A DNA stretch of 64,000 bases, taken from contig NZ_CP034443.1 in NCBI RefSeq assembly GCF_003952365.1, positions 5,449,001-5,513,000 of the forward strand, in the 5' to 3' direction. The number at the start of each line of letters is the position of its first letter. Within the stretch, counting starts at the first letter, position 1. The translations under genes and the position numbers were made by a program. Source of the DNA: Mesorhizobium sp. M9A.F.Ca.ET.002.03.1.2 (GTDB lineage Bacteria > Pseudomonadota > Alphaproteobacteria > Rhizobiales > Rhizobiaceae). This document shows, in pieces, positions 1 through 64,000 of the stretch. The notes beneath the pieces are model-generated. The model was not told the origin of the DNA and did not search any database. It saw only the letters and a list, made by a program, of their open reading frames with translations.

Positions 1-481
1 AGGCAGTCGCCGGGTTCAAGACTGTGCACGATATCACCCTCGGTGAATTCCAGCCGTCCGGAAATCAGCCAAATCTGCTGTCTGATGAAGGCATAGGATG
101 CTGCCGGAAAACTTACCTTGGCTCCCGCCGGCAACTGCACCCTGATCAGCTCGAGCGGCATGTCGGAGACCGGCGAAAGATGCCGCCTGATATAACCCGT
201 GGCGGGATCGCGCCAGACCGGCTGATCGCTTTCGCGAAGCAGCCCACCGCCTTGCAGCTCGGCCCGTGCGATAAGGGTGGAAAGCGTCATGCCGAAGGCC
301 GCCGCGATGCGCACGAGAAGCGCCGCGGTCGGGCTCGTCCTGCCGCGCTCTATGTGCTGAGCATGGCTTTCGACACCCCGGAGCGGTCCGCGAGCTCCGC
401 CAGCGACCAGCCCCTCAAGGCTCTTTCGGAGCGTATTCTCCTGCCAATGGTCGAGGAGATATTGTTCGTTATATCATTCAT
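1..481 (-). pseudogene. XRE-family regulator with cupin-like C-terminal region, frameshifted and cut by window edge
   Basis: Read on the minus strand from an ATG at 481, the product begins with a helix-turn-helix typical of XRE regulators (GWSLAELADRSGVSKAMLS, residues 24-42) and then hits a TAG at 350-352. One frame over, from about 358 down to base 1, reading continues as a good match to the rest of such a protein: first IERGRTSPTAALLVRIAAAF, the end of the HTH domain, then a stretch resembling the cupin sensor domain that binds small effectors in this family (for example VQLPAGAKVSFPAAS and LISGRLEFTEGDI). The break lies inside the HTH and looks like loss of one base near 355-358. The gene continues beyond base 1. 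Either it is a real pseudogene or the sequence has a single-base error. It is divergent from the HerA-like gene at 636. Confidence 0.72.
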
Positions 482-635
482 TAATCCAGTATATTGAACT
501 CACGGAGTCGAGCAAGGGGCTGTTTCGAGTCAATTTTCGCGAATGACTTAACCACCCCTACACCATCCGACCTCACCCCACCTTAACCCCGTCGATGTAA
601 GGTCGATCGCCTGGGAATGGGAAACAGCCTTGGCC

Positions 636-2465
636 ATGTTCATCGACCGCGAAGCCTCCGTCGGAGAGCCGACATCGCAGGAGCGCCGCAAGGCCGAGCA
701 GAGCGACAAGCGCATCCTGGGCAATGTCGTGCAGTGCGACGGCGCGCGCGCGACCATCAGCGCCTTTGCCGACGATGTCGAAGGCACGGTCACCGGCCTT
801 TGGACCGTCGGCAAGATGATCTCCATCAATCTTGGCAACACGCGAACCGTCGGCCTGGTCTACGAGATCGGCAAGTCGGATCGCGCCTGGAGCGATGAGG
901 GCCAGAACCCGATCGAAGTCAGCATCGAGCTCATCGGCGAGGTGCGCGACGGCGCAGAGCCCGGCGCCAAGCCGATCTTCGATCGCGGCATCACCACCTA
1001 TCCGCATATCGGCGCCATCGCCCACCGCATCCGCAGCCGCGACCTGCAAGCGGTCTATGATCTCGCCGGACGTCATTCGATCACCATCGGCACGCTTTCA
1101 CAGGACGAGTCGATCGATGCCAACATCGCCATCGACGACACGCTGGCGCGCCATTTCGCCATTGTCGGCACCACCGGCGTCGGCAAATCCACCGCCGTCT
1201 CGCTGCTTTTGCGCAAGTCGATCGCCGCTCGACCCGACCTGCGCGTTCTCATCCTCGATCCGCACAACGAGTTCGCCGCGTCCCTGCCCGAACACTGCGT
1301 CAAGGTCGATTCGACGACGCTTGACCTGCCCTTCTGGATGTTCAGGCTCGAGGAATTTGCCGAAGTGCTGTTTCGTGGACGCGAGACGGTGCCGGAAGAG
1401 GTCGATGCCTTGCGCGATCTCATTCCCGCTGCCAAGAACCTGTATCGCAACCCGAATTCGGCTACCTATCTCAGGCGCGGCACCGATGCGCTGACCGCGG
1501 ACACGCCGGTGCCCTATCGCGTCGCCGATCTCATCAAGCAGATCGACGAGCGCATGGGATTGCTGGAAAGCAAGAACGACCGCCCCACCCTCAAATCGCT
1601 GAAGACGCGCATCGAGTCGGCGGCCTCGGATCCGCGCTATCGCTTCATGTTCAACTCGCGGCTGATCGAGGACACCATCCATGAGACGATCGGCAATATT
1701 TTCCGCGTGCCGCACCACGGACGCCCGGTGACCTGCTTCGAGATGGCCGGCATGCCGTCGGAAGTGGTCAATTCCGTCTGCTCGGTGCTGGCGCGCCTGG
1801 CCTTCGACCTGGCGCTGTGGAGCGAAGGCCGGCTGCGGCTGCTTTTGCTGTGCGAGGAAGCGCACCGCTATATGCCGGCCGATCCGCGCCTTGGTTTCGC
1901 GCCAACCCGGCACGCACTGTCGCGCATCGCCAAGGAAGGCCGAAAATATGGCTGCTATCTCGGCGTCGTCACCCAGCGCCCTGGCGAACTCGATCCCACC
2001 ATCCTGTCGCAGTGCTCGACCTTCTTCGCCATGCGGCTTGCCAATGAGCAGGACCAGGCGATCATCCGCTCGGCGATCGCCGATTCCTCGGCCTCGACGC
2101 TGGCATTCCTGTCTTCGATGGGTCAGCGCGAAGCCATCGCCTTCGGTGAAGGCGTGGCGACGACCATGCGGCTGAAGTTCGAAAAGCTGTCCGAGGACCT
2201 GGTTCCTGGCACGGCCAAGCGCAAGGACGCCTTGCCGTCCGAAACCGGCAACGATGTCGACCTGGCGGCGATCGTCGAGAGGCTGCGCAACGTGCCGAAA
2301 CCGCAGCAGGCGATGGCTTTCGCCGAAGTCGTGGATTCGAGCAGGCAGGCCGGCGATCCCGACTATCGTAAGCCGCCCGTCGCGCGCGTCCAGCCGGACG
2401 ACGACTTCGACATGCGCTACGGCCTGAAGCCGGCGACCTTCGGCCTGCGCCCGCAAAACGATTGA
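636..2465 (+). CDS. HerA-type ATP-binding protein (DUF87)
   Basis: About 609 residues. It has a HerA/FtsK-type P-loop ATPase core: Walker A GTTGVGKSTAV near residues 178-188 and a Walker B-like strand LRLLLLCEEAHRY near residue 400, followed by THALSRIAKEGRKYG-like and TQRPGELD segments typical of HerA (an arginine-finger/sensor region). The N-terminal 150 residues form the small beta-barrel (HAS-barrel-like) that precedes the ATPase in HerA proteins. Archaeal HerA is a hexameric DNA translocase working with NurA in end resection; bacterial homologues are often found in defence loci, but no NurA or SIR2 partner is next to this one, so its role here is unknown. An ATG at 636 follows a GGGAA-rich stretch; a TTG at 630 is the alternative start. 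It stands alone on its strand. Confidence 0.85.
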   Translation: MFIDREASVGEPTSQERRKAEQSDKRILGNVVQCDGARATISAFADDVEGTVTGLWTVGKMISINLGNTRTVGLVYEIGKSDRAWSDEGQNPIEVSIELIGEVRDGAEPGAKPIFDRGITTYPHIGAIAHRIRSRDLQAVYDLAGRHSITIGTLSQDESIDANIAIDDTLARHFAIVGTTGVGKSTAVSLLLRKSIAARPDLRVLILDPHNEFAASLPEHCVKVDSTTLDLPFWMFRLEEFAEVLFRGRETVPEEVDALRDLIPAAKNLYRNPNSATYLRRGTDALTADTPVPYRVADLIKQIDERMGLLESKNDRPTLKSLKTRIESAASDPRYRFMFNSRLIEDTIHETIGNIFRVPHHGRPVTCFEMAGMPSEVVNSVCSVLARLAFDLALWSEGRLRLLLLCEEAHRYMPADPRLGFAPTRHALSRIAKEGRKYGCYLGVVTQRPGELDPTILSQCSTFFAMRLANEQDQAIIRSAIADSSASTLAFLSSMGQREAIAFGEGVATTMRLKFEKLSEDLVPGTAKRKDALPSETGNDVDLAAIVERLRNVPKPQQAMAFAEVVDSSRQAGDPDYRKPPVARVQPDDDFDMRYGLKPATFGLRPQND

Positions 2466-2681
2466 GCCGGGCTGCCTCCAGTCGCCAAGCTCATCGAGCT
2501 TCCAGCGTCGCAGACTTTTCATCCCGTGAAGCCCTGGGTAAATCCCGTCAGGGAATTCGTCAGGCTGAGTCGAATGGTGCTGTCTTCGAGAACCGGAGCG
2601 GAGCGGACATCAAGTCCGTGAGCACCGGAAGCGCAGAAGGCAGCGGCAGGCGGCCAGCCTCACGAATTCAATGATGGGATT

Positions 2682-3473
2682 TCAGGCACAGACGCGATTG
2701 CGGCCTTGCCTCTTGGCCTCATAGAGCTGGCGGTCGGCGCGGCGATAGAACTCTTCGGCCGTTTCCTTGCGGTCCCAGACCGCAAGACCGACGCTGGTGG
2801 TGATCTTCAGGCGAACATTGCCTGACAGTATCGACATGTTGGCGATCGCCTTGCGGATGCGCTCGGCGAACTTGGACAGAAGTTCGGCATCCATGTTGGG
2901 CGTGACCACGGCGAACTCCTCGCCACCCAGGCGCGCCACCACGTCGTGATAGCGCGTCATGTCCTTGAGACAGTTGGCGACCGCCCGCAACACCTCGTCG
3001 CCGACATCATGTCCGTGGGTGTCGTTGACCTGCTTGAAATGGTCGAGATCAAGAATCATCAGCCCGACCGGCTTTTCGATGCGACGGAATTCCTCGAGAT
3101 ACTCCTTCAGCGCATCGTCGAAATAGCGCCGGTTCTGCATGCCGGTCAGGCTGTCGGTCAGCGCCGCATGCTCAAGCGTTTCCGAACGGGCGCTGAGCGA
3201 AACCGTCATGGCGCGGAGCTTGCCTTCTTCCGTCGCCTGCTTGCGGATCAGCGGGTAGATGAAGAAAATGCCAAAGAACAGCGCGGTTGCCAGAAGCACG
3301 CCGGTCGCGAACAGCAACTTGTTGAGGTAGGAGATCTGCTCGACCCGGTCCGGAGCGCTGACTCCGCTGGCGAAGGCCTGCAGAAGCCCATAGGCGTGAA
3401 GCGTCACCAGGCCGGCGGCCAGGATCACGAAGATGAAGACGAAAAAGGCTGATTCCGCCTTGTGAAAACGCAT
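2682..3473 (-). CDS. Membrane-anchored GGDEF diguanylate cyclase
   Basis: 263 residues. Two hydrophobic segments (about residues 10-32 and 52-75) flank a short periplasmic loop and anchor the protein in the inner membrane. A C-terminal GGDEF domain (about residues 100-262) follows. The active-site motif is GGEEF (RLGGEEFAVV), a functional variant, and RYHD sits five residues before it, matching the RxxD inhibitory site that gives product feedback. It should make cyclic di-GMP from two GTP. No large sensory domain is present, so the input signal is not apparent. It stands alone between herA and miaA. Confidence 0.93.
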   Translation of the reverse strand: MRFHKAESAFFVFIFVILAAGLVTLHAYGLLQAFASGVSAPDRVEQISYLNKLLFATGVLLATALFFGIFFIYPLIRKQATEEGKLRAMTVSLSARSETLEHAALTDSLTGMQNRRYFDDALKEYLEEFRRIEKPVGLMILDLDHFKQVNDTHGHDVGDEVLRAVANCLKDMTRYHDVVARLGGEEFAVVTPNMDAELLSKFAERIRKAIANMSILSGNVRLKITTSVGLAVWDRKETAEEFYRRADRQLYEAKRQGRNRVCA

Positions 3474-3562
3474 CTGCCCCCGGTTGGAAAATTCCCATAG
3501 GCCTTATGCCATGGACGGCCTTACGGACAGTTAACCTGGACAACTCCAGCGGGAATCTCGCC

Positions 3563-4498
3563 TCAGATCAACTTCCAGGTTGCACTGGAAAGAATATCCA
3601 AGATCGTGGATTCCGCACGATCTCCGGGGCGCAATCGCAGCCACTCCGGACCCAATTGATGCCTGAACCAGGTCGCCTGCCGCTTGGCATATTGTCGCGT
3701 CGCGATCTTGGCGCGCTCGATCGCTTCGGGAAAACCCAGTTCCCCGGCCATTGCGGCCTGGAGTTCGCGAACGCCGATCGCTTTCATCGCCGGCAAATCG
3801 GGATCGAGCCCAAGATCGGTCAACCGCCTGACCTCGTCGAGAGCGCCCTTGTCCAGCATGCGGTCGAACCGCGCCTCGATCCGCTCCACCAACGCCGCCC
3901 GGTCCGGTTCGATCACGAAGAAGTGCGTGCTGGCCCTGTCGATCAGCGGCCGGCCGCGCGTCGCCTGCCATTCCAGGATGGAACGGCCTGACGCGTCCAG
4001 CACCTCCAGCGCCCGCACGATGCGCTGGCCGTCAGTCGGCTTCAGCATCATGCCGGCCGCGGAATCCTCGCGCAGCAGGATGCGGTGCAGCTTGGCCGCG
4101 CCCTGCTCCTGGAGTTCATAACGCCAGCGGTCACGGATCGACCGCGGAATGTCGGGCATTTCCGAAATGCCCTCCGCAAGTGCCCGGAAATAAAGCCCGG
4201 TGCCGCCAACGAAAATCACAGGCCGTTCGAAGAACGTGCCCTCGTCGATGAGCTTCATCACGTCGCGCAGCCAGGCGCCGGTGGAATAGGCGGTGGAGGG
4301 ATGGACATGCCCGTAGAGATAATGCGGGGCGCGAGCGAGTTCGGCAGCAGTCGGCCGCGCCGTCAGCACGTCGAGCACCGAATAACCTTGCATGGAATCG
4401 GTGTTGACGATGACGCCGCCCTTGCGTTCGGCGAGATCGAGCGCAAGGGCCGACTTGCCGCTGGCAGTCGGCCCGGCTATCAGGATCGCGTTCTTCAA
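3563..4498 (-). CDS. miaA: tRNA dimethylallyltransferase
   Basis: Adds a dimethylallyl group from DMAPP to N6 of A37 in tRNAs reading UNN codons. The P-loop GPTASGKS is at the very N-terminus, followed by NTDSMQGYSVLDVLTARPT (the DSMQ/DxxP region), FVGGTGLYFRAL, and a C-terminal YAKRQATWFRHQ segment, all hallmarks of MiaA. The frame stays open to an ATG at 4681, but the extra 61 residues overlap serB on the other strand and resemble nothing in the family. A TTG at 4498 after a GGCGAGGG sequence gives 311 residues, the normal length. The gene is divergent from serB with only about 34 bp between the two preferred starts. Confidence 0.9.
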   Translation of the reverse strand: MKNAILIAGPTASGKSALALDLAERKGGVIVNTDSMQGYSVLDVLTARPTAAELARAPHYLYGHVHPSTAYSTGAWLRDVMKLIDEGTFFERPVIFVGGTGLYFRALAEGISEMPDIPRSIRDRWRYELQEQGAAKLHRILLREDSAAGMMLKPTDGQRIVRALEVLDASGRSILEWQATRGRPLIDRASTHFFVIEPDRAALVERIEARFDRMLDKGALDEVRRLTDLGLDPDLPAMKAIGVRELQAAMAGELGFPEAIERAKIATRQYAKRQATWFRHQLGPEWLRLRPGDRAESTILDILSSATWKLI

Positions 4499-4532
4499 GC
4501 GGCCCTCGCCCGCCTGTTCGCCGGAATTTTCG

Positions 4533-5450
4533 ATGCCCCCGCTTACTACGCCCTTGATCGCCACGCCCTTAATCGCCACGCTTGTGTCCCATCCCGCCGG
4601 CCGTGCATTGTCGCCAGCGCTTGCGAATATGGCGTCACGGTCGGTCGGCGCAAGCACTGTTCGCTGGCTGGCCGAAGGCATCGCCTGCGAATTCGTTTTG
4701 CCCGAGGCGGCCGAAGCCGCTGAAACGACCGCCAGCCTGCGCGCCGTGCTCGCTGCCGAACCGGTCGACGTGATCGTTCAGCAGGCCGAGGGAAGGCGAA
4801 AGAAAATCCTCATCGCCGATATGGACTCGACGATGATCGATCAAGAGTGCATCGACGAGCTTGCCGACGAGATCGGGGTCAAGGATTACGTCGCCGCCAT
4901 CACGGCGCGATCGATGAATGGCGAGATCGCTTTCGAGCCGGCCTTGCGCGAGCGGGTGGAGCTGCTGAAAGGCCTCGACGCTGCCGTGGTCGATCGCATC
5001 ATCGCCAATCGTTTGACGCTGGCCTCCGGTGGCCGCGCGCTTGTCCAGACCATGCGGACCAACGGCGCATGGACTGCGCTCGTGTCGGGTGGCTTCAACG
5101 TCTTCACCTCACGCATCGCCGCCATGCTCGGCTTTCAGGAGAACCGCGCCAACCGCCTGATCGAGCAGGACGGCCGCTTCACCGGGCTGGTGGCCGAGCC
5201 GATCCTGGGGCGCGCCGCCAAGGCCGATGCGCTGCTCGAGATTTCGGCGCGCCTCGGGCTGGCGACCGCTGACGCCATCGCTGTCGGCGACGGCGCCAAC
5301 GACCTCGACATGATCCGCCTTGCCGGCACCGGTGTGGCACTTCATGCCAAGCCGGCCGTGGCGGCTGAGGCAAAATTCCGCATCGACCACGGCGACCTGA
5401 CCGCGCTTCTCTATCTGCAGGGCTACCGTCGGGAGGAGTTTGTGGAGTGA
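4533..5450 (+). CDS. serB: Phosphoserine phosphatase
   Basis: Last step of L-serine synthesis: dephosphorylates O-phospho-L-serine in the cytoplasm. HAD-family motifs are intact: motif I DMDSTMIDQEC (DxDxT) near residue 98, motif II VSGGFNVF, and motif III GDGANDLDMI near 250. The N-terminal 80 residues correspond to the ACT-like region of alphaproteobacterial SerB. The frame is open upstream to 4392, but the ATG at 4533 gives about 305 residues, typical for the family. The start is followed at once by a 15-bp direct repeat encoding TPLIATPLIAT. It overlaps the downstream GNAT gene by 4 bp, so the two are probably translationally coupled. Confidence 0.93.
   Translation: MPPLTTPLIATPLIATLVSHPAGRALSPALANMASRSVGASTVRWLAEGIACEFVLPEAAEAAETTASLRAVLAAEPVDVIVQQAEGRRKKILIADMDSTMIDQECIDELADEIGVKDYVAAITARSMNGEIAFEPALRERVELLKGLDAAVVDRIIANRLTLASGGRALVQTMRTNGAWTALVSGGFNVFTSRIAAMLGFQENRANRLIEQDGRFTGLVAEPILGRAAKADALLEISARLGLATADAIAVGDGANDLDMIRLAGTGVALHAKPAVAAEAKFRIDHGDLTALLYLQGYRREEFVE
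4548..4577. repeat. Two-copy 15-bp tandem repeat in serB start
   Basis: Two adjacent copies of a 15-bp unit (ACGCCCTTGATCGCC and the same with one A for G) encode the duplicated pentapeptide in the first residues of SerB. They also lie in the leader of the divergent miaA. Confidence 0.7.
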
Positions 5451-6019
5451 AACCGATCCGCACCGAGCGCCTGATCCTGCGCAACTGGGAGGATCGCGAC
5501 CGCGAGCTCTTCCACCGGATCAATTTCGACGAACGCGTCATGGAGTTTTTTCCATTTCGCCGCGACCGCGCCCAGGCCGACGCCAAGATGGATGAGTTGC
5601 GCGCCATCATCGACCGTGACGGGTTCGGCTTCGCAGCCGCCGAAATCACCGCCACCGGCCAATGCATCGGTTTCGTCGGCATAACGCCAACCGATTATTT
5701 GCCTTTCTTGCCGGCCGGCACCGTCGAGATCGGCTGGCGGCTGGCGCCTGATTTCTGGGGCCGTGGCTATGTCACCGAGGCAGCCGAAGCGTGGCTCACC
5801 TATGGCTTCGAAACGCTTGGCCTCGATGAGATCGTGTCCTTCGCCGTCGAGGATAATCACCGGTCCACCGCCGTCATGGAGCGCCTGGGCATGATCGCTG
5901 ACCCGGCCAGCGATTTCGATCACCCCAGCATTCCGGACAGCCACGCCGGGCTCAAGCGGCATGTGTTCTACAGGCTCTCGCGCAGGGAATGGCAGGCAAG
6001 AAAAAAGGCAGCTCGCTAG
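5447..6019 (+). CDS. GNAT family N-acetyltransferase (RimJ/RimL type)
   Basis: 190 residues, Acetyltransf_3 fold. It starts with the usual TERLILRNWEDRDRELF strand and helix and carries the acetyl-CoA binding loop in WGRGYVTEAAEAWLTYGFE near residues 103-121, then the LDEIVSFAVEDNHRSTAVMERLGM strand-helix typical of RimJ/RimL relatives. Likely acetylates the N-terminus of a protein or a small amine; the substrate cannot be read. A GTG start overlaps the serB stop by 4 bp (GTGA). A strong bidirectional terminator begins near its stop. Confidence 0.9.
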   Translation: MKPIRTERLILRNWEDRDRELFHRINFDERVMEFFPFRRDRAQADAKMDELRAIIDRDGFGFAAAEITATGQCIGFVGITPTDYLPFLPAGTVEIGWRLAPDFWGRGYVTEAAEAWLTYGFETLGLDEIVSFAVEDNHRSTAVMERLGMIADPASDFDHPSIPDSHAGLKRHVFYRLSRREWQARKKAAR

Positions 6020-6033
6020 CCGCCTTTTTTCTT
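5998..6033. terminator. Bidirectional rho-independent terminator
   Basis: A perfect 12-bp inverted repeat (5998-6009 with 6022-6033) has an A-run on one side and a T-run on the other, so it works in both directions. It lies between the convergent GNAT gene, whose last codons overlap its left arm, and degP. Confidence 0.9.
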
Positions 6034-6063
6034 AAAATCAAAGAGTTGGAGACTTTACCGGAC

Positions 6064-7578
6064 TCAATCCATCCGGATCGTCACAAACCGCAATTCGCCG
6101 GTCTTCGACGCCAGCATCAGCAACGCGTTCTTGCGTCCCTGCTCCTTCAACGCGCCAATCCGGTCCATGACATCCTTGGGCGTGGCGACCGATTCCTGCG
6201 CGATCTCGGTGATCACCTCGCCGGCCTGGATGCCGCGTTCGGCAGCGGCTGAATCCTTGGCGACTTCGGTGATGACGACGCCGGAGACTTCGGCGGCGAT
6301 GCCGAATTTCGTCCGCGTCTCGTCGTTGAGCTCGCCAACGGTCATGCCAAGCACGGAAGCCGTCGAAACGGCAGGCGCCTCGTCGCCATTGTCCTGGTCG
6401 GCGTTGCCGTTCTCGCCGCTGGCGAGCTTTTCGCCATCCTCGAGCCGGCCGAGCGTCACCTTCACGGTCTGCTCGACACCCTTGCGCACGATGACCACGT
6501 CGACGGCCTTGCCGACCGTGCTTTCCGCGACGACGCGCGGCAGGTCGCGCATTTCATTGACGTCCCTGCCGTCGAACTTGATGATGACGTCGCCTGCCAG
6601 GATGGTGCCGTTGTCGACGGGACCGCCCTTGATGATGCCGGCGACCAGCGCGCCCTTGGCAGTGGCCATGCCGAGGCTTTCGGCAATGTCGTCCGTCACC
6701 GGCTGGATGCGCACGCCGAGCCAGCCGCGCCGCGTCTCGCCGAACTGGCGGAGCTGGTCGACGACGCCCAGCGCGAGCTGCGAGGGAATGGAAAAGCCGA
6801 TGCCGATCGAGCCGCCGGACGGCGATATGATCGCGGTGTTGATGCCGATCACCTCGCCGTCGCTGTTGAACAGCGGTCCGCCGGAATTGCCGCGGTTGAT
6901 CGCGGCATCGGTCTGGATGAAATCGTCATAGGGTCCGGAATTGATGTCGCGGTTGCGGGCCGAGACGATGCCGACCGTCACGGTGCCGCCGAGGCCGAAG
7001 GGATTGCCGATCGCCATCACCCAGTCACCGACACGCATCTTGCTGGAATCGCCGAATTTCACCGCCGTCAGTTTGTGCCCTTTCGGATCGACCTTCAGCA
7101 CCGCCACGTCGGTCTTGGTATCGGTACCGACCAGCGTCGCCTTCAGCGTCACACCGTCGGAGAAATTCACCTCGATGTCGTCGGCATCGGCGATCACGTG
7201 GTTATTCGTCACCACGATGCCCTCCTCGGCGTCGACCACGAAGCCGGAGCCCAGCGACTGCACCTTTTGCGAGGGATTGCCCTGGTCGCCGGGACGGTTC
7301 TTGAAGAAATCGTCGAAGAAATCCTGAAAGGGCGAGCCCTCTGGAAGCTGCGGCATCGGCACCGCGCCAGGCCCCTCGGTGCCCTTCACTCTCTGCGAGG
7401 TCGAGATGTTGACCACTGCGCCCAGCAGGCCCTGCGCGAGATCGGCGACCGATTCCGGGCCATCCGCAGCTGCCGTCGGCGACACCAGCGACGGGACGGT
7501 AAAGGCGGCGATGAGAAGTGCCGCGGCACCCACGGTGACCGTCCGCCTCGCCGCGCGCAAAAAGCTGTTGGATGTCAT
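6064..7578 (-). CDS. degP: Do-family periplasmic serine endoprotease (DegP/HtrA)
   Basis: 504 residues. An N-terminal signal sequence (hydrophobic residues about 14-30, cleavage after an Ala-rich stretch) directs it to the periplasm. The trypsin-like domain carries the catalytic triad: His in NNHVIAD, Asp in TDVAVLKVD and Ser in GNSGGPLF. Two PDZ domains follow (about residues 285-375 and 405-500), separated by an acidic low-complexity linker. It degrades or refolds misfolded envelope proteins. A strong Shine-Dalgarno (GGGAGG) precedes the ATG. It is last in the hflK-hflC-DUF2065-degP series, a combination that groups membrane and periplasmic proteolysis. Confidence 0.95.
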   Translation of the reverse strand: MTSNSFLRAARRTVTVGAAALLIAAFTVPSLVSPTAAADGPESVADLAQGLLGAVVNISTSQRVKGTEGPGAVPMPQLPEGSPFQDFFDDFFKNRPGDQGNPSQKVQSLGSGFVVDAEEGIVVTNNHVIADADDIEVNFSDGVTLKATLVGTDTKTDVAVLKVDPKGHKLTAVKFGDSSKMRVGDWVMAIGNPFGLGGTVTVGIVSARNRDINSGPYDDFIQTDAAINRGNSGGPLFNSDGEVIGINTAIISPSGGSIGIGFSIPSQLALGVVDQLRQFGETRRGWLGVRIQPVTDDIAESLGMATAKGALVAGIIKGGPVDNGTILAGDVIIKFDGRDVNEMRDLPRVVAESTVGKAVDVVIVRKGVEQTVKVTLGRLEDGEKLASGENGNADQDNGDEAPAVSTASVLGMTVGELNDETRTKFGIAAEVSGVVITEVAKDSAAAERGIQAGEVITEIAQESVATPKDVMDRIGALKEQGRKNALLMLASKTGELRFVTIRMD

Positions 7579-7725
7579 CGAGAAGCCTCCCGGTGTGTCT
7601 GAAAAGAAAAGCGCTCGCCGAAAACGCTGCGTCGAGTCATGTTGGCAAGAAATACGGCACGTTTGCGGCTATGGCTATCGGCATAGGATAAATCCTGCGT
7701 TATCCCGAATCACAGCCCAACCACG

Positions 7726-7914
7726 TCATCCACCGCGCACCAACCAGACAACGCCGACGCCAACGGCGATTGCGACCAGCCCGGCGATCCTCAGCGCATT
7801 CTCCGGCATCGACAGGACTTCGCCGGCAAGTTTCTTGGCGAGGCCGGGAAAGCCGCCATAGACCAGGCCCTCCACGACGAGGACCAGACCTATTGCCGCC
7901 AAAAAATCCTGCAC
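7726..7914 (-). CDS. DUF2065 small membrane protein
   Basis: 62 residues with two hydrophobic helices (about 4-24 and 40-59) separated by a short basic segment; the layout and the GLVLVVEGLVYGGFPG start match DUF2065. Family members usually sit next to hflC, as here, 6 bp downstream, which suggests co-translation with HflKC. Function is unknown; a role with the HflKC complex is inference from position. Confidence 0.85.
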   Translation of the reverse strand: MQDFLAAIGLVLVVEGLVYGGFPGLAKKLAGEVLSMPENALRIAGLVAIAVGVGVVWLVRGG

Positions 7915-7920
7915 GGGCCG

Positions 7921-8874
7921 CTACTGGCCGGTGCCTGGCTGCGCTGCCGGTGCAGCAGGTGCTGCCGGCGGCTCTGTCGGCGCTGTCGGCGTATCTCCGC
8001 CTGCCGGATTGCTGAAGAAACGGAAGAATTCCGAATTCGGCGACAGCACCATCGTCGTACCGGTATTGTCCAGCGCCGTGCCGTAGGCGTTCATCGACCG
8101 GTAAAAGCCGAAGAAGGCTGGATCGCGCTGGTAGGCGTCCGCGAAGGTGGCGCTGCGTTGAGCTTCGCCTTCACCGCGCAGGATTTCAGACTCCCTCCGC
8201 GCCTCGGCGACGATCTCCACCACTTCGCGGTCGGCGCGAGCCCTGATGCGCTGCGCAGCCTCGTTGCCGCGCGCCCTCAGCCGCTCGGCTTCGGCCAGAC
8301 GTTCAGCCTTCATGCGGTCGTATGTCTGTTGCGAGACTTCCGCCGTCAAATCGGTCCGGCGAATGCGGACATCCTCGATCTGCAGGCCGAGCGACGTGGC
8401 GTCGGGCCTCAGCTGATCGCGCACTTCACGCATCATCACGGCGCGCTCTTCCGAGAGCGCCGCCTCGAAGTCGCGCAGACCGTAAACACGGCGCAAGGCG
8501 GCGTCGAGACGCGTCCTCAACCGCGCCTCGGCCAGCTCGATCTGGCCGGACACCGCGGAGCGGAACACGCGCGGATCCGAGATCCGGTAGGCGATGAAGG
8601 CGTCGACCTCGTAGAACTTGCCGCCCGACACCTGGACGCGGATGTTGTCGAGGTCGAAGCGCAGCACCCTGTTCTCGATCAACTGCACGCTGTCGGCATC
8701 GAAGAAGGCGAACGGCGCCTTGAAATAGATGCCCGGCTGGCTCTTGACGTCGACGATCTCGCCGAACCTCAGCACCAGCGCCTGCTGGCGCGCATTGACA
8801 ACGAAGACCGACGAATAGAGCAGGAACAGGACGACCGCGGCGATGACGGCGATGACGGGAAGACGGTTGGCCAT
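7921..8874 (-). CDS. hflC: HflC, FtsH protease modulator
   Basis: About 317 residues: one N-terminal transmembrane helix (residues 5-25), then a stomatin/prohibitin (SPFH) domain (LVLRFGEIVDVKSQPGIYFK to RTDLTAEVSQQTYDRMKAER), a charged coiled coil (about 185-235) and a Pro/Ala-rich tail of about 30 residues. With HflK it forms the large periplasmic cage that surrounds FtsH and restrains it. ATG at 8874 overlaps the hflK stop by one base; a GTG three bases earlier is possible. Confidence 0.94.
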   Translation of the reverse strand: MANRLPVIAVIAAVVLFLLYSSVFVVNARQQALVLRFGEIVDVKSQPGIYFKAPFAFFDADSVQLIENRVLRFDLDNIRVQVSGGKFYEVDAFIAYRISDPRVFRSAVSGQIELAEARLRTRLDAALRRVYGLRDFEAALSEERAVMMREVRDQLRPDATSLGLQIEDVRIRRTDLTAEVSQQTYDRMKAERLAEAERLRARGNEAAQRIRARADREVVEIVAEARRESEILRGEGEAQRSATFADAYQRDPAFFGFYRSMNAYGTALDNTGTTMVLSPNSEFFRFFSNPAGGDTPTAPTEPPAAPAAPAAQPGTGQ

Positions 8875-9977
8875 CACTGGTTTCCTCCGAGCACCGGCGC
8901 CGGCGCCTTCTGCTGCAATGCCGGCAGCGGCAGATAGGGGATGACCCCCTGCCCGCTGCCTTGCTCGACAATGACTTTGCTGGAATCCCTCAGAACCCTC
9001 TCCATCGTTTCCAGATAAAGCCGCTGGCGCGTCACGTCAGGCGCCTTGGCGTATTCGTCGTAGACCGAGATGAAGCGCTGCGCCTCACCTTCGGCCTCCT
9101 GCACGACCCGGTTCTTGTAGCCGGCCGCCTCCTCGCGAATCTGTGCGGCTTCGCCGCGCGCCTGGCCGAGCTTCTGGTTGGAATACTGGTTGGCCTGCTC
9201 GACGAATTTGTCCTCGTCCTGTTCGGCGCGCTGCACCTCGTCGAAGGCGTCGGCCACTTCGCGCGGCGGTGCGGCATCCTCGATCGAGATCGCGTTGACG
9301 TTCAGGCCGGCATGGTAACCGTCCAGCGTCGCCTGGATGATTTCGCGCACGGACGCAGCAATGCCCTCGCGATCGTCGCGGAAGATATCCTGCGCCGGCC
9401 GTCGGCCAACCGCTTCGCGCATGGCACTTTCGGCGACCTGCCGCAGCATGCCGTCGGGATCGGACACGTCGAACAGATAGGCCCTCGGATCGGAGACCTG
9501 ATAGGCCACCGAGAACTGGACGTTGACGATGTTCTGGTCGCCTGAAAGCATCAGGCCGGAACCGTTGCCGGTGGCCGTGCCGCCGCCGATGTTGACGAGC
9601 TGTTCGGCGATATTGGCCGTCTCGACCGTTTCGATGGGCCACCAATGGAAATGCAGGCCAGGCTGCGAGAGCTCCGCCTTCGGCACGCCGAATCTGAGTT
9701 CCACCGCAACCTCGTCGGGCTGCACGGTATAGACCGCCTTGAACGCCCACAGCACGACAAGCGCTGCCGCGATCAGCCCGAACACAGCGGGGCTGGCGCC
9801 ACCGCCGCCCGGCAAAGCACGCCGCAACCTGTCCTGGCCCCGCCGGATGATGTCTTCGAGATCGGGGGGCGAGCCCTGCGGGCCGCTGGGTCCCCTTGGC
9901 CCCTGCCCCCAGGGACCCTGATTGCCGCCGCCACCCCATGGGCCGCCGCCTCCGCCACTCTTGTCGTTCCAGGGCAT
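8874..9977 (-). CDS. hflK: HflK, FtsH protease modulator
   Basis: 367 residues. The N-terminal 60 residues are a Gly/Pro/Trp-rich cytoplasmic segment typical of HflK (PWGGGGNQGPWGQGPRG), followed by one transmembrane helix (about 64-82), an SPFH domain beginning YTVQPDEVAVELRFGVPK, and a coiled coil with EVQRAEQDEDKFVEQANQY. Partner of HflC in regulating FtsH. First gene of the hflK-hflC-DUF2065-degP cluster; the folA stop is about 150 bp upstream. Confidence 0.95.
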   Translation of the reverse strand: MPWNDKSGGGGGPWGGGGNQGPWGQGPRGPSGPQGSPPDLEDIIRRGQDRLRRALPGGGGASPAVFGLIAAALVVLWAFKAVYTVQPDEVAVELRFGVPKAELSQPGLHFHWWPIETVETANIAEQLVNIGGGTATGNGSGLMLSGDQNIVNVQFSVAYQVSDPRAYLFDVSDPDGMLRQVAESAMREAVGRRPAQDIFRDDREGIAASVREIIQATLDGYHAGLNVNAISIEDAAPPREVADAFDEVQRAEQDEDKFVEQANQYSNQKLGQARGEAAQIREEAAGYKNRVVQEAEGEAQRFISVYDEYAKAPDVTRQRLYLETMERVLRDSSKVIVEQGSGQGVIPYLPLPALQQKAPAPVLGGNQ

Positions 9978-10129
9978 GAATGTCCTTTCGCTTGGAATTC
10001 CCTCAAGCGCCGCTTTAACGGCGCAGAATCCAATGTTGTTCTTCTATAGGGATGCGAGGGCGCGCTTTCAACGTGATCGGCAGCCGACATCATCCGTTTT
10101 TGGGCCGGTCGCGACCCCTTTACCATCTC

Positions 10130-10648
10130 TCAATGCACGCCGCCGCGTCGCTCGTAAACCGAATAGCGTGTCGCATGGCTATCCTTCTCGCCGGCCGGAA
10201 CCTCTTGCGAGCGGACCATGCGCCACAAATCCGGGTCGATCGGCGGGAAATGCGCGTCGCCGTCGACCGGGCCAAGGATATGGGTGACGTGCAAACGGTC
10301 GGCCAGCGGCAGCGCCTGAGTATAGATCTCGCCGCCGCCGATGACGCAGATTTCGTCGGCGCCGGCCATACAGCGCCCGCGCACCTTCGCCAGCCTGATC
10401 GCCTCGTCAAGCGAATGCACGATCTCGACGCCCTCGGCGCGCCAGGCCTTGTCGCGGGTCACCACGATGTTGAGCCTCCCCGGCAGAGGTCGGCCGATAC
10501 CATCATAGGTCTTGCGGCCCATGATGATAGGTTTGCCCATCGTGTCGGCCTTGAAGCGCTTGAGGTCGCTGGAAAGCCGCCACGGCAACCCGCCATCGCG
10601 CCCGATCACGCCGTTTTCGGCGATGGCGACATAGATCGCGACGTCCAT
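10130..10648 (-). CDS. folA: Dihydrofolate reductase
   Basis: 172 residues. Reduces dihydrofolate with NADPH, needed to recycle the folate oxidised by ThyA. Family signatures are clear: AENGVIGRDGGLPWRLSSDL with the catalytic Asp/Leu-Pro-Trp region near residues 10-29, MGRKTYDGIGRPLPGR (cofactor site) and VIGGGEIYTQALPLADRLH. Its ATG overlaps the stop of the DUF4424 gene by one base (TGATG), so these two are probably co-translated. thyA lies 5.5 kb upstream on the same strand rather than next to it. Confidence 0.96.
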   Translation of the reverse strand: MDVAIYVAIAENGVIGRDGGLPWRLSSDLKRFKADTMGKPIIMGRKTYDGIGRPLPGRLNIVVTRDKAWRAEGVEIVHSLDEAIRLAKVRGRCMAGADEICVIGGGEIYTQALPLADRLHVTHILGPVDGDAHFPPIDPDLWRMVRSQEVPAGEKDSHATRYSVYERRGGVH

Positions 10649-11673
10649 CAGCCGCCGCTCCCGCCGTCGCTGCCACCACTGTCGGTCGGCTGCAGCAGCA
10701 ATATGTCGATGTCGCGCTCGGGGTAGAAGTCATCGGCCGTCATCTCGAACGTCGTCGGCCCGATCTTCCTGACGTTGTCGCCACAGAACGAGACCAGGCT
10801 CTTGGGATTGCCCTTGTCGACGGTCAGCTTGAACTTGCCGATATTGCCCGATGCCCAGTTGCCGCCGGTGGTCAGGACATAGGCGATGCGGTTTTCGAAA
10901 TATTTCGGAGTGCCGTCGGCATTGTTCTTCGCCGCCTTGCGGACCGCATTCTCGAACGTGTTGTCCATGCAATAACGGGTCTTGTAAGCGGCATATTGGC
11001 CCTGGAATTGGCCGTCAGAGAAGAAAGTGACCGAGGACGTGCCGCCGACACTCGGCTTGTAGCGATGGGCGACGCGGACAGCCTTGTTGGCGGGAAAGGT
11101 CGAGCGCCACCAGTAGGTCGAGCGCAATTGCCAGAACGGCGCATAGACGGTCTTCACGCCCGAACCGTCGTCAGCGGTGTCCTCGATGATGATGCCGCGG
11201 TCGACCCAGTCGTCGGCAACCGCTTGCGGCAGCTTTGCCAGCGCCGCCTTGGCCGCGTCACCGAACGGGTAGAATGGTACGTTTTGCGCCTTCAAATCGC
11301 CGCTGATGTCGATGCCGAGCGCGAACGCCTTCTGTTCGAGCTGCGGCTTTGCCGCCACCCCGTCGACCGTCACGTCAAAGCCGAGGAAATTGTCGCTCTG
11401 ACCCTCGGGGATCGCCAGCATTCCGTACGGATCGCCTTCGATGTCGGGCATCGGAAAGGCCACGATCGCATCGACATCCTTGTCGGTGTTGTTGCGGAAG
11501 ACATAGTCGACCGTCACCTTTTCCGGCGAGATGGTGAGATCCTCGCTCTCCATGGCGACGGCATCGCTGCGTGACAGGATCAGCCCGCCGGTCCCCAATT
11601 CGGCGATCGAATCATTGGCGAATACCGGCGTGGCCAAGAGCGCCAGCGCTGCGGTCAGGAGATAACGGAACAT
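10648..11673 (-). CDS. DUF4424 family exported protein
   Basis: 341 residues. A clear signal peptide (MFRYLLTAALALLATPVFA, cleavage about residue 19) sends it to the periplasm. The mature part has the features of DUF4424: LGTGGLILSRSDAVAMESED at the start and VDYVFRNNTDKDVDAIVAFPMPDIE near residue 60, a beta-rich fold, and a Gly/Ser-rich end. Function is unknown. It overlaps folA by one base, perhaps only a shared transcript. Confidence 0.86.
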   Translation of the reverse strand: MFRYLLTAALALLATPVFANDSIAELGTGGLILSRSDAVAMESEDLTISPEKVTVDYVFRNNTDKDVDAIVAFPMPDIEGDPYGMLAIPEGQSDNFLGFDVTVDGVAAKPQLEQKAFALGIDISGDLKAQNVPFYPFGDAAKAALAKLPQAVADDWVDRGIIIEDTADDGSGVKTVYAPFWQLRSTYWWRSTFPANKAVRVAHRYKPSVGGTSSVTFFSDGQFQGQYAAYKTRYCMDNTFENAVRKAAKNNADGTPKYFENRIAYVLTTGGNWASGNIGKFKLTVDKGNPKSLVSFCGDNVRKIGPTTFEMTADDFYPERDIDILLLQPTDSGGSDGGSGG

Positions 11674-11827
11674 GGACGCTTCCTCGGCACAGAATGTCCT
11701 GTGACCCTAGCCGTTTCGATGTGGCGTTTCAAAGCCCTTCCGCGCGCCGCTGACGCTTGCCCACATGCCGTGCCACCGTGCCAGGCCTGTCTGGACACCG
11801 GCGTTGCGATCGGGCAGGAGTTCGCCC

Positions 11828-12592
11828 ATGCGCAAGCTTCTCGTCATCGGCATCGGCGCCGGCAATCCTGATCACATGACCGTGCAGGCCATCGACGGCT
11901 TGAACCGCGCCGACGTGCTGTTCATTCCCGACAAGGGCGCGAAGAAGAACGACCTGGCCGAATTGCGCCGCCATATCTGCGACCGCTTCGTCACCAACCC
12001 GAACTCGCGCCGCGTCGAATTCGACGTGCCGGTGCGGGCCGAGCCGGCGCCCTCCTATCGCTCGACCGTCGATGACTGGCACGAGGCGATCGCCGCGATC
12101 TATGAAGGCCTGATCCGCGACGAGCTTTCGCAAGATGGCTGCGGCGCCTTCCTGATCTGGGGCGATCCCTCACTCTACGACAGCGCGCTGCGCATCCTCG
12201 AACGTGTGCGCATGAGGGGCAATGTCGACTTCGAGCTGGAGGTCATCCCCGGCATTACCGCTGTCCAGGCGCTTGCCGCCGGCCACAAGATGGCATTGAA
12301 CCGCATCGGCGATGCCATTGCGATCACCACCGGCCGCCGGCTCACCGAGGAAGGTTTGCCCGACAATGCCGGCAGCACCGTCGTCATGCTGGACGGCAAA
12401 TGCGCATTCAACACGCTGGACGACAAGGACCTCGTCATCCACTGGGGCGCCTATCTCGGCACGCCCGACGAGATCCTCATTTCCGGCCGCCTTGGTGACG
12501 TCGGCGACGAGATCGTCAAGACACGCGAGGAGGCCCGGCGGAAAAAGGGCTGGATCATGGATACCTATCTGCTGCGCAAACTAGGGCAGTAA
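11828..12592 (+). CDS. cobF: Precorrin-6A synthase (deacetylating)
   Basis: 254 residues, SAM-dependent tetrapyrrole methylase fold. The N-terminal LLVIGIGAGNPDHMTVQAID is the SAM-binding P-loop region, FLIWGDPSLYDSALRIL is the GDP motif of the family, and VIPGITAVQALAAGHKMALN is typical of CobF. In the aerobic cobalamin pathway it methylates C1 of precorrin-5 and releases acetate, giving precorrin-6A. The start is set by an AGGAG seven bases before the ATG. It stands alone here with no other cob genes. Its stop codon lies inside an 8-bp tandem repeat array that supplies the last residues. Confidence 0.93.
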   Translation: MRKLLVIGIGAGNPDHMTVQAIDGLNRADVLFIPDKGAKKNDLAELRRHICDRFVTNPNSRRVEFDVPVRAEPAPSYRSTVDDWHEAIAAIYEGLIRDELSQDGCGAFLIWGDPSLYDSALRILERVRMRGNVDFELEVIPGITAVQALAAGHKMALNRIGDAIAITTGRRLTEEGLPDNAGSTVVMLDGKCAFNTLDDKDLVIHWGAYLGTPDEILISGRLGDVGDEIVKTREEARRKKGWIMDTYLLRKLGQ

Positions 12593-12642
12593 GGCAGTAG
12601 GGCAATAGGGCAATAGGGCAATAGGGCAATAGGGCAATAGGG
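12583..12642. repeat. 8-bp tandem array, about 7 units (left arm)
   Basis: Seven units of AGGGCAAT, with variants AGGGCAGT and AAGGCAGT at the cobF end, plus half a unit. The array starts in the last codons of cobF and contains its TAA. It is the inverted partner of the array at 12691-12760. Confidence 0.95.
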
Positions 12643-12690
12643 ACGCGCGCAATTCTTTCGCTCGATTTTGCAACAACACGCCCCAGACAC

Positions 12691-12760
12691 CTACTGCCCT
12701 ACTGCCTTACTGCCTTACTGCCTTACTGCCTTACTGCCTTACGGCCTTACTGCCCTACCC
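12691..12760. repeat. 8-bp tandem array, about 8 units (right arm, inverted)
   Basis: Eight units of CTACTGCC/TTACTGCC plus six bases; on the other strand this reads AAGGCAGT/AGGGCAGT, so it is an inverted copy of the left array. It reaches the stop codon of modE (12755-12757). The two arrays and a 48-bp unique centre could fold into a very long hairpin between the two convergent genes. Confidence 0.95.
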
Positions 12761-13096
12761 TGCGTCGATTTCCGCCTGTAATGCCTCCATATGCGTCGCC
12801 GCAGCGGAAGCCGCGGCCCGTTCGATGGCGCGAAAGCGGCTGACCACCGCAAGCCCCACCGAGGTCAACTGAGCGCCGCCGCCCTTTCTCCCGCCGGTCT
12901 GCGCCGCGACCAGCGGCTTGCCGAACACCCGGTTCATGTCCTCGACCAGATCCCAGGCATGTTTGTAGGACATTTCCATGCCGCGCGCCGCGGCCGAGAT
13001 CGACCCGAAGGCGGCGATCTGCTCCAGAAGCTCGATCTTGCCCGGCCCGATGCGCCCCTCGGGATCGAGGTTTATCCGCAAGCTCAGCGACGGCAT
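12755..13096 (-). CDS. modE: ModE-family molybdate regulator, DNA-binding domain only
   Basis: 113 residues, matching only the N-terminal winged-helix domain of ModE: GPGKIELLEQIAAFGSISAA (wing/helix start), RGMEMSYKHAWDLVEDMNR (recognition helix region) and GGRKGGGAQLTSVGLAVVSRF. The molbindin (Mop/TOBE) domains that bind molybdate in E. coli ModE are absent, so this short form must sense molybdate otherwise or with a partner. It lies 90 bp downstream of modC in the same direction, with a candidate ModE box in the gap. Its stop codon is inside the right 8-bp repeat array. Confidence 0.88.
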   Translation of the reverse strand: MPSLSLRINLDPEGRIGPGKIELLEQIAAFGSISAAARGMEMSYKHAWDLVEDMNRVFGKPLVAAQTGGRKGGGAQLTSVGLAVVSRFRAIERAAASAAATHMEALQAEIDAG

Positions 13097-13148
13097 TTTG
13101 CTCCTCCGCAGTCACGCCACGTCAATACTAGAAGCTCTCCGGCGATAC

Positions 13149-13171
13149 CGCTATTCCAAAACAATATAGCG
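13149..13171. promoter_or_regulatory. Candidate ModE box in front of modE
   Basis: A dyad CGCTAT-N11-ATAGCG lies 53 bp before the modE ATG, in the gap after modC. The half-site resembles the CGnTATA half of known ModE operators, suggesting autoregulation. Inference from pattern and place. Confidence 0.5.
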
Positions 13172-13186
13172 ACAGTCATCCGCCGG

Positions 13187-14299
13187 TCATCCATCCGCCT
13201 CGGCAGGCAGGCCGGCGCTCGTGTTCGCTCGGTCGAAGCTCACCGTCTTGACCACGGCATAGACGTTTCGACCGAGCCTGAGTTCCAGCGTCTGTCGTGA
13301 CTGCTCGGTGATCCGGGCAAGCACGATTGCGCCATTGCAGTCTACGCCGATCTCCACCGTAGGTCCCTCGCCCGGCTCTATCGCCACGATCGTGCCCGGC
13401 AAGATGTTGAGCGCGCTGAGGCCCGTCGGCTGTTCGATGGCGATCATCACATCGCGGGCGCGGATGCGGAGGCGGACCGACGCACCGGCCGGCGTTGCCA
13501 GAAGCGGCACGCGGATCTCACCCGCCGCCGAGCCAAGCACGGTCATGCCAAAGACTTCGTCATGGCGCAGCACCGCGGTATCCAACACCGCGCCGCCTTC
13601 GCTGCGCTCTTCCGCCGGCAACAGGTCGAGCCGCTGCATGATCGCCCCTGTCGGGCCGCTGGCGGCGACCTTGCCTTGCGCCAGCACAACGACGTCGCTT
13701 GCCAGCCGCGCCACCTCCGAGATCGAATGACTGACATAGACGATCGGGATTTTCGTCTCGTCGCGCAGCCGCTCGATATAGGGCAGAATTTCGGCCTTGC
13801 GGGCCTCGTCGAGTGAGGCCAGCGGCTCGTCCATCAGCAACAGCCTTGGACTGGCGAGCAGCGCCCGGCCGATCGCCACGCGCTGTTTCTCGCCGCCGGA
13901 AAGCTTTGCCGGCCGCCGATCGAGCAAAGGACCGATGCCGAGCAGATCGACCACGGCACCCATGCCCGCATATCGTTCCGCCGTCGGCGTGAACCAGCGA
14001 CCGTAGCGCAGATTGCTGGCCACGCTCATGTGCGGAAACAGCCGCGCGTCCTGGAACACCAGGCCGATGCGGCGCTTGTGCATTGGCACGAACAGGCCGG
14101 CATCCGTATCGACCAGCACGCGGCCGTCCGCCTCGATCCGCCCCTTGTCGGGCCGGATCAGTCCGGCAATCATGTTGATCAGCGTCGTCTTGCCGGAGCC
14201 CGAGGGCCCGAACAGCGCGGTCAGCCGTCCGGCGCTCTCGAAGCGGGCGTCGGCCCCGAAATCGCCGAGCCGATGGCTGATATCGACTACCACCGTCAT
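13187..14299 (-). CDS. modC: Molybdate ABC transporter ATP-binding protein
   Basis: 370 residues. ABC ATPase domain with Walker A GPSGSGKTTLINMI near residue 31, signature LSGGEKQRVAIG and Walker B LLLMDEPLASLDEARK; a C-terminal TOBE/Mop domain (about 290-365) is the molybdate-binding module typical of ModC. Energises molybdate uptake through ModB. The ATG at 14299 overlaps the modB stop by 4 bp (ATGA). A longer open stretch in the same frame runs upstream antiphase to modB and is not coding. Confidence 0.95.
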   Translation of the reverse strand: MTVVVDISHRLGDFGADARFESAGRLTALFGPSGSGKTTLINMIAGLIRPDKGRIEADGRVLVDTDAGLFVPMHKRRIGLVFQDARLFPHMSVASNLRYGRWFTPTAERYAGMGAVVDLLGIGPLLDRRPAKLSGGEKQRVAIGRALLASPRLLLMDEPLASLDEARKAEILPYIERLRDETKIPIVYVSHSISEVARLASDVVVLAQGKVAASGPTGAIMQRLDLLPAEERSEGGAVLDTAVLRHDEVFGMTVLGSAAGEIRVPLLATPAGASVRLRIRARDVMIAIEQPTGLSALNILPGTIVAIEPGEGPTVEIGVDCNGAIVLARITEQSRQTLELRLGRNVYAVVKTVSFDRANTSAGLPAEADG

Positions 14300-15000
14300 T
14301 CGATGTCCATCCGCTTCCCAACGCGACGCGCCAGCACTTCCGACGCGACAAGTGCCGCCATCGAGATGACGATCGAGATCAGCGTCAGCCTGAGCGCGCC
14401 GGTATCGCCGCCCGGCACCTGCGTGAACGTGTAGATCGCCGACGGCAGCGTCTGCGTCTCGTTGGGGATGTTGGAAACGAAGGTGATCGTCGCGCCGAAT
14501 TCGCCCATCGCCTTGGCGAACGAAAGAATGGCACCGGCGATCAGACCAGGCAGGATCAGCGGCAGCGTGATCGTCCCGAACACCCACAGCGGATTGGCGC
14601 CAAGCGTCCCGGCTGCCGCCTCGATTCTGCGGTCGACCGCCTCGATCGACAGCCGGATCGCACGCACCATCAAGGGAAAACCCATGATGCCGCAAGCCAA
14701 TGCGGCACCCGTCCAGCGAAAAGAGAAGACAATGCCGAAATGCTCGGCTAGGAAGGCGCCGGCCGGGCCGCGCCTGCCGAAGGAGAGCAGCAGCAGATAG
14801 CCGGTGACCACCGGTGGCAGGATCAGCGGCAGATGCACCAGCCCGTTGAGCAGCGTCTTGCCCCAGAATTGTCCGCGGGCGAGAATAAGCGCGATCAAGA
14901 TGCCCGGCGGCAAGCTGGCGATCATCGCCACTGTCGCCACCTTGATCGACAGCCGGACCGCATTCCATTCGTCGGGAGTGAGGTCCAGCAGCCAGCTCAT
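14296..15000 (-). CDS. modB: Molybdate ABC transporter permease
   Basis: 234 residues with five or six transmembrane helices and the cytoplasmic EAA loop (EAAAGTLGANPLWVFGTITL near residues 136-155) that contacts ModC. The PLILPPVVTGYLLLLSFGRRGP segment is typical of ModB. Forms the inner membrane channel for molybdate. 16 bp after modA; overlaps modC by 4 bp. Confidence 0.95.
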   Translation of the reverse strand: MSWLLDLTPDEWNAVRLSIKVATVAMIASLPPGILIALILARGQFWGKTLLNGLVHLPLILPPVVTGYLLLLSFGRRGPAGAFLAEHFGIVFSFRWTGAALACGIMGFPLMVRAIRLSIEAVDRRIEAAAGTLGANPLWVFGTITLPLILPGLIAGAILSFAKAMGEFGATITFVSNIPNETQTLPSAIYTFTQVPGGDTGALRLTLISIVISMAALVASEVLARRVGKRMDIE

Positions 15001-15016
15001 GCTTTGGTTTAGTGCC

Positions 15017-15814
15017 TCAGTTGCTTGGTGTCAGGACGGTAAAACCCTGCTCCTTGAAGAGCGCGCCGGCCTTGGCGGACTGCAGGCATTTCACGAAGGC
15101 CGGCGTATCCTTGTCCTTCGAGTCGGCCGTCTGGGCAACCGGGTAGACGATCGGCGGGTGCGAATCCTCGGGGAAGGTGCCAATCACCCGGACGCCGGGC
15201 TCGGCATGCGCGTCGGTGGCATAGACGATGCCGAGGGCCGCTTCACCTGTCGAGACCAGCTTGAGCGCCGCACGCACATTCTCGGCCTGTGCCACCTTGT
15301 CTTCCACCGAGGACCAGACGCCGAGCGCTTCAAGTGCCGCCTTGCCATATTTGCCGGCCGGCACCGCCTTGGAATCGCCCATGGCAAGCCTGCCCTCGCC
15401 GATCAGCCCGGCAAGATCAAAACCCTTTTCGATCCTGGCTTCGACCGTCGAATCCTTCGGCGCCACCAGCACGATTTCGTTGCCGAGCAATTTCACTTCG
15501 GTATCCGACTTGGTCAGCTTCTTGTCGGACAGATATTTCATCCAGTCGAGATCGGCCGAGATGAAGACATCGGCCGGCGCGCCGCCCTCGATCTGCTTGG
15601 CCAATGCGGAGCTTGCCGCGTAGGAAATGGTCGCCGCCTCGCCGACGTCGACCTCGCAGGCGGCGTTCACGGCGTCCAGGGCGTTCTTCATGCTTGCCGC
15701 GGCGAAGACGATCAGTCTGTCACCCGCGTGGGCAGCCGGCATCGCGGCCATCAACATCGTCACGAGGCCGCCAATGGCGGCCGTCGTCAATCCGAAACCC
15801 TTGCGCGTCACCAT
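15017..15814 (-). CDS. modA: Molybdate-binding periplasmic protein
   Basis: 265 residues. Signal peptide of about 30 residues ending AAHA; the mature protein begins with LIVFAAASMKNALDAV, the ModA signature whose serines bind the oxyanion, and has YAASSALAKQIEGGAPADVF and ASDLDWMKYL-like segments. Delivers molybdate to ModBC. Start chosen at the ATG at 15814 after AGGAG; the frame is open to 16204 but the extension is not ModA-like. First gene of modABC; a candidate ModE box lies about 50 bp upstream. Confidence 0.95.
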   Translation of the reverse strand: MVTRKGFGLTTAAIGGLVTMLMAAMPAAHAGDRLIVFAAASMKNALDAVNAACEVDVGEAATISYAASSALAKQIEGGAPADVFISADLDWMKYLSDKKLTKSDTEVKLLGNEIVLVAPKDSTVEARIEKGFDLAGLIGEGRLAMGDSKAVPAGKYGKAALEALGVWSSVEDKVAQAENVRAALKLVSTGEAALGIVYATDAHAEPGVRVIGTFPEDSHPPIVYPVAQTADSKDKDTPAFVKCLQSAKAGALFKEQGFTVLTPSN

Positions 15815-15860
15815 GAAACTCTCCTGGGCTTGAAAATCCGATCGGCGCAAGCCTGCCAAT

Positions 15861-15884
15861 CGATATATCCGCATGAATATAACA
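15861..15884. promoter_or_regulatory. Candidate ModE box in front of modA
   Basis: GATATAT-N8-ATATAAC (six of seven positions symmetric) lies 47 bp before the modA start. Spacing and AT-rich half-sites resemble ModE operators, which repress modABC when molybdate is plentiful. The rest of 15885-16098 shows nothing else recognisable. Confidence 0.6.
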
Positions 15885-16098
15885 AGGGAAGGCTTTTTGC
15901 CAGACTTAGGCCGTGCAATGGCCCAGCCAATGGCATTGCGTGTCGCTGCCACCGCTCGCGATCGATTGAGATGGATACAGCGCAACGTTGCGGACCGATG
16001 CCGTAGGTCAAAGTATCGGATATCGTGGCCGGCATCGACGAGCTGACGGCAGCCGAGCGATTTCGAGACTGGGTAGGTAGAAGCCCGATGTTTGCGGC

Positions 16099-16893
16099 TC
16101 ACACCGCGATCGGCGCCTTGATCGTCGCATCGGCGAGATAGTTTTCCAGCCGGAAATCCTCGAAGCGGAAGGCAAAGAGGTCCTTCACCTGCGGATTGAT
16201 CCATAGCGTCGGCAGCGCCTTGGGCGTGCGCCGCAACTGTTCGCGTGCCTGCTCGAAATGGTTCGCGTAAAGATGCGCGTCACCCAGCGTATGGACGAAA
16301 TCGCCAGGTTTCAGCCCCGTCACCTGCGCCACCATCAGGGTGAGCAGCGCATAGGAAGCGATGTTGAACGGCACGCCGAGAAAGATATCGCCGGAACGCT
16401 GGTAGAGCTGGCAAGAGAGCCTGCCTTCCGAGACATAGAACTGGAACAGGCAATGACAGGGCGGCAGCGCCATGGCTTCCACCTCGGCCGGATTCCATGC
16501 CGAAACGATCAGCCGTCGAGAATTAGGATTCTTGCGTATCTCCTTCAGAAGATTCGCAATCTGGTCGATGGCGCCGCCATGGCCGTCAGGCCATGAGCGC
16601 CATTGTTTGCCATAAACCGGGCCGAGGTCGCCATTCTCGTCGGCCCATTCGTCCCAGATCGAGACGCCGTGGTCGTTGAGGTATTTGATGTTGGTGTCGC
16701 CGGCCAGGAACCACAGAAGTTCATGCACGATCGACTTCAGGTGAAGCTTCTTGGTGGTGGTGACCGGAAAGCCCCGCGCAAGGTCGAAGCGCATCTGGTA
16801 CCCGAACACCGAGCGCGTTCCGGTGCCGGTGCGGTCGCCGCGATCGGCGCCGTTTTCCAGCACGTGCTTCAAGAGGTCGAGATACTGGCGCAT
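16099..16893 (-). CDS. thyA: Thymidylate synthase
   Basis: 264 residues, normal length. Methylates dUMP to dTMP with methylene-tetrahydrofolate in the cytoplasm. The catalytic cysteine is in [13 protein letters not shown] near residue 146; the phosphate-binding [16 protein letters not shown] and the [19 protein letters not shown] start are intact, as is the [12 protein letters not shown] helix. Depends on FolA, encoded 5.5 kb downstream on the same strand, to recycle dihydrofolate. Confidence 0.97.
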
Positions 16894-17039
16894 CGGCTTC
16901 GGCTCGATTCGGGTTGCTGGCCATCATAACCGACTGGCTGCCGGCCGAACATACCAAAGCGCGGAATGTTCCAACAAGCGGCTGCACTCTGGGCTGGCGC
17001 GGAAATCGCGTCAGCATTCCGCCTGATGCAGGACGACAG

Positions 17040-17351
17040 TCAGAGGCTGGCGAGCTTGCCCAGGTCCTTGGCGACCAGGTAATAGAAGGTCACGCGGCTC
17101 TTGGTGTTGTCGGCCTCCATCGCCTTGCAGGTCTTTTCGATGGCCGCGTTCGCCTTGCTGCCGTCGGCGATGCCGAGCTTCTTGGCGACCCAGTTGTCCT
17201 TGACGCGCTCGAGTTCCTTGGGATCCGTGCAGGACACCAGCGAGGAGTCGCGGTTCCTGAGCGCAATGCCCAAATGCTTCACGATCTTGGCGACCGCGTC
17301 GGCGTCTGCCGCGGCATCGTATTTCTTCACGTCTGCGAGATAGTCGGCCAT
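17040..17351 (-). CDS. DUF2853 family small protein
   Basis: 103 residues: MADYLADVKKYDAAADADAV at the start and NDxW-like KDNWVAKKLG and KTCKAMEADNTKSRVTFYYL further on match DUF2853, a small helical cytosolic protein of unknown function. The ATG at 17351 follows GAGGGG at good spacing; a longer open frame to 17471 is not supported. Confidence 0.85.
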   Translation of the reverse strand: MADYLADVKKYDAAADADAVAKIVKHLGIALRNRDSSLVSCTDPKELERVKDNWVAKKLGIADGSKANAAIEKTCKAMEADNTKSRVTFYYLVAKDLGKLASL

Positions 17352-17544
17352 CAAATTTCCCCTCGTCGGCGCCACGGGATCCAGTCGATGAGGGTTGTGG
17401 CGCGCTGCCGCAAAATGTGCGCTAGGTCGGTAACTCCTCACCGCCGCAAAGCTTCGGTTGAGACCGTTCACGAGTCAACCCTTGGCGATGCTGTTTGACA
17501 CAGCGACAAAGCGCGGTTGAGGCCTTTCATTTTCCATGATCGAT

Positions 17545-17870
17545 CCCTATATTCGCGTTGTCGGCTTGACCGACTATGGCGATAAACAGGCGATGAAATA
17601 AGCCGTTCGGACCCGGGGGCGGTACCCGGCGCCTCCACCAAAAACCGCTCTTCGAAGAGCGGCTTTTGCTGGGGGCGAAATAGGATCGACGAAGGTGTAA
17701 AGATCGTACTTTTGCCCGGCATTGTACCACCGTTATCGGGCTAAACTTATAGTTGCCAACGACAACTATGCGGAAGCACGTCTCGCCGCGTAAGCGGTGC
17801 GATAGCTTCAATTCAAGCCCTAGTGGTTCGCACTTCTAGGCGGGGTTCGGAGGTACCTGGCAACAGAAAC
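17545..17870 (+). ncRNA. ssrA: Permuted two-piece tmRNA
   Basis: The gene is circularly permuted, as in other alphaproteobacteria. First comes the acceptor piece, ending with an encoded CCA at 17640 and a T-arm-like stem (CCGGG/CCCGG). A spacer with a perfect 18-bp palindrome (17645-17662) follows. The coding piece starts GGGGGCGAAATAGGATCGAC at 17671. GGGGGCG at its 5' end pairs with CGCCTCC before the CCA, leaving a G-U pair at the third position, the alanine identity mark. The tag reading frame is 17755-17793: ANDNYAEARLAA then TAA. The outer ends (about 17545 and 17870) are approximate. tmRNA rescues stalled ribosomes and tags products for ClpXP; its adaptor gene sspB lies 3 kb away. Confidence 0.95.
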
Positions 17871-18160
17871 CTCCACTCCTCCTTTTCTCTCCCCTTCAAC
17901 GTTTATCGCGGCAGCAGGCTTGCTGGCCGAATTCTCGCGCGTGCCAAATAACGGCCGCGAAGCTGTCTGCCCGGCTAAGGTGTGTTGAGAGTCAGGTCAG
18001 GCCGGCATCACCTGAATATCAACGCACCTTAACCGGTCATGCCACCGCTTCTCGGCGCTTCAAGGCCGAGCTGCTTTTGATCCAGAACAAAGAATCCGAG
18101 ACCAGGTCTTGGTAAATAATCAGTGAATTTGTTGATGGAGAATATGGAAGGGGCGTTCCC

Positions 18161-18394
18161 ATGCGTTTTGGAAAACTGGTTCTCAGCTGCAGGAAATTGG
18201 CGGTCACGGCAGCTCTACTTGTGATTGCTGGATGCTCTCAGACTACGGGTAGTATTCAAGCTTCCCCTGCTTCCAACATCATGGGCCCTCAATGTCATCG
18301 CTCAGTCCCACTCGGCGTATTCGACAAAACCTGTGACGAACCGCGAGTTGGCTTCAAAAACTTCTCGCCGCCACCCATCGTCACTGGCCTTTGA
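18161..18394 (+). CDS. Small predicted lipoprotein
   Basis: 77 residues. A basic start and hydrophobic stretch end in the lipobox LVIAGC (cysteine at residue 25), so the mature part is a lipid-anchored peptide of about 50 residues with two further cysteines. GGAAGGGG precedes the ATG by about eight bases. I do not recognise the family. Codon bias is weak, so it may be spurious. Confidence 0.5.
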   Translation: MRFGKLVLSCRKLAVTAALLVIAGCSQTTGSIQASPASNIMGPQCHRSVPLGVFDKTCDEPRVGFKNFSPPPIVTGL

Positions 18395-18742
18395 TCGGGT
18401 GACAACCTGGAACAGCACGCTTCTGGTTCGCGCCTCGCAATTGGGTCTTGCGCTTGGACTTGCTCGTGGCACACGAGGATATGCTACCACTGCAAGCACT
18501 GTTGCGATCTTCAAGATCCTGGCTGCTGGAACGAAAGCGGCTCACCGTCAACGTCTCTTGGGCAGAGGCGGCGCAAACGGCGAGCGACCGAGGGGCGGCG
18601 CGATGAGCACCAGAACCGTGGCAGTCTGGAACGTGATCTGCATCCCGCGCGGCTGCGGCGGGTGTTCAGGCCGCCCAGGCCTCCCGGCACATCGCTGGTT
18701 GCGGGTCCCTGCGCGCGGAGATTTCAACCTTTTCGCAGACAT
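18395..18742. other. Gap with no recognisable gene
   Basis: About 350 bp between the small lipoprotein and a terminator. Open frames on both strands have the composition of chance reading frames; I see no RNA or repeat here. Confidence 0.5.
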
Positions 18743-18776
18743 GAAAAAGGCCGGGAACGGGTCCGGCCTTTTTTCT
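18743..18776. terminator. Rho-independent terminator
   Basis: A GC-rich inverted repeat (AAAAAGGCCGG / CCGGCCTTTTTT) with an eight-base loop, followed by T on the plus strand and A-run on the other side, so it can act both ways. It closes the minus-strand Bcr/CflA gene, which ends 20 bp away. Confidence 0.85.
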
Positions 18777-18795
18777 TTCGTCGGTAGCAATTGCC

Positions 18796-20001
18796 TTATT
18801 CGGCCGGCGCTTCGGCAACCTCGCGACCGCGGCCGAGCGTCACCTTGGCCAGCGTGAAGGAGATCACCGCGCATAGCGTGATGCCGGCCACCATCGGCAG
18901 CGGCGTGCCGTCGAAGAACACGCCGGCGATGCCCATGGCGACCGCACCGATGGCGAAATGCAGCGTGCCCATCAGCGCCGAAGCCGTACCGGCGATCGCG
19001 CCATGCTCCTCCATGGCCAGCACCGAAGTCGTCGGGATCACCAGGCCGAGGAATCCGTAGCCGATGAACAGCAGCGCCGCCATCACGTCGAGCCGGTCGA
19101 CGCCGGACGCCATCACCGCGAACAGCACCACCATCGTCGTCGCATAACCGACCACCGCGACCCGCACCACGGGCCTTAGCCCGAACCGTTCGGACAGTAC
19201 CCCCGTCAACTGCGACATGCCGATGAAGGCGACCGCGTTGATCGAGAAGAACACGCTGTAGACCGATGGCGACAGCCCATAGTGGTCGATCAGGATGAAG
19301 GAGGAGCTCGACAGATAGACGAAGAAGCTCGCGATCCCGAAGCCGGCGATAGCCGTCAGGCCAAGGAAGTTGCGGTCGCCCATCAGGAAGCGGTAGGCCG
19401 AGAGCGCGGTGCCGAACGAACTGCCTGCACGCGCCTCGACCGGCCGTGTTTCCTTGAGCGAGGTCGCCAGCAGGATGGTCGCGAGCACCGCCCCACCGGT
19501 CACCGTCCAGAACACGGCACGCCAGCCGAAATTCTCGATGATCTGGCTGCCGGTCAGCGGCGCCAGGATCGGCGACACCGAAAACACCAGCATCAAGAGC
19601 GACATCAGCTTGGCAGCGTCGGTGCCGGTGTGCAGGTCACGCACGATGGCGCGCGGTACCGCCATGCCTGCGCTGGCGCCGAGCCCCTGCAGGAAACGGA
19701 AGGCGATCAGCCATTCGATCGAAGGTGCCAGCGCCGAGCCGATGCCGCCGACCATGAACAGCGCGAGACCGCCATAGAGCGGCAGCTTGCGCCCGACCAT
19801 GTCGGAGATCGGCCCGACGACGATCTGGCCAAAACCCATGGACAGAAAGAAGATCAGCAAACTCATCTGCACGGCAGCGGTGCCGGCCTGCAAATCCGCG
19901 CCGATCGAAGGCAACGCCGGAAGATACATGTCGATGGCGAACGGACCGATGGCGGTCAACAGGCCGAGCACGACCGCAATGCGGAGGAATTGGGGACTCA
20001 T
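18796..20001 (-). CDS. Bcr/CflA-family multidrug efflux MFS transporter
   Basis: 401 residues with twelve hydrophobic helices. The start AIGPFAIDMYLPALPSIGADL is the signature of Bcr/CflA drug exporters, and GPISDMVGRKLPLYGGLALF is the MFS loop 2-3 motif. Exports drugs such as bicyclomycin or small metabolites in exchange for protons; the true substrate is unknown. It is divergent from a TetR regulator with a perfect palindrome between them, so it is probably repressed by that protein. Confidence 0.93.
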   Translation of the reverse strand: MSPQFLRIAVVLGLLTAIGPFAIDMYLPALPSIGADLQAGTAAVQMSLLIFFLSMGFGQIVVGPISDMVGRKLPLYGGLALFMVGGIGSALAPSIEWLIAFRFLQGLGASAGMAVPRAIVRDLHTGTDAAKLMSLLMLVFSVSPILAPLTGSQIIENFGWRAVFWTVTGGAVLATILLATSLKETRPVEARAGSSFGTALSAYRFLMGDRNFLGLTAIAGFGIASFFVYLSSSSFILIDHYGLSPSVYSVFFSINAVAFIGMSQLTGVLSERFGLRPVVRVAVVGYATTMVVLFAVMASGVDRLDVMAALLFIGYGFLGLVIPTTSVLAMEEHGAIAGTASALMGTLHFAIGAVAMGIAGVFFDGTPLPMVAGITLCAVISFTLAKVTLGRGREVAEAPAE

Positions 20002-20123
20002 GATAGCAGGCTTCTTTCAAATCTGGTTACCGCCGCCGACCGGCGCAAACCCTAGGACGTTCCATCCCGTGAAATTCAGACTCTACTGCCGAGTCGAAAT
20101 CTCTTTGTATTAAGTCCACAAAT

Positions 20124-20141
20124 TTAGACACCCTTGTCTAA
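20124..20141. promoter_or_regulatory. Likely TetR operator
   Basis: Perfect dyad TTAGACA-CCCT-TGTCTAA in the gap between the divergent exporter and TetR genes, 28 bp before the TetR start. Site of mutual repression inferred from position. Confidence 0.7.
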
Positions 20142-20168
20142 TTCGTCAATCACCTCTATATAGTTTTC

Positions 20169-20858
20169 ATGAAGCTGAACGTTTCTCCTGACACGATCCC
20201 GCCACGCGGCCATGAGGCCAAGCGCATCTCCATCATGGACGCTGCCGGCAAGGTGTTCTGCCGCGAGAGCTTCGCCGGCGCCAACATCGACATGATTGCC
20301 GCCGAGGCCGGCGTTTCGCGCCAGACGATCTATAACCACCATGGCGACAAGGAGAATCTCTTCGTCGCCATCGTCCGCGACCTCACCGAGCGCTGCAATG
20401 CCGGCATCTTCGCCACCATTTCGACTTTTCCGGACCAGCCTGGGGATCTCGAGGCCGACCTGATCGCCTTCGCCGTGCGCATGAACCGAAACTGTGTCTG
20501 CAACCGCGATGGAAAATTCCTGCGCAAGCTGATCCAGACCGAGGGCGAGCGCTATCCCGAGCTCTTCGCCGAATGGCGCGAACAGGGACCGGGCCAGACA
20601 TGGCCGGCGATCGCCGCCCGTTTTGCCCGCCTCGCCCATGCCGGTTTCCTCGACATCGACGATCCCGACGTCACGGCACGCCAGTTCCTGGCACTCGCCA
20701 ATGCCGAATTGCAGACGACCTTCATGCTCGGCGGCACGCCATCGGATGAGGAGGTGCTGCAGTCCGCGACACACGGCGTCCGCACCTTCCTGCGCGCCTT
20801 CGGCAAACGCCAGCCGGTGGCCGATGCACAAGAGCACAGCCCGCTCGCTGACGCCTGA
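20169..20858 (+). CDS. TetR/AcrR family transcriptional regulator
   Basis: 229 residues. The N-terminal TetR HTH (about residues 15-65) includes FCRESFAGANIDMIAAEAGV and SRQTIYNHHGDKENLFVAIV; a C-terminal ligand domain of the TetR_C (AefR-like) type follows. Likely represses the divergent Bcr/CflA exporter and is released by one of its substrates. The last 15 residues are low complexity. Confidence 0.92.
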   Translation: MKLNVSPDTIPPRGHEAKRISIMDAAGKVFCRESFAGANIDMIAAEAGVSRQTIYNHHGDKENLFVAIVRDLTERCNAGIFATISTFPDQPGDLEADLIAFAVRMNRNCVCNRDGKFLRKLIQTEGERYPELFAEWREQGPGQTWPAIAARFARLAHAGFLDIDDPDVTARQFLALANAELQTTFMLGGTPSDEEVLQSATHGVRTFLRAFGKRQPVADAQEHSPLADA

Positions 20859-20976
20859 GCGATCAAATCTCGGCCATCGCCCCCTCGCATCTGCGCCATC
20901 GGCTGTATATCCGGTTTACGCCGCGCTCAAGCTTGATTACAGCTATGCGGACGATTCAACGGAACCCGACAGCCAC

Positions 20977-21510
20977 ATGGCCGACGACCACATCCGCTAC
21001 GACATTCTGGCCCAGGAGGCATTGCGCGGCGTCATGCGCAAGGTCCTGGCCGAAGTCGCGCGCACCGGCCTTCCCGGCAACCATCATTTCTTCATCACGT
21101 TCCTGACCGGTGCCCCGGGCGTGCGCGTGTCTTCGAGGCTGCGCGAGCGTTATCCCGAACAGATGACGATCGTCATCCAGTTCCAGTATTGGGACCTGAA
21201 GGTGAGCGACACCGGCTTCGAGGTCGGGCTGTCTTTCTCCGACGTGCCGGAAAAGCTGGAGATCCCGTTCTCGGCGGTGCGCGGCTTCTACGACCCGTCC
21301 GTCAATTTCGAGCTCGAATTCGACGTGAAGACGGAAACCTCGGCAGACGAGGGATCGGCCGGCCAGCCCGCTCCCGAAGCGCTAGCCGCCGTCGCCGAGA
21401 AAAAGCCTGAGAAGAAGAAGGCCGCTGAGACCGAAAAGAAGCCTGCCGTGGCCGACGCCGCCGCCAAGGGTGCCGAAGTGGTGTCGCTCGACGCCTTCCG
21501 CAAGAAGTGA
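20977..21510 (+). CDS. sspB: SspB-family ClpXP adaptor
   Basis: 177 residues. The first 115 form the alphaproteobacterial SspB fold (IRYDILAQEALRGVMRKVL, then HHFFITFLTGAPGVRVSSRL and VGLSFSDVPEKLEIPFSAVR); a long Ala/Glu/Lys-rich linker follows and the C-terminus ends in a short conserved peptide (VVSLDAFRKK) that docks on the ClpX zinc domain. It delivers ssrA-tagged proteins to ClpXP, and the tmRNA gene is 3 kb upstream. ATG at 20977 chosen because the upstream open stretch lacks family similarity. Confidence 0.93.
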   Translation: MADDHIRYDILAQEALRGVMRKVLAEVARTGLPGNHHFFITFLTGAPGVRVSSRLRERYPEQMTIVIQFQYWDLKVSDTGFEVGLSFSDVPEKLEIPFSAVRGFYDPSVNFELEFDVKTETSADEGSAGQPAPEALAAVAEKKPEKKKAAETEKKPAVADAAAKGAEVVSLDAFRKK

Positions 21511-21528
21511 TCCGACGAGCCGCGCGAC

Positions 21529-21774
21529 ATGGCCGATATCGTCAATCTCCGCCATGCCCGCAAGCAGAAGGCGCGCGCCGAGAAGGAACGCCTGGCCGAA
21601 CAGAACCGGGCGTTGCACGGCCGTTCCACGGCTGACCGGGAGCGTAACCGGCTGAACGCCGAGAAGACCGAAAGATTCGTCGCCGGCCATCGCCGCGAAC
21701 CCTCGGGCGATCCGCATTCCCCGAGCATCGGACCGAAAAGTGCGTTGCGGTTTTCGGATAAATCCGATGCTTGA
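21529..21774 (+). CDS. DUF4169 family small basic protein
   Basis: 81 residues. The first 60 (ADIVNLRHARKQKARAEKER, a charged helix) are typical of DUF4169, a small rhizobial protein of unknown function. The last 17 or so residues are encoded by a hairpin-forming dispersed repeat (21727-21773) and may be a recent addition. 18 bp after sspB and just before a ribbon-helix-helix gene, so likely one transcript. Confidence 0.82.
   Translation: MADIVNLRHARKQKARAEKERLAEQNRALHGRSTADRERNRLNAEKTERFVAGHRREPSGDPHSPSIGPKSALRFSDKSDA
21727..21773. repeat. Dispersed rhizobial hairpin repeat (short copy)
   Basis: Outer arms GCATCGGA/TCCGATGC and inner arms CCGAAAA/TTTTCGG around a short loop. The CGAAAAGTG and CGGTTTTCGGAT core is shared with the copies at 22023 and 48481. 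It encodes the end of the DUF4169 protein. Confidence 0.75.
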
Positions 21775-21794
21775 AATGGAATGAGTCACGCCCG

Positions 21795-22025
21795 GTGAGC
21801 CCGGTCGAGAAACGCTCGGTGACCATTCGCGGCCATCGCACCAGCTATTCGCTCGAAAAGCCCTTTTTCGACGATCTCGTCGCCATTGCGGCTGCGCGAA
21901 AACTGACGCTCGCCGCTCTCGTCGCTGAAATCGACGAGGCCCGGCCGCGCGATGCCAACCTGTCCTCGGCGCTTCGGCTCTACGTCCTGGATTGGGCGAA
22001 GCGGGGGACGAAAAGTTCTTTCTAG
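21795..22025 (+). CDS. Ribbon-helix-helix domain protein
   Basis: 76 residues from a GTG at 21795 (a TTG at 21771 is also possible). The region RSVTIRGHRTSYSLEKPFFD and LTLAALVAEIDEARPRDANL match the RHH_4 family of Arc-like proteins, small dimeric DNA-binding proteins. Follows the DUF4169 gene closely, a pairing I recall from other rhizobia. Its stop codon coincides with the edge of a dispersed repeat. Confidence 0.83.
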   Translation: MSPVEKRSVTIRGHRTSYSLEKPFFDDLVAIAAARKLTLAALVAEIDEARPRDANLSSALRLYVLDWAKRGTKSSF

Positions 22026-22110
22026 ATCACGATCCCAAACCGAACGCCCGCGTCAGCGAAAAGTGTGAGCCGGTTCGGATAAGATCATCGTCAAACAAGA
22101 TGGAGCCTAT
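22023..22110. repeat. Dispersed rhizobial repeat copy
   Basis: Shares with the copy at 48481 the blocks GATCCC, CCGCGTCAGCGAAAAGTG, CGGATA, and TCAAACAAGA in the same order and spacing. Begins at the stop codon of the RHH gene. Confidence 0.75.
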
Positions 22111-22152
22111 CCCGTTTCTACAGGGATGGAACGGCGCAGACTCTAGATCGAG

Positions 22153-25100
22153 CTATCCGCCGCCCAGCGACTTCAGCAGATTGTCGATCGACGAGGGTTC
22201 AAGCTTTGGCCCGGATTCTGCTGGCGGCGGATTGTCATTTGCCGGCGGCTGAGGCGCGCGCTCCACTTTCCGCGCCCGCGCCGCGGCGGCCCTGCGTTCG
22301 GCGTCGAGCTTCGCCTTTTCCTCCGCAGCGATCCGCATCGCCTCTTCCGCCCTCTGGCGTTGCTGTTCCTCGGCCTTCGCCGCCTCGTCGGCCACCTTTC
22401 GCGCCGCCTCGGCCTTCGCTTCGGCATCCGCTTTGGCCTTTGCGTCCGCCTCGGCCTTGGCTTTGGCCTCGGCTTCAGCCCTCGCCTGCGCATCCGCCCT
22501 GGCCTTCGCCTCTGCCTCGGCCCGAGCCTTCGCCTCTGCTTCAGCCCGAGCCTTTGCCTCGGCTTGAGCCCTTGCCTCGGCTTCTGCCTTCGCCCTGGCA
22601 TCCGCCTCGGCTTGCAGCCGCGCCGCTTCCTGCTGCTTGCGCAATTCCTCGGCTGCCCTGTCACGCTCGGCTTGCAGGGCCGCGTAGTAACGCACCTCGC
22701 GCCGCAGCCGCTGTTTTTCAAGCAGTGCCGCCTGCATGGCCTCGACCCGCTGCTGCTCCTTTTCCAACGCGCGCTGGGTCAGGAATTGCGCCAGCGGCTC
22801 GCTGTCGAATTGCCGTCTCAAAGCGCCGAACGGCCCGCCGACGCTGAAATTCACAGTCGGGTCGGAGCCGACCAGCGCTTCGTCGCCGGGCCGATACGTG
22901 ATCGAACCACTGGTGGCGACCGTGCTGGCGTTCAGGTCCGCCGTGATGTCGGCGGACAGCGCCGCCGCCGGATTTTCAAGATTGACCGGCGGCGCCCTCA
23001 GCATGCCGCCGGCAATTGTGAAGGCGATGTCGGTATCCCCAGCCGGAAACCTGCCGTCCGCGGCGATCTGCGGCGCGAAAACGGCTGTCTTTTCTGCATC
23101 GACATCGCGCCCGATCGCATCGGCCTTGGCGATGAAGGCGCCAAAGGCGTCTGGATTGACGCCGGCAATGGTCAAGCCCTTCAGCGCCGCCGTGCCGGAA
23201 CCGGACAGCGCCGCAACCATCGCGTCGACCGATTTGCCGCTGGTCGAAAGCGCCGCCGAGAAATCGCCGCTGCCGCTGATGCCGGCCTGTGGCAGCACGG
23301 TCGCCAGATCGGCGCCGGCAAGTTTCATCTGACCGGAGAAAAGTCCGGTGCCATCATTGTTCTTCAGCTCGAACAGCCCGGAAAGCGCGCCGCCGGAGAA
23401 CTTTGCCTTGAGGTCCGAAACGCGGATGCCTTCCTGGTCGAGCGCCAGCGCCAGCGCCGCGTCATAGGCCGTTGCGAGCGGGCCGACGGCCAGCGATGCT
23501 GCGGTCAGGTCGAGGTCGGCGGTGAACGTCAGGCTGGATTTCTGGCTGAATGGGGCGTTCGGCCAGGCTCCGCCGGTGCCCAGCAAGGCCTGGTCGCCCA
23601 ACAGCGTCACCGCCATCGGGTCGAGATCCAGTTCATCGAGCGCCAGCGCGCCGGCAAGATGCGGCAGCCCGTCCTTGACGTCGACATTGACGTCACCGGA
23701 AACCGCCGCCTCGTTGATGGCGCCGCTAAGGCCGGACAGCACCAGAAGGCCGCTGCCGAAGTCGGCGTCGGCCGTAAGCCATGTCGACATGCCCGTCCCC
23801 ATGCCCGGCAGACCGACGCCTGTCGTCATCAGCCACGGTTCGATGTCGGCGGCCTCCAGGCTTATCTTGCCCTTGGCGGTGGGGCCTTGTGGCGTACCGG
23901 CGACCGTCCCGTCGAAGCCGGCCTTGAAGTCGTCGCCGGCTAGATTGAAGCTGGTCGCCATGCCGCCGCCAAGCGTGCCTTTCGCCGAGACATCGGTGGT
24001 CGCCTCGCCAAGCATGCCAAGCGGCAGCGCCGGCAGGCCGTAAAGCGCCAGAAGCGCGGTGGCGTCGGCATTCCTGGCGTTGAAGGTCAGCGCCACTGGC
24101 GCCTCGAGAAGCCGATCGCCCACCCCTTTGCCCGACAGCGACGCCGAAAACGCCGAGCCGCCGGCCTTGCCTTGCGCGCTGACCGCAAGCCCTGTCGTGC
24201 CGTCGCCATTGGCGGCGGCACTCGTCACCAGATCGATGCGCGCATCCTGGAACAGCTCAGGATAGGCCGCCGTGCGTGCCGCCAGTCCCTTCAGCACGGC
24301 ATTGTCCGGATAGTGCCGCGCCGCTACGTCCACCAATGGCTTGAGGTCGACGGCGACGACGGAGGCATCGAGCTTGCCGGTCGGGCTCACTGGGAAATCC
24401 TTGATCCGGCCGGTGGCGCTGATCGAGGCGCCGGCAAGCCCGCCAACCGAGAGCCGGTCGATTTCGAGCAGACCGTCGCGCAGTCGAAGCGCCGTATCGA
24501 CCGTATCGGCGGTCAACCCGCCGGCATTGACCGGCCCGGCCCTGATCTGGAAATCGAGGTCGCGGTCGGAAAAACGGTTGGAGCCCTTGTCGCTGATGAA
24601 GATCGAGGCGAAGGCGGCGAGGCCGTCGACATCGAGTTCGCCCCCTTCGAGCCGCATCAGCACCGACGGCCTGGCGTCGTCGGGCTGGCTGGAATCGATA
24701 CGGCCGGAAAATCTCGCCTTGCCGAGAACGAGCTCGAGGTCGCTGAAGGCCTGGCGCTTTTCGCTCAGCTCGACCTCGGCCTTGAAGCCGGCGGCCGGCA
24801 GCCGGCGGATCGCCTCGTCGACATCCTTCGACAACCAGGCGGCAAAGCCGGAAGGCTGCCCCACGGCCAGAAGCAGCGAACCGGTGAAGCCGAAATGATC
24901 CTCGACGCTGAGCATGCCGTTTGCTTCGAGCCTGGTGCGGCCGGGGAGCGTCGCGGCCAGCGACTTCACCGACCAGCCGCCATCGGCCGGCTCGGCGGAA
25001 AGGCGCACATCGCGAACCGTTGTGTCGCCGGCCAACACCGCCGGCAGCCTCACCTCGACGGTGCCCGGTATGGTCGGCTTGGGCAGATCGTGCAGTGCCT

Positions 25101-26157
25101 GCTCCAGCGCCGTGACACGCTCGGACAGCGTCAATCCGGTCGCGGCGCCGACGGCTTCATCGAACTGCACCTGCGCGCCATCGGCCTCGATCGAAAAGCG
25201 TGGGTTCGGCCCAAGGTCGACGGCAGCCTTGCCGTCGGCGGTGTAGGGATTGTCGAGCGGCCCGGTCTCGAAGCGGAATTCGTCGACGCCAAGCTTCCGG
25301 TGGTCGAGCGAGAACTTGCCGTTCAGCCTGAACCCCGGCTCCGGCCTGCCCGCGTTGGCCTTCGTCGTCCCGCCGTCGGTGCCGTCAGGCTGCGCCGAGC
25401 CCTTGTCGGCGTCATTCTTGTCGGAGCCTGCGACCTTGAACTGGCCCGAATAGGTCGCGGCACCGTTGACGATACCGGCATTGCCGTCGGCCTCGATGAC
25501 CAGCGGATAGGCGTCCGGACCGGCCTTGAGCCGAACCCGCATCTGGCCGTCGCCACCGGCCTTGCCGGTGGAGGCGACGACCGTGCTGCGCAGGCCGTCG
25601 AGCCGCAGCGAACCATCCATCCGCCAAGGTCCGGCCAGCGATCTGGCGGAGATCGTTGAATTGATCTCTGAAAGGAGATGGCTGCGCCCGCCGGCTGCAT
25701 GGCGCAGCGCGATCTCTCCGTCCGTCACCGTCAGCTTCTCGATCGAGATCTGGCCGGGATCGAAGGGCGAGGACGGGCGTATCGCCCAGTCCACCGTACC
25801 ATCGGCGGCAACGTCGATCGTCGCCTTCGGCCGCACCAGCCGCATATCGAAGATCAGCACCTCGCCACTCAGGAAGGGCGCCAGTTCGGCATCCATCGAA
25901 AAGGTCTCGACGGTCATTGCCGGCTGGCCGCCGGGGCCGCCGGCGACGGTGACGTTCGAGAAGGTCACCGACGGAAACGGCAGCAGCCTCGCCGTCGCAT
26001 CGCCCTGAACGGTGACCTTGCGGCCGAGAATCGCGCTCGCCTCGCGCTCGAAATCAGCACGGTAGCCCGTCCAGTCGATAAAATACGGCACCACCAGCGC
26101 CGCGCACAGCACCAGCACGAAAAGGCCACCGAAGATCACGAACAGGCGTGCGAGCAT
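22153..26157 (-). CDS. Very large AsmA family protein with charged Ala-rich tail
   Basis: 1334 residues. One N-terminal transmembrane helix (about residues 5-25) followed by an AsmA N-terminal domain ([40 protein letters not shown]) and a long beta-rich periplasmic region; this AsmA/TamB-type fold probably carries phospholipid between membranes. A second AsmA-like block lies around residues 900-1130. From about residue 1160 a 150-residue stretch of Ala/Glu/Lys/Arg repeats ([14 protein letters not shown] hexads) forms a predicted long helix, followed by a Pro-rich end. Such a tail is unusual for AsmA. Long open frames on the opposite strand are artefacts of codon bias. Confidence 0.92.
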
Positions 26158-26258
26158 CAGCTCCCGAGCAATCGATTGAAATCAGCCGCACTCTACCCGC
26201 ATCCGCGTGTCGATAAAGAGGCAATTCCATTGCCAAAGGCCCCAAGAGCAAAGCGGCT

Positions 26259-27671
26259 CTAGTCGGCGGGCAATATCTTCCCAGGGTTCATGATATCAAG
26301 CGGGTCGAGCGCCTGCTTGATCGTGCGCATAATGTCGACGCCATGGCCGAGTTCATGGCGCAGGAAACCGACCTTGCCCTGCCCGATGCCGTGCTCGCCG
26401 GTGCAGGTTCCATCCATGCCGATCGCCCGCATGTTCAGCCGCGCCACGAATTCTTCCGTCAGCGCGACTTCCTTCGGATCGTCCGCGTCCATCAGCACCA
26501 GCACATGGAAATTGCCGTCACCGGCATGGCCGACGATCGGCGCGATCAACCCCATCTCGGCGATGTCGGCCTCTGTCTCGGTGACGCATTCGGCAAAGCG
26601 CGAGATCGGCACGCAGACGTCGGTCGACAGGCCCTTGGCGCCGGGCCTGAGCGTCAGCGACGACCAATAGGCGTCGTGCCTGGCCTTCCACAGCTTCGTC
26701 CGCTCCTCGGCGACGCTGGTCCACAGGAACGGTCCGCCGCTATACTCCTCCGCGATCGCGCCGAAGGTCTCGGCCTGTTCGGCAACGCCGGCATCGCTGC
26801 CATGGAATTCGACGAACAGGCATGGGCTCTCCGGATAGTCGAGCTTCGAATAGCTCTTCATCGCCCGCATCTGCAGCGCGTTGACCAGTTCGATGCGGGC
26901 CACCGGAATGCCCATCTGGATCGTTGCGATCACCGCATTGCAGGCCGCCTCGACGCTGGGAAACGGGCAGACGCCGCCGGAAATCGCTTGCGGAATGCCC
27001 TGCAGCTTCAGGGTCAGCGAGGTGATGATGCCGAGCGTGCCTTCGGAGCCGATCAGGAGCCGCGTCAGATCGTAGCCGGCCGAGCTCTTTTTTGCACGCT
27101 TGCCGGTCGTCACTGTCTCGCCGTCGGCCATCACCGCCGTCAGCGACAACACATTCTCGCGCATCGTGCCGTAGCGCACCGCATTGGTGCCCGACGCCCG
27201 CGTTGCCGCCATGCCGCCGAGCGACGCATTGGCGCCCGGATCGATCGGAAAAAACAGGCCGGTGTCGCGCAGATGCCGGTTGAGATCCTCGCGCGTGACG
27301 CCGGGCTCTACGGTGCAGTCAAGATCCTGCGGATTGACCTCGATGATGCGGTTCATTCGCGAGGTATCGACGGAGATGCCGCCGCCAGGTGCGTTGGTAT
27401 GGCCTTCCAGCGAGGAGCCGACGCCGAAGGCGATCACCGGCACGCGGTGCGCAGCGCAAGCACGCACGATCTCCTGCACCTCGGCCGTCGTCTCGGGGAA
27501 GGCGACGCCGTCCGGCGCCTGGGTCGGGATGTAGGTGGTCGTATGCGCGTGCTGGGCGCGGATCGCCTCGCCGGTCTGGAACCGCTCGCCGAGCCGCTGC
27601 TTGAGGATGCCGAGCACCGCGGCGATCCCTTCTTCGTTGCGTTCGACCGGATTGAGGTCGCTCAGAGCCAT
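26259..27671 (-). CDS. FAD-binding oxidase, D-lactate/glycolate dehydrogenase type
   Basis: 470 residues. FAD_binding_4 (PCMH) domain at the N-terminus with VPVIAFGVGSSLEGHTNAPG near residue 66 and SAGYDLTRLLIGSEGTLGII near 170-190, then the FAD-oxidase C domain with VGHAGDGNFHVLV and GEHGIGQGK near the end. This matches GlcD and cytochrome-type D-lactate dehydrogenases, which oxidise 2-hydroxy acids and pass electrons to quinone or cytochrome. Start at 27671 after GGAGG; an upstream extension to 28115 is antisense to the thioesterase gene. No glcE/glcF neighbours, so a single-subunit Dld-like enzyme is more likely. Confidence 0.92.
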   Translation of the reverse strand: MALSDLNPVERNEEGIAAVLGILKQRLGERFQTGEAIRAQHAHTTTYIPTQAPDGVAFPETTAEVQEIVRACAAHRVPVIAFGVGSSLEGHTNAPGGGISVDTSRMNRIIEVNPQDLDCTVEPGVTREDLNRHLRDTGLFFPIDPGANASLGGMAATRASGTNAVRYGTMRENVLSLTAVMADGETVTTGKRAKKSSAGYDLTRLLIGSEGTLGIITSLTLKLQGIPQAISGGVCPFPSVEAACNAVIATIQMGIPVARIELVNALQMRAMKSYSKLDYPESPCLFVEFHGSDAGVAEQAETFGAIAEEYSGGPFLWTSVAEERTKLWKARHDAYWSSLTLRPGAKGLSTDVCVPISRFAECVTETEADIAEMGLIAPIVGHAGDGNFHVLVLMDADDPKEVALTEEFVARLNMRAIGMDGTCTGEHGIGQGKVGFLRHELGHGVDIMRTIKQALDPLDIMNPGKILPAD

Positions 27672-27770
27672 CGATTCCTCCGCGAATGGACCAGTGCCCA
27701 CCCTTGTTATGGATTTATGGATGCGTAGTCTCGTCAACCACGATCTGTCCAGCCAGAAGGAAGTTTTTTG

Positions 27771-28256
27771 ATGCCCATCCCTGCCCCTTTCGTCTCTCGC
27801 GCCATGGACATCGAGAAGGGCTGGATCGACTACAACGGTCATCTCAACATGGCCTATTATAACGTGCTGTTCGACCGCTGCTCCGACGAAGCCTTCGAAA
27901 TGATGGGGATGGGGCTGGATTATGTGAAGCAGCGGCGGCTGACCATCTACACGGCGGAAGTCCATGTCTGCTACGTCCAGGAACTGCATCTCGACCACAA
28001 GGTCGCCGTCTCCTTCCAGCTCCTCGACCATGATGACAAGCGTCTCAGGGCCTACCAGGAAATCCGCCACATCGACGGCTGGCTCGCCGCCACGTCCGAA
28101 TCGCTCTCGCTGCATGTCGACATGTCCGGCCCGAAAGTGGCACCCTTCCCGGCCGATGTCCTAACCAAGGTGGAAGCCATCCGCGCCGCCCACGCGGCGC
28201 TGCCGATGCCCGAGCGCGCCGGCCGTTCGATCGGCATCAAGGCGCGCCGCGTTTGA
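27771..28256 (+). CDS. Hotdog-fold acyl-CoA thioesterase
   Basis: 161 residues. The start of the central helix, WIDYNGHLNMAYYNVLFDR (residues 19-37), carries the NGHxN motif of 4HBT-type thioesterases; VCYVQELHLDHKVAVSFQL follows. Hydrolyses an acyl-CoA thioester; similar proteins are fused to L-carnitine dehydrogenase in some bacteria, but no carnitine genes are near. Divergent from the FAD oxidase (99 bp between starts). Confidence 0.88.
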   Translation: MPIPAPFVSRAMDIEKGWIDYNGHLNMAYYNVLFDRCSDEAFEMMGMGLDYVKQRRLTIYTAEVHVCYVQELHLDHKVAVSFQLLDHDDKRLRAYQEIRHIDGWLAATSESLSLHVDMSGPKVAPFPADVLTKVEAIRAAHAALPMPERAGRSIGIKARRV

Positions 28257-28501
28257 AGGAGACTTGCGGTAATAAGTCCTTGTTTTCACTCATGTTGTTG
28301 CCTCAAAGCCACTATGCGCGGTTGAGCGACGGGCATTCGCCCTCAAGACGGCTTGAACCGCGAACCGGCCGCCGTTAACCTTACCGAGTTTTTAACGTGA
28401 ACAAGCCGAATTGAGGCGTTGAACGACTCAGCGCGGCGTTGGAAAACCCTCCGCATCGGATTGATACGGGGGGCGGAGCTGAAGCGGTTCGGGGAACGTG
28501 C

Positions 28502-28699
28502 ATGAAAACCGACATCAAGGTCGAGGCGGACAGGCTGGCGGCCGATCCACGCATCAGCGACTATGATTTCTGGCGCTCGCTGAAGAACCTCAACAACGAG
28601 ATTTTTCACATCGCCAACAACAACGAGCCGATCCCTTTCGCCATGATCCGCTGGCGTGCCATCCTGAAGCAGGCGCGTTCGAAGCGCGGGCATGCCTAG
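28502..28699 (+). CDS. Small conserved hypothetical protein
   Basis: 65 residues: MKTDIKVEADRLAADPRISD then YDFWRSLKNLNNEIFHIANN. It looks like a short two-helix protein with an aromatic/acidic pattern. GGGGAA precedes the ATG at 28502. I have a sense that it is conserved in rhizobia but know no function. The 245 bp before it hold nothing recognisable. Confidence 0.68.
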   Translation: MKTDIKVEADRLAADPRISDYDFWRSLKNLNNEIFHIANNNEPIPFAMIRWRAILKQARSKRGHA

Positions 28700-28804
28700 C
28701 GCCGCCATTGTAAAATAGTTCCCGGCCGCGCTGCCTCATCCGCTTGCCGGCACCTACTCGCCATCGCGCCAACGCGTTCCCGCGACGGTTATAGAGTCGT
28801 TGAA

Positions 28805-29392
28805 TTGCATTGTATAATCCCTGCCGATATGGATTGCTGGCGGATCGCAATGGAGATGCGGATGGCGAAGGGCTCGCTATCTGAAATCGAAGCAGGATTG
28901 CCGATATGGGCGGCGGCAATCGCCAATAGACTTGACTTCTTCCGGCGCAGACATTCCAGCAAACGCAGCATTGGCAAGTTGACAGTCGTTCTGGCCGCGC
29001 TTCGCCGCCGCGTCGCCGCACCAGATGGCGGGCATGAGACTCTCCTTGCTTTTCTGCACGCCTGCCTAGCGTTGCTTGAAGAGGCAGCGGCCTTGCGAGC
29101 GGACCTCGCGAGTATCGCCCGTGACTTGGCAACGCTGTGTGATATGGCGCGAACATCCCTTGACGGCGATTGCGACGATCGGCCGTTGATCGCCCACGAG
29201 GACAATATGAAGGGTTTGTCTGGTGCATCACGCTGGGCCGCCCAAGTGCCAGGTCGCGTGGTTTGGTTGGCTGCTATGGCTGCCGAAGTACCTGATGCAG
29301 AAGCCGAAGCTGCCATTATGCTGGTGAATGACCTAGCTTCCGTTGATTCGGACTTTCCTCTGCGCGCCCTTCACACGGCTGTACGAGCGTGA
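28805..29392 (+). CDS. Hypothetical protein, likely recently acquired
   Basis: 195 residues at most; internal ATGs at 28850, 28856 and 28862 are alternative starts (GGAG before 28856). Predicted mostly helical, with a Leu/Ala-rich amphipathic stretch at residues 75-120. No known family recognised. Codon usage looks less GC-biased at third positions than in neighbouring genes. Two shorter opposite-strand open frames overlap it and have the Ser/Arg/Ala composition of antisense shadows, so the plus frame is preferred. Confidence 0.4.
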   Translation: MHCIIPADMDCWRIAMEMRMAKGSLSEIEAGLPIWAAAIANRLDFFRRRHSSKRSIGKLTVVLAALRRRVAAPDGGHETLLAFLHACLALLEEAAALRADLASIARDLATLCDMARTSLDGDCDDRPLIAHEDNMKGLSGASRWAAQVPGRVVWLAAMAAEVPDAEAEAAIMLVNDLASVDSDFPLRALHTAVRA

Positions 29393-29475
29393 GCGTCGTC
29401 TTGCGGCTTCTGGCTCTGCTCCGGTGCAACCGCTGTTGCCAACTCACTCACGAATAATCGCCTCTCTCTTGAACA

Positions 29476-30006
29476 TTAAGGCAGCCGCTTCACCGCCTCC
29501 AGCGGCGAACGCGCCACCACCGGTGACGACTGGATGATCGCGGTGTTGGTCATCGCATAGGGAATGATCCGGTCGATCACCCGTTCGAGTTCGGCCACCG
29601 AGCCGACATGCGCCAGCGCGATGAAACAGTCCTCGCCGGTCACCCGGTCGCATTGCGCGATTTCCGGCAAGTCGCGGATGATCTCGGCCACAACGGCCAA
29701 TTGCCCCGGCACCGGCCTGATCCGCAGCCATGCCGACAGCTTCATGCCGAGCGCGGCCGGGTTGATCCGCACCGTATAGGCCTCGATCACGCCACTCTCC
29801 TGCAGCCGCCGGATGCGCTCGGCCACGCTCGGTGCCGACAGGCCGACCGAGCGCGCCAGTTCGGCGGTGCTGGTGCGCGCATCCTTTTCCAGCAGGCGCA
29901 GGATTTTCAGATCAGCCGCATCCAGATCGGTATTTTCGTTTCGAAGGCGTTTCAACGAAAACTCCTTGCTTTCGGGAAGAGAACTACCTCTCTTGCTGAT
30001 TATCAT
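29476..30006 (-). CDS. Lrp/AsnC family transcriptional regulator
   Basis: 176 residues. Lrp-type winged helix near residues 26-75 (LDAADLKILRLLEKDARTST, VGLSAPSVAERIRRLQ) and the AsnC effector domain after it (IRDLPEIAQCDRVTGEDCFI). Binds amino acids and usually controls a divergent transporter: the EamA gene starts only 38 bp away on the other strand, so this is its likely regulator. The frame extends upstream to 30075 inside the EamA gene; ATG at 30006 is preferred. Confidence 0.9.
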   Translation of the reverse strand: MIISKRGSSLPESKEFSLKRLRNENTDLDAADLKILRLLEKDARTSTAELARSVGLSAPSVAERIRRLQESGVIEAYTVRINPAALGMKLSAWLRIRPVPGQLAVVAEIIRDLPEIAQCDRVTGEDCFIALAHVGSVAELERVIDRIIPYAMTNTAIIQSSPVVARSPLEAVKRLP

Positions 30007-30044
30007 CCATGTAAACCGGCAAGATCGCCTGCGATAATGACTGC

Positions 30045-30968
30045 ATGGAAGATCGAACACAAGCACCCGCTGCAATCCCTGCCCTCGCCGGCCCTGCCTT
30101 TGGCAAGCTGGCGACTTCGCTGCCGCCGCATGTCTGGTTCGGTGTCAGCGCCGTGTTCCATTATCTCGGCCCGGCTTTCGCGGTGCTGCTTTTCCCGCAT
30201 GTCGGCGTGCTCGGCATGGCCTGGCTGCGCATCGTCACGGCCGCCCTTGCCTTCGCGCCGCTGACCCGGCCCTGGACGGTCTTCGCTCGCGCCGACCGGC
30301 CGACACGGCTGCTGCTGCTCGCCTTTGGCGCCTGCCTCGGCGTGATGAATTGCTCCTTCTACCTGGCGCTCGACCGTCTGCCGATTTCGTTGGTCGCGGC
30401 GATCGAATTCGTCGGCACCATCGGCGTCGCGCTTGTCGGCGTCAGAAGCCCGCGCAATCTCGCAGCCCTTGCCGTCGCCGTCATCGGCACCTTGCTGCTG
30501 ATCGATGTCAAATGGTCAAGCGACCCGATCGGCCTGTTCTGGGCCTTCCTCAACGGCGCGCTGTTCGTTGGCTACATCGTGCTTGGCCATCGCGTCGCCC
30601 GCGCCGGCGCCGGCGACGGCATCGCCGGCCTGGGCGCCGCCATGGCGGTCGCCTTCCTCATCGTGCTGCCGATCGGCTTCACCGATGCGCTGCCGGCTTT
30701 CTCGGCGCCGCCGCTGCTCATCGCCGCCATCGGCGTCGGCATCTGCTCGTCGGTCATCCCCTACATCTGCGACCAGCTTGCCATGTCGCGGCTGCCGCGA
30801 TCAAGCTTCGCGCTGATGCTGTCGCTGCTGCCGGTCACCGCCACCCTGATCGGCGTCATTGTGCTCCGCCAGATACCCAGCCCTACCGATTGCCTCGGCA
30901 TCGCGCTGGTGGTGGCCGGCGTCGCTTTCCACAAACCCGCGCCACAGACCGGTGCCACAGACCGGTGA
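30045..30968 (+). CDS. EamA/RhtA-type metabolite exporter
   Basis: 307 residues with ten predicted transmembrane helices in two EamA repeats (about 40-155 and 165-297). AIEFVGTIGVALVG and SSVIPYICDQLAMSRLPRSS resemble the RhtA threonine/homoserine exporter subfamily. Probably exports an amino acid under the control of the divergent Lrp regulator. It converges with the dienelactone hydrolase-like gene, 8 bp away. Confidence 0.9.
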   Translation: MEDRTQAPAAIPALAGPAFGKLATSLPPHVWFGVSAVFHYLGPAFAVLLFPHVGVLGMAWLRIVTAALAFAPLTRPWTVFARADRPTRLLLLAFGACLGVMNCSFYLALDRLPISLVAAIEFVGTIGVALVGVRSPRNLAALAVAVIGTLLLIDVKWSSDPIGLFWAFLNGALFVGYIVLGHRVARAGAGDGIAGLGAAMAVAFLIVLPIGFTDALPAFSAPPLLIAAIGVGICSSVIPYICDQLAMSRLPRSSFALMLSLLPVTATLIGVIVLRQIPSPTDCLGIALVVAGVAFHKPAPQTGATDR

Positions 30969-30976
30969 ATGACTGA

Positions 30977-31897
30977 TCAGGCCAGTTTCTGCCTGAGGAA
31001 GACGCTCGTCCGGCCCCAGGCGAGATCCGCGGCGTTCTTGTCGTAGCGGGCCGCGGACGTGTCATTATTGAAGGCATGATTGGCACCTTCATAGACATAG
31101 ACCGTGTACTCGATCTTGGCCGCATCGAGTTCCTTTTTGAAGGCGTCGATACCGGCATTGATGCGGGTGTCGAGCCCGGCATAGTGCAGCAGCAGCGCCG
31201 CCTTGATCTTCGGCACATCCTCGGCCTTCGGTTGCATGCCGTAATAGGCGACAGCGGCGGCCAGGTCCGGCGCGTTGGCAGCCAGCGTGTTCACCGTGCC
31301 GCCGCCCCAGCAGAAGCCGACCGCGCCGACCTTGCCGTTGCCATCCTCGTAGCCTTTGAGAAAAGCGACCGTTGCGACCGCATTGGCAACGGTCTGCGCC
31401 GGATCGAGCTTGGAAAACTGGTCACGTGCCTTGTCCTCGTCGGCCGGCGTGCCGCCGAGCGGCGACAGGAAGTCCGGGGCAAGCGCCACGAACCCTTCCA
31501 GCGCCACGCGCCGCGCCACATCGCGTATGTGCGGGTTGAGCCCCCGGTTCTCGTGCACGACGATGACGGTGCCGAGCTTGCCGGACTGGCCGGCCGGCTT
31601 GACCAGATAGCCCTTCATCTCGCCACCGCTGCCGGGATAGCTGATGTCCTCGCCCGTCACGCGTGAATCGTCCTCGGCAACGATCGCCGCCCGGGCGGAA
31701 TTCGCCGCCAGCAGCGGTGCGATCGCGGCGGCCGCAGCACCTGATCCGGCAAGCCTGGTCAACTGTTCCATGAAGCGCCGCCGGTCGAGCGTCAGATGCG
31801 TGTATTCGTCATAGGCGTCGATCATCGCCTGAGTAATGGCAGGTCTCGTAATGGCGGGTCTCGTGGCGGCCGGGCTGGCAGGGATCGGTTTTGTCAT
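30977..31897 (-). CDS. Dienelactone hydrolase family protein with Tat-like signal
   Basis: 306 residues. An N-terminal segment has a twin-arginine-like signal (LDRRRFMEQLTRLAG then an Ala-rich hydrophobic stretch ending NSARA near residue 70), suggesting Tat export. The hydrolase domain has the Cys nucleophile in AVGFCWGGGTVNTL and the His in EGANHAFNND, with GTVIVVHENRGLNPHIRDVA near residue 108. This is the carboxymethylenebutenolidase fold, yet the true substrate is unknown. Start at 31897 after GAGGAG; a longer frame upstream is antisense noise from the PQQ dehydrogenase. Confidence 0.9.
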   Translation of the reverse strand: MTKPIPASPAATRPAITRPAITQAMIDAYDEYTHLTLDRRRFMEQLTRLAGSGAAAAAIAPLLAANSARAAIVAEDDSRVTGEDISYPGSGGEMKGYLVKPAGQSGKLGTVIVVHENRGLNPHIRDVARRVALEGFVALAPDFLSPLGGTPADEDKARDQFSKLDPAQTVANAVATVAFLKGYEDGNGKVGAVGFCWGGGTVNTLAANAPDLAAAVAYYGMQPKAEDVPKIKAALLLHYAGLDTRINAGIDAFKKELDAAKIEYTVYVYEGANHAFNNDTSAARYDKNAADLAWGRTSVFLRQKLA

Positions 31898-32022
31898 GGC
31901 GCTCTCCTCGGCTTTGGGGAAACACCCCCGCCGCGCAACATAGGGTCGAGGCCCGCATGGTCCAGTCACGGAAGAGTGAGGCCCCGGCATGCAGCGAACG
32001 ACATGCATAAAGACAAGATGCC

Positions 32023-34335
32023 CTACTTCGGCAGCGTATAGGCCATCACATAATCGCCCGGCTTGGTGCCGACAGAGCCATGGCCACCGGCGACAATGAC
32101 CACGAACTGGCGCCCGTCGGCGACAGTATAGGTCATCGGCGTCGACTGACCGCCTGCAGGCAGCCGCGTCCGCCAGAGCTGCCTGCCGGTCGTCAGATCG
32201 TAGGCGCGAAGGTAATCGTCGACGGCAGCGCCCAGGAAAGCGACGCCGCCGGCCGTGATCATCGGCCCACCGATGCCCGGCACGCCTACCTTGAACGGCA
32301 GCGGCAGCGGTGTCATGTCGTAGACGGTGCCGTTCCTGTGCTTGTAGACGATCTTGCCGGTCCTGAGATCGGCGCCCGCCACATAGCCCCAGGGCGGCGC
32401 CTGGCAGGGAATGCCGAGCGGCGACAGGAACGGCTTCAATATCACCGCGTAAGGCGCACCGTCGTTGCGGTTTAGGCCCTGTTCGCTGCCTTTGGTGTCG
32501 CCCGGCGGCGGCACCTCCGCGCGCGGGACCAACCTGGAGATGAACGCCAGATAGGTCGGCATGCCGAACATCACCTGCCGCACCGGGTCGACGGCCACGC
32601 CACCCCAGTTGAAGGTGCCGAAATTGCCGGGATAGATCAGCGAGCCCTGAACCGAAGGCGGCGTATAGCGGCCCTCGTAGCGGAGGCCCTGGAGTTCGAT
32701 CCGGCAGGCCAGCTGGTCGAACATGGTGATGCCCCACATGTCGGCGCCGGTCAGCGGCTTTGGATTGAAGGAGAGATCCGACTCCGGCTGCGTTGGCGAT
32801 GTGTGGTCGCCCTCGATCGCGCCGCCCGGCGCCGGCACTTCGTTGACCGGGACGATCGGCTCGCCGCTGCGCCGGTCGAGCACATAGAGATCACCCTGCT
32901 TGGTCGGTCCGACCAGCGCCGGCACCACGCCGCTTGGCGTGGTGATGTCGACCAGCGTCGGCTGCGCCGGCACGTCCATGTCCCACAGATCGTGATGCAC
33001 GGTCTGCCGCACCCAGCGCAATTGTCCGGTGTTGAGATCGAGCGCGGTGATTGAGGAGGAGAATTTCTCGACATTGGCGCTGCGCCCGGCGCCGAGCTGG
33101 TCCGGCGTCTGGTTGCCGAGCGGCACGTAGAGCAGGCCGAGCTTCTCGTCGGCACTCGCCGTCGACCACATGTTGGGCGAGTTGTGGGTATAGGTCTGGC
33201 CCGGTGGCAGTGGCGTCGTCTGGTCCGGATTGCCCGAATCCCAGTTCCACACCAAGGCGCCGGTGTCGACGTCGAAGGCGCGGATGACGCCGGACGGCTC
33301 CTCTGTCGAATAATTGTCGTTGACCGCGCCGCCGACGATGATCTTGCCGCCAACGATCAGCGGCGCCGAGGTCGAATAGTAATAGCCCGACTTCGGATAG
33401 GGCATATTGGCGAGCAGGTTCAGCGTGCCGCCCTCAGCGAATGCGGGGCAAACCTGCCCGTTCGCGGCATCGAGCGCGATCAGCCGCGCGTCGGATGTCG
33501 GCAGATAGACGCGCGCGGCACAGGGCTGGCCGGCGGCGATGCTGGCGTCCGCGTAATAGGACACGCCGCGGCAGGTCTGGTGCTGGCGATCCTTGTCCAG
33601 CTTGACCTGGGGATCGTAGCGCCACTTCTCCTCGCCGGTCGCGGCGTCGATGGCGATGGCGAAATTATGCGGCGTGCAGATGTAGAGCGTATCGGCGACC
33701 TTCAGCGGCGTCACCTGATAGGTCGTCTCGCCGACGTCGTCGGGCCCCTTCACGTCGCCGGTGCGGTAGGTCCAGGCCGGCTGCAAATTGGCGACGTTGC
33801 CTGATGTGATCTGGTCGAGCGGCGAATAGCGCTGGCCGTATTCCGTGCGGCCGTAATAGTGCCATTCGCCGGGAGGCACATTGCCGCCGAGATCGGCGGT
33901 CGGCGTGATCTCGTCGGCGTTGAGTTGTCCGGCAATATCCTTTGGATCGGCCGTCATCGAATAGCCGGCAACGCCGATCGATGCCAGCACCGCGAGGATG
34001 AGCGGCGCTCGGCCGTCCGGGCCGGTGAGCCCACGACGCGCCCACGGCGTCAGCAGCCAGAGCGCCAGCAGCACGATGATGCCGCCGCGCGGGCCGAGTT
34101 CCCACCAGTCGAAGCCGGCCTCCCAGACCGCCCAGCAAAGCGTGCCGATGACGATCGCCGCATAGGACCACAGCGCCATCGACTTGCGCCTGTAGAGCAG
34201 CCAGGCCGCGACAAGGAAGGCGATACCGGCAATGGCATAGTACCAGCTGCCGCCCAGCGAAGCTAACCAGATGCCGCCGCCGCCGAGCGCCAGGCCGATG
34301 AGAAAAAGGATGAGGGAGGTGATGACGACAGCCAA
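32023..34335 (-). CDS. gcd: Membrane-bound PQQ-dependent glucose/quinate/shikimate-type dehydrogenase
   Basis: 770 residues. Four or five N-terminal transmembrane helices (to about residue 130) anchor it, followed by an eight-bladed PQQ beta-propeller: WHYYGRTEYGQRYSPLDQIT, VADTLYICTPHNFAIAIDAA, HDLWDMDVPAQPTLVDI and GGVAFLGAAVDDYLRAYDL are typical. Oxidises an aldose or polyol in the periplasm and gives electrons to ubiquinone; glucose to gluconate is most likely, though quinate and shikimate enzymes share the same family. PQQ biosynthesis genes are not in the window. Confidence 0.93.
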   Translation of the reverse strand: MAVVITSLILFLIGLALGGGGIWLASLGGSWYYAIAGIAFLVAAWLLYRRKSMALWSYAAIVIGTLCWAVWEAGFDWWELGPRGGIIVLLALWLLTPWARRGLTGPDGRAPLILAVLASIGVAGYSMTADPKDIAGQLNADEITPTADLGGNVPPGEWHYYGRTEYGQRYSPLDQITSGNVANLQPAWTYRTGDVKGPDDVGETTYQVTPLKVADTLYICTPHNFAIAIDAATGEEKWRYDPQVKLDKDRQHQTCRGVSYYADASIAAGQPCAARVYLPTSDARLIALDAANGQVCPAFAEGGTLNLLANMPYPKSGYYYSTSAPLIVGGKIIVGGAVNDNYSTEEPSGVIRAFDVDTGALVWNWDSGNPDQTTPLPPGQTYTHNSPNMWSTASADEKLGLLYVPLGNQTPDQLGAGRSANVEKFSSSITALDLNTGQLRWVRQTVHHDLWDMDVPAQPTLVDITTPSGVVPALVGPTKQGDLYVLDRRSGEPIVPVNEVPAPGGAIEGDHTSPTQPESDLSFNPKPLTGADMWGITMFDQLACRIELQGLRYEGRYTPPSVQGSLIYPGNFGTFNWGGVAVDPVRQVMFGMPTYLAFISRLVPRAEVPPPGDTKGSEQGLNRNDGAPYAVILKPFLSPLGIPCQAPPWGYVAGADLRTGKIVYKHRNGTVYDMTPLPLPFKVGVPGIGGPMITAGGVAFLGAAVDDYLRAYDLTTGRQLWRTRLPAGGQSTPMTYTVADGRQFVVIVAGGHGSVGTKPGDYVMAYTLPK

Positions 34336-34551
34336 GACGATACTCCTTCGACTGATGCGCTCCGCCGCGGTCCATGGGGCAACCCGGCATTGCGTTCCTA
34401 CCCCACCGCAACTTTCTCCGGCCCGCGGTGCCTGTCAAGCAGGCCTGCGCGATAGGTTGTGTTCTACTGGATTTGTCGGTCGCGGCCGTGATCGAGAACA
34501 AAACGGAGACACTTCTGGCCTTTCGCCGCCGAATCACTACATTCGGGGACG

Positions 34552-37323
34552 ATGTCCGGCTTTTCGGAAGACATGCCCTTTTTTGACGAACCGAATGCGC
34601 GGCCCACGGCCCCGTCCGGCATCGCCGCGCGCGCCATGGCCGCCCGCAGCGGGCGCAACGACGCGCCCGACTATCTGAAGGGGCTCAACCCCGAGCAGCG
34701 GCTCGCGGTGGAGACCACCGAAGGCGCGGTGCTGGTGCTGGCCGGCGCCGGCACCGGCAAGACGCGCGTCTTGACCACCCGCATCGCCCACATCCTTGCC
34801 ACCGGCAAGGCATTCCCCTCGCAGATCCTCGCCGTCACCTTCACCAACAAGGCCGCGCGGGAAATGAAGCAGCGGATCGGCCTGCTGATCGGCGAAGGCA
34901 ATGTCGAAGGTATGCCGTGGCTCGGCACTTTCCACTCAATTGGCGTGAAGCTGCTACGCAGACACGCCGAGCTTGCCGGGCTCAAATCCGATTTCACCAT
35001 TCTCGACACCGACGACGTCGTGCGCCTGATCAAGCAGCTCATCCAGGCCGAAGGGCTGGACGACAAGCGATGGCCGGCCAAGCAGTTCGCCCAGATGATC
35101 GACGGCTGGAAGAACAAGGGGCTGGGCCCCGCCGATATTCCGGAGGGCGACGCCCGCAGCTTCGCCAACGGCAAGGGCCGCGAACTCTACAAGGCCTACC
35201 AGGAGCGGCTGCAGACGCTGAACGCCTGCGATTTCGGCGATCTCCTGTGCCACCCGATCCGCATCTTCCGCGCCAATCCGGACGTGCTGAAGGAATACCA
35301 TAAGCGCTTCCGCTACATCCTTGTCGACGAGTATCAGGACACCAACACCGCGCAGTACATGTGGCTACGCCTGCTCGCTCAAAGGCCGGATGCTTCGACG
35401 AAGGGCGCGCGCGGCGACAGCGGCCGCCCAATCTCCCCCCATGTGGGGGAGATGTCCGGCAGGACAGAGGGGGGCGCCGTAGAGCGCAACCCTTCCCACA
35501 CAGCGGAATTCAAAAGTGGAAAGGCCGGCGGGACAGCGCCCCCCTCTGTCGGCTTCGCCGACATCTCCCCCACAAGGAGGGAGATTGGGCGCTCTTCAGC
35601 CGAAACCCGTGCCAGCGTAAATATCTGTTGCGTCGGCGACGACGACCAATCCATCTATGGCTGGCGCGGCGCCGAGGTCGACAACATCCTGCGCTTCGAC
35701 AAGGATTTCCCCGGCGCCACCATCATCCGGCTGGAGCGCAACTACCGCTCCACCGCGCACATCCTCGGCACGGCCTCCCACCTCATCGCCTACAATGAGG
35801 GCCGCTTCGGCAAGACGCTGTTCACCGAAAAAGTCGCCGAGGACGACGAGAAGGTGCACGTCCACGCCGCCTGGGATTCCGAGGAGGAGGCCCGCGCTGT
35901 CGGCGAGACCATCGAGGCCTACCAGCGCCCAGATAAACAAGGAAATCGGCACAATCTCAACGACATGGCCATTCTGGTCCGCGCGTCCTTCCAGATGCGC
36001 GAATTCGAGGACCGCTTCGTCACGCTCGGCCTCAACTACCGCGTCATCGGCGGGCCGCGCTTCTATGAACGCCTCGAAATCCGCGATGCGCTGGCCTTCT
36101 TCCGTGTCGTCGCGCAAGGCGCCGACGACCTCGCTTTCGAGCGCATCGTCAACGTGCCGAAGCGCGGGTTGGGCGAAGCCACCATTCGCCAGATCCACGA
36201 CACGGCGCGCGCGCTGCGCATCCCGATGCTGGAGGCCGCCGCCACGCTCGCCGAGAGCGACGAGCTGAAGCCGAAGCCGCGCGCGGCACTGCGCGAGGTC
36301 GCCGCCAATTTCGAGCGCTGGCAGAAGGCGCTGGAAACCACGCCGCATACCGAGCTTGCCGAGACCATCCTGGAGGAGAGCGGCTACACCGACATGTGGA
36401 AAAACGACCGCTCGGTGGAGGCCCCCGGCCGGCTGGAAAATCTGAAAGAACTGATCCGCTCCATGGAGGAGTATGAATCGCTGCGCTCCTTCCTCGAGCA
36501 CGTCGCACTGGTCATGGACGCCGAGCAGAACGCCGAGCTCGACGCCGTCAACATCATGACGCTGCATTCGGCCAAGGGCCTCGAATTCGAGACCGTTTTT
36601 CTCCCCGGCTGGGAGGAAGGTCTTTTTCCCCACCAGCGCGCCCTCGATGAAGGCGGGCGCTCTGGCCTCGAGGAAGAGCGCCGCCTAGCCTATGTCGGGC
36701 TGACTCGCGCCAAGAAGAACCTGCACCTCTGGTTCGTCTCAAATCGCCGCATTCACGGGCTGTGGCAATCGACCATACCGTCGCGCTTTCTCGAGGAACT
36801 GCCGGAAGCCCATGTCGATGTCGCCGAGAGCGGCAACTCCTATGGCGGCTACGGCAATTCCTATGGCGGCGGATCGTTCGCCTCCGGACGGGGCGGCCAA
36901 GGGGCAGGAAGACAGAACCCTTACGGCGCTTCGCGCTTCGACAATGTTGGCGAGGAAAAGGCGGGAAGCTTCTCCAACACCTATGCAACGCCGGGCTGGC
37001 AGCGCGCGCAACAGAACCGCACCGAGGCGACCGACCGCAACTGGGGCTCGCGTTCCGGCCACCAGGTCGAGCGCATCGGCTATGGCGAGACCGACTCCGG
37101 CTATGGCGCCGGCCGCACCTCGATCAAGGGCCGCACCATCGACGGCGAGCTGGTCGCCAAATCCGTCGCCGATACGCCGTCCGCCTTCAGCGTCGGCGAC
37201 CGCGTCTTCCACCAGAAATTCGGCAACGGCAACATATCAGCCATCGACGGCAACAAGCTGACCATCGACTTCGACAAGGCCGGCCAGAAACGCGTGCTGG
37301 ACGGGTTTGTCACTGGCGTTTGA
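34552..37323 (+). CDS. uvrD: UvrD/PcrA-type DNA helicase with internal palindromic insertion
   Basis: 923 residues, longer than usual. Superfamily 1A helicase motifs in order: Walker A LAGAGTGKTRVL near residue 64, TFTNKAAREMKQRI, DEYQDTNTAQYMW (motif II) near 261, VGDDDQSIYGWRGAEV (motif III) near 360, and NIMTLHSAKGLEFETVFLPG, then YVGLTRAKK. A Gly/Tyr-rich linker and a C-terminal Tudor-like domain (DRVFHQKFGNGNISAIDGNK) end it. Between motifs II and III about 80 residues replace a linker usually about 10 long; most come from a palindromic repeat (see 35426-35590), read in frame. Acts in mismatch and excision repair. Confidence 0.93.
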   Translation: MSGFSEDMPFFDEPNARPTAPSGIAARAMAARSGRNDAPDYLKGLNPEQRLAVETTEGAVLVLAGAGTGKTRVLTTRIAHILATGKAFPSQILAVTFTNKAAREMKQRIGLLIGEGNVEGMPWLGTFHSIGVKLLRRHAELAGLKSDFTILDTDDVVRLIKQLIQAEGLDDKRWPAKQFAQMIDGWKNKGLGPADIPEGDARSFANGKGRELYKAYQERLQTLNACDFGDLLCHPIRIFRANPDVLKEYHKRFRYILVDEYQDTNTAQYMWLRLLAQRPDASTKGARGDSGRPISPHVGEMSGRTEGGAVERNPSHTAEFKSGKAGGTAPPSVGFADISPTRREIGRSSAETRASVNICCVGDDDQSIYGWRGAEVDNILRFDKDFPGATIIRLERNYRSTAHILGTASHLIAYNEGRFGKTLFTEKVAEDDEKVHVHAAWDSEEEARAVGETIEAYQRPDKQGNRHNLNDMAILVRASFQMREFEDRFVTLGLNYRVIGGPRFYERLEIRDALAFFRVVAQGADDLAFERIVNVPKRGLGEATIRQIHDTARALRIPMLEAAATLAESDELKPKPRAALREVAANFERWQKALETTPHTELAETILEESGYTDMWKNDRSVEAPGRLENLKELIRSMEEYESLRSFLEHVALVMDAEQNAELDAVNIMTLHSAKGLEFETVFLPGWEEGLFPHQRALDEGGRSGLEEERRLAYVGLTRAKKNLHLWFVSNRRIHGLWQSTIPSRFLEELPEAHVDVAESGNSYGGYGNSYGGGSFASGRGGQGAGRQNPYGASRFDNVGEEKAGSFSNTYATPGWQRAQQNRTEATDRNWGSRSGHQVERIGYGETDSGYGAGRTSIKGRTIDGELVAKSVADTPSAFSVGDRVFHQKFGNGNISAIDGNKLTIDFDKAGQKRVLDGFVTGV
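35426..35590. repeat. Mesorhizobium-type palindromic element inside uvrD
   Basis: Two arms of about 52-55 bp (35426-35477 and 35536-35590) are inverted copies matching at most positions, around a 58-bp centre. Each arm itself folds (CCCCC/GGGGG), giving a cloverleaf-like shape. The element spans 165 bp, a multiple of three, and is read through in frame as about 55 residues of UvrD. Confidence 0.9.
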
Positions 37324-37380
37324 GCCGCCTACTTGCCCTGTTGTCCTAAAGCGACATTCTCTGGCGGAAGCCTCCCCATC

Positions 37381-37569
37381 TTCGTCATCCACGGGCGAAG
37401 CAGGAGCGAAGCTCCGTCGCGGAGACCCCGAGGAGCCATGCCGTGACCTTGGCCGTGGAACGCAGTGGAACAGAATTCTGCACCGTGGTGGCGCGTTTGG
37501 GTCGCGGCATGGATCCTCGGGTCTGCGCTGCGTCGCTGCGCTCCTTGCTCCGCCCGAGGATGACGAAGC
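37381..37569. repeat. Second palindromic element, after uvrD
   Basis: Arms at about 37381-37446 and 37500-37569 are inverted copies (TTCGTCATCC-CGGGCG-AGCA-GGAGCG with GAGACCC-GAGGA-CCATGCCG), with a 53-bp centre. It fills most of the gap between uvrD and the permease gene and has no coding potential. Its arm sequence differs from the element in uvrD. Confidence 0.85.
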
Positions 37570-37618
37570 GACGGGCGTCTCCCCCATCAAGGCATGCGGC
37601 CCGTCAACGAAACTGCCC

Positions 37619-38671
37619 TCACCTGTACCTTGCCTGGTTCCACTTATGGCCGAGCAGCGACAGGATGATGATCAGTCCATTGAAGAACTGCACGTAGAAG
37701 CCGCTCAATCCCGCCGCCACCACGCCTGTCTGGATGAACGACACGGTGACCGCGCCGATCGCCCCGCCGACCACGGTGCCAATGCCGCCCCAGGTCGGCG
37801 TGCCGCCGACGAACACCGAGGCCAGCACCGGCAGGAGATAGCCGTCGCCGGCGGTCGGCCACCAGGTGAAGTTGATCATCACCGAAAAGGTGCCGGCGAT
37901 CGCGGCACCGATGCCGACGAAGACGAACACTTTCACCCGCACGCGCTTGACGTCGATGCCCATCTGCTGGGCGCTGTCGGGATTGTCACCGACTACTTTC
38001 ACCTGCGCGCCGAAGCGATGCCTGTTGTAGAGCAGCGCCGACAAAACGACGAAGCCGATGGCCCAGAAGATCTGCACCGGGATGCCATAGAGCTGGCTGG
38101 AGAAAATCTTGTAGGCCCAGCTGTCGGCAAGGCTGGTCAGCGCGGTCGACTTACCCTCATTGATGATCTGGATCAGGCCGCGCAGCAGAAAATTCATGCC
38201 GAGCGTCGCGATCAGCGACGACAGCCCGCCATAGACGACCAGCGACCCGACCAGGAAGCCGAGCAGCATGCCGGTGACGAGTGCCGCGGCGATGCCGAGG
38301 AAGGGATCGTAGCCGGCCTGGACCACCAGCGCGAAGACCCACGAAGCAAAACCCATCGTCGCCGGGAACGACAGGTCGATCTCGCCGCAGGTGACGACGA
38401 AGACCAGCGGCACCACCACGAACAGCGCCACAGGCAGCGTGGTGAGCACAGAGCTGTAGAGATACCAGGTGGTGAAGACGGTCGGGTTGGCGATCATGAA
38501 GACCGCCATCATCAGCACGAACACGGCAAGCGTGCCGAGTGCGGCGCGGTTGTCGAGAACAAAGCCGCGCATCCAATGATCGGATGGGTGTTTCCACTCT
38601 TTCCGGGGATTGCCCGGGCGGGGAATGCCGGCGGACGGCTCGTGCAGATCGGGTTCCATCGTCTTGCTCAT
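37619..38671 (-). CDS. Ribose-type sugar ABC transporter permease
   Basis: 350 residues with about ten transmembrane helices of the BPD_transp_2 (RbsC/FrcC) type: VVPLVFVVTCGEIDLSFPAT near residue 85, GLSSLIATLGMNFLLRGLIQ, and ALLYNRHRFGAQVKVVGDNP, the ATPase-contact loop. Cytoplasmic N-terminus of 45 polar residues. Last gene of the LacI-controlled operon; its ATG overlaps the ATPase stop by 4 bp. Confidence 0.93.
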   Translation of the reverse strand: MSKTMEPDLHEPSAGIPRPGNPRKEWKHPSDHWMRGFVLDNRAALGTLAVFVLMMAVFMIANPTVFTTWYLYSSVLTTLPVALFVVVPLVFVVTCGEIDLSFPATMGFASWVFALVVQAGYDPFLGIAAALVTGMLLGFLVGSLVVYGGLSSLIATLGMNFLLRGLIQIINEGKSTALTSLADSWAYKIFSSQLYGIPVQIFWAIGFVVLSALLYNRHRFGAQVKVVGDNPDSAQQMGIDVKRVRVKVFVFVGIGAAIAGTFSVMINFTWWPTAGDGYLLPVLASVFVGGTPTWGGIGTVVGGAIGAVTVSFIQTGVVAAGLSGFYVQFFNGLIIILSLLGHKWNQARYR

Positions 38672-39459
38672 CGTGCTGCGTGCTCCGCGCCGTCGTGCAA
38701 CCCTGGCAATCCGCCCGGATGCGCCACGTCTTCCATGAAGTTGATGAGGTCTTCGGCCGACTTGACCTGGCTGCGGTCGGCGGTGAGCGCCACCTTACCG
38801 CGGTCCAGCACGACGAAGCGGTCGGCGATGTCGAAGACGTGATGGATGTTGTGGCCGATGAACAGGATCGAGCGGCCGCTCGCCCGCACCTGGCGCACGA
38901 AATGGAAGACCTTGGCGGTCTCGGTCAGCGACAGCGCCGTCGTCGGCTCGTCCAGGACGATCAGTTCCGCCTTCTTATAGATGGCGCGTGCGATCGCCAC
39001 GCCCTGGCGTTCGCCGCCGGAGAGCTGGCCGACGATCGACTGCGGCGTGAACACCTTCGAGGTGAAGCCGATCTCGCGCATCAGCCGGCTCGCCTCCTCG
39101 ATCTCCTTGTTGACCTTCAGCCAGCCGAGAAAGCCGGTGAGTTCGCGGCCCATGAAGATGTTGCGCACGATCGTCTGCTGCACGGCCAGCGCGCGGTCCT
39201 GGAACACCGTCTCGATGCCGGCGTCGCGCGAGCGCGCGGGGCTCCATCCGGTTACCGGCTTGCCGCGGATGAGGATCTCGCCGCTGGTCGGCTTGACCAC
39301 GCCGGCAAGGATCTTGATCAGCGTCGACTTGCCGGCGCCATTGTCGCCGATCAGTCCGACCACCTCGCCGCGGTCGACGCTGAGATTGACCCCGCCGAGT
39401 GCATAGACCTGGCCATAGGACTTGCTGATGTCGCGCAGTTCGATGAGGCGTTCGGCCAT
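38668..39459 (-). CDS. Sugar ABC transporter ATP-binding protein (single-domain)
   Basis: 263 residues, one ABC domain: Walker A GDNGAGKSTLIK near residue 38, signature LSGGERQGVAIA, Walker B LIVLDEPTTALS and a switch His in FIGHNIHHVF. It is the FrcA type, with one nucleotide-binding domain, rather than the double-length RbsA/MglA type. Powers the neighbouring permease. It is 89 bp downstream of the binding-protein gene. Confidence 0.93.
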   Translation of the reverse strand: MAERLIELRDISKSYGQVYALGGVNLSVDRGEVVGLIGDNGAGKSTLIKILAGVVKPTSGEILIRGKPVTGWSPARSRDAGIETVFQDRALAVQQTIVRNIFMGRELTGFLGWLKVNKEIEEASRLMREIGFTSKVFTPQSIVGQLSGGERQGVAIARAIYKKAELIVLDEPTTALSLTETAKVFHFVRQVRASGRSILFIGHNIHHVFDIADRFVVLDRGKVALTADRSQVKSAEDLINFMEDVAHPGGLPGLHDGAEHAAR

Positions 39460-39548
39460 CGGATCCTCGCTTGATTGTCGCTTGCCGGCCTTTTCCGCCG
39501 GCGGTCCCGCCGGCCGGGCTCGATCCCGGCCGGCGGCGGCTTGGGAGG

Positions 39549-40562
39549 TCAGCGCAGCGCCTGCTTGGCGAGCTCGGCGACGATCTCGTAATTCTCAGGC
39601 GTGACGAAGCCGGCGCCGGTGTCGACATTCATCGGCGCTAGGCCCAGCACCACCTGCTGGCAGAGGCTGAGGATCGGCAGATAACCCTGCAGGAACGGCT
39701 GCTGGTCGGCCGTCAGCTGTACCCAGCCGCCCTTGAAGCCCTCGACGATCTGCGGGCTGGTATCGAAGCCGAAGTTGAAGATATCGCCCGGCTTCCTTCC
39801 CGCCGCCTGCATGTAGGTCGGGACGTTGCCCAGCATCTGCCCGCCGGGATAACCGACCGCCTTGACGTCGGGATTGTTGAGCAGTGCCGCGGTGATCACC
39901 GGAATGGCCAGATTGGGGTCGGACGCCCATTCGCCGCTCGGCGGCGAGCTCAACTTGATGACCGCGACGCCCGCCTCTTCCAGGGCTGCGACCGTGCCGC
40001 GCTCGCGCGCGCCGCGGCTCTCGTTCTCGAACGGACCGATCATGATCGCCTTGTCGCCGGCCTTGAGCCCGGCAAGCTTGAACGCCTCGGCACCGAGCGC
40101 GCGGCCCTGCTCTTCCTGCTGGGCGCCGACATAGCCGCCGCCGAACGCCGCCGTGACCTTCGGCACCGGCACGTTCTGGTACATCATCCTGATGCCGTCC
40201 TTGTGCGCCTGTTCGGCCAGCGGCATGATCGAGGCATCGCCCGGGTGGCCCATCATGGCGATGCCGCCGGGCTTGACCGCGACAGCCTCGCGCAGCTGCT
40301 GCACCATCTTCTCGACGTCCCACTGGGAAAAGATGTAGTCGACCTTCGGCCCAAGATCGGCCTCGGCCTGCTTGGCGCCATTGTAGACGATGGTGCCGAA
40401 GGCGTCGCCCTCGGCACCGCCGACGAAGAAACGGATGTGGACGTCCTTGCACCATTGGGCGTCGAGCGCCTGTGCCGGCAAGGTGGAAATTGCGGCGGCG
40501 AGCGCCGTGGCGGCCGCAACGAGGGTCGACCGGCCAAGTGTCCTTCTCATCGTCATGCTCAT
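39549..40562 (-). CDS. Sugar-binding periplasmic protein (ribose type)
   Basis: 337 residues. Signal peptide (TMRRTLGRSTLVAAATALAA to about residue 33, cleavage AQA) then a peripla_BP_4 fold: FFVGGAEGDAFGTIVYNGAK, AMMGHPGDASIMPLAEQAH and MIGPFENESRGARERGTVAA. The start at 40562 follows GGAGGATAAG; a long upstream frame is antiphase to the next gene. Captures a sugar or cyclitol for the neighbouring importer; which one is not evident. Confidence 0.93.
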   Translation of the reverse strand: MSMTMRRTLGRSTLVAAATALAAAISTLPAQALDAQWCKDVHIRFFVGGAEGDAFGTIVYNGAKQAEADLGPKVDYIFSQWDVEKMVQQLREAVAVKPGGIAMMGHPGDASIMPLAEQAHKDGIRMMYQNVPVPKVTAAFGGGYVGAQQEEQGRALGAEAFKLAGLKAGDKAIMIGPFENESRGARERGTVAALEEAGVAVIKLSSPPSGEWASDPNLAIPVITAALLNNPDVKAVGYPGGQMLGNVPTYMQAAGRKPGDIFNFGFDTSPQIVEGFKGGWVQLTADQQPFLQGYLPILSLCQQVVLGLAPMNVDTGAGFVTPENYEIVAELAKQALR

Positions 40563-40645
40563 GCACTTATCCTCCCTTTGTTCCCTCACAAGCCGAGGGG
40601 TTTTCGACCAATGCTTCGCTGCAGGCTCCTCCCGCCAGCCCATTC

Positions 40646-41554
40646 TCACGCCGGGTTCGGCAGATAGATCGCACCTCCCCGGCACTGCTTCAGATAGTCC
40701 AGCGCCCGCGCCTGGCCTGACATTTCGAGATCGCCGCGATAGACCGGGTCGTGCCAGCCTTCGATGTCGATGGCGCCCTTGTAACCGGCCAGCCGCAATT
40801 CGCTGATCACCCTCGCCCAGTCGCTGTCGCCGAAGCCCGGCGTGCGCATCTGCACGAATGGCAGCCGGCCGAACACGCCATGCTCGCGGATCACGTCCCA
40901 GCGCACCGTCGCGTCCTTGCCATGGACATGGAAGATGCGCGGCGCCCATTTGCGGATCTGCGGGATTGGATCGATCAGGTAGACGAGCTGGTGGCAGGGC
41001 TCCCATTCCAGGCCGAGATTGTCGTCCGGCAATTCGTTGAACAGCAGCTCCCAGGCGTCCGGATTGTGGGCGATGTTCCAGTCGCCGCTGGCCCAGTTGC
41101 CGTCCATGGCGCAATTCTCGAAGGCGATGCGCACGCCCTTGTCGGCGGCGCGCTTGGCCAGCGGTCCCCAGACCTCGCGGAAGCGCGGCAGGCTGTCGGG
41201 CAGCGGCTTGCCGCGAATGCGGCCGGTGAAGCCGCTCACCATCGAGGTGCCGAACAGATGCGCGTTGTCGATGGCCGTTTCCCAGGCATGAAGCACGCCG
41301 CGATCGACATCGCCGCTCTCCAGCGGATTGCCGAAAACGCCAAGTGACGAGACGGTAACGTCGGCGTCACCGATCGCCTCGCGGATCTCGCCGGCCAGCC
41401 GAGGAAGATCCTTACCGCCCAGCGTCTGCCAGAAGAAGGGCTGGATGCTCTCGAACCCGAGCGGCAGGATCGCCTTGATATAGGCGGCCGGATCATCGAG
41501 GTTGGCCCGCACCATGGTGCCGATCCTGATGTCGAGAAGCGGGTTTGGCATCAT
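40646..41554 (-). CDS. Sugar phosphate isomerase/epimerase-like TIM-barrel protein
   Basis: 302 residues, AP-endonuclease-2-like TIM barrel as in IolE/IolI and DTE epimerases. Likely metal ligands: Glu in NLGLEWEPCHQLVYL, His in FHVHGKDATV and Glu in AIDIEGWHDPVY. Converts a keto-sugar or cyclitol in the pathway of this operon; specificity unknown. It shares a 4-bp overlap (41551-41554) with the oxidoreductase gene upstream. Confidence 0.9.
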   Translation of the reverse strand: MMPNPLLDIRIGTMVRANLDDPAAYIKAILPLGFESIQPFFWQTLGGKDLPRLAGEIREAIGDADVTVSSLGVFGNPLESGDVDRGVLHAWETAIDNAHLFGTSMVSGFTGRIRGKPLPDSLPRFREVWGPLAKRAADKGVRIAFENCAMDGNWASGDWNIAHNPDAWELLFNELPDDNLGLEWEPCHQLVYLIDPIPQIRKWAPRIFHVHGKDATVRWDVIREHGVFGRLPFVQMRTPGFGDSDWARVISELRLAGYKGAIDIEGWHDPVYRGDLEMSGQARALDYLKQCRGGAIYLPNPA

Positions 41555-42582
41555 TGTCCTTCCTGTGCGGCGATCGCGACCCGGCGGCCGGTTTCGGCGC
41601 TCTCGATCGCAGCGAAGACCATGGCCAGGCTCTTGATGTTGTCGGCGCCCCGCGTCTCCGGCTCGCTGCCGGTTTCTATGGCGTGCACGAAATCCTGGAT
41701 GATGCCGAGATGGCCGCCAATGCGGTCGGCGGGGTCGAGCGCCGGCACGGCAAGCGGCTCGGTACGGTCGAACAGGCCCTCACGAACCGGCCGCACGACT
41801 TCCGCCTTCAGCCCGTCCTCGCCGTCCCAGATCAGGCTGCCACGCTCGGCGACGATGCGCCATGTGCTCTCCCAGCTGGTGCGGAACCCGTCGGCGCACC
41901 AGGAGCCGGCATAGGTGAACAGCTTGCCGCCGAGATCGAAGATTGCGGTGGCCGACGATCCCTGCCGATACCAGGAATTGGCTGGCTCCCATTCCTGGCA
42001 GTAGACGCTGGCCGGGTTGCCGCCGACCATGTAGCGGGCGGCGTCGAATGTGTGGATCGCCATGTCGAGCAGCAGGACATGGCGCATCTCCTCGCGAAAA
42101 CCGCCGAAATGCGGCGCGACGAAGAAGTCGGCGTGGATGCTGGTCGCAGCACCGATAGCGCCGGATTCGAGAAAACGCCTGATACGCCTGACATTGGCGA
42201 CGTAGCGACGGTTCTGGACGACGGCGTGCACGCGCTTGGCGCGCCGGGCGGCTTCGACGATGGCGCGCGCATTGTCCGGGCTATCAGCGAGCGGCTTTTC
42301 GGTCAGGAGGTGGCAATGATGGGCAAACGCAGAGAGCGCAACCTCGCGCCGGGCCGCCGGAACCACGACGTCGAACACTGCGTCCGGTTTGGTCTGGTCA
42401 AGCACGGCGTCAAGATTGGTTCCGACAATGGCGCCGGCAAGCTCATATTCGCGCGCCCTTGCCCTCGCCCGCTCGGCGTCAAGGTCGACAAGCCCGACAA
42501 TGGCGAGCCCGTCGATCTGCCTCGCGGCATCGAGCCAGTGCTTGCTCATCGCTCCGCAGCCGACCAGGACGACATTGATCAT
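41551..42582 (-). CDS. Gfo/Idh/MocA family NAD(P)-dependent oxidoreductase
   Basis: 343 residues. Rossmann start VVLVGCGAMSKHWLDAARQI with the GxGxxG-like loop, EKPLADS (the EKP motif, catalytic Lys) near residue 92, and a C-terminal Gfo-type domain with MAIHTFDAARYMVGG containing the conserved His. Oxidises a sugar or cyclitol hydroxyl. ATG at 42582 after GGAGGAGG. First gene of the five-gene operon divergent from the LacI regulator, whose operator lies 60 bp upstream. Confidence 0.93.
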   Translation of the reverse strand: MINVVLVGCGAMSKHWLDAARQIDGLAIVGLVDLDAERARARAREYELAGAIVGTNLDAVLDQTKPDAVFDVVVPAARREVALSAFAHHCHLLTEKPLADSPDNARAIVEAARRAKRVHAVVQNRRYVANVRRIRRFLESGAIGAATSIHADFFVAPHFGGFREEMRHVLLLDMAIHTFDAARYMVGGNPASVYCQEWEPANSWYRQGSSATAIFDLGGKLFTYAGSWCADGFRTSWESTWRIVAERGSLIWDGEDGLKAEVVRPVREGLFDRTEPLAVPALDPADRIGGHLGIIQDFVHAIETGSEPETRGADNIKSLAMVFAAIESAETGRRVAIAAQEGQ

Positions 42583-42642
42583 CCAGCGCTCCTCCTCCGC
42601 TCGGCCCCTCCAGACCGATCGCCACGGCATTCACGGCATGGC

Positions 42643-42669
42643 CGTAAACGTTTTCCGTAAACGTTTACG
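42643..42669. promoter_or_regulatory. LacI-type operator
   Basis: A perfect 14-bp palindrome CGTAAACGTTTACG (42656-42669), the classical LacI/GalR-family operator, preceded by a half-site CGTAAACG at 42643-42650. It lies in the gap between the oxidoreductase operon and the regulator, so it probably controls both. Confidence 0.85.
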
Positions 42670-42778
42670 ACAACACACCCGAAGGCGTAGAATGTCAATT
42701 GGCCGCTCGCGAAAATCACCTTTATCGCCTTGGCTTGAAGAGCGGCCGGTGATAGCCAGGAAAGGGGAGAACCGTCCT

Positions 42779-43804
42779 TTGGCGTCCAGCATTCACGACC
42801 TTGCGCGTCACCTGAACATTTCGATCGGCACCGTATCGCGCGCGCTCAACGGCCGTGCCGACGTCAATGCCGACACGCGCCAGCGCGTGCTCGATGCGGC
42901 GGCAAAGCTGAACTATTCGCCGAACCAGTCCGGCCGCAGCCTGCGGCGCGGCGCCACCCACTCGATCGCCTTCATGCTGCAGCCGCATCCGGGCGACCAG
43001 CAATATGGCGAACCGTTCTTCATTCCGTTCCTTACCGGGCTGCAGGCGAAACTGGCCGAAAGCGGGCTCGACCTGATCGTGGTGATGGGCGCGCCGGCCG
43101 ACTATCAGCAGGAGCGCCTGCGCCGGGTGGTCGAGACGCGCCGGGCCGATGCGGTGGTACTGGCGTGGACGCGGCGCGAGGACGAGCGCATCGATTATCT
43201 GACCAGGGTCGGCTTCCCGTTCGCGACGCTCGGCCGCAGCCGCTCCGGCGGCAAGTCCTACCCGTCGCTCGATCTCGATTTCGAGAAGGCCGGGGCCGAG
43301 GCGGTCGACCGCCTGGTGGCGCGCGGCCATCGCCGCATCGCCGCCATCCGCCCGTCGCTCGACCTCAATTTCGGCTACCTGTTCCTGGCCGGCTATCGCA
43401 AGGCCTTGCGGCGGCACGGCATCGAGGTCGATCCCGGGCTGATCGCGGAAGGCTTCATCAACGAGGCCGGCGGCTACGAAGTGACGCCGCAGGTGATGCG
43501 CTCCAAGGACCCGCCGACCGCCATCATCTTCAACAATGACGCGATGGCGCTCGGCGGCTGCAAGGCGCTGGCCGAGATGGGCATCAACCCCGGTCACGAC
43601 ATCGCGGTGATCGTCATCGTCGACACGCCGCTCTGCCGCTACTTCTCGCCGGCACTGACCGGCTTTCGCCCTCCCCTGGAGCCGATGGGGCGGCGGCTGG
43701 CCGAAATGCTGCTGGCCTCAATCCCCGCCTTCGCCGGCCCTGAGGGTGCCCGCGTCATTCGCGAAGTCTGGCCGCTGGAGCTGATCGCGCGCGACAGCGA
43801 TTGA
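42779..43804 (+). CDS. LacI family transcriptional regulator
   Basis: 341 residues from the TTG at 42779, chosen because the LacI HTH then begins at the N-terminus (SIHDLARHLNISIGTVSRAL) after AGGAAAGGGGAG; ATG 42692 and GTG 42749 are alternative starts. A sugar-binding periplasmic-protein-like core follows (GLQAKLAESGLDLIVVMGAP, ARGHRRIAAIRPSLD). Likely repressor of the divergent oxidoreductase/isomerase/ABC operon, induced by its sugar. Confidence 0.92.
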   Translation: MASSIHDLARHLNISIGTVSRALNGRADVNADTRQRVLDAAAKLNYSPNQSGRSLRRGATHSIAFMLQPHPGDQQYGEPFFIPFLTGLQAKLAESGLDLIVVMGAPADYQQERLRRVVETRRADAVVLAWTRREDERIDYLTRVGFPFATLGRSRSGGKSYPSLDLDFEKAGAEAVDRLVARGHRRIAAIRPSLDLNFGYLFLAGYRKALRRHGIEVDPGLIAEGFINEAGGYEVTPQVMRSKDPPTAIIFNNDAMALGGCKALAEMGINPGHDIAVIVIVDTPLCRYFSPALTGFRPPLEPMGRRLAEMLLASIPAFAGPEGARVIREVWPLELIARDSD

Positions 43805-44051
43805 TGATGGCTGCACTCACCCTCGCCGCGAAGTAACTTTCCGGCCGGCTCGATTACCTCGCTGTTGCTTGCGGCGGCCTATTACCGCTTCGACCGCTGG
43901 CGCACCACGCACAGGACAGGCCGGTTGCCGGCGTGCCGCGCCAGCGCGCGCATCTTTCGCGAGACGCCTAACGGCTGAAAGATGGCGCCCAAGCCTTCCC
44001 TCCAGCCACTTCGATCGCCTAGGATGAGCCAAGCGCAGTAGGGGAGAATCC

Positions 44052-44633
44052 ATGGGCAAAGGCAGGGTCGAAGCATTTACCGACGGCGTCTTGGCCATCG
44101 TCATCACCATCATGGTGCTGGAATTGAAGGTGCCGCATGGCGACGACCTTGCCACCCTGGCGCCGCTATGGCCCGTCTTCTTCAGCTACGTCTTGTCTTT
44201 CATCTATGTCGGCATCTACTGGAACAATCTGCACAACATGTTCCACACCGTGCAGCGGGTCGATGGATGGGTGCTGTGGGCCAATCTGCATCTGCTGTTC
44301 TGGCTGTCGCTGATGCCCGTCACCACCGCCTTCATGGGCGAGAACCATTTCGCGCCGGTGCCTGTCGCCGTCTACGGTGTCGTCCTGGCGCTTTGCGCCG
44401 CCGCCTACACCATCCTCGTCATTGCGCTGCACCGACTGCACGGCCACGAAACAACCTTTGCCCGAGCGATCGGCAGTGACCGCAAGGGAAGGATCTCGCT
44501 CGTGCTCTACATTGCCGCCGTCCTGTTGACCTTTTTCAATCACTGGATCGGCGTCGCGATCTACGTGCTGGTGGCCATGATCTGGTTCGTGCCGGATAGG
44601 CGGTTCGAGCGGTTGATCGAAAAACAGAAATAG
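44052..44633 (+). CDS. TMEM175-like potassium channel (DUF1211)
   Basis: 193 residues. The first helix FTDGVLAIVITIMVLELKVP is the family signature; six hydrophobic helices follow with WVLWANLHLLFWLSLMPVTT. One DUF1211 repeat, so functional as a tetramer. Bacterial TMEM175 proteins form potassium-permeable channels. It stands alone. Confidence 0.88.
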   Translation: MGKGRVEAFTDGVLAIVITIMVLELKVPHGDDLATLAPLWPVFFSYVLSFIYVGIYWNNLHNMFHTVQRVDGWVLWANLHLLFWLSLMPVTTAFMGENHFAPVPVAVYGVVLALCAAAYTILVIALHRLHGHETTFARAIGSDRKGRISLVLYIAAVLLTFFNHWIGVAIYVLVAMIWFVPDRRFERLIEKQK

Positions 44634-44639
44634 GCGTCG

Positions 44640-44921
44640 CTACTTCCGCATCGCCTTCAGCTTTTCGGCGACGGACGCGGCGAGATCGGCATAGCGCTCC
44701 TCCAGCTGCTCGGCCGCCTTGATCACCGAAAAATCATGGCCGAATTTCTCCAGCGCCATGCGCAGCTTCTCGACGAACTCCGCCTGTTTTTCGAGTGCCG
44801 AAAACAGCGTCTTCACCTGCGCTTCGCTGATGTCGGGATTGGCAAGCATTTGCGGCACCTCGCGGCTCATTTGGTCGCCGGTGGTGGTCTGTTCTTTCAA
44901 GATCTTGATCCAATCGGTCAA
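44640..44921 (-). CDS. Conserved hypothetical protein
   Basis: 93 residues, mostly helical and charged: TDWIKILKEQTTTGDQMSRE at the start, then MLANPDISEAQVKTLFSALE. I do not recognise the family. It ends six bases after the end of the convergent TMEM175-like gene. Confidence 0.7.
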   Translation of the reverse strand: MTDWIKILKEQTTTGDQMSREVPQMLANPDISEAQVKTLFSALEKQAEFVEKLRMALEKFGHDFSVIKAAEQLEERYADLAASVAEKLKAMRK

Positions 44922-45055
44922 TCGGCAAATCTCCTTTTACCCGCGCAACATGCGCAGTGCCTGCCCACGCGGTCAACCCGAAGGTGCCACAGCGGGCTTG
45001 CATGGGCTTCCTGCCGCGCTAAGTTCGGCGCAGCTTGAACGAGGACACTACGCCC

Positions 45056-45922
45056 ATGACCGCCGACGCCGAAATCCAGACCGCTTTGCCTGCGCTCGCC
45101 TCCGGCAATGTCGCCGTCATCACCGGCGGCGCCAGCGGCATCGGTCTTGCCGCGGCCAAGCGGCTGGCGGCAATGGGCCTGAGAATCGTGCTGGCCGACA
45201 TTGGCGGCGCGCGGCTCGATGAAGCTGGCCGCGCCGTCGCCGCGATCACCGGTGACAGCGCGGTGCTCGCTGTCGCCACCGACGTCGCGAAAGCCGACGA
45301 AGTCGACCGGTTGGCGGAGAAGGCGTTCGGCACCTTCGGCGACGTGTCGCTGCTGATGAACAATGCGGGCGTCGGCAACAATCCCGGCAAGCCCTGGGAG
45401 AACCGCGACGCCTGGAAGCGACTGCTGGATATCAATTTCTGGGGCGTCGTCCATGGCGTCGAGGCCTTCGCGCCGCGCATGCTGGCCACGGGGAGGCCGG
45501 GCCTGATCGTCAACACCGGCTCCAAGCAAGGCATCACCACGCCGCCCGGCAACCTTGCCTACAACGTTTCCAAGGCCGGCGTGAAGACCTTCACCGAAGG
45601 CCTGGCACACGCGCTGCGCAACGAGCCCGGCGCAAAGGTTGCCGCGCATCTGCTCATTCCGGGGTTTACTTTTACCGGGCTTACCGAAGGTGCGACCGAA
45701 AAGCCCGCCGGCGCCTGGACCGGCGAGCAGGTGGTTGACTTCATGCTGGCCGCGCTGGTGCATGGCGACTTCTACATCCTGTGCCCCGACAACGAGGCGA
45801 CGCGGCCCATGGACGAAAAGCGCATGGCCTGGGCGATCGGCGACATCATCGAAAACCGCCCTGCTCTGTCGCGCTGGCACCCGGACCACAAGGAGGCTTT
45901 CGCGGCGTTCATGGAAAGCTGA
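45056..45922 (+). CDS. Short-chain dehydrogenase/reductase
   Basis: 288 residues. Rossmann TGGASGIGLAAAKRL near residue 24, NNAGVGNNPG near 104 and the catalytic YNVSKAG near 162 with a Ser upstream (NTGSKQG) make an intact classical SDR. The substrate is unknown. ATG 45056 after GAGGA; a TTG at 45035 is the upstream alternative. Confidence 0.92.
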   Translation: MTADAEIQTALPALASGNVAVITGGASGIGLAAAKRLAAMGLRIVLADIGGARLDEAGRAVAAITGDSAVLAVATDVAKADEVDRLAEKAFGTFGDVSLLMNNAGVGNNPGKPWENRDAWKRLLDINFWGVVHGVEAFAPRMLATGRPGLIVNTGSKQGITTPPGNLAYNVSKAGVKTFTEGLAHALRNEPGAKVAAHLLIPGFTFTGLTEGATEKPAGAWTGEQVVDFMLAALVHGDFYILCPDNEATRPMDEKRMAWAIGDIIENRPALSRWHPDHKEAFAAFMES

Positions 45923-45925
45923 CGC

Positions 45926-46369
45926 TCAAGCTGCGCGCGTCTTCGAGCCGCGTTTTTGCGCCGCGGCTTTCTTGACGGCATTCTCCGCGATCTTCCGGTC
46001 ATGGCGCTTCGCCGCTTCTTCGCACTTGGCGCGAATCTCCTCGACCTCGGATTCGGTCAGGTGCTCGATGCCGATAAAGGTGTCTTTGGCTTTGCCGACC
46101 CGGATCAATTCGTCGAGTTTCGTCTGGATCGCCGCGCCATCACGGTTCTGGGTGTTCTGGATGAGAAACACCATCAGGAAGGTGACGATCGTGGTGCCGG
46201 TGTTGATGATGAGCTGCCAGGTGTCCGAAAAGCCGAAAATCGGCCCGCTCATCGCCCAGGCCGCAATGATCAGGCAGCAGATGGCAAATGTCGACGGCAG
46301 ACCGGCGAGATGGGCGACGTAGTTGGCGATCTTCGTGAAACGCTTTTCGATCATGGCAGGGAGAAACAT
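45926..46369 (-). CDS. Low-affinity iron permease family protein (Fet4-like)
   Basis: 147 residues. Two transmembrane helices: FAICCLIIAAWAMSGPIFGF and LIINTGTTIVTFLMVFLIQN, the latter followed by the conserved NTQNRDGAAIQTKLDELIR; this is the bacterial Fet4-like family, whose role in iron transport is mostly assigned by similarity to the yeast protein. Basic C-terminal tail. It converges with the SDR gene. Confidence 0.88.
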   Translation of the reverse strand: MFLPAMIEKRFTKIANYVAHLAGLPSTFAICCLIIAAWAMSGPIFGFSDTWQLIINTGTTIVTFLMVFLIQNTQNRDGAAIQTKLDELIRVGKAKDTFIGIEHLTESEVEEIRAKCEEAAKRHDRKIAENAVKKAAAQKRGSKTRAA

Positions 46370-46440
46370 CCGGCGACCGCTCCGGGTTCCCTGAATGGAC
46401 GGATTTCACCGTCACAGACGTGCACGCGGCCGCAAAAAAA

Positions 46441-47082
46441 TCAGGGACTGTCGTTTTCCCAGCGATCGAGAAAGGCCTTGATCGGCATCGCCTGCATGTC
46501 GGGGATGGCCCTGGCCAGTTTTTCGACCGGCCAGTCCCACCAGGCAAGATGTTCGATTCGCGCGGCGACATCCGCGGCGAAACGCTGCCGCAGCGGGCTG
46601 GCCGGAACGCCGGCAACGATGGCATAGGGCGGCACGTCGCGCGTCACCACAGCATTGGCGCCGACGATCGCGCCATTGCCGATGCTCACATCAGGCATGA
46701 TCACCGCGCCATGGCCGATCCAGACATCGTGGCCAATGCTGACGGTTTGCGCCCGCCGCCGCTCCCGGAACGCCGCGTCGACGCCCAGCCAGCGAAAATA
46801 CTCGTTCGGCCGGTAGCTGACCTTGTGCTGGGTCAGCCGTTCGACCGGATGCTCCAGTGCGTTGATGCGGCTGTTGGCGGCGATCGAACAGAACTTGCCT
46901 GTTGTCGTGTAGATCGCCTCGGCATGACGCTCGAAATAGGAGAAGTCGCCGACCGATACCTCGCGCAGGATGACCCGCTCGCCGATCGAGGCGTAGCGCC
47001 CAAGTTTGCACGCCTTCAATTCCGCGGTCGGATGAATGCGCGGTTCGGAATCTTTGGCGACAAGATTTTCAGGACGATCCAT
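46441..47082 (-). CDS. Hexapeptide-repeat acetyltransferase (XAT type)
   Basis: 213 residues. Left-handed beta-helix repeats (KLGRYASIGERVILREVSVG, TTTGKFCSIAANSRINALEH, VSIGHDVWIGHGAVIMPDVS) and the catalytic His in HDVWIGHG. Most similar by eye to the phosphonate-metabolism-associated acyltransferase/chloramphenicol acetyltransferase-like group, but no phn genes are near, so the acceptor is unknown. Follows creA across a double hairpin. Confidence 0.85.
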   Translation of the reverse strand: MDRPENLVAKDSEPRIHPTAELKACKLGRYASIGERVILREVSVGDFSYFERHAEAIYTTTGKFCSIAANSRINALEHPVERLTQHKVSYRPNEYFRWLGVDAAFRERRRAQTVSIGHDVWIGHGAVIMPDVSIGNGAIVGANAVVTRDVPPYAIVAGVPASPLRQRFAADVAARIEHLAWWDWPVEKLARAIPDMQAMPIKAFLDRWENDSP

Positions 47083-47103
47083 GCCGGCGGCTTTACTCCC
47101 GCG

Positions 47104-47168
47104 CAATTGCTCCCGCAAGGTGGGAGCAATTGTCGCGTCGCCGATTGGTCCCGCAAGCGGGACCGATC
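47104..47168. terminator. Double hairpin between creA and the acetyltransferase gene
   Basis: Two inverted repeats in tandem: an 11-bp perfect stem CAATTGCTCCC/GGGAGCAATTG (47104-47132) and a 12-bp stem GATTGGTCCCGC/GCGGGACCGATC with two G-U-type mismatches (47143-47168). No clear U-run, so a factor-dependent terminator, an RNA stabiliser or a regulatory leader are all possible. Confidence 0.6.
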
Positions 47169-47190
47169 GTCGGTCAGCTGTTGCCAGAGC

Positions 47191-47694
47191 TTATTTCGGC
47201 TGGCCGTTGGTCCACACCACGTTCTGGCCGTAGAGCGGTACGGTGGTGACCGACATTTTCGCCGAACCGTCCTGCACCTGGCGCGAATGCGACAGATAGA
47301 TCAGGGTCTCATTGGCTTTGTCGTAGATACGGTTCACCACCTGCTTCTTCCAGATCAGGCTGATGCCTTGCTTGAACACCTCCTCGCCGGCCTCGCTCAT
47401 GTCGATGTCGCCGATGGTGATCGGCCCGGTCTGGCGGCAGGAGATCGAGGAATCGGACGGATCCTCGAACCAGTTGCCCTTCTGCAGGCGGTCGATCACG
47501 CCACGGTCGAAATAGGAGACGTGACAGGTCACGCCTTCGACCTTGGGGTCCTTGATCGCCTCGACGATGATGTCGTTGCCGAGCCAGTCGACGCCGACCT
47601 TGCCGACCTCCTGGGCGACAGCCGCACCAGCACCGACGACAAGGCATGCGGCCAATGCGCTGCCGATCAGTTTTCGCCCAATCAGTCTTTGCAA
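47191..47694 (-). CDS. creA: CreA family periplasmic protein
   Basis: 167 residues. Signal peptide (MQRLIGRKLIGSALAACLVV to AVAQ near residue 28) and the CreA fold: GVDWLGNDIIVEAIKDPKVE, VTCHVSYFDRG and SISCRQTGPITIGDIDMSE. Function is unknown; homologues are widespread in proteobacteria. It precedes the acetyltransferase on the same strand. Confidence 0.9.
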   Translation of the reverse strand: MQRLIGRKLIGSALAACLVVGAGAAVAQEVGKVGVDWLGNDIIVEAIKDPKVEGVTCHVSYFDRGVIDRLQKGNWFEDPSDSSISCRQTGPITIGDIDMSEAGEEVFKQGISLIWKKQVVNRIYDKANETLIYLSHSRQVQDGSAKMSVTTVPLYGQNVVWTNGQPK

Positions 47695-47901
47695 GGGAAG
47701 CCTCCTCCTGCGGTTCGAGTTTTGCCGACCTCAGGTGGGGCGATCGGCAGCGCTTTGCAAGCAGATCACCTTTTGACCGGAATGCCGGTTGCGGCAACGC
47801 GACATCTTTGCGTGCACGAGGTCAACCCGTTAAGAGTGTTCGCCGAACAGGCTCCATGGCGCTGATATAGTGCCAGCGAAAATCACGACGGACACCAATC
47901 G

Positions 47902-48480
47902 ATGATGCGTTCAATACTGGTCGGCATTCTCGTCCTGATGGCGGCAGGCATCGGCTGGCTCACCTTCGACTGGTACCGCGGGCATTATGGCGGCGAGCCG
48001 TTCGGCGCGCCGTTCACGCTGGTCGACCAGAAGGGCACTCCGGTCACCGAGGCCGCGTTTCGCGGCCAGCCCAGCGTCGTCTTCTTCGGCTTCACCCATT
48101 GCCCTGAGGTCTGCCCGACCACGCTGTTCGAACTGGCCGGCTGGCTGAAGACGATGGGGGACGACGGCAAGAACCTACGCGCCTATTTCGTCTCGGTCGA
48201 CCCGGAGCGCGACACGCCCGAAGTCATGAACGCCTATATCAGTAATTTCTCCGACCGCATCCTCGGCATCACCGGCGACCCGGACAAGGTCCACGCCATG
48301 GCCAAATCCTTCGGCATCTACTCGAAGAAGGTCGATACGGGCGACGGCGACTACACGATGGACCACACCGCTTCGGTGCTGCTGCTCAACGCCAGCGGCG
48401 ACTTCGCCGGCACCATCGCCTATGGCGAAAGCCCGGACACCGCCATCGCCAAGCTGAAGCGGCTGGCGGCGGAAGGTTAG
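47902..48480 (+). CDS. SCO family protein
   Basis: 192 residues with an N-terminal membrane helix (5-25) and a thioredoxin-like domain. CPEVC near residue 71 is the copper-binding CxxxC and DHTASVLLL holds the conserved His. SCO proteins deliver copper or reduce thiols for cytochrome c oxidase CuA assembly; no oxidase genes are adjacent. Its stop codon adjoins a dispersed repeat. Confidence 0.92.
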   Translation: MMRSILVGILVLMAAGIGWLTFDWYRGHYGGEPFGAPFTLVDQKGTPVTEAAFRGQPSVVFFGFTHCPEVCPTTLFELAGWLKTMGDDGKNLRAYFVSVDPERDTPEVMNAYISNFSDRILGITGDPDKVHAMAKSFGIYSKKVDTGDGDYTMDHTASVLLLNASGDFAGTIAYGESPDTAIAKLKRLAAEG

Positions 48481-48556
48481 TGCATGATCCCGAACCGAAG
48501 GACCGCGTCAGCGAAAAGTGGGAACCGGTTTTCGGATAGATCATGCTCAAACAAGA
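48481..48556. repeat. Dispersed rhizobial repeat copy
   Basis: Same blocks as at 22023: GATCCCGAACCGAA, CCGCGTCAGCGAAAAGTGGG, CGGTTTTCGGATA, GATCATGCTCAAACAAGA. Starts right after the SCO stop and reaches the upstream open frame of prmA, which makes the ATG at 48543 unlikely as the real start. Confidence 0.8.
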
Positions 48557-48569
48557 CCATCTTTCGATG

Positions 48570-49439
48570 ACCCAGACGCGGCTTTATTTCACCACTGGAA
48601 AGATCGAGGCCGACCGTATCTTTGCGGCGTTCGACGCGGCCTTCGAGGATGAAGGCCTGCCGTTTGCCGTGCTCGAAGTCGACGAGGATCGCGACATCCA
48701 CGAAGTGTCGCTCTATGCCGACGGCGATGTCGATGCCGTCGAGGCGCGCGTGAAGGACATTCTCGCCGGGCTTGACTTGTTAAGGCCGATCACGCGGGAG
48801 GCCCTGCCTGATATCGACTGGGTGACGCGTTCGCTGGAGGGGCTGAAGCCGGTGCGCGCCGGCCGTTTCTTCGTTCACGGCGCGCATGACCGCAGGAAGC
48901 GCCACAGCGGCGAACTGGCTATCGAAATCGAAGCGGGCCTCGCCTTCGGCACCGGCCATCACGGCACCACCGCCGGCTGCCTTGAAATGCTGGAACAGGT
49001 CGTGCGACGCGAGCGCCCGCGCAACGCGCTCGACCTCGGCACCGGCAGCGCGGTGCTGGCCATTGCGCTGGCCAAGCTCGCGCATATCCCGGTGCTGGCG
49101 ACCGATATCGATCCGGTCGCCGTAAAGGTCGCCGCCGCCAATGCGCGGCTCAACCACGTCAAGGCGTTCGTCGAAACGGTGACGGCGCCGGGCTTCCACA
49201 ATCCGATCTTTGCCGCGCGCGGCCCTTTCGACCTCATCGTCGCCAACATACTGGCGCGGCCGCTGATGCGGCTGGCACCCGAAATGGCCAGGCATACCGA
49301 CTTGGGCGGCTCGATCGTGCTGTCAGGCATTCTCGACCGGCAGCGCGACGCGGTGGTCTCGGCCTATGTCGGCCAGCAGTTCCGCCATATCAGGACTTTG
49401 CATCGCGAGGGCTGGGTGACGATCCACCTCAAGCGGTGA
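48570..49439 (+). CDS. prmA: Ribosomal protein L11 methyltransferase
   Basis: 289 residues. N-terminal PrmA substrate domain ([20 protein letters not shown]), then a SAM methyltransferase domain with [20 protein letters not shown] near residue 153, and [13 protein letters not shown], where NxL motif residues contact the target. Trimethylates L11. The longer start at 48543 lies in the repeat; ATG 48570 gives the usual length. Confidence 0.93.
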
Positions 49440-49474
49440 GGCGCAGCGCCTCCAAACGCAAGCCGCAACTTCGC

Positions 49475-49660
49475 TCAGAAGTAGGGCGACCTTGCCGTCT
49501 TCTTCAGTTCTTCGCGATCGTAGCCGTGCGCTTTCAACGTTTTGTCGTCAAAGCCAAGCAGAACGCCGCTCACATATCGGCTCGCTTCGCGCTGGCGCGC
49601 TTCGATGAGAGCGTTCATGGCGCTTCTGAAAAATCCGCGTCTGGCTGAAATCGTGGACAT
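49475..49660 (-). CDS. Small DUF1127-like protein
   Basis: 61 residues: TISARRGFFRSAMNALIEAR then YVSGVLLGFDDKTLKAHGYD, resembling the short arginine-rich DUF1127 proteins common in rhizobia, some of which act in phosphate and stress control. AAGGAG precedes the ATG at 49660. It converges with prmA. Confidence 0.7.
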   Translation of the reverse strand: MSTISARRGFFRSAMNALIEARQREASRYVSGVLLGFDDKTLKAHGYDREELKKTARSPYF

Positions 49661-49906
49661 GATGGTCTCCTTTGCAGGGCAATAAGACTCGTTCCTCCAC
49701 AGCAAAAAGGTAGGCTCTGCCGACCTGTTTGAAAATCGCTGATTCTGCATGGCGTCCATGCGCAAAAGCGGTGCCGCTGAACCGCGTTCAGCCGGCGCCG
49801 CACATCCCTTGGCATAAAAACCGCAGCGCTTTGATTTGCGCGTGATCCTTTCCAAAAATCGGACTCATGCGCTACGGTCAAACCAGCATCCGAGGAGAGG
49901 CCCGTC

Positions 49907-51751
49907 ATGTTCCAGACCTTTGATTCCGCCGGCGACCCCGCCGTCGGCAAGCCGCGTGTGGCGCTGCTGCGCCAATGGCTGGCGGCCAACGGGCTGGATG
50001 GCTTCATCGTGCCTCGTGCCGACGAGCATCAGGGCGAATATGTCGCAGACCGCTCGGCACGGCTGAAATGGCTGACCGGCTTCAGCGGCTCGGCCGGCGT
50101 CGCCATCGTGCTTGGCGAGCGCGCCTTTATGTTCGTTGACGGCCGCTACACGCTGCAGGTGCGCCAGGAGGTCGATCTCGACATCTTTTCGATCGAAAGC
50201 CTGGTCGACAATCCGCCCGCCGCCTGGATCAAGGACAATCTCGGCAAGGGCGTGCGGCTTGGTTTCGATCCCTGGCTGCAGACGATCGGCGACGTCAAGG
50301 CACTGAAAGCTTCGGCCGAAAAGTCGGGGGCGACATTGGTGCCGCTCGAGAAGAATCCGATCGACGCCATCTGGGAGGACCAGCCCGAACCGCCGCTGGC
50401 GCCGGTCGAGCTCCATCCGATCGCCTTTGCCGGCGAACTGGCCAAGGACAAGCTGGCGCGGCTGGCGTCGGCCATCGGCAAGGACGGCGCCACCCATGCC
50501 GTGCTGACCGACCCGTCCTCCATCGCCTGGGCCTTCGACATCCGGGGCGGCGACGTGCCGCATACGCCGCTGGCGCTCGGCTTCGCTGTACTCGCCGCCG
50601 ACGGATCGCACCTCCTTTTCATGGATCAGCGCAAGTTCTCGCGCACCGTCGCGGCCTATCTGACGCAGCTCGCCGAATTGCATGAGCCCGGTGAATTCGA
50701 AGCGGCCGTTGTCGCGCTGGCCAAGGGCGGCGCTAGAATAGCGCTTGACCCGGTGCTGGCGGCCGAAAAACTCCGGATGCTGGTCGAGGATAATGGCGGC
50801 ACCGTCATTTCAGCACCCGACCCTGCCCGCATTCCACGCGCAACGAAAAACCTGGCCGAGATCAACGGCGCCCGCGCCGCGCATCGCCGCGACGGCGCCG
50901 CCGTGGCCAGTCTGCTCTGCTGGCTCGATCGCCAGAAACCCGGCAAGCTCGACGAAATCGCGGTCGTCACCAAGCTCGAGGAGTGCCGCCGCAGCACCGG
51001 CGAGGAAACGCAGATGCCGCTGCGCGACGTGTCTTTCGACACCATCTCGGGCGCTGGCCCGAACGGCGCCATCATGCACTACCGCGTCTCTCGCGCCACC
51101 AGCCGAAAACTGGGGGATGGCGAGCTGTTCCTGCTCGATTCCGGCGGACAGTACCAGGACGGCACCACCGACATCACCCGTACGGTGCCGATCGGCAAGC
51201 CGACCGAGGAAATGCGCGAACGTTTTACCCTCGTGCTGAAAGGCATGATCGGCATTTCGACGCTGCGCTTCCCCGCAGGCACGCGCGGCTCCGAAATCGA
51301 TGCAGTGGCGCGCCTCGCTCTGTGGAGACACGGCTGCGATTTCGCCCATGGCACCGGCCACGGCGTCGGCTCCTATCTGGCCGTGCACGAAGGCCCGCAG
51401 CGCATCGCCAGGACCGGCACCGAAAAGCTGCTCGCCGGCATGATCGTCTCCAACGAGCCGGGCTACTACAAGGAAGGCTCCTATGGCATCCGCATCGAGA
51501 ACCTCATCCTGGTGACACCGGCTGAGCCGATCGAGGGCGGCGACATCGCCATGCATGGCTTCGAGACGCTGACGCTGGCGCCGATCGACACCAGGCTGGT
51601 GCGATCCGACCTTTTGACGCGCGACGAACTGCACTGGCTCGACCAATACCACGCACGCGTGCTGGCCGAGATCGGACCGATGCTCGACGGCGAGACGCTG
51701 GCCTGGCTGGAAAAGGCAACCGCACCGCTGCCGCACGACCTCAAGCAGTAG
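49907..51751 (+). CDS. pepP: Aminopeptidase P family metallopeptidase (M24B)
   Basis: 614 residues. Two creatinase N-like domains precede the M24 pita-bread domain (about 310-540): metal ligands Asp in DSGGQYQDGTTDITRT, His in HGTGHGVGSY and Glu in SNEPGYYKEGSYGIRIEN. Removes N-terminal residues before proline. Length fits the large XPNPEP1-like group. The stop is followed by a terminator and palindromic element. Confidence 0.94.
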   Translation: MFQTFDSAGDPAVGKPRVALLRQWLAANGLDGFIVPRADEHQGEYVADRSARLKWLTGFSGSAGVAIVLGERAFMFVDGRYTLQVRQEVDLDIFSIESLVDNPPAAWIKDNLGKGVRLGFDPWLQTIGDVKALKASAEKSGATLVPLEKNPIDAIWEDQPEPPLAPVELHPIAFAGELAKDKLARLASAIGKDGATHAVLTDPSSIAWAFDIRGGDVPHTPLALGFAVLAADGSHLLFMDQRKFSRTVAAYLTQLAELHEPGEFEAAVVALAKGGARIALDPVLAAEKLRMLVEDNGGTVISAPDPARIPRATKNLAEINGARAAHRRDGAAVASLLCWLDRQKPGKLDEIAVVTKLEECRRSTGEETQMPLRDVSFDTISGAGPNGAIMHYRVSRATSRKLGDGELFLLDSGGQYQDGTTDITRTVPIGKPTEEMRERFTLVLKGMIGISTLRFPAGTRGSEIDAVARLALWRHGCDFAHGTGHGVGSYLAVHEGPQRIARTGTEKLLAGMIVSNEPGYYKEGSYGIRIENLILVTPAEPIEGGDIAMHGFETLTLAPIDTRLVRSDLLTRDELHWLDQYHARVLAEIGPMLDGETLAWLEKATAPLPHDLKQ

Positions 51752-51785
51752 CGGCGGTGGCAGCCTTCGTTGAGGTTGGGAGGCA

Positions 51786-51806
51786 CAAAAAACCCGCCTC
51801 GGCGGG
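51786..51806 (-). terminator. Rho-independent terminator of the azlCD side
   Basis: CCCGCC/GGCGGG stem; on the minus strand it is followed by six T. It probably ends the AzlCD transcript that runs through the palindromic element. Confidence 0.7.
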
Positions 51807-51910
51807 CAGGTCGTTGGCGCAACTCATCATTGTGAATAAATTCCTAGCATAACTGCCCTCACATGTCAAGTTGAAACTACCCGTGGTTGCCGGACAATCG
51901 CTTCAGGTTT

Positions 51911-52090
51911 GCGCTGCCCCTCATTGCCCTGCCGGGCATTTCTCCCCGTATAGTGACGGCGAGAAAGACGCCTTCGCGAACGATTTCGCCAATCTCCAGC
52001 GTTGCAGAAAGGGTGCCAAGGCCGCGGCCAGCCCCTTCTCCCCGTCACCATACGGGAGAAGGTGCCGGCAGGCGGATGAGGGGCGGCGCC
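51911..52090. repeat. Third palindromic element, before azlD
   Basis: Arms 51911-51966 and 52034-52090 are inverted copies with few mismatches (GCCCCTCAT, CTGCCGG, CTCCC, GTGACGG) and a 67-bp centre. Different arm sequence from the elements at 35426 and 37381 but the same overall build. Non-coding. Confidence 0.85.
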
Positions 52091-52107
52091 ACCAAGGCAA
52101 GAGTTGG

Positions 52108-52404
52108 TTACCCGACAAACTGCCGCGCAAGGATCAGCACGGCCGCACCTGCCAAAAACATCGCCATAAGCCCGCCGCGCAGCGAGACCAGCCCGGCAAC
52201 GATCAATGCCACCCATTCCGCCGGTCCGGTGCCAAGTGCCGCCGGCGCTACCAGCGTGGTCAGCACCGCGGCCGGCACGGCGTTCAACCCGGCCTCGACG
52301 CGCGGATGGATGTTTTCGAAGCGCGAGATCACCAGATGCCCGCCGATGCGGGTCAGATAGGTCGCGATCGCACCGGCGACGATGATCCACAAGGTCGTGC
52401 TCAT
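52108..52404 (-). CDS. azlD: AzlD family branched-chain amino acid export subunit
   Basis: 98 residues, three or four transmembrane helices: ATYLTRIGGHLVISRF then AVPAAVLTTLVAPAALG and LVSLRGGLMAMFLAGAAVLI. Small partner of AzlC; together they export branched-chain amino acids. ATG overlaps the azlC stop by 4 bp. Confidence 0.9.
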   Translation of the reverse strand: MSTTLWIIVAGAIATYLTRIGGHLVISRFENIHPRVEAGLNAVPAAVLTTLVAPAALGTGPAEWVALIVAGLVSLRGGLMAMFLAGAAVLILARQFVG

Positions 52405-53129
52405 CGCCGGGCCTCCACGCCGCTGTGGTGCGGCGGCAGGATGACCGCGAGCAGCACGCCGGCCACGGCGCCAATGGAGACGTGCCAGGGCGAGCCCACC
52501 GTTTTATAGGCGAGGATCGAGGCAGCGGCGCTGGCGACGACCACCGGCAGCCACAGCGGCCGTCTGCGAAAGCTCATGACCAGTCCGAGAAAGTAGATCG
52601 GCAGCAAAAAGTCGATGCCCAGCGCATGTGCATCGGGAATGAGCTTGCCGAACACCGCGCCGAGCGCGCTTTCGGTCACCCAGAACACATAGACCGGCAG
52701 GGCAAGCCCCATATACCAGGCGAAGCCGACCGTCTCGCCGGCCTCCGCCTTGCGTTCGGCCACCGCGAACTGCGGATCGGTAAGCACGAAATAGCCTACC
52801 GCTTGCTGGACCAGCGGCCAGTGCGCGATGCGCCGGCCGATACCGGCGGAATAAAGCACATGGCGGAAATTCACGGCGAAGATCGACAGCACGATCAGCC
52901 ACGGCGCGACATGCTGGCCGAACAATTCGATGCCGACCATCTGGCTGGCGCCGCCGTAGACCATGGCGCTCATCAGGATGGCTTCGAGCACCGAAAAACC
53001 GTTGTCGACGGCAAGCGCCCCGAACAGCAGCCCGAACGGCGCCGCCGCCACCACGATGGGCATCGAGAGCCGCACGCCTTGCCAGAAATCGCTTTTCGCG
53101 CGGTTTTCGGAGATTGCTTCCGCCGACAT
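52401..53129 (-). CDS. azlC: AzlC family branched-chain amino acid exporter subunit
   Basis: 242 residues. Starts FWQGVRLSMPIVVAAAPFGL; then AILMSAMVYGGASQMVGIEL and HVLYSAGIGRRI typical of AzlC. Five or more helices. ATG 53129 after AAGGAG; a longer frame upstream is not AzlC-like. Confidence 0.92.
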   Translation of the reverse strand: MSAEAISENRAKSDFWQGVRLSMPIVVAAAPFGLLFGALAVDNGFSVLEAILMSAMVYGGASQMVGIELFGQHVAPWLIVLSIFAVNFRHVLYSAGIGRRIAHWPLVQQAVGYFVLTDPQFAVAERKAEAGETVGFAWYMGLALPVYVFWVTESALGAVFGKLIPDAHALGIDFLLPIYFLGLVMSFRRRPLWLPVVVASAAASILAYKTVGSPWHVSIGAVAGVLLAVILPPHHSGVEARR

Positions 53130-53263
53130 CGACCACTCCTTGGGGAAAGGCCGTATGTAGGGAGAGCCGCCTGCCTTGTCACACCAATTCGCTTGAGCCA
53201 ACGATCAGCGGAAATGATCGCCCCGGCCCGCCGCAAGCCCGGGCGTGCGCCATCGGTCCGGGG

Positions 53264-53955
53264 CTAGTCCTGCGGGACCTTGCCCTCGATCGCCCGCCCC
53301 CAGTCGAGCAGCGGCTTGGCGCGCAAGGTGAAATCGACGAGTTCGTCGCTCAACGCAGCGCCATGGATTGTCGCCGGATCGATTCTATGCTGGACGACGA
53401 AATGCCGGTTGCGGATGGCATCGAGAAGATCGGCTTGCGTGACATGCTCGAAACCGCGCGGCGTGCGCTTCATGCGGCCTTCGGTTTCAAGCCCCAGACC
53501 GTTCATCCTCAACGCCGCCACCAAGGCACGGAATTCACCCGGCCGCGCGGCGATGGCCTGGCGCATCGCCAGCAGTAGCGCCGGCCCCGGCTGCCACCAG
53601 GCAACGCCGGCAAAACAGCGGTCGAGCCCGATATAGACGAACAAGACACCCTGCTCCATCTTGGTGCCGTCGGGCGAAAGGATTGCCGACAGATGCCGGT
53701 TGTAGGGCCGTTTGTCCTTGGCGAACCGCACGTCGCGATTGATCCGGAACAGCGACTTCTTGCGATCGCCGCGCAGGCCCAGCCCTGCTGCCGCGAAGCG
53801 CTCGGAGAGGGTTTCGACCAGATCGCCGAAGGGGTCGCGCAGCTCGCGTTCGAAGAGGTCGCGGTTCTCCTGGAACCACTCCCGGCTCTGGTGGAAATCC
53901 AACGCCCTGAGAAATGGAATGGCCTTCTGGCCGAAACCGTTGAACGTGCCGGCCA

Positions 53956-53956
<1 letters not shown>
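53264..53956 (-). CDS. DUF2461 family protein
   Basis: 230 residues. FLRALDFHQSREWFQENRDL and DRKKSLFRINRDVRFAKDKR match DUF2461 (TIGR02453), a conserved protein of unknown function. ATG overlaps the ligA stop by one base (TGATG), so the two are probably co-translated. GTG three bases earlier is also possible. Confidence 0.9.
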
Positions 53957-56257
<2,301 letters not shown>

Positions 56258-56393
56258 ATGGCGCGACACAATAGAACAGGATTCTCTCATAAGGGAGAGA
56301 CCAGGCACGGGAAAATCATTCCTGAACAGCGGGATGGAGCCATATCCTGACTCTGTCCGAAGGGCCGGGCTATCGACGTCGGACGGCGTGTAG

Positions 56394-58067
56394 CTAAGCC
56401 GCCGCGGTGTTCTCGCGCAGCAGCCGCTCGGCCGCCGCGCGCGCCTCGTCGGTGATGGTCGCTCCGGCAAGCATCCGCGCGATCTCTTCCTGGCGCGCCG
56501 CCCGGTCCATCTCCGCGATGCCGGTCGCGACGCGATCGGCGCCGCCGGATTTGGAGATCAGGAAATGTGTCGCCGCCCGTGCCGCCACTTGCGGCGCGTG
56601 CGTAACCGAAAGCACCTGTACGCGCTTCGACAGCCGCGCCAGCCTTTGGCCGATGGCGTCCGCCACCGCGCCGCCAACGCCGGTGTCGATTTCATCGAAG
56701 ACCAAAGTCGGCGCCGAGCCGCGGTCGGCCAGCGCCACCTTCAGTGCCAGCAGGAACCGCGAAAGCTCGCCGCCGGAGGCGACTTTCATCATCGGGCCCG
56801 GTCTTGTGCCGGGATTGGTGCGCACCCAGAACTCGACCTGATCGATGCCCTCTTCCATGCGGCTCTCGGCCTCGCTTGCCATCTCGACGATGAACGCGGC
56901 CCGCTCGAGCTTCAGCGCCGGCAATTCGGCCATCACCGCCTTGGTCAATCCGACCGCCGCCGCAAGGCGAAGCGACGAAAGTTGCGCCGCGGAAATGTCA
57001 TAGGCTTCGCGCGCGGCGGCGGCCTGCTTTTCCAGCCCGTGCAGGCGCTCCTCGCCGGCATCGAGATCGGCGAGATCGGCCGCCATCGTGTCGCGCAATT
57101 GCGCCAGGTCGTCGACCGCCACGTTGTGCTTGCGTGAGGCGGCACGCAGCGAAAATAGCCGCTCCTCGGCCTGTTCCAGCCGCCGCGGATCATATTCGGT
57201 GGCGCGAAGTGCCGCGTCCACGCCCGATTGGGCGGCGTCGAGCGACAGCATCGCCTCGTCGAGCGATTTGACCACGTCCTCGAGCAGGCCGGGCGCCTCG
57301 GTCACCTTGCGCTGCAGCCGCCGCAACAGGCTGGCGAGCTGCGGCAAGGGCGAGGACGGGCCCGAGAGCACATCTTGCGCATCATGGATTTCCGAGGCGA
57401 TCTTTTCCGTCCGCATCATCGAGGCACGCAGTTCGGCCAGGTCGGCTTCCTCGCCGGGCTGAGGGTCGAGCTTCGTCAATTCGGCGACCGCGGCGCGCAG
57501 ATAGTCGGCCTCGCGGGCCGCCGCTTCCACCTTGGCGCGGTGTCGCGAAAATTCCTGCTCGCAGGCCCGCCAATGCCGCCATGCCTCGCCGGTCGCGCGG
57601 ACAGCGCCGAGATGACCGCCGAAACTGTCAAGCAATTCGCGATGGGCGCCGGGATCGACCAAGGCGCGCTCGTCATGCTGGCCGTGGATCTCGACCAGCG
57701 CGTGGCCGACATCGCGCATCAGCGTCACACTGGAGGGTTGGTCGTTGACGAAGACGCGGGTACGGCCATCCGCCGTCTGCACGCGGCGTAGGATGATGTC
57801 GCCATCGTCCTCGATGGCGTTGTCGGCAAGCAGCATGCGGGCAGGATGGTTGCGCGGCACGTCGAACACGGCGATGACTTGGCCCTGTGCCGCGCCATGA
57901 CGCACCAGCGAAGCGTCGCCGCGGGCGCCAAGCGCCAGCGACAGCGCGTCGAGCAGGATGGATTTTCCAGCGCCGGTTTCGCCGGTCAGCACCGAAAGGC
58001 CGGACGAAAAGTCGATGTCCAGCTTCTCGATCAGAACGATATCGCGGATCGACAGCCTGGAAAGCAT
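56394..58067 (-). CDS. recN: DNA repair protein RecN
   Basis: 557 residues. SMC-like ATPase: Walker A LTGETGAGKSILLDALSLAL near residue 29, Walker B-like TLVFDEIDTGVGG near 470, and long coiled coils between (about 160-380). Works in double-strand break repair. The ATG at 58067 starts the usual MLSRLSIRDIVLIEKLDIDF; the longer frame to 58187 overlaps bamD and is not RecN. Confidence 0.95.
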   Translation of the reverse strand: MLSRLSIRDIVLIEKLDIDFSSGLSVLTGETGAGKSILLDALSLALGARGDASLVRHGAAQGQVIAVFDVPRNHPARMLLADNAIEDDGDIILRRVQTADGRTRVFVNDQPSSVTLMRDVGHALVEIHGQHDERALVDPGAHRELLDSFGGHLGAVRATGEAWRHWRACEQEFSRHRAKVEAAAREADYLRAAVAELTKLDPQPGEEADLAELRASMMRTEKIASEIHDAQDVLSGPSSPLPQLASLLRRLQRKVTEAPGLLEDVVKSLDEAMLSLDAAQSGVDAALRATEYDPRRLEQAEERLFSLRAASRKHNVAVDDLAQLRDTMAADLADLDAGEERLHGLEKQAAAAREAYDISAAQLSSLRLAAAVGLTKAVMAELPALKLERAAFIVEMASEAESRMEEGIDQVEFWVRTNPGTRPGPMMKVASGGELSRFLLALKVALADRGSAPTLVFDEIDTGVGGAVADAIGQRLARLSKRVQVLSVTHAPQVAARAATHFLISKSGGADRVATGIAEMDRAARQEEIARMLAGATITDEARAAAERLLRENTAAA

Positions 58068-58081
58068 GGCGACGCGCCGCT

Positions 58082-58951
58082 TCAGGCGCCGGTGATCAGC
58101 TTCCCGGCCTTGGAGATCCACGACCCGGCACTCTCGCGCGGCTCGAGCCCACCAGTCTGCAGGAGCTTGTAGGAATCCTTGTACCACACGCTGTCGGGGT
58201 AGTTGGTGCCGAGCACAGCCGCGGCAGTCTGCGCTTCCGCCGTCAGCCCCATCGCGTAGTAGCTTTCGGTGAGACGGGCAAGGGCTTCCTCGACATGGCG
58301 CGTGTTGGAATAGGTCTCCACCACGGTGCGGAACCGCTTGACGGCGGCGATGTATTCACGCCGCTCGAGATAGTAGCGGCCGATCTGCATCTCCTTGCCG
58401 GCGAGCTGGTCGTTGGCGAAGCGGATCTTTTCCTTGGCATCGTCGACATATTCCGAATCGGGCCAGCGCGTCACCAGATCCTGCATTGTCTGCACGGTCT
58501 GACGCGCTTCCTTCTGGTCCTGCGTGACGTCCTTGATCTGCCGGTAGTAGCTGAGCCCGATGATGTACTGGGCATAGGCGGCGTCGTCGGTCGTCGGATA
58601 GAGCGTGAGATAGCGCTTGGCCGAACCGATCGCCTCGGTATAGTTGCCCTGGCGATAATCGGCGAAGGCGCCCATCACCATCGATTTGCGGGCGTATTCC
58701 GAATAGGGATGCTGGCGGTCGACTGCACCGAATTTGCGGCTTGCCTCCTGCAGGCGCCCGGCATTCAGATTGGCAAGGCCCTGATTGTAGAGGACGTCGG
58801 CCGGCTCGGTCTGCTCGACATAGGTCGACAGGTCGACATCCTTCTCGGACGACATGCAGGCCGACAGTAACAGCGATGGAACGACCACCGAAAGCGCCAG
58901 GAAAACAGCCCGCTGCGGCGCTTCCGATTGACCAACTCGCTTGAAAAACAT
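58082..58951 (-). CDS. bamD: Outer membrane protein assembly factor BamD
   Basis: 289 residues. Lipoprotein signal with lipobox LLLSAC (Cys near residue 32) and five TPR-like repeats ([40 protein letters not shown]). Part of the BAM complex inserting outer membrane beta-barrels. ATG 58951 after AGGGCGGA; upstream ATGs exist. 14 bp before recN. Confidence 0.94.
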
Positions 58952-59166
58952 GATTGGATTCCGCCCTTTCGGCGCCATTTCAGTCGTCATTCGCTCTGGG
59001 GCAGCAGCCATAAACCATAACCGCCGTGCCCGGCAACGCTATCTCCGGCCAATCGCACATTTTTGTGGCGGCCCGGCGCAGCCTGCACACTTGCATGATT
59101 TCGCCGGCCAATGATGCATTCATGCAACACGGGCCGGCGACCATAAAGCCCGAGAAACGTTAAGAA

Positions 59167-60114
59167 TCAGATCATCCAGGGCGCGTAAACGGGCGCGTAG
59201 ACGGCGCTCATCTCGGCGGTGCGACCGCGCTCGCGGCGTGTCGTCTCGACGATCTCGAACGCCGAACGGTCCGACAAAAGGCGACGCAGCGCTGCCGCGT
59301 TCAGCCTGTGGCCACCGCGATAGGAACGGAAGCAGCCAATGAACCGGGCGCCGGCCAGCGCCAGATCGCCCATGGCGTCCATCGTCTTGTGCCGCACGAA
59401 CTCGTTGGGATAGCGCAAGCCTCCCACGTTGATGACGCGGTTGTCGTCGCCGATCACCAGGGAGTTTTCCAGCGAAGAGCCAAGCGCATAGCCGGCTGCC
59501 CACAGCCGCTCGACGTCCTTCATAAAACCAAAGGTACGGGCGCGCGCGATATCGCGGCGGAAAATGTCGGCGTTCATGTCGGATGCGAAGAGCTGACGGC
59601 CGATCGCCGGGCTTTCGAAATCGATCTCGATCTCGAAGCGCGTGCCGTCATAAGGCCTGAATTCCGCCCAGGAGGCACCGTTCTCTATGCGAACCGGCTT
59701 GATCACCCGGATGTAGCGGCGCTTGACCGGCAGCGTATCGATGCCCGCCTGGTCGATGGCCTCCACGAACGCCATGGCGCTGCCGTCAAGGATCGGAACC
59801 TCGTGGCCGTCGATCTCGATGACGATGTTGTCGATGCCGAGCCCGAAAAGCGTGGCCATCAGATGTTCGACGGTGGCGATATGCTCGCCTGCCGGATCGC
59901 CGAGCATGGTGCACAGATCGGTGGCGCCGACTTCGGAAACAAGCGCGCGGAACTCACGGCTCTCGCTTCCACTCGAAAGCTGGAACACGATACCCGTATC
60001 AGCGTCTGCCGGCAGGAAATGGACGGTAACAGGCTTGCCGCTGTGAACGCCGGTACCCGTCAGCGTCGCACGCGATTTAAGTGTCGTCTGATAGTCCTGC
60101 AAGACAAACCCCAT
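59167..60114 (-). CDS. lpxC: UDP-3-O-acyl-N-acetylglucosamine deacetylase
   Basis: 315 residues. Committed step of lipid A synthesis. Zinc ligand His in TVEHLMATLFGLG near residue 81, the HKTMDAMGDLALAG motif (His and Asp ligands) near 238-250 and the catalytic His in YRGGHRLNAAALR. Usually follows ftsZ, as here. Confidence 0.97.
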   Translation of the reverse strand: MGFVLQDYQTTLKSRATLTGTGVHSGKPVTVHFLPADADTGIVFQLSSGSESREFRALVSEVGATDLCTMLGDPAGEHIATVEHLMATLFGLGIDNIVIEIDGHEVPILDGSAMAFVEAIDQAGIDTLPVKRRYIRVIKPVRIENGASWAEFRPYDGTRFEIEIDFESPAIGRQLFASDMNADIFRRDIARARTFGFMKDVERLWAAGYALGSSLENSLVIGDDNRVINVGGLRYPNEFVRHKTMDAMGDLALAGARFIGCFRSYRGGHRLNAAALRRLLSDRSAFEIVETTRRERGRTAEMSAVYAPVYAPWMI

Positions 60115-60334
60115 AGCCCACTGCCCAAGTCCGCTTTATCACCCCAAAGGGCACGGCACTTGATTTGATCGGCTGGCAGGGGCCACTTCCCCCGAATCCC
60201 GGCAAACCGACGTCGGTCGGAGGCGAAGATAGTGATCCGGCAGGGAGACTCCAAATCACGGTTTCTTACTTTCTGTAACCGCGACCAGAGGCGTGCAGGG
60301 TCACGTAATATTCTGTTTTAAAAGAACTTTTTGC

Positions 60335-60370
60335 GTTAACAGGCAAACAATCTCTTGTCTGCCTGTTAAC
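60335..60370. terminator. Stem-loop after ftsZ
   Basis: Perfect 11-bp inverted repeat GTTAACAGGCA/TGCCTGTTAAC with a 14-base loop, 24 bp after the ftsZ stop. On the minus strand it is followed by a short T-rich stretch, so it may terminate part of ftsQAZ transcription. The remaining gap to lpxC shows no other feature. Confidence 0.55.
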
Positions 60371-60393
60371 AATTGTTACGGACCGTTAACAGA

Positions 60394-62061
60394 TCAATTG
60401 GCTTGGCGGCGCAGGAATGCCGGAATCTCCAGCTGATCGTCTTCCTGGACAGCCCTGCTCTGCGGCGTCAGCCGGCCCTGGTCGTCCAACTGGCCACGGC
60501 GCGGCGCGTAAAGCTGCGGATCCTGGCTGGCAAGGCGACGCACTTCAGGCGCCGCCTGGCGCAGTTTCGGCTCGCGCGGCTGCGCCGGCTGCAGCCGTGC
60601 AGGTTCCTCTTCGCGGCGGGTAAGGCCATTCGTCAGGCGCTTGAGCAGTCCCATCGGTCCGCTGTTCTCATGATCGGCTACCGGGCGGCCCTTGGCTTCC
60701 ACTTCGGCTTTCACCACTGGCGGGAAGTCCTCGACGCGCGGCATGCGCTGGGGTGCCGCGGCGACCGGCTGAAGCGCTTCGCGCTGCGGCGCGGGCTGCA
60801 TCGCTTGCTGAACCATTGGCTGCACGATCGGCTGCGGCTGGGGCGGAGGCGCCTGGAAGATCTTGCTCTGCGGACGGAAATCTTCCGCATGGGCAGCCGG
60901 CGCGGGACGCGCCATCGCCGCGGCGTTGGCCTCGGCAAGATGGATCGCCTCGGCTACCGGGTCGGCGGCGCGTGGCTCGTAGCCTCCCTGCTGGACAGGC
61001 GCCGGACGGCTTTCCACGGCCGGAGCGGCCGGGCGGCTGACCGGCTTTGGCGGAGCCGTGCGGATGGCGATCGGCGCGGCGGCGATTTCAGCCGCCGATT
61101 TGTCGATGCCGGTGGCGACCACCGAGACGCGGATGACGCCTTCGAGATCCTCGTCGAACGTCGCTCCCAGAATGATGTTGGCTTCCTGGTCGACCTCCTC
61201 GCGAATGCGGGTCGCCGCCTCGTCGACTTCGAACAGGGTCAGGTCGCGGCCGCCGGTGATCGAGATCAGCAGGCCCTTGGCGCCCTTCATCGAGGTCTCG
61301 TCGAGCAGCGGGTTGGCGATCGCGGCTTCGGCGGCGGCCATGGCGCGGCCCTCGCCGGAAGCCTCGCCCGTCCCCATCATCGCCTTGCCCATCTCGCGCA
61401 TGACCGAGCGGACGTCGGCGAAGTCGAGGTTGATCAACCCTTCCTTGACCATCAGGTCGGTGATGCAGGCTACGCCGGAATAGAGCACCTGGTCGGCCAT
61501 GGCGAAAGCATCGGCGAAGGTCGTCTTGTCATTGGCCAGCCGGAACAGGTTCTGGTTGGGGATGACGATGAGGGTATCAACGCATTTCTGCAATTCCTCG
61601 ATGCCCATATCCGCCGTCTTCATGCGGCGCTGGCCTTCGAAATGGAACGGCTTGGTGACGACGCCGACGGTGAGAATCCCCTTTTCACGAGCGGCACGTG
61701 CAACGACCGGCGCGGCCCCGGTGCCGGTGCCACCGCCCATGCCGGCAGTGACGAAGCACATATGGGTGTTGGAGAGATGATCGACGATCTCGTCGATGCA
61801 TTCCTCCGCCGCCGCGCGCCCGACTTCCGGCTGCGATCCCGCACCCAGGCCCTCGGTGACATGCGCGCCGAGCTGGATCAGCCGATCCGACTTGGACATG
61901 GTCAGCGCCTGTGCGTCGGTATTGGCCACCACGAACTCGACGCCGCGCAAGCCCGCGGTGATCATGTTGTTGACGGCATTGCCGCCGCCACCGCCAACAC
62001 CGAACACGGTGATACGTGGCTTGAGCTCGGTGATGTCCGGCTTTTGCAGATTGATGGTCAT
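60394..62061 (-). CDS. ftsZ: Cell division protein FtsZ
   Basis: 555 residues. Tubulin GTPase domain: [20 protein letters not shown] near residue 24 and the signature [20 protein letters not shown] near 110. A long disordered Pro/Gln/Ala-rich linker (about 325-530), usual in rhizobia, leads to the C-terminal tail [15 protein letters not shown] that binds FtsA. Forms the Z ring. 67 bp after ftsA. Confidence 0.97.
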
Positions 62062-62128
62062 TGTCTCCGTCCTTTGCCTTTCCCGCCGCTTCGCCGCCGC
62101 GGCCGCCTATGGGGCTGTCCCCGTCAAT

Positions 62129-63436
62129 TTAAAAACTGTCTCTCAACCACTGACTCATTCGATGCAGTTTTCCGCCCGTTCCGGTCATCCTGAGACCAGA
62201 AATTCCTTTCGCCGGATGGCTCTCGAAATTCGCCATCTGCGGATAGATCAGAAGCCCGACCGGCGTCGAGAAAGCCGGCCCCTTGGCCGCCTCCGGCAGA
62301 CCCGCCACGCCGAGCGGACGGCCGATGCGCACGTTGCGTCCGAGAATGCGGCGCGCCGCCTCGGGCAGGCCGGAAAGCTGGCTGGCGCCGCCGGTCAGCA
62401 CGACGCGCTTGCCGACGGCGTTGCCGTAGCCGGACCTGTTCAGCCGGTCGCGCAACAATTCGAGCGTCTCGTCGATGCGTGCCCGGATGATGCGCGTCAT
62501 CACCGAACGCGGTATCTGCAGCGGCACCTCGCCATCCTCGCCGATCGGCTGTATCGAGACCAGGTCGCGGTCGTCGGCACTGCCGGGCAGCGCCGAGCCA
62601 TGCATCACTTTCAGCCTCTCGGCGGCGTCGAGCGAGGTCGACATGCCCTTGGCCATGTCCAGCGTGACGTGGTTGCCGCCGATGGCGATGGCGTCGCCAT
62701 GGACGAACTTGCCTTCCGAAAAGACCGAGATCGTCGTGGTGCCGCCGCCCATGTCGATGCAGGCCGCGCCCATCTCGAGTTCGTCGTCGACCAGTGCGGC
62801 AAGCCCGCTGGCATAGGGCGTCGCCACCATGCGCTCGACCGACAGATGCGAGCGGTTGATGCAGAGCTCCAGATTGCGCAAGGGTGCCGCGTCGCCGGTC
62901 AGCACATGCATGTCGACGCCGAGCTGGTCGCCGACCATGCCGCGCGGATCACGCACGCCGCGCTCGGCGTCCAGCGAAAAACCGACGGGAAGCGAATGGA
63001 TCACCTCGCGCTCGGCCCGGAGCGCCTGCTTGGCGCCGGCGGCAAGCACGCGCTTGATGTCGGCCTCGTCGGCCTCATGGCCGCCGAGATTGATGGTTGC
63101 CGAGAAGCTCTCGCTCTTCAGCCGGCCGGCCGTCATGTTGACGATCAGTGAATCGACCGTCAGGCCCGCCATGCGCTCAGCGGCATCGACGGCAAGACGG
63201 ATGGCGTGCTCGGCCCTGTCGAGATCGATGACGACGCCCGATTTCACGCCTTGCGATTTCTGGTGGCCGATGCCGATCACCTGGATGCGATGCGAACGCC
63301 CGCGCAGCAGCTTGCCGTCCTCGCGCGGCTTGAGCTTGGCCACCACACAGCAGACCTTGCTCGAACCGACATCCAGCACCGTCAAGGTGCCGGACCGGCG
63401 CGACGAGGCGTCGCCGTTGCCGCCAAGCCAGCTCAT
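62129..63436 (-). CDS. ftsA: Cell division protein FtsA
   Basis: 435 residues. Actin-like ATPase: VLDVGSSKVCCVVAKL near residue 19 and CIDMGGGTTTISVFSEGK near 230; GKRVVLTGGASQLSGLPEAA is the second phosphate loop. Ends in an amphipathic membrane-targeting helix (RMSQWLRDSF). Tethers FtsZ to the membrane. ATG 63436 overlaps the ftsQ stop by 4 bp (ATGA). Confidence 0.96.
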   Translation of the reverse strand: MSWLGGNGDASSRRSGTLTVLDVGSSKVCCVVAKLKPREDGKLLRGRSHRIQVIGIGHQKSQGVKSGVVIDLDRAEHAIRLAVDAAERMAGLTVDSLIVNMTAGRLKSESFSATINLGGHEADEADIKRVLAAGAKQALRAEREVIHSLPVGFSLDAERGVRDPRGMVGDQLGVDMHVLTGDAAPLRNLELCINRSHLSVERMVATPYASGLAALVDDELEMGAACIDMGGGTTTISVFSEGKFVHGDAIAIGGNHVTLDMAKGMSTSLDAAERLKVMHGSALPGSADDRDLVSIQPIGEDGEVPLQIPRSVMTRIIRARIDETLELLRDRLNRSGYGNAVGKRVVLTGGASQLSGLPEAARRILGRNVRIGRPLGVAGLPEAAKGPAFSTPVGLLIYPQMANFESHPAKGISGLRMTGTGGKLHRMSQWLRDSF

Positions 63437-64000
63437 ATCTTCGTCTCCGGCTTGCGCTTCGGCATTTTCGGCTTTTCCTTGAGCGCGGCCTCGCGCTGCG
63501 TCGCCGCTTCCGGCGTCAGCTGGACGACGAGGCGGTCGGAAAGACGCATGTCGACGGCGGCGATGTCGCGTGTCAGCAGCCCGTTCTCGCGATCCATCCT
63601 GACCAGATCGGCGATCGCCTGATCCTCGCCATCCTCGGGAAGCTTGACCGTGATTCCGTTCTCCAGCTTCAGGTCCCAACGCCGTTCGCCGATGCGGATA
63701 TAGCCTTTGACCCGCGCGGCAAGCTCCGGATATTTTTCGATCCTGGCAAGGAAATCCGGCGCCTTGGCCGGCGCGCCGGTGCCGACGATCAGCGGCAGCA
63801 ATGCCTGCTTGCCGCCGGAGAACGGCGCGATCACGGCGCCGGACCGCTCGATGACGGAAAGCCCGCTGCCCTGCTGCCAGAGCGCAAAGGGCTCGCGCTC
63901 CTCGATGCGCACCTCCAGCGTATGCGGATAGACCTTGCGCACCGCCGCAACCTCGACCCACGGCAGCGTGGCGATGCGCTCTCGCGCGGCTTCGGCATCG
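63433..64000 (-). CDS. ftsQ: Cell division protein FtsQ (5' part outside window)
   Basis: About 188 C-terminal residues. The first visible residues (DAEAARERIATLPWVEVAAV) belong to the POTRA domain; then RKVYPHTLEVRIEEREPFAL and the FtsQ/DivIB domain (WDLKLENGITVKLPEDGEDQ). The N-terminal membrane helix lies beyond the window. Links the division ring to septal peptidoglycan synthesis. Overlaps ftsA by 4 bp. Confidence 0.93.
   Translation of the reverse strand, partial: DAEAARERIATLPWVEVAAVRKVYPHTLEVRIEEREPFALWQQGSGLSVIERSGAVIAPFSGGKQALLPLIVGTGAPAKAPDFLARIEKYPELAARVKGYIRIGERRWDLKLENGITVKLPEDGEDQAIADLVRMDRENGLLTRDIAAVDMRLSDRLVVQLTPEAATQREAALKEKPKMPKRKPETKI

Follow-up and report, generated by a model that had tools for sequence, protein, structure and literature searches.

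In-frame repeats, including a palindromic element, as alternative fillings of a predicted disordered loop in the UvrD helicase of Mesorhizobium

Palindromic intergenic repeats such as RIME and Bru-RS are abundant in rhizobia and Brucella, i.e., in the same bacterial order as the locus reported here, and we set them beside our repeat classes A, B and C (see below) by description alone. In Rickettsia, palindromic repeats known as RPEs occur in frame within genes (PMC10969869, PMC3733652; accessible text of both). According to the accessible part of PMC3733652, REPs are found in replication and repair genes, a 'UvrD/REP helicase' being named among them, and two Xanthomonas differ in the REPs that lie at roughly one position of their recB. 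Coding palindromes, with long inverted repeats inside functional coding sequence, are described for Nematomorpha mitochondrial genes (PMC6649704, accessible text).

The locus described here resembles the RPEs, compared by features and not by sequence, in that members of a dispersed palindromic family (167 nt here, about 150 bp in the accessible RPE descriptions) sit in frame within genes whose function is known (uvrD and cobN here). The hosts differ, and whereas the accessible descriptions place RPEs in many unrelated genes, here one loop takes up several repeat families, with fillings that have seemingly been exchanged. The intragenic REPs are likewise in-frame palindromes in repair genes, and their UvrD/REP helicase case may concern the same loop; however, the accessible part of PMC3733652 reports neither order-wide recurrence at the UvrD loop nor unlinked exchange of alleles, and the name Mesorhizobium has 0 occurrences in its main text. 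In the Nematomorpha genes, as far as the accessible text goes, both arms encode conserved regions, whereas the palindrome here is additional, predicted to be disordered, and replaceable. We recognized no account of palindromes in Mesorhizobium uvrD in a literature search that left most subscription journals outside its coverage, and found nothing in the accessible texts on order-wide recurrence at the UvrD loop or on unlinked exchange of its fillings. In-frame palindromes (RPE) and REPs in repair genes are thus already known from these sources, and our results extend them by order-wide recurrence at one loop and apparently fast allele exchange.

The helicase gene, its loop and the origin of the fillings

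The window (the whole 64,000-nt stretch of a Mesorhizobium genome that was analysed) contains a uvrD/pcrA-type helicase gene encoding 923 aa in a single uninterrupted ORF. Pfam identifies the product as UvrD/PcrA (PF00580, 1.3e-86; PF13361, 3.6e-64), NCBIfam also gives UvrD/PcrA (TIGR01073, 1e-222; NCBIfam scores below the curated cut-offs), and the helicase core and fold are complete. The features of the locus are as follows, each with its basis in brackets.

34552-37323, + strand: uvrD/pcrA-type helicase gene with the loop (ORF, Pfam, NCBIfam)
35326-35346, + strand: DEYQDTN, which we take to be motif II, residues 259-265 (sequence and alignment)
35383-35619, + strand: hypervariable loop of 79 codons, RLLAQ to NICC (loop comparison; AlphaFold2 disorder)
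35425-35591, + strand: class A palindromic element, two repeat units arranged head-to-head, translated in frame as RPISPHVGEMSGRTEGGA...APPSVGFADISPTRREIGR (inverted repeats, BLAST, fold)
35425-35456, + strand: outer left arm (inverted-repeat search)
35463-35480, + strand: inner left arm (inverted-repeat search)
35533-35550, + strand: inner right arm (inverted-repeat search)
35560-35591, + strand: outer right arm (inverted-repeat search)
35590-35619, + strand: right edge, RSSAETRASV (sequence comparison)
35635-35670, + strand: GDDDQSIYGWRG, which we take to be motif III, residues 362-373 (sequence and alignment)

Residues D259, E260 and Q262-N265 are invariant in our alignment (A2). An earlier reading of the sequence alone had noticed about 80 residues after motif II, and 79 codons indeed lie between ...RLLAQ and NICCVGDDDQ, compared with 5 residues in the aligned gap of E. 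coli UvrD (3lfu). As that reading had also noticed, most of the loop is a palindrome read without a stop: the class A element spans 167 nt in frame between motifs II and III, within the single open frame of the helicase. Its outer arms (32 nt) are 94% complementary. Folding of the segment 35420-35595 yields -119.9 kcal/mol, compared with an average of -73.0 for shuffled versions (z -10.3), and none of the 200 shuffled versions reached so low a value. No Rfam family was found at the gathering threshold within the loop segment. The right edge RSSAETRASV appears to resemble both the ..EGRATV of the short alleles and the SAEGR.. with which class D begins, as may be compared in an A+D composite (P0009).

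A first AlphaFold2 model, built with 25 close sequences, was too poor (pLDDT 50) and was replaced by one with a mean pLDDT of 75.7. In the latter, residues 286-352 have pLDDT below 50 and are predicted to be disordered; they are bordered by helices (266-276 and 281-285) and a strand (357-363). Presumably the loop lies at the surface of domain 1A. The proposal that a repeat palindrome had become protein sequence held up, and the palindrome sits in this disordered stretch.

Searched as DNA for other copies, as the sequence-only reading had suggested, the class A element turned out to be a dispersed repeat, with at least 133 BLAST pieces in the 6.4-Mb genome of the strain itself (40 of the 99 first-look candidates scored), many of the pieces representing a single element twice, by its arms or by its strands. 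Class B occupies at least 65 places in one genome (G032) and at least 30 in the strain's own genome, and class C at least 31 (G025) and at least 13, respectively, the uvrD copy included. The copy counts of all three classes include the own copy and cross-matches, most searches having scored 40 first-look candidates per genome. Ten of the 30 class B places in the own genome overlap class A places; the three classes cannot be treated as separate kinds, and because their hairpins are partly alike, the place counts for B and C are not family sizes. Class D, searched in the own genome and in G099, was found outside uvrD as one triple tandem in G099, next to a putative aspartate-semialdehyde dehydrogenase gene, and was not found in the own genome beyond the uvrD copy.

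Two further ideas were rejected. Silent donor cassettes in the same genome find no support, since the best second copies among the matches listed are 78-83% identical (B in G032, 83%; C in G025, 83%; D in G099, 78%; mostly 40 candidates scored per genome). RAYT as the mover of the elements was set aside because the RAYT transposase (PF01797) has 0 matches in the own genome; 5 of 14 control genomes, E. coli among them, do have matches. By eye, no GTAG/CGTC tag is seen at the outer arms of the class A element; in the window copy the inner left arm ends in a GTAG, and the class A copy of one other locus (L087) has no GTAG there. The repeat units are paired, as in REPs and REPINs: the uvrD copy is head-to-head, and many dispersed copies and the cobN copies are tail-to-tail. 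For A, B and C, repeat origin and in-frame reading are well supported and, in our judgement, close to certain.

The second gene, cobN, carries a tail-to-tail class A pair in frame in the own genome, which disposes of uvrD as the sole host gene of the element. It is present in all 61 genus genomes searched, and roughly one match in two extends across the insert. Out of 30 cobN loci, 28 were readable, 27 with the class A form and one (L422) with another filling, a sample biased to the class A form since the loci were picked with the own copy as query. Among the ORFs at other class A places (10 from 9 loci), eight have no Pfam match, the element lies inside the match region in cobN, and it lies upstream of the domain in an SLT_2 ORF. 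We take cobN to be no repair gene; because uvrD is not unique and cobN has an insert as well, tolerance is favoured over a repair-specific role.

Loop fillings in the genus and beyond

The helicase is encoded in all 146 Mesorhizobium genomes searched. The gene was taken from 145 of them (G097, for which no coordinates were listed, was omitted), and 143 loops were readable, two being lost to a contig break at the repeat (G050) and a truncated contig (G100). Corrected classes are listed below with the number of loops, the fraction with fold z < -3 (4/197 for control stretches of the same genes), the loop pN/pS with the number of loops used, and the synonymous divergence of loop versus core.

Class D: 58 loops; fold 0/58; pN/pS 0.48 (25 drawn from the 58); 0.335 vs 0.353
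Class A, whole or reduced, including the window loop: 28 loops; fold 20/27; pN/pS 0.56 (24); 0.230 vs 0.325
Class B: 24 loops; fold 16/24; pN/pS 0.43 (22); 0.169 vs 0.331
Class D2: 9 loops; fold 0/9; pN/pS 0.92 (9)
Class E+D: 8 loops; fold 0/8; pN/pS 0.46 (7); 0.365 vs 0.312
Class C: 8 loops; fold 7/7; pN/pS 0.27 (7); 0.115 vs 0.321
Short: 5 loops
Class F: 2 loops; fold 2/2
Class C+D: 1 loop; fold 1/1

The loop has several alternative alleles, the palindrome being one of them. Only 6 of the 142 measured loops have 20 residues or fewer, with a median of 50 (L087, which has a poly-C/poly-G run that looks like an assembly error, is excluded), and about six different fillings account for the remaining, longer loops. 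The sequence-only reading had assumed about 10 residues in relatives, which fits other bacterial classes and most Rhizobium and Agrobacterium, and does not fit the genus itself. Its picture of one insertion that most close relatives lack finds no support, and a single recent insertion into a short loop was rejected, since almost all loops of the genus are long.

By class, palindromic kinds make up 63 of the 138 non-short loops. The long segment with non-palindromic DNA that had been named as evidence against the idea is present in about half of the genus: D, D2 and E+D together account for 75 of 143 loops, with palindromic DNA (fold z < -3) in 0 of 75. Because the commonest class, D, is not palindromic, the statement that palindromic repeats fill the loop fails for most genus loops, and the D filling needs another or older origin than the palindromic kinds.

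A broken frame, which had also been named as contrary evidence, is almost absent: the frame is kept in 230 of 232 loops (143 from the genus and 89 from other genera of the family), the two exceptions being L090 (an assembly gap) and L099 (a frameshifted copy). Coding-frame stops in classes A-D are confined to these two damaged loops, and stops in other frames are frequent (class A frame +2 in 23/28, class D frame +1 in 52/58). The gene outside the loop has a pN/pS of 0.09-0.14. Some constraint on the loops is possible, given that their pN/pS values are mostly below 1; base pairing in the palindromes may also restrain synonymous change. In B, C and A the loop has diverged less than the core at synonymous sites; this does not hold for D and E+D, and recent spread is therefore not supported for the latter two.

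In the family sample, 150 of 151 genomes match the helicase, and the match is interrupted at the loop in about 62 of the 147 evaluable genomes outside the genus (hand count). We took 60 interrupted and the 30 best uninterrupted loci, of which 89 could be parsed: 29 loops have 20 residues or fewer and 51 have 40 or more. By eye, sequences similar to classes A, C and D are found among their fillings, along with others that resemble repeats, and fold z is below -3 in 21 of the 62 loops long enough to fold. Among the best 80 named loci, all 16 Nitrobacteraceae (mostly Bradyrhizobium) have 40-93 residues from DEYQDTN to VGDDDQ, about 16 of the residues so counted being fixed, as compared to 19 in six Stappiaceae and 23 in most Rhizobium and Agrobacterium. 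Nitrobacteraceae loop peptides (e.g. VIPGRVEDANPES and SLPGLTRQSI) look like repeat translations. A phylum-wide sample of 29 loci in addition to ours gave 26 loops that could be parsed; 25 of them are short, and the remaining, long loop comes from the same order.

Turnover and linkage of loop alleles

The B loops of 24 species have the same junctions and agree over most of the spacer, with minor differences in length. Using the B loop of L013 as query, all 23 other B loops score 194-286 bits, compared with 150 for the best of five dispersed loci; for the C loop of L065, six other C loops score 245-281 bits (a gap-bearing C loop was omitted by the length filter), compared with 119 for the best of five dispersed loci. 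With the window A loop, 17 of the 27 others pass the length filter and score 113-237 bits, and the best of 13 dispersed loci scores 101.

On a loop-free uvrD tree of 140 genomes (three incomplete rows left out), the loop class changes at least 55 times compared with a mean of 75 after shuffling, i.e., the class is non-random on the tree. Well-supported branches alone force class changes for D (24), A (16) and B (16), and the class often differs between species that are 2.4-5% apart. Nearest sequences agree in class in 30-31% of cases (chance 29%) when judged by the 60 nt adjoining the loop, and in 40% when judged by the whole gene. Mantel correlations of class with every 120-nt window range from -0.065 to +0.037 (128 genomes), those between neighbouring windows from 0.22 to 0.69.

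Close independent pairs (27 of different class, 20 of the same class) have a divergence, relative to that of the gene, of 1.44 versus 1.03 within 30 nt of the loop (excess 0.41, bootstrap 0.15 to 0.69), and of 1.00 versus 0.77 within 60 nt (bootstrap 0.06 to 0.41); no excess was found at 120 or 240 nt in these pairs. Split by side, the left 30 nt alone give a clear signal (1.97 versus 1.38), the right side and farther windows being unclear, and pooled, non-independent pairs (74 and 40) show little footprint. Allelic import with long flanks finds no support, given the missing linkage of class and flank and the lack of excess divergence beyond 60 nt. The filling is unlinked to the flanking DNA, with the possible exception of about 30 nt.

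A protein search added 119 further sequences from the best 120 of 7964 hits. Composites among the matches listed include A+D (P0009), an A remnant plus D (P0014 and P0034) and C+D (P0072, P0073, P0084 and P0103). One C+D protein (P0073, from Mesorhizobium sp. L103C131B0) and one E+D protein (P0100, from C416B) are identical in every column outside the loop and also in the D part. Under the species names given by the depositors, M. caraganae has E+D (P0089) and B (P0112 and P0117) with 5-8 aa differences elsewhere, and M. muleiense has B (P0054) and D (P0059) with 12 aa differences elsewhere. Over all pairs of the 121 proteins that differ by no more than 1% of their aa outside the loop, the class is the same in 158 and different in 51 (12 of the 121 labels were set by hand). 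From one genome per species and these proteins, it seems likely that loop alleles are exchanged with a tiny footprint; the same footprint data would agree as well with exchange among strains of one species that differ in class.

Explanations weighed and their meaning

The explanation that we consider probable is a permissive disordered loop that is filled in frame by repeats, its alleles then being swapped by very short-tract recombination. The segment between motifs II and III of UvrD would be such a loop, and in Hyphomicrobiales it would repeatedly have taken up, in frame, repeats of which the host genome has many copies, insertions that break the frame being lost because the helicase is under selection. 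The first filling in Mesorhizobium would have been the older, non-palindromic D; palindromic A and C and the segment E would then have been added at the left edge of D, and D would often have been deleted later, leaving A, C, probably B, and the short alleles. Loop alleles may recombine between strains and species with a footprint of about 30 nt, so that the loop would turn over independently of the rest of the gene. The computations show that A, B and C stem from repeats, that they are read in frame, that several alleles and composites exist and that linkage is lacking, whereas we infer the direction of these steps, short-tract recombination as the mover and near-neutral tolerance as the reason.

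Near-neutral tolerance is likely on the sequence data, and we prefer it to a selected function, which we regard as unlikely. Under the latter the loop would be functional and under diversifying selection, through contact with a partner or evasion of inhibitors (e.g. from phages or conjugative elements). Class turnover that is fast and decoupled from the gene would agree with this, as would the different classes inside M. caraganae and M. muleiense and the mostly low pN/pS, and the accessible part of PMC3733652 holds REPs in repair genes to be unlikely to be fortuitous and speculates on mutators. However, the fillings have no common motif or fixed length by eye, the one filling modelled has no predicted structure, deletions and half-elements exist, and cobN has the same element family in frame. 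A related and likewise unlikely idea is a diversity-generating site, in which palindromic repeats would supply peptide cassettes, hairpins would drive very short-tract conversion that carries the cassettes from strain to strain without flanking DNA, and selection (e.g. where phages or conjugative elements direct factors against UvrD, or where the mutation rate is tuned) would keep many alleles per population.

Could the fillings have arisen without exchange? If each species had acquired genomic repeats at this site on its own, the missing flank linkage and the different fillings in other genera would be accounted for, but within Mesorhizobium the loops of class B, like those of class C, have common junctions and match one another better than they match the dispersed copies compared, and there is a small left-hand footprint, so that we hold this to be quite improbable. 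Common junctions without exchange would also follow if the ancestral loop had combined E, A, B, C and D and each lineage had lost different parts of it, and E+D, C+D and A+D composites do exist. Yet species only 2.4-5% apart differ in class, which would require composites to persist to the tips, and none with B plus another class, or with more than two classes, was seen among the 143 genus loops and 119 listed proteins; such an ancestor is improbable overall. Removal of the segment from the mRNA or protein (by bypass or splicing), which would give a helicase of normal length, is extremely improbable, given the conserved frame, non-palindromic fillings that behave alike and the missing Rfam match at the gathering threshold.

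A permissive loop with exchanged fillings offers a natural experiment, in which one loop of a core repair enzyme has many natural fillings, several of known repeat origin, in near-isogenic strain pairs. Whether repair genes tolerate in-frame palindromes as noise, or whether the palindromes alter repair and mutation, a question raised in 2013 (PMC3733652, accessible part), becomes testable. The locus shows a route from dispersed repeats to protein, and the loop may serve as a recombination marker with a footprint far shorter than the gene.

In-frame palindromes in cobN

A tail-to-tail palindromic pair of class A, the element that in uvrD forms a head-to-head pair, is also read in frame within cobN (PF02514; loci L241 and L393-L422), where it makes up about residues 463-526 of the protein of the window's source genome (P0122). 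One other species among these loci has a different filling at this place. A second repeat-like stretch of cobN contains ..AGHPPFKGEGKV...

G000:C1 about 5396050-5399100, outside the window: cobN (PF02514)
Window 17521-17877, + strand: tmRNA gene of the alphaproteobacterial type (313 bits to Rfam RF01849)

Relatives of class D outside uvrD

For class D, the most frequent filling, only one dispersed relative was seen in the two genomes searched: a tandem of three copies (G099:C1:937249-937518, L348-L350; 77-79% identity to the loop), directly after what reads as an aspartate-semialdehyde dehydrogenase gene.

Damaged and reduced loops in uvrD

In one loop (L087, G003) there is a long stretch of poly-C/poly-G that was probably introduced at the palindrome during assembly. 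The assembly of G050 (L088, L146) breaks within uvrD at the loop position, which is what a palindrome that blocks assembly would produce. In a single-contig genome (G047), the class B loop (L099) carries a frameshift, reflecting either a sequencing error or a broken uvrD. Half-elements and internally deleted forms of class A keep the frame (L089, L092, L095, L106, L108, L113 and L125), which suggests that in-frame deletion of this element is a repeated event.
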